From the NCBI GenBank assembly GCA_903884375.1, contig CAISER010000021.1:1-32926 (forward strand): a DNA stretch of 32,926 nucleotides, read 5' to 3'. A program made the position numbers and the translations under genes. The DNA comes from Candidatus Collierbacteria bacterium. Its GTDB lineage: Bacteria; Patescibacteriota; Microgenomatia; UBA1400; MFAQ01. Within the stretch, counting starts at the first letter, position 1; each line of letters starts with the position of its first letter. The notes under the pieces were generated by a model. It had not been told where the DNA came from. It ran no database searches and saw only the letters and a list, made by a program, of their open reading frames with translations. Shown here piece after piece: positions 1-32,926 of this stretch.

Positions 1-267
1 ACTACCGGAATACGGCTGTACATTAATATGTTCCAGTTTAAAAAGTTTTTTTCCTCTTTCAATTGCCAAGTTTTCAATCTCGTCCATTACTCCATTCCCC
101 TGATAGTATCTTCTTCCTGGGTACCCTTCGGCATATTTATTGGCCAAAACAGAACCAACAGCTTCCCGTACTGCTCTACTGGCATAGTTCTCAGATGCAA
201 TCAAAGAAAGCGTTTCGTTTTGACGCTTTGCTTCTTTTTCAATCAAACCGGTAATTAAATCATTCAT
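1..267 (-). CDS. glyA: Serine hydroxymethyltransferase, N-terminal part (runs off window start)
   Basis: Reverse-strand translation [89 protein letters not shown] is a typical SHMT N-terminus ([23 protein letters not shown]). Not in the ORF track. Confidence 0.94.
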
Positions 268-308
268 TCCCTAATTTTATCCTACTTCGCCTCAAGAAAT
301 ATCAAATT

Positions 309-935
309 TCATATCATTCCAAATTCTTTCAATACCGATAAGGAATCAATTAACACTTTTTCTTTGCTTTGCGAGGCATCAATGACTCTCCAAAAATCAG
401 GGAAGTTCTCTGCCAGTTCCAAATACGCCTCTCTTACTCGCTTATGAAACTCCAATTCTTTTACATCATATCTATCAGTATCGCTACAACAAGATTTTCG
501 TTGCATTGCCAACTCAGGCAACAAGTCAAAATGCAAAACCAAATCAGGCAACAAACCGTTTGTTGCCATTTTGCTGACTGCCAAAATAATTTCTCTATCA
601 ACCCTTTCACTTCCTTGGTAGGCAAAGGTTGAAAACCAATATCGATCCAAAAAAACTCCTCTTCCGGGTTTTGAACCTTCCAGTATTGGAATTACTTCCA
701 TATTTATCAAATTAGCTCTAGCCGCACTATAGCCAAATAACGATGCCATCGGGTCAATTTCCCAATCATTATGTTGCTGAACCGCTTCTCTCATCGCTTC
801 GCCAAACTCAGTGCCACCTGGTTCACGAAAAAATTTCCACCCTTCCAACTCTTTTTTAATTCCCTCTACTGCTGTCGTCTTCCCGACTCCACTTCCGCCC
901 TCAGCTACCACAAACGGCTTTCTATTTTCTTTCAT
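309..935 (-). CDS. tmk: Thymidylate (dTMP) kinase
   Basis: P-loop EGGSGVGKTT, FREPGGTEFGEAMR, and DRYWFSTFAYQG motifs. Confidence 0.95.
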   Translation of the reverse strand: MKENRKPFVVAEGGSGVGKTTAVEGIKKELEGWKFFREPGGTEFGEAMREAVQQHNDWEIDPMASLFGYSAARANLINMEVIPILEGSKPGRGVFLDRYWFSTFAYQGSERVDREIILAVSKMATNGLLPDLVLHFDLLPELAMQRKSCCSDTDRYDVKELEFHKRVREAYLELAENFPDFWRVIDASQSKEKVLIDSLSVLKEFGMI

Positions 936-1155
936 TTTCTGTCCTTTGTATTGCTAAAAAAGTATCCATTATTATTTCGGGCAACTCCGCTTTTGGATCA
1001 TTTACATATTTTCGATATTCAAACAAAACATCCTCCAAAGTAGTCATTACTGCCGTCTCTTTTTTCTTTTCCCGATTCTGCTTTTCCATTTCGCAAACTT
1101 CTCCTTGACCACCTACATATCGTTTATGAAAAATACTTTCAAATTTTTCTGTCAT
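922..1155 (-). CDS. Small hypothetical protein overlapping the tmk start by 14 nt (probable translational coupling)
   Basis: 77-aa ORF ending inside the tmk start region, same strand. Confidence 0.6.
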   Translation of the reverse strand: MTEKFESIFHKRYVGGQGEVCEMEKQNREKKKETAVMTTLEDVLFEYRKYVNDPKAELPEIIMDTFLAIQRTENERK

Positions 1156-1197
1156 TAACCAACTTAATTCAAATATCCCCTTTTGTCTAGACCGACC

Positions 1198-2514
1198 TTA
1201 AAACTTCATTCCCAAAATACTTCCAAACATCAACAAAACCGCAAGAGTCATCAAACCAAGGGTTATCCAAGCGATTATTTTTCCCCACCAAGTCGTCTTA
1301 TATCTACCCACCACCTTGTTATCGTCAGCCAACGAAATAACCATAGCGATTAAGGGAACCGAAATAACCCCATTAATAATTGCCGAATAATATAAACTTT
1401 TAATCACACTAATTCCTAATAGATTCATTAAGTAACCCAACACTGTAGCTAAAATCAATACTCGATAAAATCCCCGCGCTTGATGATATTTTTTTGACAA
1501 ACCTTCTTTAATATCCAGACCATCAGCTACTGCGTAACTTGCCGAACCTGCCAACACAGGGATAGACACCAAACCAACGCCAACGATTCCCAAAGTCAAT
1601 AATAAATATGCTTCATTCCCAGCGATTGGCCTTAATGCCAACGCCACATCTTGAATTGATTCAATAGCAAAAACTCCCTTCTTGTGTAATGTTGCTGCTG
1701 TGGTAATTAAAATAAAAAAACCAATAATGTTGGAAAACACCATTCCCAATACGGTATCCCAACGCATTAATCTTATTCTGTTAATACCGACTTTTGGATC
1801 TTGATTAAAATCTTTTATTATTTTTTCATCAATTTCTTCTTCGACTTCTTCAGAGGTTTGCCAAAAGAAAAGATAAGGAGAAATTACCGCTCCCAAAAAA
1901 GCGACCATTGTCATCAAATATTTGATATCCAACTGTATTGAGGGAACAAATGAGTATCGCAATATTTGGCTCCAATCTTGCTTAACCATCAAACCCGTAA
2001 CCACATATGCCAAAAGTGATAGACCCAGCCACTTCAAATAGACCACATATTTCTTGTATGGTACCAATACTTCCATTAATAAAACAACAACTGCCAATAC
2101 CAAGAGCCACAAATACACCGGTAAACCAAAAACCATGTTTAATGATGCCGCCATAATTCCTAAATTAGCTCCAATACTAATCGTGTTGGATACAAATAAA
2201 ATTGTTATCGCAATCCACATTAATTCTTTCGACCGATATTTTTTAATTACCCCAGCCAATCCCATTCCGGTAAGCATTCCGATCCGACCACACATTTCTT
2301 GAATCACAATCATAGCCGGTGTCAAAAACACATTTATCCAACTTAGAGCATATCCGTAAACTGTCCCGGCAATAGAATATGTTGTGACACTTACCGGATC
2401 ATCATCTGCAGCTCCAGTAATAAATCCAGGACCAACTTTTTTTAAGATTACTTGTATTTTCTTCCCAAGAGCCATAGATTCATCATAAAACATAACCAGG
2501 TAATTTGATATCAT
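1198..2514 (-). CDS. NRAMP-family divalent metal transporter-like membrane protein
   Basis: GPGFITGAADDDPVSVTTYSIAGT resembles the NRAMP TM1 region (DDDPSGI.TYS variant); multi-TM. Start uncertain: ATG at 2475 (MALGKKIQVILKKVGPG) is also plausible. Confidence 0.83.
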   Translation of the reverse strand: MISNYLVMFYDESMALGKKIQVILKKVGPGFITGAADDDPVSVTTYSIAGTVYGYALSWINVFLTPAMIVIQEMCGRIGMLTGMGLAGVIKKYRSKELMWIAITILFVSNTISIGANLGIMAASLNMVFGLPVYLWLLVLAVVVLLMEVLVPYKKYVVYLKWLGLSLLAYVVTGLMVKQDWSQILRYSFVPSIQLDIKYLMTMVAFLGAVISPYLFFWQTSEEVEEEIDEKIIKDFNQDPKVGINRIRLMRWDTVLGMVFSNIIGFFILITTAATLHKKGVFAIESIQDVALALRPIAGNEAYLLLTLGIVGVGLVSIPVLAGSASYAVADGLDIKEGLSKKYHQARGFYRVLILATVLGYLMNLLGISVIKSLYYSAIINGVISVPLIAMVISLADDNKVVGRYKTTWWGKIIAWITLGLMTLAVLLMFGSILGMKF

Positions 2515-2521
2515 TAGCCCA

Positions 2522-3565
2522 GTGTATTATCTTTTTCTTCTACCTTTTGTAGTTTTGGCAATCCGTACTCTCATCAGTATCTATTCCTCCTCTCTTCTTG
2601 ATTTTTCCATGTACCTCTCCGCTACCAATTATTTTCTTTCAGGTCACAATCCCTATCTTGCCATTACTCCCCAAGTTTACCCTCCCGCTTTTTTGTATTT
2701 TATGACTCTTTTTGCTTTCATTCCTATAGAGTATGCTCGAGTAATCTATACGTCTCTCTCACTTGTCGCTTTTTTTCTTTCACTTCATCTTCTTCTCAAA
2801 AGATTTTCTTTAAAAATCCAAGTCTTAATTTCTTTTATCGTTTTTCAACTTTTTCCGGTTAAGTTTGCCCTTGCTCAAGGTCAAATAAATTTTTTTGTTC
2901 TTCTAGGCTTTGTGTTAATTTACCGTTTTATGATTCAAAAGAAAGATTTATTAGCTAGTTTGACTCTTGCTATTATTACCATTGCAAAACTTAACCCAAT
3001 TCTTCTTTTATTCTATTTTCTCGTCCTTAAAAAATATCGCCTCATCATCTACTGCCTTGTTACCCTTCTGTTTCTCAATCTTGCTATTGATCTTTCTACA
3101 TCACACAATCTCTTACTTTCCTTTTTCCAAGGTACCTTTTTTCGTACCACCAACCCCCCTCTTGATTACTACAATCAATCCCTCCCCGCTCTACTTTCTC
3201 GTCTAAATCTTTCCTCAATATCAAATAGTGTTGGTGTCTTCTTTCTCTCTATCTCCACCATTTCCTTTATTAAAAATTATTCACAAACCAAAAAATTCTT
3301 CACTTTATTTCTGCTTACTATTCTGCTTATCTCTCCCATTACTTGGCAGCACTATCTTTTCTGGTCCATTCCTGCTTTTTTCTATTTATTTCTTGACAGT
3401 CAAAAACCTCCCTTAATTTTCATTTTTCTTGCTCTTTTGTTAATCAATATCAATTTAAAAAATCCTCTTCCTTTTGGAAACGTCCAACTTATCTACTCCC
3501 ATGCTACCATTGGCTTATTTCTTCTCTATATTCTCGTCCTCAAATCCAAACCGAAATCCTCATAA
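2522..3565 (+). CDS. Membrane glycosyltransferase, GT87 (DUF2029)-like
   Basis: GTG start; DFSMYLSATNYFLSGHNPY...YPPAFLYF motif and ~10 TM segments. Confidence 0.75.
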   Translation: MYYLFLLPFVVLAIRTLISIYSSSLLDFSMYLSATNYFLSGHNPYLAITPQVYPPAFLYFMTLFAFIPIEYARVIYTSLSLVAFFLSLHLLLKRFSLKIQVLISFIVFQLFPVKFALAQGQINFFVLLGFVLIYRFMIQKKDLLASLTLAIITIAKLNPILLLFYFLVLKKYRLIIYCLVTLLFLNLAIDLSTSHNLLLSFFQGTFFRTTNPPLDYYNQSLPALLSRLNLSSISNSVGVFFLSISTISFIKNYSQTKKFFTLFLLTILLISPITWQHYLFWSIPAFFYLFLDSQKPPLIFIFLALLLININLKNPLPFGNVQLIYSHATIGLFLLYILVLKSKPKSS

Positions 3566-3632
3566 ATAATAATTCTTCCTTTTTGGCTATCCATTAATCG
3601 AACGTTTATATACAAATATCGCTATAAAAAAA

Positions 3633-3653
3633 TCCCCCGGTATTAGCGGGGGA
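3633..3653 (-). terminator. Intrinsic terminator of thyX
   Basis: Hairpin TCCCCCG/CGGGGGA followed on the minus strand by ATTTTTTTAT. Confidence 0.85.
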
Positions 3654-3659
3654 AAAATC

Positions 3660-4550
3660 TTAAACTTTTGAGTGTAAAGAGGCAAGAGCCGGTGTTCCGT
3701 CAGCCAACTTCACCGTTTTGTAATCACTAAGAATATTCGGCAAAAATGGTTGCAAACAAAGAAAAACGTTATACACAACTCGACGGATTTCGATTTCGGC
3801 ATGTTCACTAACTCTTTGTTCAATAATATTCCGCCATGCTCTAACATTCCCTGTAATGATTATTGGCGCCTCAGTTTCATTTGGAAGAATTGCCCGGGAA
3901 CATTGCTGAATTTTCTTTTTTAAATCTGTTTTTCTTTCTGCCGAAAGAATTTCTTCGCCACTTTTCTGCTTGTTAAGCAAATAATCGGTCGTCCAGACAT
4001 ATTCATTTTTACAAGCATCAATTCTGTCCAAGAAATATGTATGCAGTGCCATATTATTAACAAATTCAGGCCTTTCAACAAAACGCAGGGTTGCTTCTCC
4101 TACATATCTCTGAGACACTTGAGAAAACCCGCATCCTGCTCGGTGGCGGACAATTTCGTGAGTAAAACTACGACTCACTCCCCAGATTGCCATCGTAAAA
4201 TTTGCATGTTCCATAATACTGCCGTGTTTATGCAATTTGATATTTTCAAAATACTGTTCGGCGTTATTATTCCAGGTTCTTTCGGGACCAAAGGCGAGAT
4301 AACACCACTGTCCTGCGGTTTTCGATAATTCTTCTGCCGAACTCAGCTTAATCGAATCATCTAAATACTTCAAAAAACCAAGTTCTTCAGGAAAACCTTC
4401 AAGGAAATTTGCCAAACCGGAAATATCTACTTCTGGTCGTCCTATCATTGCCATTCCTGGTGTCCTTAAATATTTCACTTTCTGAGTAGTTTCAAATACC
4501 TCAGAACCAATATACGGGAAACCACTTTTGGTATAGCTGATCATTCTCAC
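3660..4550 (-). CDS. thyX: FAD-dependent thymidylate synthase ThyX
   Basis: EHANFTMAIWGVSRSFTHEIVRHRAGCGFSQVSQRYVGE signature; upstream SD AAAAGGAGAG. Confidence 0.93.
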   Translation of the reverse strand: MRMISYTKSGFPYIGSEVFETTQKVKYLRTPGMAMIGRPEVDISGLANFLEGFPEELGFLKYLDDSIKLSSAEELSKTAGQWCYLAFGPERTWNNNAEQYFENIKLHKHGSIMEHANFTMAIWGVSRSFTHEIVRHRAGCGFSQVSQRYVGEATLRFVERPEFVNNMALHTYFLDRIDACKNEYVWTTDYLLNKQKSGEEILSAERKTDLKKKIQQCSRAILPNETEAPIIITGNVRAWRNIIEQRVSEHAEIEIRRVVYNVFLCLQPFLPNILSDYKTVKLADGTPALASLHSKV

Positions 4551-4595
4551 TCTCCTTTTTAAAGTTCGGTTGGCTGTAATTTTACACCAATAAAA

Positions 4596-4617
4596 TGCCC
4601 CGAGACAAATCGGGGCA
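4596..4617 (-). terminator. Intrinsic terminator downstream of the 4628-5137 ORF
   Basis: 8-bp stem TGCCCCGA/TCGGGGCA followed on the minus strand by TTTTATT. Confidence 0.8.
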
Positions 4618-4627
4618 ATAAATTAAC

Positions 4628-5137
4628 TTACACTAGCTTAAACGTCCTTTCGGCCATTTTATGACCTACTCTTCCTTTCCCTAAAATATGTGCGTGGCTT
4701 ATCACCTTGAGTTCTTCTTTGGGATGCCAATCTCCCAGATAATACTGCACAAAGAAGGCATCACTGTCTTCACCGTCTGCCACTTTGTCCAGCGATTCTG
4801 CCGGTAGATTTTTGGGGATATCATCCAACTCGTATGTCTCATCCAAACGGTCAACCGGACGAACCACACCGTAGTGTTTCTCGAATGGATTAAGTTCGGG
4901 ATAAAGCTTTGCAAAATCAATCCAAAAGTTATATCCCAACGGCTTCAAGGTTTCATCGACCTTGATAATGACCTTAAAGGGGAAGACGTCAATACTTCCG
5001 ATTACTACATTTTCCAGGAAGTTACATATATAAACTTGATCACTATTGTTTTTATATATCACCCATGGAAGATGAAAAATATTCACCTCTTCAATATATT
5101 TTGTGCCTTTTGGCATTGGAAAAATCACCTGAAACAT
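4628..5137 (-). CDS. Hypothetical protein
   Basis: 169-aa ORF with SD (GAGGAGGATTTATG) and a downstream terminator; no recognised family. Confidence 0.75.
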   Translation of the reverse strand: MFQVIFPMPKGTKYIEEVNIFHLPWVIYKNNSDQVYICNFLENVVIGSIDVFPFKVIIKVDETLKPLGYNFWIDFAKLYPELNPFEKHYGVVRPVDRLDETYELDDIPKNLPAESLDKVADGEDSDAFFVQYYLGDWHPKEELKVISHAHILGKGRVGHKMAERTFKLV

Positions 5138-5219
5138 AAATCCTCCTCACAATAGAATTGTAACGTTCTTAATCGTGGCTATTTTACGTCTTACTTCTTC
5201 AAATGTCAATCCTATAGGC

Positions 5220-7229
5220 TTATTCCCCCACTTCTTCCTTCTTTACTCCAGGTTTGTGCCAACTGGCCCAAGTGCAATTTGGATAGTCCTCACAGCCATA
5301 AAAGTCCCTGCCTGTTCTGGTCTTTTTCAAAACAACCCTTTTGCCACATTTCTCACAGCTTACTCCATCCACATACTCGATATACGGAGCCGTATATTTG
5401 CACTCCGGATAACGGGAACAAGATAAAAATTTGCCATACTTGCCATCACGGATTACTACATCACCCTCTTTGCAGGTGGGACACTTTTCTCCAGTACTAA
5501 CTGTCGGGACACCAACTCTTGCACTATCTTTATCCACTTTAATTAATTTCTCACTAAATGCTCCCCAAAATTGACTTAGCATTTTATTCCATTTTAGTTT
5601 TCCCTCAGCTATCTCGTCCAGTTCATTCTCCATCTTGGCCGTAAACTCATAATCCATCTGAATCGGAAAATTATCCATCAAAAAATCTACCACGGCCATA
5701 CCAATTGATGTTGGCACAAATTTTCTTTCTTTTTGATCAACATAACGTCTGTCAATAATGGTGGAAATAATCGCTGCATAAGTTGACGGACGGCCAATTC
5801 CCCTCTTTTCCAACTCTTTGATAAGTGAAGCATCATTGTATCTTGCTGGTGGCTGAGTAAATTTTTGTTCTCCATTAACCTTCTTTTTATCTATTTTTTC
5901 TCCATTTTCCAGTATCGGCAATACTTGTTGTTCATCTTTGTTTTTTTCCTTTAAAAACAACTTCTTCCAACCATCGAATTTGATAACTGCTCCATTGGCA
6001 GTTAACTCGTTATCTCCGGCACCGACCACTACTTTGGTGTCGTCAAATACTGCGTCGGCCATCTGGCAACCAATAGTTCTTCTCCAAATCAGCGAATAAA
6101 GCTTTTCTTGATCGTGAGCCATTTCTTGACCAATAAATTTATCAGGCGAAACTTCAATATGTGTTGGCCGAACCGCTTCGTGGGCTTCCTGTGCCACCAC
6201 TTTTCCGGCTGTTTTATATATTCTTGGTGTAGCTGGTAAATACTTTGCTCCATAAATATCTTCAATATATTTTCTAACAGCCTCAAGTGCTACGGGAGCT
6301 AAATTAAAAGAATCAGTACGATGATAAGTAATATCACCTTGTTCATATAATTTTTGCGCCACATTCATGGTTTTCTTAGCCGACCAAGACAATACATTTG
6401 CTGCCGCTTGTTGCAACGTTGAGGTTTTAAATGGTGGATGCGGGTACGCTTTTCGTTCTGACTTTTTAACATTTAAAACCACATAATCGGCGTTTTCCAA
6501 CTCCGATAAAATCTTTTTAGCTGTTTCACTATCGTGTACTTCCGCTCTCTTACCGCCAATTTTGGCTAACTCAATCTCAAACAACTCTCCTTTTTTTGTC
6601 TCCACCGTAACCAAAATCTGCCAATACTCAACCGGCTTAAATTTATCTATCTCACGCTCACGTTCGACAATCAGACGCACCGCCACGCTTTGGACTCTTC
6701 CTGCCGAAAGACCACGACGCACCTTTTTCCATAATATTGGCGAAAGCTTGTAACCCACCAACCGATCTAGGAAACGCCTGGCTTGTTGAGCATCAACCAA
6801 GTTCATATCTATGTCTCTCGGATGCTCTAAAGCCTCCAAAATGGCTTCCTTGGTAATCGAGTGAAATGCAATACGTTTAAACTTCAGTTTCTCTTTTTTG
6901 GCAATCCTTCGAGAATCCATCAAGATATGCTCCACATGCCAAGCAATAGCTTCACCTTCACGATCAGGATCGGAAGCCAGAATAATCTCATCAGCCTTAG
7001 TTGCCGCATCCTCAAGTTTCTTCACCTGTTCTCCCTTACCTTCCATCAGCTCATACGAGGGTTTAAACTCATACTCTCCTTTTCCTTCTTCTTTTATTTC
7101 AATTCCAAACTTGCTCTTAGGCAAATCACGTACATGTCCCATCGAAGCCATGATTTGGTAATCCGAGCCTAAATACTTTCCTAAACTTTTTGTTTTGGTT
7201 GGAGACTCAACAATAATTAATTTATGCAT
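5220..7229 (-). CDS. topA: DNA topoisomerase I with C-terminal zinc-ribbon repeats
   Basis: MHKLIIVESPTKTKSLGKYLG, DPDREGEAIAWH, GLSAGRVQSVAVRLIV, and two C-terminal four-Cys zinc fingers. Confidence 0.97.
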   Translation of the reverse strand: MHKLIIVESPTKTKSLGKYLGSDYQIMASMGHVRDLPKSKFGIEIKEEGKGEYEFKPSYELMEGKGEQVKKLEDAATKADEIILASDPDREGEAIAWHVEHILMDSRRIAKKEKLKFKRIAFHSITKEAILEALEHPRDIDMNLVDAQQARRFLDRLVGYKLSPILWKKVRRGLSAGRVQSVAVRLIVEREREIDKFKPVEYWQILVTVETKKGELFEIELAKIGGKRAEVHDSETAKKILSELENADYVVLNVKKSERKAYPHPPFKTSTLQQAAANVLSWSAKKTMNVAQKLYEQGDITYHRTDSFNLAPVALEAVRKYIEDIYGAKYLPATPRIYKTAGKVVAQEAHEAVRPTHIEVSPDKFIGQEMAHDQEKLYSLIWRRTIGCQMADAVFDDTKVVVGAGDNELTANGAVIKFDGWKKLFLKEKNKDEQQVLPILENGEKIDKKKVNGEQKFTQPPARYNDASLIKELEKRGIGRPSTYAAIISTIIDRRYVDQKERKFVPTSIGMAVVDFLMDNFPIQMDYEFTAKMENELDEIAEGKLKWNKMLSQFWGAFSEKLIKVDKDSARVGVPTVSTGEKCPTCKEGDVVIRDGKYGKFLSCSRYPECKYTAPYIEYVDGVSCEKCGKRVVLKKTRTGRDFYGCEDYPNCTWASWHKPGVKKEEVGE

Positions 7230-7313
7230 TACTCTTAAAAATATACAGTAAAAACAACCTGGGCATTTTACTACATTCCATTAAACCAAAAAAATACCCT
7301 CTCGGCTACCATC

Positions 7314-8831
7314 TTATTTCAAAAACAAAGGCACCAGCTCTTTGGCAATTGGTGCCGCCACAGTGCTACCCTCACCACCTTCCTCAACCAAAACAGTCAC
7401 CACCACCCAATCTTTGACATTACTTCCGACAGGAATGACCATTGTCAGCCAAGCGTTAGGTAAAGTATCTTCTCCTCCTTTTTGGGCTGTACCTGTTTTG
7501 CAATATATTTTTCCACCATATTCATACAAAGGATATGCCGTTCCCCCGTGACTACAAGCGGCCATCATTCCCTCCAGTATCGTTTTTCTATTTTGTTCAC
7601 CAATTTTCAAATCAACACAGCTCGAACTTCCCACAATTCTGGGTGGACATTTAATTCCCGAAATTACCGCAGCAGTCATCATATTAATTTGTAGTGGAGT
7701 TGCCATCACATCACCCTGTCCTATTGCCAAGTGATAAGTATTTCCCAAAAACCATTTTGTTCCCAAACTTTTTTCTCTCCAGTAAGGAGATGGCATAAAA
7801 CCCGACGACTCTCCCGGCAAATCAATTCCTGTCTTTTCACCTAAACCGAACTTTTTACTCCAGTAAACCAGCTTATCTACCCCAATCGCTTCTCCAATTT
7901 TATAAAAGAAAATATCATTACTTCGAGCAATTGCTTTAACTACATTTATTTTGCCCTCTGTCTGGCCGTATTTATCCAATAGCCAGTTTCCATAACGATA
8001 ATCACCAATCACAATCTCTCCACTATCTTCGATTAAACTATCCTTTACTATTTTCCCTTCTTCCAAAGATGTCAACGCTGGAACCAATTTATAAACCGAA
8101 CCAGGAGCAAAATCCCCTGATAATGCTCGATTAAACAATGGTTTTTTTAAATCGTCTTTTAATAAATCATTAACTTCTTTATAATCTCCGCCAAAATCGC
8201 TTCTCTTGCCATTCTCCACAAATAAATTGGAATCGTATGAAGGCGTCGATACCAAGGCCAACACTTTTCCATCCACCGTTGTTGCCACCACTGCCCCGCT
8301 TTTACCAACTTTAGTTAATGCATTTTTTAAACTCGAAAAGGCCATTTGTTGTACCGATAAATCGATATTAGTCACTAAGTTTTCTCCCGGCACCGGCTCT
8401 TTTCGAACAATCTCCGTTCTTCTTGTCCCCTGGGCGGTTTCTTCCACAACTGTTTCTCCAGCAATTCCCGCCAGTCTATTTTGATACTCACTCTCCAAAC
8501 CTGTCTTGCCAACTAATATCTCTCCGTTTTCTCCAACCTCGGAAGGTTTCCCGATATATCCAACTAGTCCAGCCGCTATCTCTCCCATTGGATAATACCG
8601 TACTAAACTCCCGTTATTATCAATATTCATCGCCAAGTATTTTCCGTTTTTATCACTGATTACTCCCCGTTTTGCCGATATGAGTTCTGTTTTAACCATG
8701 TTTCCTTTCGCCAAATCCGAAAAATGACCTCCCATAAAGACTGTTAAAAAAAACACTCTTGAAAATCCTAAAGCAAACAACAAAATCAAAACAATTCCAG
8801 CTGATACATACTGTTTGTTCTCGCTCATCAT
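7314..8831 (-). CDS. mrdA: Penicillin-binding protein 2 (transpeptidase)
   Basis: SxxK (GSVYK), SxN (SND) and KTG (KTGTAQ) motifs; N-terminal TM; next to mreD/mreC. Confidence 0.92.
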   Translation of the reverse strand: MMSENKQYVSAGIVLILLFALGFSRVFFLTVFMGGHFSDLAKGNMVKTELISAKRGVISDKNGKYLAMNIDNNGSLVRYYPMGEIAAGLVGYIGKPSEVGENGEILVGKTGLESEYQNRLAGIAGETVVEETAQGTRRTEIVRKEPVPGENLVTNIDLSVQQMAFSSLKNALTKVGKSGAVVATTVDGKVLALVSTPSYDSNLFVENGKRSDFGGDYKEVNDLLKDDLKKPLFNRALSGDFAPGSVYKLVPALTSLEEGKIVKDSLIEDSGEIVIGDYRYGNWLLDKYGQTEGKINVVKAIARSNDIFFYKIGEAIGVDKLVYWSKKFGLGEKTGIDLPGESSGFMPSPYWREKSLGTKWFLGNTYHLAIGQGDVMATPLQINMMTAAVISGIKCPPRIVGSSSCVDLKIGEQNRKTILEGMMAACSHGGTAYPLYEYGGKIYCKTGTAQKGGEDTLPNAWLTMVIPVGSNVKDWVVVTVLVEEGGEGSTVAAPIAKELVPLFLK

Positions 8832-8832
8832 G

Positions 8833-9252
8833 TTAATAGTTTATCCTTATTGTTTCCGTTCTCTCAAACCATGAAAGTGCCAAAAATCCCGACAACAATA
8901 ATGCCAACACTTCCCAAATACTCCAACTCAAATCAAAGACAATATCAAATACAACACAACAAACAACTCCCAATAAAATGATTATCCATCCCATCTCCTT
9001 CCTGGCATTTAAAAGAAAAGATAGTCCCCCAACAACAACCAATATAAACAAACTCGGTAATCCTATCGAAAGCCCTTGAAGCACTGATATCAATACTCCT
9101 ATCACCAACGCTAACCAATAAACACCACTCCAATTTAATAGTGATAATAAAAATGGCCAGTATAAACCCCATCCCAAAACTCCCTCGCCCAATAGCACCA
9201 TTATTATTACTGCCGATACAGTTTTTATGGTATTCTTTGATTGCTTGTCCAT
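8833..9252 (-). CDS. mreD: MreD-like rod-shape membrane protein
   Basis: ~139-aa multi-TM protein between PBP2 and mreC. ATG at 9252 preferred (TATACT-N6-ATG); the 9258 start in the ORF track is TTG. Confidence 0.68.
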   Translation of the reverse strand: MDKQSKNTIKTVSAVIIMVLLGEGVLGWGLYWPFLLSLLNWSGVYWLALVIGVLISVLQGLSIGLPSLFILVVVGGLSFLLNARKEMGWIIILLGVVCCVVFDIVFDLSWSIWEVLALLLSGFLALSWFERTETIRINY

Positions 9253-9273
9253 ATCCAAAGTATATTCTAGTCT

Positions 9274-10038
9274 ATGACAAACACCAAAATTAATTTACTG
9301 ATTCTTCCTTTGTTGATTGCCATTCTTTTATCTACCCTCGGTAAACTTAAAATAAGTCCGGTAATTGACAATATTTTCTATACAATATTATCCCCCATTC
9401 ATTTCCCGATAGGTTTACTTCATCAAAATGTGGACCGTCAAATATCAAACATCAAAAACATTCCCAAATTAAGACAACAGTACCAAAATATTCTTTCCCA
9501 AAACGCTCGTTTACTTTCGGAAAACGAACAATTAAAACAATCTCTCGTTGATTCAAAAACTGTTAATTTAACTTCAAATTATAAATCTGTCCTTCCGGTG
9601 AGACTTACTGGTTCAATTGGAAGTAATTTGGTTTCTTCTTCACTACCTTTAGATAAAATCAAAAAAGGTCAACCTCTTGTTTTTGGAAAAATATTACTTG
9701 GTACAGTCTTGGACACAAAAGGTTCTATTGTTAATATCATTCCTTTGGACAACGAACGCATTGGCACTTTCGCAGTACATACTTCCTCTAATCAAAAGGG
9801 TCAATATCGCTTTATTGATAACTCTCCTCAGCTTACCGACATCTCCAGTTTATCTCCTATCGTTATTGGAGATTACGTCTTTACCGAACCAAGTGAATTA
9901 ATCCCAGGTAACCTCATCATTGGCAAAATCACCAAAATCATCTCCGCTCAACAAGAACCACTTCAAAAAGCCGAGATAAAACTGGAAACTGGCTTGAATG
10001 ACGTCTCTGAAGGCTTGACCATTATTATTCAACCATAA
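9274..10038 (+). CDS. mreC: Rod-shape determining protein MreC
   Basis: N-terminal TM, coiled coil (LSQNARLLSENEQLKQSLV), then a beta-rich MreC domain. Confidence 0.88.
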   Translation: MTNTKINLLILPLLIAILLSTLGKLKISPVIDNIFYTILSPIHFPIGLLHQNVDRQISNIKNIPKLRQQYQNILSQNARLLSENEQLKQSLVDSKTVNLTSNYKSVLPVRLTGSIGSNLVSSSLPLDKIKKGQPLVFGKILLGTVLDTKGSIVNIIPLDNERIGTFAVHTSSNQKGQYRFIDNSPQLTDISSLSPIVIGDYVFTEPSELIPGNLIIGKITKIISAQQEPLQKAEIKLETGLNDVSEGLTIIIQP

Positions 10039-10054
10039 TTTTTTTCCAAAAAAA

Positions 10055-10076
10055 TCCCCCTCCAAAAGGAGAGGGA
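10055..10076 (-). terminator. Hairpin terminator between mreC and the lipoprotein ORF
   Basis: TCCCCCTCC AAAA GGAGAGGGA (one mismatch); T-run on the minus strand; convergent genes. Confidence 0.7.
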
Positions 10077-10083
10077 AAACAAT

Positions 10084-10407
10084 CTATATAAATTCTTTCA
10101 TGTACTTGACTGAATTTCTACCCATATTGTATCCACCCGTAATCAAAAAACTCAGTCCCAAATAGTAGCCAAAATCGTACCAGCCACCATTATTGTGTAC
10201 CTCATAAAGACCATAATGGCCTCCAAAAAGATTAAATATAAACGCCCAGCCGGAGGTAAGACCGTCCCAAAGACCGTTCCAAAATCCGTAGATATGACCT
10301 GATGCATCAGTTGTGTTTTTCAATGGATTGGGTTGACCACAAGCAGTCAGAAACAACATCATAAGAACCAAAACAAATATTAATAATATTATTTTTCTGT
10401 CTTTCAA
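10084..10407 (-). CDS. Small predicted lipoprotein/membrane protein
   Basis: Lipobox LTACG; conserved-looking GFWNGLWDGLTSGWAFIFNLF. SD AAGGAGG positions a TTG start at 10407 (MKDRKIILL) rather than the ORF-track start. Confidence 0.7.
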   Translation of the reverse strand: MKDRKIILLIFVLVLMMLFLTACGQPNPLKNTTDASGHIYGFWNGLWDGLTSGWAFIFNLFGGHYGLYEVHNNGGWYDFGYYLGLSFLITGGYNMGRNSVKYMKEFI

Positions 10408-10479
10408 TCGTGCCTCCTTGGTAAATTTGAATTGGAAAATCAAAGAACATCAAAGTATATCAAACAAATACATAAATCG

Positions 10480-11544
10480 CTACCTTAAACCACCCACCAC
10501 TCTCACTTTTGCCAATAATTTATCGTTTTCCAACACTTTGGCACAACCTCGAACCACAGCCTCCAAGGGCGCCTCTGTAACCCAAACAGGCATTCCTGTT
10601 TGTTCGGCAATCAATTTATCAATACTTCTTATTAACGATCCTCCCCCAGCCATAACCATGCCTTTTTCCAAAATATCGGCTACCAAATCCGGAGGTGTTT
10701 CTTCAATAATTAAAGTAATCTCCGATAAAATCTGGTTAATTACCGGCATCATTGCTTCTCTTACTTCTACACTATTTAGTTTCATTGACTTGGGTAAGCC
10801 ATTATCCAAACTTCTACCACGTACCACCACTTCTAACGGCTTTCCTTCTTTTTCGCACTTCAAAGGAAAAGCAGAACCAACTTTCATTTTTACTTCTTCG
10901 GCAGTGCTTTCGCCCAATAAAAGATTGTATTTTAATCGAACGAAATTTGTTATTGACTCCGTCAATTCATCACCAGCAACACGTAAACTACGATTTAATA
11001 CTAAACCCCCTAAGGAAATAACGCCAATTTCCGAAGTTCCTCCTCCAATATCACAAACCATTTGTCCTTCAGCCTTTTCAATGGGGAGTCCTGAGCCAAT
11101 CGCTGCCGCCATCGGTTCCTCAATAAGATAAGCAGCTCGAGCTCCTGCTGATAAAGCTGCCTCTTGTACTGCCCTTCGCTCCACTTCCGTTACCCCTGAT
11201 GGAATTCCAATGGCCACCCTCGGACGAGCAATTTTAAATCCCAACCCTTTATAAAATTCATGAACTTCCACAATATAATGTTTCAACATTGCTTCAGCGG
11301 CATCAAAATCGGCAATTACTCCGTCTCGCAAAGGACGAACCACCTCAATACTGGCAGGATTTTTTCCCAACATTTTTTTCGCTTCTTCACCAATTGCTAA
11401 AATCTCTTTCGTCTTCATATGTCGCGCCACCACCGAGGGTTGACGAATTACTACTCCCTTTCCTCGAACATGAACCACAGTATTAGCGGTACCTAAATCG
11501 ATACCCACATCCAAGGTAGCTAATCTCCACAAAGACTCGAACAT
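10480..11544 (-). CDS. mreB: Rod-shape determining protein MreB
   Basis: DVGIDLGTANTVVHVRGKGVVIRQPSVVA, CDIGGGTSEIGVISLGG. Start at MFESLWRLATLDVGIDLG preferred. Confidence 0.96.
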   Translation of the reverse strand: MFESLWRLATLDVGIDLGTANTVVHVRGKGVVIRQPSVVARHMKTKEILAIGEEAKKMLGKNPASIEVVRPLRDGVIADFDAAEAMLKHYIVEVHEFYKGLGFKIARPRVAIGIPSGVTEVERRAVQEAALSAGARAAYLIEEPMAAAIGSGLPIEKAEGQMVCDIGGGTSEIGVISLGGLVLNRSLRVAGDELTESITNFVRLKYNLLLGESTAEEVKMKVGSAFPLKCEKEGKPLEVVVRGRSLDNGLPKSMKLNSVEVREAMMPVINQILSEITLIIEETPPDLVADILEKGMVMAGGGSLIRSIDKLIAEQTGMPVWVTEAPLEAVVRGCAKVLENDKLLAKVRVVGGLR

Positions 11545-11624
11545 AATATGGCTAATAATAACAGATTGCCTCATTATTGGAAGAGCAAATATTTTCTGTT
11601 TTTGATAAATGTTAAACTAATCCC

Positions 11625-13592
11625 ATGTCCGAATCCTCTCTTAACTTGTCTAAAATAATTCGCCAACTTTTCTACATACTATTTTTTGCCTCTCCCCTTA
11701 TTCTCTGGCCCTTCACTTCCGAAGTTTTTGAGTTTAATAAAATGATGTTTGTTTATTTGCTTACCATTCTTATTACTTCTGCGTGGCTAATCAAATCATT
11801 CATCAACAAAAAAATTGAAATTGCCAAAACTCCTCTTGACCTCCCTATTGTCCTTTTCCTTGTTTCACAAATTATCTCTACCATTATTTCTATTGATCCT
11901 CACACTAGTCTTTGGGGATATTATTCCCGTTTCCATGGTGGTTTTATGTCCACCATTTCTTACATTATTCTTTTTTATGCTCTCGTCACTCATTTTTCTA
12001 ATGAGATTAAGGCGATAAATAATCTAATATCTGCTATCCTTTTTTCGGCTACTTTAATTTCTCTTTACGCTATTCTTGAACATTTTGGAATCGATAAAAC
12101 AATCTGGGTTCAAGATGTTCAAAATCGCGTCTTTTCTACCCTTGGCCAACCAAACTGGCTTTCAGCATTTTTGGTAGCTATATTGCCTCTTTCTCTCTTC
12201 CAAGCAATTTCATATTCAAAAAATATTCATCAACGATTGTTATATTTTGGCCTATCGTTTTTATATTTTATTGCTATTCTTTATACCAAATCCCAATCGG
12301 GTATCGCCGCTACAGCAGTTATTTTACTTCTCTTTTTTATCATCACCTCTATTAAAAATAAAAAAATCTGGCTTCTTCTCTTATTGATTCCATTATCTGT
12401 TTCCGTATTAATTTTTAAAGGAAATTATGTTCGTCAAACTCTTGGTTCTCTTAACAAAATTAACCCGTTTTATTCTAATACTCTTACTATTATTAACGAA
12501 GAAAACAAAACCAGAATCGGCGGAAGTGACTCCATGACTATCCGTAGAGTTGTTTGGGAAGGAGCTATCAAGCTTGGGCTAAAACGGCCTTTTTTTGGTA
12601 CGGGAGTTGAAACTTTTGGTTACACCTATTACTGGGTCCGCCCAGCCACTCATAATCTCACTTCAGAATCTGAATTTTTATATAACAAAGCCCACAATGA
12701 GTACTTAAATTATTTTGCCACTTCCGGTTTTATAGGACTTTTAACATATCTTTTTCTAACAGGTTCTATCATTTATCTTTTTACAAACAATAAAGGTGTC
12801 ATATCAAACGAAGCAAAACAAACTCAGTTTCTTAAATTAAGATTGCCCCTTCTTCTTGGTATTGTCTCTATTCTGATTACCAACTATATCGGTTTTTCCG
12901 TCGTAAATGTCGCATTATTTTTCTATCTTTATCCGGCAATCTATATCGCCTCTATAGGTAAAAATATCTTTCGTTATCATAAAATAAATTTTGACTCAAA
13001 TTGGGGAATATTTATTATTTTCATTCTGACAACTTGGTTTATTATCGGACTTTCTAAGGCTTGGTTGGCAGACTTAGCCTATAACAAAGGCAAGGGTAGC
13101 CTCGAAGAATCCGAAAAAGCAGTTCGGCTTAATCCCAAAGAGCCAATTTATTATGCTCAGCTTGGCAACATCAATGCTCTTGTAGCTACACAAATAATCG
13201 CTCCCCAAATCGCCAATCTTCCCGTAACTGCATCTGCTGAAATAAAACAACAGGCCAATCTCGTTTTTGAAAAATACATCAATCAAGCCACAACTAACAT
13301 TCAAAAGGCACAATCTCTTAATTCATACAATATTAATGTTCTTAAAATAAAAGCCAAAACCGAACTTACTCTTGCGTCAATTAATTCCAATTATTATCAA
13401 GAAGCACTCAACACTCTACTTCGTATTAGTGAACTTTCTCCGACAGACAGTACAAACTTTATCAATATTGGAATACTCTATCAAAATAACGGCAAATCGG
13501 AATTGGCTAAAAAGGCATTTGAACAAGCGCTTTATCTTAATCCAAACTCTGAATCAGCTAAAGAGTATCTTAAGAAAATAACCTTCAAATAA
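11625..13592 (+). CDS. O-antigen ligase/polymerase-like membrane protein with C-terminal TPR repeats
   Basis: ~12 TM, Wzy_C-type GTGVETFGYTYYWVRP...AHNEYLNYFATSGFIGL; C-terminal TPR (INIGILYQNNGKSELAKKAFEQALYLNPN). Confidence 0.85.
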   Translation: MSESSLNLSKIIRQLFYILFFASPLILWPFTSEVFEFNKMMFVYLLTILITSAWLIKSFINKKIEIAKTPLDLPIVLFLVSQIISTIISIDPHTSLWGYYSRFHGGFMSTISYIILFYALVTHFSNEIKAINNLISAILFSATLISLYAILEHFGIDKTIWVQDVQNRVFSTLGQPNWLSAFLVAILPLSLFQAISYSKNIHQRLLYFGLSFLYFIAILYTKSQSGIAATAVILLLFFIITSIKNKKIWLLLLLIPLSVSVLIFKGNYVRQTLGSLNKINPFYSNTLTIINEENKTRIGGSDSMTIRRVVWEGAIKLGLKRPFFGTGVETFGYTYYWVRPATHNLTSESEFLYNKAHNEYLNYFATSGFIGLLTYLFLTGSIIYLFTNNKGVISNEAKQTQFLKLRLPLLLGIVSILITNYIGFSVVNVALFFYLYPAIYIASIGKNIFRYHKINFDSNWGIFIIFILTTWFIIGLSKAWLADLAYNKGKGSLEESEKAVRLNPKEPIYYAQLGNINALVATQIIAPQIANLPVTASAEIKQQANLVFEKYINQATTNIQKAQSLNSYNINVLKIKAKTELTLASINSNYYQEALNTLLRISELSPTDSTNFINIGILYQNNGKSELAKKAFEQALYLNPNSESAKEYLKKITFK

Positions 13593-13607
13593 CTGTTGAT
13601 AAAAGAA

Positions 13608-13629
13608 AAGCCTTCCTAAAGGAAGGCTT
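13608..13629. terminator. Bidirectional hairpin terminator between convergent genes
   Basis: AAGCCTTCC TAAA GGAAGGCTT. Confidence 0.8.
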
Positions 13630-13633
13630 ATTG

Positions 13634-13981
13634 TTAAGACGCAATTATTCTTTCAAAACTCGATTTACTGGGAAATCCCAGATATGTTTCAAAACCGGTA
13701 GAATGTTTCCGTTTTTTTATTAATAGTCGGATTTTGTTATCATGCAAAATTTTTACTTGCCGGTCGGTAAGAAAAATAACCGGAACGGCATGTGACAATG
13801 GAGGAAAGTAAGCAGTCCCCAAAGTAATCTCTCCCAACAATTTCGTCGTGATTACCGTCTTGGTGGTAAACATTTCATAACCATCTTCTCGGCTTAAACT
13901 TCCGTATTTCCTGACAAAATCCGGACTACTAAACTTTTCATACAAGCGTACTAATCTTAAATTTTCTTCATCAAATTTCAT
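13634..13981 (-). CDS. Hypothetical protein
   Basis: 115-aa ORF with SD (TAGGAGGCTTATG) and terminator. Confidence 0.65.
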   Translation of the reverse strand: MKFDEENLRLVRLYEKFSSPDFVRKYGSLSREDGYEMFTTKTVITTKLLGEITLGTAYFPPLSHAVPVIFLTDRQVKILHDNKIRLLIKKRKHSTGFETYLGFPSKSSFERIIAS

Positions 13982-13988
13982 AAGCCTC

Positions 13989-14372
13989 CTATTTGCTATA
14001 TTCAGAAAATAATATGGCCATGTTAATGGTTCTAGAATACATAAATAATCCGATTATTGTCATAAAAATTATTTTTACGAATACACTCAATATACCTATT
14101 CCGCCTGGTTGAATCGCACATGCTATCGCACAAAAAATAAAAAAGGCTATTTGCCAGACAAACCAATAACCGACAACAAAGTTTCTATCTATCCTTGGTG
14201 TCTTTCGGATTATTTTTAATATCCAAAGCAAAGGAACACCCTCCATGGCCACTAAGGAAAATATCAATATCCAAAAAGGAAAACCAATCTCATTTCCAAA
14301 CATCAAGACAATTGATGCGTGTAGGGCCAATCCTAGAAACCATGATAACCAAGCAATGCTTTTAACTATCAT
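13989..14372 (-). CDS. Hypothetical 4-TM membrane protein
   Basis: Start placed at MIVKSIAWLSW by SD GGAGGAGAAAATG; multiple hydrophobic helices. Confidence 0.65.
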   Translation of the reverse strand: MIVKSIAWLSWFLGLALHASIVLMFGNEIGFPFWILIFSLVAMEGVPLLWILKIIRKTPRIDRNFVVGYWFVWQIAFFIFCAIACAIQPGGIGILSVFVKIIFMTIIGLFMYSRTINMAILFSEYSK

Positions 14373-14500
14373 TTTCTCCTCCATTCGCGTTCGAAAGAAT
14401 AATACGTTAACGTACGTCGGCAATTTTATCACCTTACATATTACAGGTCAATTAATTTCCCAAAGACAACCAAAATGGAAGTGGGGTAAAATATAAAGGC

Positions 14501-15034
14501 ATGAAAATCCTAACTACACCGAACCCCCTACTTCGTCGCGTGGCAAACCCGGTAAAAAAACTTGATAATCGGCTTCAGAAACAGATTGCCGAAATGATAA
14601 AAACCCTAAAATCCGCCAAGGATCCAGAGGGTGTTGGTTTAGCAGCTCCTCAAGTTGGTCTTGATCTCCGGCTTTTTATCATTTCATTTAGCGGAGTCCC
14701 GGAAATTTTTATCAATCCTGAGCTTAAAAACTTCTCCCAGGCTACTTTAAAAGATGTTCACTCTCGCTCAAAAGACCGTTGGCTTGAAGGTTGTCTCTCG
14801 GTTCCTCGGCTTTGGGGTTTCGTTGATCGCCCATACTCTGTAGAAATCGACTACCTTACTCCCAATAACGGTATTCTTGAAAAACGTCATCGTAAGCTTG
14901 AAGATGTTGATGCCTCCTATGTTCAGCACGAAAATGATCACCTAAATGGCATCCTCTTTACCGACCGGATTCTGGAACAAGGAGGCGAGATCTTAAAAGA
15001 AACACCCACAGGTCTTACTCCAATTGAGATGTAA
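14501..15034 (+). CDS. def: Peptide deformylase
   Basis: GVGLAAPQVG, EGCLSVP, QHENDHLNG (three PDF motifs). Confidence 0.95.
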   Translation: MKILTTPNPLLRRVANPVKKLDNRLQKQIAEMIKTLKSAKDPEGVGLAAPQVGLDLRLFIISFSGVPEIFINPELKNFSQATLKDVHSRSKDRWLEGCLSVPRLWGFVDRPYSVEIDYLTPNNGILEKRHRKLEDVDASYVQHENDHLNGILFTDRILEQGGEILKETPTGLTPIEM

Positions 15035-15037
15035 CAA

Positions 15038-15061
15038 AAAGCCCCGGTTTCCCGAGGCTTT
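15038..15061. terminator. Bidirectional hairpin terminator between def and the convergent tiny ORF operon
   Basis: AAAGCCCCGG TTTC CCGAGGCTTT. Confidence 0.75.
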
Positions 15062-15071
15062 ATCTGGCCTG

Positions 15072-15188
15072 TTACTTTCTCTTTAAAAGAAAAAGTACGG
15101 CCATTATTACCATTGCAATCGGAAGGATCGGAACCCACTTCAGTGTGTTTTCCCCTTCCCAATATTCCACCTGTCTCATGTCTTCCAT
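15072..15188 (-). CDS. 38-aa single-TM peptide (not in ORF track)
   Basis: MEDMRQVEYWEGENTLKWVPILPIAMVIMAVLFLLKRK-stop preceded by perfect SD AAAGGAGGCGGATTATG. Confidence 0.72.
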   Translation of the reverse strand: MEDMRQVEYWEGENTLKWVPILPIAMVIMAVLFLLKRK

Positions 15189-15200
15189 AATCCGCCTCCT

Positions 15201-15308
15201 TTAATATAACCTGAATAGAATTATTACTATTAGTGCCGATATGGTGATGATAAAAATCATCACTGATATCCATTCAAGGATTTCCTTTTCCCTTGTCTTT
15301 CTGTTCAC
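15201..15308 (-). CDS. 35-aa single-TM peptide (not in ORF track)
   Basis: GTG start; MNRKTREKEILEWISVMIFIITISALIVIILFRLY-stop preceded by perfect SD AAAGGAGGTGTTC. Confidence 0.72.
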   Translation of the reverse strand: MNRKTREKEILEWISVMIFIITISALIVIILFRLY

Positions 15309-15349
15309 GAACACCTCCTTTAAAGTACTACTTACTTCCTTAATGCGGA

Positions 15350-15378
15350 ATTCTACTTCAAATATCTCAATCTGTCAA
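15350..15378 (-). promoter_or_regulatory. Sigma70-type promoter for the tiny membrane peptide pair
   Basis: TTGACA (15373-15378) - 17 bp - TAGAAT (15350-15355) on the minus strand. Confidence 0.72.
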
Positions 15379-15407
15379 CTATATAGGATAAATGGTAAAA
15401 TAGAGTC

Positions 15408-16286
15408 ATGAAACCCAACCTGGTATTTTTTGGCTCACCTGAATTCTCAGCCACCATTCTTGAATCATTAATAAAACTTAATACTATTAATGTTGTCGGA
15501 GTAGTTACCACTCCGGACAAACCCTCTGGCCGTAATCTCTCCCTCCTGCCATCTCCGGTAGCGCTTATCTCTGGCAAATATAATCTTCCCGTATACAAAC
15601 CTCATCAACTTGACGAAGCCAATTTAGCCCATTTAAAGCTATTAAAACCAGACATCTTTCTTATCGTCTCTTTTGGAAAAATGATTCCCGAAACATATAT
15701 TAAGACTCCCACAATAGGTATATTTAATATTCATTTTTCGCTTTTACCAAAATACAGAGGAGCACTTTGTATTAGTGAAGCCATAAAAAATCAAGATGAA
15801 ATTACCGGAGTAACCCTTTTGGAAATGGATAATCTTTTAGACCATGGCCCAATCATTTCCCAAGCAAAAATTACTGTCGATATTAATGATAATGTCGCCA
15901 CATTGACCAAAAAACTTACTCAGACTGCTATCGTATTATTGGCTGATAAATTACCCGAAATCTGTGCCGGAAACTACTCCAAAACGGCTCAAGACGAAAC
16001 TAAAGTAGTTTTCACACCAAGCCACAAAACTCTAAACAGAGAATCCGCATTTATTTCTTTTAATAAAATTCTCGCGGCACAAAATGGCAGTGATGCCAAA
16101 AAGGTCCACGCTACTATCCGTTCCTTAAATCCGGATCCCGGTGCGTGGACAACCATCGACGGAACAAATGTCAAAATCATCAGTACCTCTCTGGTCGATA
16201 ACAAACTAATTCTAAACAGAATTCAACTTTCGGGAAAATCCCCTATTTCATGGAAACAATATCTCTCAGGTCACCCTCTCCCTTAA
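15408..16286 (+). CDS. fmt: Methionyl-tRNA formyltransferase
   Basis: LVFFGSPEFSATILESL, VGVVTTPDKPSGR, FNIHFSLLPKYRGALCISEAI, GVTLLEMDNLLDHGPI. Confidence 0.95.
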   Translation: MKPNLVFFGSPEFSATILESLIKLNTINVVGVVTTPDKPSGRNLSLLPSPVALISGKYNLPVYKPHQLDEANLAHLKLLKPDIFLIVSFGKMIPETYIKTPTIGIFNIHFSLLPKYRGALCISEAIKNQDEITGVTLLEMDNLLDHGPIISQAKITVDINDNVATLTKKLTQTAIVLLADKLPEICAGNYSKTAQDETKVVFTPSHKTLNRESAFISFNKILAAQNGSDAKKVHATIRSLNPDPGAWTTIDGTNVKIISTSLVDNKLILNRIQLSGKSPISWKQYLSGHPLP

Positions 16287-17044
16287 CCCAAGATAATTCT
16301 TTGCGCCAGTTTTTCAAATCGATTGGCTTTTTTGCTGTCAAGATAGGTCATGTAGTTGCAGTCATTTGCTAAAAATAACGTCAGCATCGAAACGTCCAGG
16401 TCTTCTTTATCATCATCTCTATTTCTGAATAGATTATTGATTTCCTCATTTTCTTCATTTTCATATTCAAACATAGCTAACCCAATTCCAAAACCCTCTT
16501 CAAACTGTCCAATAAACATATAAAAAGTTAAATCACCAAGCCCAACCTCCAAGTGTGTCATTGCGTCTAAATTCTTAATCTTTTTACTTGCGTATATTTT
16601 CGTATTGTCTTTATCGTTTCGATTAATTCCACAAAAATAAAATTGTTTTTCCGATAAGTCCAAATGAGCTACATATTCTTCTTGGCTATTTTCCATCAAA
16701 GCCGCCAAATCGAGATAATCTGTAATTGCTGTATCGCTCAACTCAGACGTTTCATCTTTTTCCAATAAGTACTTCAAAAATGGTAAAGTATTTATTCTAA
16801 CGGCCTCCAAATCTCCTTCCGAGTTATATTTAACTCCCACCCCCAAACCGTAAAACAATGCCCGGAAACCCTCGTTGATTAAAGCAAAATCTACCGCTTT
16901 TTTGGAGGTAATTGCTTCATAAGAAATCTCATTATCTCTATTTGTTTCGTTCACTAATGATCCACCCAAATCAGGAGTTAAATTGAAATTCGGAATATAA
17001 CGAAAAAATTCTTTTGATCTAGACACCTTTTTTGGCGGCAGCAA
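16283..17044 (-). CDS. Hypothetical protein downstream of rpmB
   Basis: 253-aa ORF overlapping the rpmB stop; a GTG start overlapping the rpmB stop (GTGTCTAG) is also possible. Confidence 0.65.
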   Translation of the reverse strand: MLPPKKVSRSKEFFRYIPNFNLTPDLGGSLVNETNRDNEISYEAITSKKAVDFALINEGFRALFYGLGVGVKYNSEGDLEAVRINTLPFLKYLLEKDETSELSDTAITDYLDLAALMENSQEEYVAHLDLSEKQFYFCGINRNDKDNTKIYASKKIKNLDAMTHLEVGLGDLTFYMFIGQFEEGFGIGLAMFEYENEENEEINNLFRNRDDDKEDLDVSMLTLFLANDCNYMTYLDSKKANRFEKLAQRIILG

Positions 17045-17270
17045 TTTGTTCTGATCGTTGTGTTTCTCGGAGAGATCTCTTACAAGTAGTACAAACCTTA
17101 ATTTTTACTTTTGTACCCTCAATTACAAGATGATGAACATGAAGATTGGGTTTACGAATTTTTTTAATTCTTCGTTTGGAAAAACTTACCAAATTAATAT
17201 GTTGAACTCCCTTACCACAAATGGCACACTGAAGTTTCCCCTTTTCGGGCTGTTTTTCTGTTTGTTTCAT
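17019..17270 (-). CDS. rpmB: Ribosomal protein L28 (zinc-binding Cys4 form)
   Basis: CAICGKGVQHINLVSFSKRRIKKIRKPNLH...KIKVCTTCKRSL; ATG at 17270 follows TGT-TAAAAT. Confidence 0.92.
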   Translation of the reverse strand: MKQTEKQPEKGKLQCAICGKGVQHINLVSFSKRRIKKIRKPNLHVHHLVIEGTKVKIKVCTTCKRSLRETQRSEQIAAAKKGV

Positions 17271-17321
17271 GGGCACAATTTTAACATATTTTTCGCTTCA
17301 AGGTATACTAAAATAGAACTT

Positions 17322-17948
17322 ATGATATTTAGCATACTAGGAGTCCTTCTTTCTGTCGTCTACCTTGTTTTAGCTGTGGCCATTCATGAATTTGCTCATG
17401 CCGCAACCGCCGACAGGCTTGGAGACCCAACAGCTAGAGCTGCCGGACGATTAACTCTCAATCCTTTCGCTCATATAGATCCCGTGGGTACCATCGTCTT
17501 ACCTCTTTCACTGATGCTTCTATCGGGTGGTAGTTTTGCTTTTGGCTGGGGTAAACCAACTCCATACGACGAATATAATCTCCAAAGCCCCCGCCGCGAT
17601 GTCGGTCTTATTTCGGTTGCTGGACCAATCAGCAATCTATTTCTTGCCTCTATCGTCGCTTTAGCTATCCACTATCTTCCTTATTCTTTTTCGCTGTTTT
17701 TAATTCCTTTTGTAGTTGTCAATATTAGTCTTGCAGTATTTAATCTTATCCCTGTTGGACCACTCGACGGTCAAAAAATTCTTTTTGCTCTGCTTCCACG
17801 CGATTTAGCCTATGAGTTTCAAACAATAATGAATAAATATGGCACTCTTATTCTCATCCTTCTTATCTTCCCTATTTTCGGAAGTTCACCTGTTATGGCC
17901 ATTCTTGATCCAGCCATTCGATTTCTCATCCACCTTCTTCTGCCATAA
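17322..17948 (+). CDS. Site-2 protease (M50 family) membrane metalloprotease
   Basis: HEFAHA and NLIPVGPLDGQ motifs; the ORF-track start is too far upstream, ATG at 17322 is the natural start. Confidence 0.9.
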   Translation: MIFSILGVLLSVVYLVLAVAIHEFAHAATADRLGDPTARAAGRLTLNPFAHIDPVGTIVLPLSLMLLSGGSFAFGWGKPTPYDEYNLQSPRRDVGLISVAGPISNLFLASIVALAIHYLPYSFSLFLIPFVVVNISLAVFNLIPVGPLDGQKILFALLPRDLAYEFQTIMNKYGTLILILLIFPIFGSSPVMAILDPAIRFLIHLLLP

Positions 17949-18019
17949 AATCCAAGGCTTTACATTTCTTTTTAATTATTGAAGGAAAAGTATTGAAGAT
18001 TGGTCAAATAAATAACCAA

Positions 18020-18664
18020 TCACAAGGCTCGTTTTCTGGAAATAAAGCTAAAGACACCCACAATTAGAAGCAGTGCTCCAAAGCCAAACAAGGCAATTTT
18101 CAAAACAGTTGACAAAGCACCTCCGATTCCCTGACCGGCAGATACCTCCGCAACCGGAGTTATTGCCTCTTCTCCTGTCTTTACAGGAGAGGTTTTTACA
18201 ATATTTTTTGAGGTGGGTGTCGGAGTCACAGTTATAGTCGCTCCAGAATTAACTTTGTCAGATTCAAAATTAATTTGTTGTACCTGTCCGGTAAGTAGAA
18301 TCGCCTCAGAAGGTTTATTCCCATATCCATCGGACTCGGCGGTGATATAAAGTTCTAAAAATTTTACATCCGTAGCCGTTGCTAATTTACCATTGACAAT
18401 CTCACCTAGTCTTCTGGTTTTTCCATTTTCTTCATTTAACCAGACAACATAACGGTTTTGTTCCGGAGATAAAGCTGTTTTTAGGTCACGGCAAGTCATC
18501 AATACTCGATAAGTACCATCTACAAACACCGAGGTTGCAAAACAAGCTCCGCTTACTCCAGCACCTCTCATCAGCACCGTCCCCTCATTGGCAAAAGCAA
18601 TCTTGGGCAGTACTAATAATCCCCACAAAACAACTGTAAACAAACCTAAATATAATTTCTTCAT
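18020..18664 (-). CDS. Secreted/surface-anchored hypothetical protein
   Basis: N-terminal signal peptide, Thr/Pro-rich linker, C-terminal TM followed by RKRAL. Confidence 0.7.
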   Translation of the reverse strand: MKKLYLGLFTVVLWGLLVLPKIAFANEGTVLMRGAGVSGACFATSVFVDGTYRVLMTCRDLKTALSPEQNRYVVWLNEENGKTRRLGEIVNGKLATATDVKFLELYITAESDGYGNKPSEAILLTGQVQQINFESDKVNSGATITVTPTPTSKNIVKTSPVKTGEEAITPVAEVSAGQGIGGALSTVLKIALFGFGALLLIVGVFSFISRKRAL

Positions 18665-18687
18665 ATAGAAATATTGTACCGCAAATC

Positions 18688-20202
18688 CTAAAGCTTTTTC
18701 ACCATATAACTACCCTCAAGGAAATATCCAAGTTTCCGATAATACTCTCTCGTTCCAATTGCCGAAATCACCGCCATTTTTTTATAACCTCTCTCACGAG
18801 CCACTTCTTCTGCTTTTATCATTAGTCGTTTCCCTAAACCTCTATGCTGTGTCTTTATTCCATCTGTGGTATCAATCTCGACCACCTGACCATAGGTATG
18901 TACCTCACGGACAATCGCAGCACCCCTTAACTCATCAAAAAGCAGCTTTTCGGTTTCAAGGGGTAATCTCAAACGCAACATGGCAAATATATTGTCTTTA
19001 TTCTCATATGACATAAATAACTCATTACCTCCCAAACTTTCTCTTTCGTTAATCAATAGATCAATTTTTGTATCGTAAATTCCTCCTCTAACTTCTCGAC
19101 AGCGTATACAAAGACACTTCCTACCTACCTTTTCCAGTTCTTTTTGTAACACTTGTCGAAGATTAGTTCTGGCAGTCCCAGCCGATATCCATTTTTTGCT
19201 AATGTCGCGGATTAATCTATCTATCCGGCACCAAACTGGTGTTTGCGCTTTGATTTCTTTTAATACCTTAATTAATTGCTCTTCTCCATAAGGTTTGTAT
19301 TCTCCCCGCTTCCACATTTCATACATTTCTGTTCCTTCAATCGTCATTGCCGGATAAACTTTTAAATAATCTGGACCAAACTGTGAATCTTCAAACATCA
19401 TTTTGGCCATTTTGATGTCTTTTCTAGGATTACTTCCCGGCAAGTTTGGCATCAAGTGATAACAAATTTTAAGTCCTGCGTTTCGGCACCATCGTGTTGC
19501 TTCGGCAACTTCTACCAAGTTGTGACCTCTCTTAATTTTCTTTAATATTTTTTCATCAAAAGCCTGAACTCCTAACTGTACCTTGGTTACTCCTAATTCT
19601 CGCCATAACTTCACCTCGGCTTCGGTGACCCAATCCGGCCTGGTTTCCACGGAAATACCAACAATTCTTTTCTCGGCTGTCTCATTGTATTTTTGCGCCT
19701 CGGACAAACTATTGCTAATTACACCATTTACCGCATCAAACATCCTTTTGAAAAATTCTCGTTTATATTTTTCAGGGTAACTGCCAAAAGTTCCTCCAAT
19801 TACAATCAAATCTATTTTGCTGGTGATGTGTCCCGTTTCCTCCATCTGCCTTATCCTGCCTTCAACTTGTTTAAAGGGGTCAAAATCCAACAACTTGGCT
19901 CTTTGTGCCGCCGGTTCATCGGAAAGATACGATTTGGGCATTCCTTTCTCTGAAGGGCAATAAATACACTCACCCGGACAAAAGTATGGTTTCATCATCA
20001 CGGCAAATGGCGCTACTCCTGACTCCGTTCTCACTCCTCGGGTTTTCATAGCTTCTATTAGCTCGGGATCCGTTAAATATGGCCAAATTTCCGAGTTTTT
20101 AGGCATTTTACTTAACTTCTTTGACCACATCCGTCGATAATCCTCAATATTTTCGAGAGTCAATTTTTCATTGTCCTTCCGCACTAATTCTTCAATAGTC
20201 AT
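18688..20202 (-). CDS. elp3: Elp3-family protein (radical SAM + GNAT), tRNA wobble uridine modification
   Basis: CPGECIYC radical-SAM CX3CX2C, PKSYLSDEPAAQRA, GGTFGSYPEKYKREFFK, C-terminal GNAT (QHRGLGKRLMIKAEEVARERGYKKMAVISAIGTREYYRKLGY). Confidence 0.95.
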   Translation of the reverse strand: MTIEELVRKDNEKLTLENIEDYRRMWSKKLSKMPKNSEIWPYLTDPELIEAMKTRGVRTESGVAPFAVMMKPYFCPGECIYCPSEKGMPKSYLSDEPAAQRAKLLDFDPFKQVEGRIRQMEETGHITSKIDLIVIGGTFGSYPEKYKREFFKRMFDAVNGVISNSLSEAQKYNETAEKRIVGISVETRPDWVTEAEVKLWRELGVTKVQLGVQAFDEKILKKIKRGHNLVEVAEATRWCRNAGLKICYHLMPNLPGSNPRKDIKMAKMMFEDSQFGPDYLKVYPAMTIEGTEMYEMWKRGEYKPYGEEQLIKVLKEIKAQTPVWCRIDRLIRDISKKWISAGTARTNLRQVLQKELEKVGRKCLCIRCREVRGGIYDTKIDLLINERESLGGNELFMSYENKDNIFAMLRLRLPLETEKLLFDELRGAAIVREVHTYGQVVEIDTTDGIKTQHRGLGKRLMIKAEEVARERGYKKMAVISAIGTREYYRKLGYFLEGSYMVKKL

Positions 20203-20232
20203 CTGCTATATTGTACCTGAAATCACGAAAAA

Positions 20233-20254
20233 GCCCTGACTCTTACATCAGGGC
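20233..20254 (-). terminator. Intrinsic terminator downstream of 20265-20549
   Basis: GCCCTGA...TCAGGGC followed by TTTTTC on the minus strand. Confidence 0.8.
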
Positions 20255-20264
20255 AAATCAAAAT

Positions 20265-20549
20265 TTATTTCGGGAATGACAGTCTTCGAATACTAACACA
20301 TACGGCATTTTTAACATCAAACATGATTGTTTCATCGCATAATGGGCTTTGTTCCACATTATCTCGGATAAAATTGGTAAGTTCTTTCTCCGTCTTTACT
20401 CTTGTTAATTTTGCCTCATTGTCTGGATCAATATCCAACCACACTTCTTTTTCGCTGTCTCGGTATGCGATATAAAATAAAGCTCCGTAAACACAAAACG
20501 GGACCTCAATCAAAGAAATTTCTCTCAACCAATCAAACAATTCTTTCAT
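20265..20549 (-). CDS. Small hypothetical protein
   Basis: SD TTTAAAGGAGGAACGATG places the start at MKELFDWLREI (20549). Confidence 0.65.
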   Translation of the reverse strand: MKELFDWLREISLIEVPFCVYGALFYIAYRDSEKEVWLDIDPDNEAKLTRVKTEKELTNFIRDNVEQSPLCDETIMFDVKNAVCVSIRRLSFPK

Positions 20550-20595
20550 CGTTCCTCCTTTAAAATTGATACACCAAACATTCTCTTTATGGCCA

Positions 20596-21366
20596 TTAAG
20601 ACGACAAAAATCCACCATCAACCGGAATCATTGCCCCTTGCACGTAACTAGCCATATCACTTGCCAAAAACAATATCACTTTAGCCACTTCTTCAGGTTT
20701 CCCCCATCTACCTAGGGCCAACCGTTGTTGAAAATCAAAACCGGTTTGCATTAAATCAAAACGAAAGTTAATTAAAGCTTCTCTTATAAGAAATATCGTG
20801 CCTGATGTTTTGATTGCTCCAGGTAAAACAACGTTTGCTCGAAAACCGTTTTTGCCATAATCTCTGGCTATTGATCTTGTTAGGGAAATTACTCCCGCCT
20901 TACTTATACTATAAGGTATTAAATCTTTTTTAAAAGGAAGAATCGCTTCAATCGAAGCAGTATTCACGATAATTCCACCTTTTTTACCACGGTGATTAAT
21001 AAAATGTCTGCACATCCAAAAGACTGAATTCGTATTGACATCAATTGTCTTTTGATACTCCTCCTTGGAAATTGTTAAGTAGTTTTGTGCCGGAAAGATC
21101 CCCGCATTGTTTATCAATATTCCCGGACACTCATCGATCTTCTGCCAAAACTCACTTATCTGGTCTGAATTGCTCACATCAACCGGAAAAACTTCATGTT
21201 CACTAGGATGGACAAGACGCTTAACTGTTTTCAGCATCCCCTTTGTGTTGATATCCAAAAGAAGCACTTTACATCCGCATTCGGCAAAAAGTTTAGCTGT
21301 CGCTCTTCCTATGCCCGACGAAGCGCCTGTAATGATTACACTTTTACCACTTAAATTGATGTCCAC
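20596..21366 (-). CDS. Short-chain dehydrogenase/reductase (FabG-like)
   Basis: SGKSVIITGASSGIGRATAKLFAECG, NNAGIF, YSISKAGV, WGKPEEVAKVILFLASD. GTG start at 21366 after AAGGAGGCAGAT. Confidence 0.92.
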   Translation of the reverse strand: MDINLSGKSVIITGASSGIGRATAKLFAECGCKVLLLDINTKGMLKTVKRLVHPSEHEVFPVDVSNSDQISEFWQKIDECPGILINNAGIFPAQNYLTISKEEYQKTIDVNTNSVFWMCRHFINHRGKKGGIIVNTASIEAILPFKKDLIPYSISKAGVISLTRSIARDYGKNGFRANVVLPGAIKTSGTIFLIREALINFRFDLMQTGFDFQQRLALGRWGKPEEVAKVILFLASDMASYVQGAMIPVDGGFLSS

Positions 21367-21419
21367 ATCTGCCTCCTTTTTAAAGTACTTCATCGGTATT
21401 TTACTCCAACACTGATAAA

Positions 21420-22064
21420 ATGTCTCTAATGGCACCAGAAGAACATATCACCTCTGTAAAAAACACTTACGATACCATCGGAAAGGAGTTTTCTGCATCT
21501 CGTCAATATATCTGGCCTGACTTAAAACCATTTCTTTCGAAGATAAAACCTTCTTCGTCCATTCTTGATGTCGGCTGTGGTAACGGTCGGCTTCTTCTTG
21601 GCTTACCCAATAATATTAAATACACCGGCTTAGACAACAGTAAAGAACTCCTTTTGTCCGCCAAAAAATCTCATCCTGACAATAAGTTTATCGAAACCGA
21701 CATCACCAAACAAACCGCTTGGGACACTCTTCCCCGGTTCGACTATATCTGTTGCGTTGCTGTACTTCATCATCTTTCAACACAAAAGGATCAGCTTTTT
21801 GTTCTAGAACAAATCAAGAAACACTTAAAACCCCATGGGAAAATCTTAATTACTGTTTGGAACCTTTGGCAACCAAAATATCTAAAATATCATTTTGATA
21901 TAAAAACTAAACTGCAAAACTGGCATTATCTATACGTTCCTTTCCAGAACAGACCTCGTTTTTGTTTTGCCTTCACCACTCATTATCTTAGAATTCTTTT
22001 AAAAAAAGCTAATTTAAAACTCAACATCGATAAATCCTCGCACAATTATCTACTTTGGGAATAA
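21420..22064 (+). CDS. Class I SAM-dependent methyltransferase, Trm9/ALKBH8-methyltransferase-like
   Basis: YDTIGKEFSASRQYIWPDLKPFL...ILDVGCGNGRLL...CCVAVLHHLSTQKDQ...LKPHGKILITVWNLWQ, the pattern of Trm9-type tRNA methyltransferases. Confidence 0.82.
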   Translation: MSLMAPEEHITSVKNTYDTIGKEFSASRQYIWPDLKPFLSKIKPSSSILDVGCGNGRLLLGLPNNIKYTGLDNSKELLLSAKKSHPDNKFIETDITKQTAWDTLPRFDYICCVAVLHHLSTQKDQLFVLEQIKKHLKPHGKILITVWNLWQPKYLKYHFDIKTKLQNWHYLYVPFQNRPRFCFAFTTHYLRILLKKANLKLNIDKSSHNYLLWE

Positions 22065-22090
22065 CCTGTATTTTGTGTTAGTCTTATTTT

Positions 22091-23209
22091 ATGGAAAACA
22101 TTATTGAAAATCTCTTCAGTAAAGGCAAGAAAACTCCTGAACCGCAAAAACCACTTAAATTCCACGAACATCCAAAAGAAAAAATCATTGTGACAGCAAG
22201 ATCATTTGAAGAGGTGATGACAGATCTTAGGCTTCCCGACTCATACTTTACTCCAAATCAAAAGGTGCTATCCGTAGGTGAAGGCTTGTCTTCATTTGCT
22301 AGTACACTAAAAGAAAAAGGAGTGAGTTGTGTTGCCGTCGATCAGATTTATGCCTTAGGAAGCAGATTGCTTGACTCACAAACAATGGCAGAAGCCGAAG
22401 ACGAGTTAAATCTGTCTAGTCAAAAACCGATTCATGTTGCACAAATGGATATTGATAATCGCCAAGGTGACTTAGTAATTAGGGAAAGAAGACCCGATAT
22501 TGATCAAATGGTTGCTGCAGACGCTGCCGCATTACCATTTCCCAACGAATGTTTTGATGTTGTTGTCGCCGAGTATCTTACCCTATACGTCGACCTAGAA
22601 AAAACAATTCCGGAATTAATTAGGGTTTTAAAACCTGGAGGCGAAATAAGACTGGGTGGCGTGGGCTTAGGTTTACTTATTAATCAAAAAATTATTGACG
22701 ATAAATTTAATGTTGAAGGCAGAAACGTCTCCCCAGCACTCAAAATGGACGAAGCCTTCCAGTGGCTAGGTCAGCAAGATAATATATTTGTCTGGGCAAT
22801 ATTAGATGGGATTCCAGATAATAGAAAATATAGTACTAATATTAATGCCATCCTACTAGACAAGTTCGGAGAACCCTCCTACATTGCTGGGACTCTAATC
22901 ATCAAAAAAAATTCACCTGTTCAACCCGTGGTGGGCAGAATGGATAATATTGAAAATTTGAAAGGCAAATACTGCTATAAAAATCATATATTTGGTGGTC
23001 TTTATCCCACCGATTATCCACTGCTAGGGCAAACAGTGGCCTTGAATATGGGTGTCAAAGAAACCACTATCGAAAAAGGATTTCTCCAAAAAAGTAAGAA
23101 AATAACTCATATTAAAAAAGAGGGATTCTTTGTCGAAAGTCTAATGAATATTTGTTATAAACATATGAGTGAAATTAGAGAAAAGTTATCTCAGACTGGA
23201 AAAATCTAA
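22091..23209 (+). CDS. Class I SAM-dependent methyltransferase with C-terminal extension
   Basis: VLSVGEGLSSFASTLKEKGVSCVAVD, ADAAALPFPNECFDVVVAEYLTLYVDLEKTIPELIRVLKPGGEIRLGG. Confidence 0.8.
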   Translation: MENIIENLFSKGKKTPEPQKPLKFHEHPKEKIIVTARSFEEVMTDLRLPDSYFTPNQKVLSVGEGLSSFASTLKEKGVSCVAVDQIYALGSRLLDSQTMAEAEDELNLSSQKPIHVAQMDIDNRQGDLVIRERRPDIDQMVAADAAALPFPNECFDVVVAEYLTLYVDLEKTIPELIRVLKPGGEIRLGGVGLGLLINQKIIDDKFNVEGRNVSPALKMDEAFQWLGQQDNIFVWAILDGIPDNRKYSTNINAILLDKFGEPSYIAGTLIIKKNSPVQPVVGRMDNIENLKGKYCYKNHIFGGLYPTDYPLLGQTVALNMGVKETTIEKGFLQKSKKITHIKKEGFFVESLMNICYKHMSEIREKLSQTGKI

Positions 23210-23236
23210 ATTCTTTAAAAATTACCTGACATTGCC

Positions 23237-23265
23237 TTGACACATCGGTCGATATTTGCCATACT
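23237..23265 (+). promoter_or_regulatory. Promoter placing the 23272 start on a near-leaderless transcript
   Basis: TTGACA - 17 bp (ending TGC, extended -10) - CATACT, then 6 nt to ATG. Confidence 0.65.
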
Positions 23266-23271
23266 AAACTA

Positions 23272-24441
23272 ATGCCCAACGATGATCTTGGAACTTTCCC
23301 CATGCCACCTCAAACACCAGTAACACCCACAGATACTGTTTCTACAGATATTGCAACACCATTACCTCAAGAACCTAAACCACAACAAATCATTTCCCCC
23401 TCTTTTTCAAATACACCTCTTGCCACTCCTCCTATTATTCCCGAGTCAACTTTGTCCCCAAATCTTCAAACAGCCCCTTTTGAAGAAACTCCTGATGAAA
23501 TTCCTTCATTTGCCACACAGTCATCCCCCAATCTGATTTCCGAACAAGAAAAATTGGTTGAAGCAAATGAAAATTTAATTATTAAACAAACCACTCCGGA
23601 AATAATTACTGCTCCGGAACCGGAACCCAAACCGATACCTGTCTCTCCAACACCAGCAACTCTCCCACCCAAAAGCGGAAGCCATGTTGCTCCTATTATT
23701 ATTGTTGTTCTACTTGTTATTGCCGGTCTAGGTTTGGCCTCTGCGGCCTTTTTGTCCGCCCAAACCAATAAATTAAAAACTCAGCTTACTGAAATCACTC
23801 AAACACTAGAAAAACAAGAGACCACCCTTACTCCCACGCCATCACAAACCGTTTTTGAAATTCCTACACCGACAAATGTTCCAAACGCTACCGAAAGTGC
23901 ACTAGCCACTCCTTCTGCTACCCCTACGATGTCCCTAATTAACTCACTTCAGCCTTTGGCCAATGCTTCTTCTGCTCTACAAAATGCCATCAAACATTCT
24001 CCAAATGCACAATTGATTCTCATCAAAGTCGACAACGCCATGGATCCAAACACTTCCGTTACCAAGTATTTTTTCCGCGAATCACTTAGTACCAAAAAAT
24101 ATTTTTACGTTGCCGTTACCAACAAAGGTATTCCTGAAATAATTGACAAACAAATCTACGTCACCCCCGACGACAATATTCCGTCTCTTAATGATACTGT
24201 TTTAACCAATAAAATGGGTCTTGATCTTGATGAAATTTTAAAATTTACCTATACCCAATGTGCCAATCAAGTTTTGTGTTCATCTGCTCCGGTAAAAGCA
24301 CAATACATTAAAACCGGCTCCGGAATAATTTGGCAGATATCACTTTACACCAAAGGATTAACATCCACACCCCTGCTAATACAAATCGACTCTCAAACCA
24401 AGGCGGTTCTCTACAAATCCCCTGAGTTTGCCAATAAGTAA
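23272..24441 (+). CDS. Proline/threonine-rich single-TM protein, hypothetical
   Basis: Low-complexity P/T/E-rich N-terminus, one TM (APIIIVVLLVIAGLGLASAAFLSA), extracytoplasmic C-domain. Confidence 0.7.
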   Translation: MPNDDLGTFPMPPQTPVTPTDTVSTDIATPLPQEPKPQQIISPSFSNTPLATPPIIPESTLSPNLQTAPFEETPDEIPSFATQSSPNLISEQEKLVEANENLIIKQTTPEIITAPEPEPKPIPVSPTPATLPPKSGSHVAPIIIVVLLVIAGLGLASAAFLSAQTNKLKTQLTEITQTLEKQETTLTPTPSQTVFEIPTPTNVPNATESALATPSATPTMSLINSLQPLANASSALQNAIKHSPNAQLILIKVDNAMDPNTSVTKYFFRESLSTKKYFYVAVTNKGIPEIIDKQIYVTPDDNIPSLNDTVLTNKMGLDLDEILKFTYTQCANQVLCSSAPVKAQYIKTGSGIIWQISLYTKGLTSTPLLIQIDSQTKAVLYKSPEFANK

Positions 24442-24506
24442 ATTTACTTTGTAGTGTCTCTGTGATATATTTCCACAAAAGTACTTTTATTAAAAAAGGA
24501 GAGTCT

Positions 24507-24776
24507 ATGGTAACAATAGAGATTCAGTGTCTAGACTGTCAAGGAACAGGAATATATCATGGCTTTGCCGAACCGGTAGGTGTCGGTGTTATCTGTCTCG
24601 AGTGTAATGGGAAAGGAGGCATAAAAATATCCTACACTCCTTTTACCGGAAGAATTATTCGAGATGATATCCATACCGTCTACCGATCACGAGGAAATTT
24701 TATCCCTACAGGAATCGGACCAATCGGAAATTCAATCACCTATCAGGATTTTCTTAAAGGAAAAAAACCGAAATAA
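24507..24776 (+). CDS. Small DnaJ-type zinc-finger-like protein
   Basis: CLDCQGTG...CLECNGKG (two CxxCxGxG motifs); SD AAAAAAGGAGAGTCTATG; ORF-track start too far upstream. Confidence 0.75.
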   Translation: MVTIEIQCLDCQGTGIYHGFAEPVGVGVICLECNGKGGIKISYTPFTGRIIRDDIHTVYRSRGNFIPTGIGPIGNSITYQDFLKGKKPK

Positions 24777-24782
24777 ATATCG

Positions 24783-24808
24783 AAACCGGACCAAAAAAGG
24801 TCCGGTTT
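24783..24808 (+). terminator. Intrinsic terminator
   Basis: AAACCGGACC AAAAAA GGTCCGGTTT TTTA. Confidence 0.9.
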
Positions 24809-24813
24809 TTTAG

Positions 24814-24896
24814 TGCCAAGGACAAGATTCGAACTTGTGTAGGCTTTCGCCGCGGGTTTTACAGACCCGAGTATTTGACCGCTCTACCACCTTGGC
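24814..24896 (-). tRNA. tRNA-Tyr (GUA), long variable arm; CCA not encoded
   Basis: Cloverleaf with acceptor GCCAAGG/CCTTGGC, CGGGT-CTGTAAA-ACCCG anticodon arm, type II variable arm, TTCGAAT T-loop. Confidence 0.95.
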
Positions 24897-24915
24897 ATAT
24901 ACATATTTTACAAGG

Positions 24916-24988
24916 AGCCGTTGTTGAGACTCGAACTCAATACCTTTCCCTTACCAAGGGAATGCTCTGCCAGGTGAGCTACAACGGC
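24916..24988 (-). tRNA. tRNA-Thr (GGU); CCA not encoded
   Basis: Acceptor GCCGTTG/CAACGGC, anticodon loop TTGGTAA, T-loop TTCGAGT. Confidence 0.94.
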
Positions 24989-25175
24989 GAACAAACCAAC
25001 ATCATATTTTACCCCATATTCAAGCTTAATAACAATGTTATTAGCAATATAGTAGGAATCACATTCTGAATACTTCAATAATAATTATTGAAGAAAAAAT
25101 AAGTAAGAGTTCTTATTTCATACCCAATTTTCCAACTGGTTCCGTTTTTCGAATCTCAAAGTACATGTCAAAATA

Positions 25176-25200
25176 AAATCTCTCCACAAGGGAGAGATTT
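25176..25200 (-). terminator. Intrinsic terminator downstream of tRNA-Thr(UGU)
   Basis: 10-bp perfect stem AAATCTCTCC/GGAGAGATTT; minus strand continues TATTTTG. Confidence 0.8.
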
Positions 25201-25207
25201 GATTTAG

Positions 25208-25281
25208 AGCCACCTCTGAGATTCGAACTCAGGACATCCTGTTTACAAAACAGGTGCTCTAACCAACTGAGCTAAGGTGGC
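25208..25281 (-). tRNA. tRNA-Thr (UGU); CCA not encoded
   Basis: Acceptor GCCACCT/AGGTGGC, anticodon loop TTTGTAA, T-loop TTCGAAT. Confidence 0.95.
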
Positions 25282-25418
25282 AACATCAATATTTTACCAT
25301 TAATAGCCTCAAATAACCTAAATTTTTCCTCCTCATTTCACCAAACACACCAAGCCTTTCTCCCTTGTTTTTTCCGCTATCGCGTACAAAGAAATAATAG
25401 ATACCGATCTAGTTTTCC

Positions 25419-25793
25419 TTATTTAATATATGTCTTTACTTTATCCATCAACTCCTGTATCGAAATATTTGCTTTCACAAAATACTCCTCTGCTCCCAAG
25501 TCCTTAGCGCGTTTGATATCCGAGTCCTGTCCCAAGTTTGACATCACCACCACTTTGATAGTCTTGGTAGCAGGATCGCTCTTAATCTTCTCAAGTGCAG
25601 TAAAACCATCCATCTCGGGCATTATTAAATCCATGAGTATCAAGTCGGGTTTGAGTTCTCCTGCCTTTTTAACTGCCTCCAGACCGTTGATTGCTATCAC
25701 CACACCATAACCTTCTTTGGTTAGTTTATTTTGGTACACACTGGCATAAAGTGCATCATCTTCAGCCACTAAAATTATTTTTTGTTTATCCAT
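25419..25793 (-). CDS. Stand-alone response regulator receiver domain
   Basis: ILVAEDDALYASVY..., LILMDLIMPEMDGF, VVMSNLGQ, YFVKANIS; no output domain. Confidence 0.93.
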   Translation of the reverse strand: MDKQKIILVAEDDALYASVYQNKLTKEGYGVVIAINGLEAVKKAGELKPDLILMDLIMPEMDGFTALEKIKSDPATKTIKVVVMSNLGQDSDIKRAKDLGAEEYFVKANISIQELMDKVKTYIK

Positions 25794-28184
25794 TTATTTT
25801 TTTGCTATTAATTTATTAACAGGAAGCGCAATTGTTATTGTTGTTCCCTTACCTTCTTCACTCTCCAAAGTTATCATACCACCCCACCCATCCACAAACT
25901 TTTTTACCACATAAAGTCCCAAGCCAGAACCTTCTGTTTCGCTTTTTACTGCATTTGAGGCACGGAAAAACTTTCCAAACACATAATGAATATCCTTTTG
26001 GGGTATTCCCACACCGCTATCTTTAACGCTTAGCACCATTCTTTCTTCAATCTTTTTCAAAGAAACAGCGACATTCCCTCCATCTTTGTTGTATTTCACC
26101 GCATTGGATATCAAATTCATCGCTACTTCCCTAAACCGTTTGGCATCAATCACGATCATTGGTATTTTCTCCAAGTCCAGTTCAATTTTTATTTTTCTTT
26201 CAATCACCTCAAAATTTAATTCGGCTATGACATCTTTAATAATCTGCACCGGATCTGTCTTAACCGGATCATCCATTACCTTACCTTGATCAATCCGGTT
26301 AACATTTAATAAATCATTTACCAACTCAATCATTCTGAGATTACCTTTGTGAATATCTGTGGCGATTTTTTCTGCTTCAGCCGATAACTTTCCGGCATCT
26401 CCGCCTAAAAGCATCTCCAAATTCCATCTCATACTTCCAAGTGGAGTACGAAGTTGATGGGAGGTCACAGACATAAAATCATCTTTGCTTTTTTCCAGTT
26501 CTCTTTCCCGAGTATTATCCCTAAAAACAACCACGCATCCGTATATTTTTCCACTAACATCTTTAATCGGAGCCGCACTGTCAAGTACTGGCGTTATTGT
26601 TCCATTTTTATGCACAATAACAGAATGGTTTTGTAAACTCTGTGGGTTTCCAGAATCAAAAACACTTTTTACAAGATCCGGATACGGCTTTTCTATATCA
26701 TTTTCATATTTAAATCTCAAAACATCAAAGTACTTCTTATCCAGCGCCTCAAACAAAGAATGGCCGCTCATATCCTGAGCCGCTTTATTCATCATCGTTA
26801 TTTTTCCGTCTTTATCCGTTACAAAAACCCCGTCTCCAATTGACGCCAAAATGGTCTCAATTCTGTTTTTTTGGTTAGAAATACGCTCCTTTTCCTCACT
26901 CAAATCTTCCATTACATTTAAAACTGCTTTTTTTGTATTTTCTAAATCCTTGTTTTTACCCTCGATTGATAGCAATGTTTTTTCCAGTTCCGCTGTTTTC
27001 TCAGCCACCTTAGTTTCCAAACCATTGTTTAGTTCTTTTAGTTTTGCCACCATTTCTCGGATACTGTTTCCCACTGACTCCATTTCGTCTCCTGTTTTTA
27101 CTATTACTTCCTCATCCAAGTTTCCTTCAGATACACTTTTGGCGTATTTATTTATCAATCTTATTGGCCTTAATAACCAAACAATCAATAAAATGATAAT
27201 TCCACTACTTACCAATACCGAACCTAATAATATACTTACCGTTGACGTGACTATCGACCTAATATTTTCCGCTATTTCATCCAGATCTTCTTCTTCCACC
27301 AGAAAGAATGGATAATCGCCAATTTTTGAAAGTCCAAAAAGTTCATTCTTGTTTTCAGCTTCATCTTTTTCACTTCCCACATAAAACTCCTCTCCTTTTT
27401 CTACCAATTTTTGTAAATTTGCATACTGCATACCAAACATTTCGATATTTGAATAGCTCTTACCCTCTATCACTCTTTTTTTAAGTTGATCGCTCATTTC
27501 TCCCAAGCTTTTATACAAGGTATCCGGTTTGTTGCTATAAAACACCACTCCGTTTTTATCAACCAAGAAAAAATATCCTACCCTACTCAAATAACTTTCA
27601 TTAAGCGAGGTAATTATTCTCTGGGGAACTAACTTAACCACTACTACTCCCACCACTTTTTTCCCTTTATTAATCGGTACTCCATAATAAATACCAAACT
27701 CTTTGGTGGTTACTCCAATTGCTGACTCCACAACTGGCACTCCTGACAAAGGGGTCATAAAATAATTTCGGAAACCGTAATTATTTCCTAAAAATCTTAA
27801 ATCCCTTGACAATATCGTCTTTCCGTCTGTATCCAGTAGATAAATATTGACTATTTCCGGATTAATGGGAAAGTTTTTTATCTCGGCAAGAATTTTATTA
27901 CTCTCTTTTCTTTCCCCATCCTCCATAAAAGCAATCACACTTGACGATGAAGCTACCTGAAAAGCCACTCGTTGCCCTGTATCCAAAAGCATTTTTATTT
28001 CCCGTGTTTTTTCGTGTAAAGAGGTAACCAAATCTTTCTCACTATTTCGCAGAAACATCCTATTCATGTTTCTTGCCATCCAAAATGCCGAAAATCCTAT
28101 CGATAGAGCCATTAAAACCAATATTGTTGTAGAAATTTTAGAAACAATAGGAAATCTAATTCTGCGGCTATTATCAGTCTCCAT
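25794..28184 (-). CDS. Sensor histidine kinase (Cache-like sensor, HAMP, PAS, HisKA, HATPase_c)
   Basis: Two TMs flanking an extracytoplasmic domain, VTSHQLRTPLGSMRWNLE H-box, DSGVGIPQKD and GSGLGLYVVKKFV boxes. Confidence 0.94.
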   Translation of the reverse strand: METDNSRRIRFPIVSKISTTILVLMALSIGFSAFWMARNMNRMFLRNSEKDLVTSLHEKTREIKMLLDTGQRVAFQVASSSSVIAFMEDGERKESNKILAEIKNFPINPEIVNIYLLDTDGKTILSRDLRFLGNNYGFRNYFMTPLSGVPVVESAIGVTTKEFGIYYGVPINKGKKVVGVVVVKLVPQRIITSLNESYLSRVGYFFLVDKNGVVFYSNKPDTLYKSLGEMSDQLKKRVIEGKSYSNIEMFGMQYANLQKLVEKGEEFYVGSEKDEAENKNELFGLSKIGDYPFFLVEEEDLDEIAENIRSIVTSTVSILLGSVLVSSGIIILLIVWLLRPIRLINKYAKSVSEGNLDEEVIVKTGDEMESVGNSIREMVAKLKELNNGLETKVAEKTAELEKTLLSIEGKNKDLENTKKAVLNVMEDLSEEKERISNQKNRIETILASIGDGVFVTDKDGKITMMNKAAQDMSGHSLFEALDKKYFDVLRFKYENDIEKPYPDLVKSVFDSGNPQSLQNHSVIVHKNGTITPVLDSAAPIKDVSGKIYGCVVVFRDNTRERELEKSKDDFMSVTSHQLRTPLGSMRWNLEMLLGGDAGKLSAEAEKIATDIHKGNLRMIELVNDLLNVNRIDQGKVMDDPVKTDPVQIIKDVIAELNFEVIERKIKIELDLEKIPMIVIDAKRFREVAMNLISNAVKYNKDGGNVAVSLKKIEERMVLSVKDSGVGIPQKDIHYVFGKFFRASNAVKSETEGSGLGLYVVKKFVDGWGGMITLESEEGKGTTITIALPVNKLIAKK

Positions 28185-28185
28185 T

Positions 28186-29097
28186 TTAATTTGAAATCTG
28201 TTTTTTTAAACTTTCAATTTCTTTTTTAAGTTCCATCATTTTTATCTCCCTGTCCACCATCAATCTATTCATTGTTTCTAGTTCGTTCAAAGTCTCCATT
28301 TTTGACTCCTCATTTTTCTTTCGGCTGGTAATATCGCGCATAACTCCTACTCCAAACCATTTTCCATTCAGCGTTGTAGCTGACACCGTCAACTCAATGA
28401 TAAAAATCTCTCCGTTTCTTTTTTTTACCGGAAGTTCAATAATTTTTCCCAATAATGGGCTTTTTCCAGTCTCAAAAAAAATATTTAAATTTCCCCTTTT
28501 ATTTCGATGTTCCTCATTTACGGTAATTAACTGATGTAAATCCTTTCCAAGTACTTCCTTTTCGTTATATCCAAACATCTTTTCTGCACTCAAATTCCAT
28601 GAGGTTATTTTCCCTTGATTGTCCATCATCACGATAGCGTCTTGACTACAGGATACAATTGCTTGGTATTTTGCCTCACTCTCGCTAACCAAATTTTCAG
28701 CTTTGTAACTTATTGTAATATCTTCAAATACGGTAGCGAACTCATCTTCTCCGCTTTTAAAGGCATAAACCCGAAAGACTCTACCCAACGGCTTTGCTTC
28801 TTTCTCAAATGAAATTGATTTGCCTGTTTTTACCACATCTCCATATATTTCATACCATTCTTTTTCCAAACCAGGCATGGTTTTCGACGTTGGATTTCCA
28901 ATTACTTTTTTTCTTGATATTCCGGTTAACTTTTCATAAGCTTCGTTTACCTCAAGATAAATAATATCTACTGCCTCTTTATTCTTGTTCCACACAATCC
29001 TATGGACGGCAAATCCAATCGACATTTTCTCAAATAAATTTTTCCAATCTATTTCAATCCTTCCGAAGGCAGACTTCATATATATTAAGAATACCAT
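28186..29097 (-). CDS. PAS-domain protein (two PAS domains)
   Basis: Tandem PAS (VNEAYEKLTGISRKKVIGN; YQAIVSCSQDAIVMMDNQGKITSWNLSAEKMFGYNEKEVLGK); 1 nt from the HK start. Start may be ATG at 29079. Confidence 0.88.
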   Translation of the reverse strand: MVFLIYMKSAFGRIEIDWKNLFEKMSIGFAVHRIVWNKNKEAVDIIYLEVNEAYEKLTGISRKKVIGNPTSKTMPGLEKEWYEIYGDVVKTGKSISFEKEAKPLGRVFRVYAFKSGEDEFATVFEDITISYKAENLVSESEAKYQAIVSCSQDAIVMMDNQGKITSWNLSAEKMFGYNEKEVLGKDLHQLITVNEEHRNKRGNLNIFFETGKSPLLGKIIELPVKKRNGEIFIIELTVSATTLNGKWFGVGVMRDITSRKKNEESKMETLNELETMNRLMVDREIKMMELKKEIESLKKQISN

Positions 29098-29148
29098 TAC
29101 TGTGCTAAAATATCAGTTGCTTCTTATCAATTTATCTAAGACTAAAAC

Positions 29149-29322
29149 ATGGCTAAAAAAGGACCAAGACAACACATGGGACTAAAATGTTCCAAATGTG
29201 GACATTTCAACTATATTTCCGAAAGAAATAAAACCAACACCCCCGAAAAACTCGTACTGAGCAAGTATTGCCGCACCTGCAGAGAACACACCGAACACAA
29301 GGAAGTCTCAAAATTAAAGTAG
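29149..29322 (+). CDS. rpmG: Ribosomal protein L33 (not in ORF track)
   Basis: MAKKGPRQHMGLKCSKCGHFNYISERNKTNTPEKLVLSKYCRTCREHTEHKEVSKLK-stop; Cys4 L33. Confidence 0.93.
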   Translation: MAKKGPRQHMGLKCSKCGHFNYISERNKTNTPEKLVLSKYCRTCREHTEHKEVSKLK

Positions 29323-29434
29323 GTAAAAATCACTTCCAGTCCAGCTACTGCTGGGAAAAGAGGTGTCTAAACTAAAGTAAGACACCGATATCCTTGGTAC
29401 TCGCAAGGACAAGGAAGTAAGTAAACTAAAGTAG
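29299..29434 (+). repeat. Three imperfect copies of the rpmG 3' end (EVSKLK-stop)
   Basis: GAAGTCTCAAAATTAAAGTAG (rpmG end), GAGGTGTCTAAACTAAAGTAA (~29361-29380), GAAGTAAGTAAACTAAAGTAG (~29413-29433). Confidence 0.75.
29332..29418 (+). ncRNA. Putative cloverleaf-like structured RNA in the rpmG 3' region (not a canonical tRNA)
   Basis: Closing stem ACTTCC/GGAAGT encloses CCAGC-TACT-GCTGG, GGTGTC-13nt-GACACC and TCCTTG-7nt-CAAGGA. Confidence 0.5.
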
Positions 29435-29456
29435 GAAAACTTAAGCAATATTTCCT

Positions 29457-29482
29457 CTCCAAAATCCATTTGGAGGATTTTT
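29457..29482 (+). terminator. Intrinsic terminator of the rpmG transcript
   Basis: CTCCAAA ATCCA TTTGGAG GATTTTT. Confidence 0.8.
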
Positions 29483-29509
29483 GTATCACAATACAATATA
29501 TGCTATTAT

Positions 29510-29521
29510 GGTTATATAACC
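29510..29521. promoter_or_regulatory. 12-bp palindrome adjacent to the HTH ORF start; candidate operator
   Basis: GGTTATATAACC, overlapping a possible -10 (TATAAC) 5 nt before ATG. Confidence 0.45.
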
Positions 29522-29525
29522 GCAT

Positions 29526-30188
29526 ATGTTATATCCATTAGTCTTCAAAGAAAAAGCTATCATTCTAAGAAATCAAGGCTATTCAATCAAAGAAATCGCC
29601 AAAACATTGAATATCCCTGTTTCAACTTCTTCAACATGGGTATCCAAGGTCAAACTCAGTTCTGATAACAAAAAATTACTTGCTCAAAAAAAAATCCTCG
29701 GACAGATGAAGTCATCAGTTGTCATCAAAGAAAAAACGCGTCAGAGAAAAATCGTCTCAGATGTCGAAGCTATCCAGTTGGTAAAAAAAATCAAATCTAA
29801 TCGCAATTTAGATGCACTTCTATGTTCAATTCTTTATTGGGCCGAAGGATCAAAGAACTGTAGCAACGTCGGCTTTACAAACTCAGACCCAAAGATGATT
29901 TCCACTTTCCTAAAGCTATTTCGCTCTGCCTTCGATTTGGATGAATCGAAGTTTCATTGTCTAATTCATGTTCACGAATACCATAATGACCAGGAAGAAA
30001 AACAATTCTGGTCAAAATTAACTAATATTCCCCAAAACCAGTTCTTCAGAAGCTATCACAAACCTCATACCGGTAAAAGAAAGAAACCAAACTACCACGG
30101 TACAATCAGCGTTCGTTATTATGACGCTAAGATTGCCGTTAAGATCAACTCAATCTATAATATGTATGTTCAATCAATAGGGGTGTGA
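29526..30188 (+). CDS. HTH-domain protein with possible LAGLIDADG-endonuclease-like C-terminal region
   Basis: N-terminal HTH (AIILRNQGYSIKEIAKTLNIPVSTSSTWVSKVKLS); C-terminal LLCSILYWAEGSKN...FTNSDPKMISTFLKLFR...HVHEYH...FWSKLTNIPQNQF. Confidence 0.7.
   Translation: MLYPLVFKEKAIILRNQGYSIKEIAKTLNIPVSTSSTWVSKVKLSSDNKKLLAQKKILGQMKSSVVIKEKTRQRKIVSDVEAIQLVKKIKSNRNLDALLCSILYWAEGSKNCSNVGFTNSDPKMISTFLKLFRSAFDLDESKFHCLIHVHEYHNDQEEKQFWSKLTNIPQNQFFRSYHKPHTGKRKKPNYHGTISVRYYDAKIAVKINSIYNMYVQSIGV
30133..30161 (+). promoter_or_regulatory. tRNA-Trp promoter inside the HTH ORF
   Basis: TTGCCG - 17 bp - TATAAT, ~18 nt before tRNA position 1. Confidence 0.75.
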
Positions 30189-30249
30189 TGAAATGGTATC
30201 ATGGAGCTCTCCAAAAGCTCTCTTTCAGGTTCGAGTCCTGACACCCCTG
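30179..30249 (+). tRNA. tRNA-Trp (CCA anticodon)
   Basis: Acceptor AGGGGTG/CACCCCT, discriminator G, U8, D-stem ATGA/TCAT, GAGCT-CTCCAAA-AGCTC, TCAGG-TTCGAGT-CCTGA; followed by CA rather than CCA. Confidence 0.95.
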
Positions 30250-30288
30250 CAATAAAAATCTCTCGCTTGTCGGGAGATTTTTATTGCA
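30248..30288 (+). terminator. Long hairpin terminator abutting tRNA-Trp
   Basis: TGCAATAAAAATCTC/GAGATTTTTATTGCA 15-bp perfect stem plus 3 inner pairs, loop CTTGT. Confidence 0.85.
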
Positions 30289-30396
30289 ACATGAGGAATC
30301 GAAAGGCGGAGACAAGCTCGTAACGATCTTGTCGAGCCGGGGTCGACGAATTTATCAGCAGATAAATATCGGTGACCGAGTCATTCCACTCCTGCA
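30285..30396 (+). ncRNA. Putative structured RNA 1 (three-way junction), GC-rich
   Basis: P1 TGCA/GAG/GAAT with ATTC/CTC/TGCA; P2 GGC-GACAAG-TCG-TAA-CGA-CTTGTC-GCC; P3 GGTC-CGA-ATTTATC-AGCA-GATAAAT-TCG-GACC; followed by a terminator. Confidence 0.55.
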
Positions 30397-30406
30397 TAAA
30401 TAAAAG

Positions 30407-30435
30407 GTTCCCCTTTATGGGGAACATTTTGTTTT
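30407..30435 (+). terminator. Intrinsic terminator downstream of structured RNA 1
   Basis: GTTCCCC TTTAT GGGGAAC ATTTTGTTTT. Confidence 0.88.
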
Positions 30436-30446
30436 ATAGATATATG

Positions 30447-30529
30447 GAGGAATCGGATGACACAGCCGTGGCTGACGGCGAGTCGGGTCCGAAAGAATCG
30501 TCAGCGGTCAATTATAAAGAAACTCATTC
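30447..30529 (+). ncRNA. Putative structured element 2, related to element 1
   Basis: Begins GAGGAATCG like element 1, has TCATTC near its end, GC-rich, 7-bp stem GCTGACG/CGTCAGC and outer TGAC/GTCA. Confidence 0.35.
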
Positions 30530-30565
30530 TGCTACCACAAAAGATTCTTCTAATATTTCAAGGAT

Positions 30566-31183
30566 TCAGTTAATTATGACTTTCTCAAAATTTTCATAAT
30601 AATCCTCTATTATCCGGACTGCTTTTCCTTTATCTTTGATCATCCCAATCGCCTCCATCACCTCAATCGCATCCTCAGGTCTATCATAAATATCCACAAT
30701 GTCCTCAACTCTGTCCGGTTTTTGGCCAAAATATTTAATTAATCGCCGGTGCCATTTAGAAATTGCTTCGGGACTTATCCCAAAGTGTATCTCTTTATCA
30801 AGAACCATATCAAAATAACTAATAATTTCACCCCAATTTTTAACTTTTTCATAAAGTACTACATCCTCAAGAATCTTCACGGCACTATGGGCATGGTCGA
30901 AATCAGACGGAAAAAATGATAACAAAGTACTCTCCTTCATAAATCTTCTATTCATATCGTTATCGACAATCGAGTGAAGTTTCAAACCAGCAGTAAATGA
31001 ATCTTCATTTTTCAAATCGGTAAATTTATAACCCTCAAAATGAGTTTTTTCTCTCTCGACCACCCCCAGATATCTGATATCCGGGAAACAGGTTCCCACC
31101 ACAAACTCCCTTTTATCCATATCTGTGAAATATTTCTCAAACACTTTCTCCGCCAATACAATATGAGTAATTAATGCCGACAT
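30566..31183 (-). CDS. Hypothetical protein, weakly Zn-dependent phospholipase C-like
   Basis: MSALITHIVLAEKVFEKYF...VVGTCFPDIRYLG...LKLHSIVDN: His/Asp spacing is suggestive only. Confidence 0.65.
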   Translation of the reverse strand: MSALITHIVLAEKVFEKYFTDMDKREFVVGTCFPDIRYLGVVEREKTHFEGYKFTDLKNEDSFTAGLKLHSIVDNDMNRRFMKESTLLSFFPSDFDHAHSAVKILEDVVLYEKVKNWGEIISYFDMVLDKEIHFGISPEAISKWHRRLIKYFGQKPDRVEDIVDIYDRPEDAIEVMEAIGMIKDKGKAVRIIEDYYENFEKVIIN

Positions 31184-31186
31184 AAC

Positions 31187-31360
31187 TTACTTCTCCATCT
31201 CAGCTATCATCATTTCTAACATTTTTATATCCTCAATACACCCATCACAGTCCTTGCAGTTTTTGACTAATGCCAAAATACTCTCCAATGTTTTTTTGCT
31301 CATCGTCTCCAATTCTTCCTCATCAAAAATATCAATTTTATCTTCACATTCAACACTCAT
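31187..31360 (-). CDS. 57-aa acidic protein with CxxCxxC motif (not in ORF track)
   Basis: MSVECEDKIDIFDEEELETMSKKTLESILALVKNCKDCDGCIEDIKMLEMMIAEMEK-stop; TGT-TATGAT-N6-ATG upstream; stop 3 nt from the next start. Confidence 0.68.
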   Translation of the reverse strand: MSVECEDKIDIFDEEELETMSKKTLESILALVKNCKDCDGCIEDIKMLEMMIAEMEK

Positions 31361-31403
31361 TAAAAAATCATAACAGAATACAAAACAGATTCAACTATCA
31401 AAT

Positions 31404-32078
31404 TTATAGCTCTGTCATCCCTAGTTCCACCGGGAAACTTACATTCTTGGGCAGAATCAAAAAAAATGTCCTACACTCGTCAATTACCTCTTTTTTACCG
31501 GTCCAATGATCTACTCTTGTATCTTGATCCCACCAACGATTGCTGAATTCTTGCAAACGTATAAAGCGATCCTTTTCCGCATAATGACCATACGGGTCAG
31601 CCAAGCGAACATAGTTTTCGTTTGTATCCACATCAACCACCACACAGTAATGTCCGTGTTCGCCGTCATTACTTTCGTATGAATATCCTGCGTCTGCCAA
31701 AGCCTCCTCACTAACTCCCAAATAACCCGATTTATCATACTCGTCTGCAATCTCAAATATTCCTTGCCAATCTACGCCAACTGGATAATTGTACTCACGC
31801 ACTATTTTCTTAAGCTCTGAAATCGATCCAAATCTTTTTACCCAAAAACTCATCTCCGGTACCAATGTTTTTATCGCTTTAGCCATGTCGGCAAGAGACA
31901 TACCATGTTTTTCAACCGTTGCTTGAGCTCCTGCTGCAGCTACAATGGCATCCTGATGAAATTCGATTCCATAGTGAGACAATAACATTTGAATCGTAGC
32001 TGGACCGCAGTGACTTTCCGTTAATTGTCGAACTCGAGAAATAGAAGAAAACGTTATATTGTCGAATCTGTCATGCAT
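31404..32078 (-). CDS. C39-like (papain-fold) peptidase family protein
   Basis: RQLTESHCGPATIQMLLSHYGI (Cys box), GHYCVVVDVD (His box), LADPYG (Asp). Confidence 0.82.
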   Translation of the reverse strand: MHDRFDNITFSSISRVRQLTESHCGPATIQMLLSHYGIEFHQDAIVAAAGAQATVEKHGMSLADMAKAIKTLVPEMSFWVKRFGSISELKKIVREYNYPVGVDWQGIFEIADEYDKSGYLGVSEEALADAGYSYESNDGEHGHYCVVVDVDTNENYVRLADPYGHYAEKDRFIRLQEFSNRWWDQDTRVDHWTGKKEVIDECRTFFLILPKNVSFPVELGMTEL

Positions 32079-32138
32079 ATCCGTATTCTATCAAACCTTT
32101 TCCGATATTTGCTAATCAAAAATACAATCTATATCAGA

Positions 32139-32926
32139 CTATATCATTCTGGCATACTTGGAAAGCAAACTGGCCAATACCTCGTCGAAACTAACTCCAT
32201 GTAAAGCCAGTACTTCGGTAAACGGCAGACCCATATCCGGTCCAAAAGCCGTATTGGGATTGCTGTCAGTGAAATAAGGAATATTTGTTTCCTGATCAAC
32301 TCGCACATCAAACTTCGCATAATCCTTATGCTGCAGCCCTCGAAAAGCTCGAATCGCCAATTGCGAAACCTTACTGGCCAAAGGTTCTTCAACTGCCTTA
32401 TAGGTATAGGCTTTTAAGTCGTCATATGACTCAAAACTGGTAAAGTAATGTTTCCCATCAGCCTTTTTTCGAAACACTTTTTGACCCATAAAGACACTTT
32501 TTCTTGATCCATCATCAAAAACCACTACCGTTATCTCTGCTCCATCCACAAACTGTTCCACGATTACCGGGATTTTGTAGGTACTTACCATCTTATTTAC
32601 CTTTCTCTGAGCCTCTTGAATTGTCTCCTTAACCGCTTTATTGTCGATTCCTACACTTCCGCCACTCTCGTTTAATTTAACGATTAAAGGCAATCCTAAG
32701 TCCCCTTGAACAGCCGTCTTTGAACGTCGAATAAACTGGAATGCGGGTGTTGGGATACCATAGGCCATCAGAAGTCTTTTGGTCAGGTTGCGGTTATTTC
32801 CAATCACTAAACCTTCCATCCCCGCACCTGTATAAGGAAGATTAGAAAGCTCCAAGGCTGCCGGAACGGAAGTCTGCAGTCGGTCTTTTCCTTTTAAGGT
32901 ATCCACCAAATTCAAAACCAACGAGG
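32139..32926 (-). CDS. ATP-grasp ligase, D-Ala-D-Ala ligase-like (truncated at window end)
   Basis: SLVLNLVDTLKG, LPYTGAGMEGLVIGNNRNLTKRLLMAYGIPTPAF, IVKLNESGGSVGI, FDVRVDQETNIPYFTDSNPNTAFGP. The ORF-track M at 32921 is TTG; the true start is outside the window. Confidence 0.86.
   Translation of the reverse strand, partial: SLVLNLVDTLKGKDRLQTSVPAALELSNLPYTGAGMEGLVIGNNRNLTKRLLMAYGIPTPAFQFIRRSKTAVQGDLGLPLIVKLNESGGSVGIDNKAVKETIQEAQRKVNKMVSTYKIPVIVEQFVDGAEITVVVFDDGSRKSVFMGQKVFRKKADGKHYFTSFESYDDLKAYTYKAVEEPLASKVSQLAIRAFRGLQHKDYAKFDVRVDQETNIPYFTDSNPNTAFGPDMGLPFTEVLALHGVSFDEVLASLLSKYARMI

Follow-up and report, generated by a model that had tools for sequence, protein, structure and literature searches.

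Recoded copies of the rpmG 3' end stacked behind the gene in a Candidatus Collierbacteria genome

Why should the gene for a ribosomal protein be followed by two further copies of its own end, each spelled in different codons? The question is raised by a stretch of 32,926 nucleotides (the window) that makes up contig C21 of a small, CPR-like Candidatus Collierbacteria genome (G000; 815 kb, 97% complete, 43 contigs). The plus-strand rpmG gene for ribosomal protein L33 lies at 29149-29322 (Pfam PF00471, E 3.6e-16, over cut-off); its closest matches within the family are 81-95% identical, and it is the only match to the PF00471 profile in the genome. Its last eight codons (T1, 29299-29322, AAG GAA GTC TCA AAA TTA AAG TAG), which form the functional 3' end, recur on the same strand at 29357-29380 (T2, AAA GAG GTG TCT AAA CTA AAG TAA) and at 29411-29434 (T3, AAG GAA GTA AGT AAA CTA AAG TAG). 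All three encode KEVSKLK-stop. The original prediction of three rpmG 3' ends in different synonymous codons is thereby confirmed; its repeat unit, EVSKLK-stop, is present in every copy and proves one codon too short. The pairs differ at 6, 5 and 6 of 24 nucleotides, with no amino-acid change at all, and the serine codon switches between TCA, TCT and AGT. T1 and T2 are separated by a spacer of 34 nt (29323-29356) with the hairpin CCAGC-TACT-GCTGG at 29341-29354, and T2 and T3 by one of 30 nt (29381-29410) with the hairpin TCCTTG-GTACTCG-CAAGGA at 29391-29409. A terminator-like hairpin (CTCCAAA/TTTGGAG, then GATTTTTG) lies beyond T3 at 29457-29483; all three hairpins are on the plus strand and were recognised from sequence and folding. 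In addition, ACTTCC in the first spacer is the complement of GGAAGT in T1 and T3.

A chance origin of this array is ruled out by the uniqueness of the pattern, a reversed control, substitution statistics and a scan of other genes. T1, T2 and T3 are the only three matches to the degenerate tail pattern AARGARNNNNNNAARYTNAARTRR in the 815-kb genome, while the reversed two-tail pattern had no match in 381 genomes of the class. The probability that the peptide is kept under random substitution is 5e-6 to 1e-4, depending on the pair, and 1e-4 to 6e-4 when a transition bias and an AT bias are allowed for. We also scanned 3,660 ORFs, in 685 kb of the genome, for C termini re-encoded within 400 nt in at least six of seven residues plus the stop. 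This gave no second case of the rpmG type; the remaining matches were one lysine-rich chance similarity, one short and improbable ORF, and a plain repeat in the DNA. Slippage or recent duplication is excluded by the synonymous divergence, as had been argued from the codons. In-place vertical duplication followed by neutral decay fails as well, since 0 of 358,138 simulations over a grid at the observed divergence kept both displaced peptides. Decayed paralogs, which had also been proposed, are unlikely in a genome with one L33 gene.

Because the differences are only synonymous, the serine box switches and neutral decay is rejected, T1, T2 and T3 look, on sequence grounds, like the ends of diverged live rpmG genes, which upholds the origin first suggested for them. 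We see no route by which the displaced copies could be under coding selection in place, since T1 already ends in a stop codon. Our preferred view is that each displaced tail accumulated its differences elsewhere, at the end of a live rpmG gene, and arrived recently.

Close relatives supply the one-tailed sites that the original prediction proposed to look for. A second tail at rpmG is absent from the 92 other genomes of the order, with the single exception of G047, whose double tail (G047:C80, L067) is an assembly artefact, a scaffold gap with Ns flanked by duplicated rpmG 3' sequence. A tRNA-Trp gene follows rpmG directly in the relatives G005, G004, G017, G003 and G008, and also in G155 and G167 of another family. 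Since rpmG directly precedes tRNA-Trp in relatives, the order in G000 (rpmG, three tails, a helix-turn-helix (HTH) gene, tRNA-Trp) is derived. The array is neither shared in the same three copies by all relatives nor a product of chance, the two outcomes that had been named in advance as counting against the prediction. As a separate observation, the tRNA-Trp-like sequence 3' of rpmG in G139 (C13:504-1527, minus strand, L163) appears interrupted or shortened, and is followed by an ORF starting MHYVYILLSLKDKNIYTGF that is GIY-YIG-like by eye.

Similar arrays are found elsewhere in the class. A two-tail motif scan of 381 genomes matched G000 and two further families; the motif behind these strict cases fixes five codons and the stop, so that their conservation is partly ascertained, while G000 was not found that way. 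Three tails are present in G130 (RETDKLK, KETDKLK and KETDKLK). In G111, from the same family, there are two, contained in a repeat that is identical over 32 nt, with 81 nt between them. Two KEVDKLK tails stand 40 nt apart in G266, and for this pair the decay simulation kept the peptide in 17 of 118,065 runs. When 76 rpmG loci were inspected less strictly, a degenerate second tail, GESSKLK-stop, emerged behind a strong hairpin in G124; the reverse strand yielded nothing comparably strong. Together these arrays cover four families, that of G000 included, with spacers that always measure 30-81 nt and are hairpin-forming in most. The second tail of G124 abuts a convergent downstream gene, which in G185 lies just beyond a single tail; the hairpin and the first tail of G124 therefore look like the addition, and the comparison suggests that additions occur on the gene-proximal side. 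The motif, which may be unsuited to other classes, revealed no additional array in a phylum sample of 382 genomes, most of which lie outside the class. A search of GTDB r220 with the two-tail pattern, covering first tails that start with AAAG, gave no rpmG array, and both of its matches were AT-rich repeats outside rpmG.

Taken together, these results lead us to read the array as the trace of incoming DNA that has repeatedly replaced the rpmG 3' end, a reading that we regard as an even bet. A short incoming segment, made up of the last codons of a diverged rpmG and a small hairpin, would recombine or insert at the end of the resident gene, supply a new peptide-identical tail and push the previous one downstream; two such events would give T1-hairpin-T2-hairpin-T3, with T3 the oldest. 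The tails would be of horizontal origin and would have arrived in the order T3, T2, T1. The process would be driven by site-specific cleavage or recombination at the end of rpmG, for which a homing endonuclease, an integrase and hairpin transposition or template switching are candidates. What is observed in support is the three tails, their synonymous-only divergence, the single-tailed relatives, the recurrence in other families and one spacer that is a dispersed repeat. In addition, the G000 tails differ from one another by 5-6 nt, within the 3-11 nt that separate them from the tails of other genera. Against it, the endonuclease-like gene of the window lies downstream of all tails and belongs to a family that tracks tRNA genes. 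No donor of the tails was found. At 24 nt, the tails are too short for tree tests of foreign versus native tails; comparison with relatives gave a mixed pattern in G124 and singled out no native copy in G000. Tentatively, and with the balance of probability on the other side, we also consider a more general proposal: mobile elements of about 55-105 bp, consisting of a hairpin and the recoded last 8-11 rpmG codons, would invade the rpmG 3' end in CPR bacteria, restore the protein and stack with the newest nearest the gene, with no enzyme gene of their own. If the replacement reading is true, the end of a core ribosomal-protein gene has been swapped by incoming DNA with the protein unchanged, and tail arrays are a readable record of past events with a simple sequence signature for searches.

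The original prediction had invoked successive integrations, with larger elements to be expected between the tails. Successive events that restore the C terminus are the best available reading; the large elements are absent, no genome examined having one between its tails. This bears on the idea that the tails are integrase scars, in which elements whose attP matches the 3' end of rpmG would have integrated, restored the gene and later been deleted, leaving tail-hairpin-tail as attL and attR with terminator or arm remnants. The 3' ends of ribosomal-protein genes had been named as integration sites of some integrative elements, and for rpmG this is documented: its 3' end is the target of the tyrosine integrases of streptococcal ICEs (Ambroset et al. 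2016, PMC4701971). The idea predicts the same order of new and old tails and sits well with the 32-nt perfect direct repeat of G111. However, no integrase was recognised on reading the ORF list of the window, no kb-scale tail-to-tail element appears among the matches listed for the 381 genomes, and independent deletions would hardly leave spacers of 30-81 nt every time. We therefore consider integrase scars unlikely.

The spacers themselves suggest another possibility, that single-strand transposition or template switching places a REP-like hairpin next to rpmG and copies the neighbouring tail in the process, the older duplicates then diverging. The spacers of G111 and G130 (f34) are one repeat family, with a conserved core ATCGCTCCTTGAGCCGCAGTTCAAATGAACTAAGGCGAAAGGTAAGAT between variable, mutually complementary outer arms, and fold at z -4.7. 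G185, which belongs to another family, has two copies with 85-88% identity at intergenic sites that are unrelated, so that the spacer is a dispersed hairpin element; copies of this structured repeat, common to two families, are at L199 (1490-1568), L203 (1480-1565) and L198. The G124 spacer hairpin likewise resembles hairpins in G185 and G030 by eye, and the identity of the G111 copies over 32 nt fits a duplication. Nevertheless, no gene-tail copies are visible around the G185 repeats, and the synonymous-only divergence of the displaced G000 copies is left unexplained, which makes this account quite unlikely in our judgement.

The gene behind the array offers a different route. It encodes a 220-aa protein (29526-30188, plus strand) with a helix-turn-helix and a LAGLIDADG-like domain, and its stop codon overlaps by 10 nt the 5' end of the tRNA-Trp gene (CCA; 30179-30250, plus strand). 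The second domain carries an LYWAEG motif, in which E107 and G108 are at least 90% conserved in 26 members, and a profile of the 26 homologues weakly matches I-DmoI (E 0.003). An AlphaFold model (pLDDT 95) gave no significant match in a fold search, with I-DmoI at rank 44; no LAGLIDADG model is among the Pfam families listed for the protein, and a phage collection held no homologue of it. Just upstream of the gene, the palindrome GGTTATATAACC (29510-29521, no strand assigned) is a possible self-operator, judged by its sequence, and also precedes the G015 gene that is 50% identical. The homologue ends within 40 nt upstream of a same-strand tRNA gene in 23 of 30 loci (L038-L066 and the window), at spacings from a 37-nt overlap to a 32-nt gap. 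At least nine isotypes are involved (Trp, Arg, Ser, Val, Gly, Ala, Ile, Met and Tyr), and the closest homologue group is at tRNA-Trp. These genes look like a mobile family directed to tRNA 5' ends and not to rpmG. A literature search for such a gene family at tRNA 5' ends found no paper, and we regard the family as a second, well-supported lead. Farther downstream, the intergenic sequence after tRNA-Trp is hairpin-rich (GGAATCGAAAGGCGGAG...GAGTCATTCC; 30287-30400 and 30446-30500), and similar sequence follows tRNA-Trp in G005 (L006).

The 220-aa gene is a candidate for either driver or passenger of the array. If it homed into the 5' end of tRNA-Trp, co-conversion of flanks from donors with the order rpmG-gene-tRNA-Trp could have added rpmG tails. 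The adjacency of rpmG and tRNA-Trp in relatives, the insertion of the gene between the two in G000, where it overlaps the tRNA gene, and the tRNA association of its homologues all accord with this, and in G000 the gene may have brought rpmG flanks along. Yet no tail copies precede the closest homologue (G015, 50%), and the arrays of G130, G111, G266 and G124 were not seen beside such a gene or tRNA-Trp; the gene cannot explain those arrays, and we hold flank co-conversion to be very unlikely. The G266 array is followed by a different gene, for a 553-aa protein (L080, 963-2624), placed between rpmG and a gene that is PAP2-type phosphatase-like by eye. The protein has LAGLIDADG-like motifs (LAWFIGYTGGAS and FLSGIFDGRA), again by eye only, and matches nothing in Pfam or the PDB. 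Judged in the same manner, a PAP2-type phosphatase-like gene is the direct neighbour of rpmG in G299 and G410.

Finally, a functional structured 3' UTR, with protein-binding or RNA-stabilising hairpins conserved for the RNA and a coding match that is secondary, would agree with the better folding of the whole array than of shuffled sequence (z about -3) and with the 7-bp hairpin around T2 (GGTGTCT/AGACACC, 29362-29386), but is hardly credible, as the differences follow codon degeneracy including serine-box switches that RNA binding does not predict, the array is missing from nearly all relatives, and neither it nor the spacer repeats match Rfam.

How does the replacement reading compare with known systems? 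The streptococcal ICEs share the target but are large and carry tyrosine integrases, none of which was seen here, and the direct repeats at rpmG bound only 30-81 nt in place of an integrase element. REP, BIME and REPIN sequences are small dispersed extragenic hairpins, as is the G111/G130 spacer, with its two copies in G185; for the G000 spacers, 685 kb of their genome contain no further copy. REPs are not known to us to copy the 3' codons of a particular gene. The gene at 29526-30188 resembles I-ShaI and the LAGLIDADG enzymes of CPR rRNA introns (Tsurumaki et al. 2024, PMC11270868) in its single putative LAGLIDADG-type domain, CPR-like hosts and association with RNA genes, but differs in standing free at tRNA 5' ends, outside any intron, and in its N-terminal HTH. 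The yeast WHO elements at FBA1 (Coughlan et al. 2020, PMC7282813) repeatedly replace the 3' end of a gene and push the old tails downstream. Compared with WHO clusters, the rpmG arrays are bacterial, their tails span only 8-11 codons and keep the peptide when displaced, and the G000 gene family tracks tRNA genes. Spacers of only 30-81 nt stand where WHO clusters have an endonuclease gene between the new and the displaced 3' ends, and for lack of such a gene the rpmG array is not a member of the WHO family. On the other hand, both contain displaced, diverged 3' fragments of the target gene, in both the end of an essential gene would be replaced by diverged protein-compatible versions with the same polarity, and putative LAGLIDADG-like genes lie nearby in two of the rpmG cases, G000 and G266. 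If our reading is true, genomes regarded as streamlined contain, in these arrays, a bacterial counterpart of the WHO clusters of yeast.
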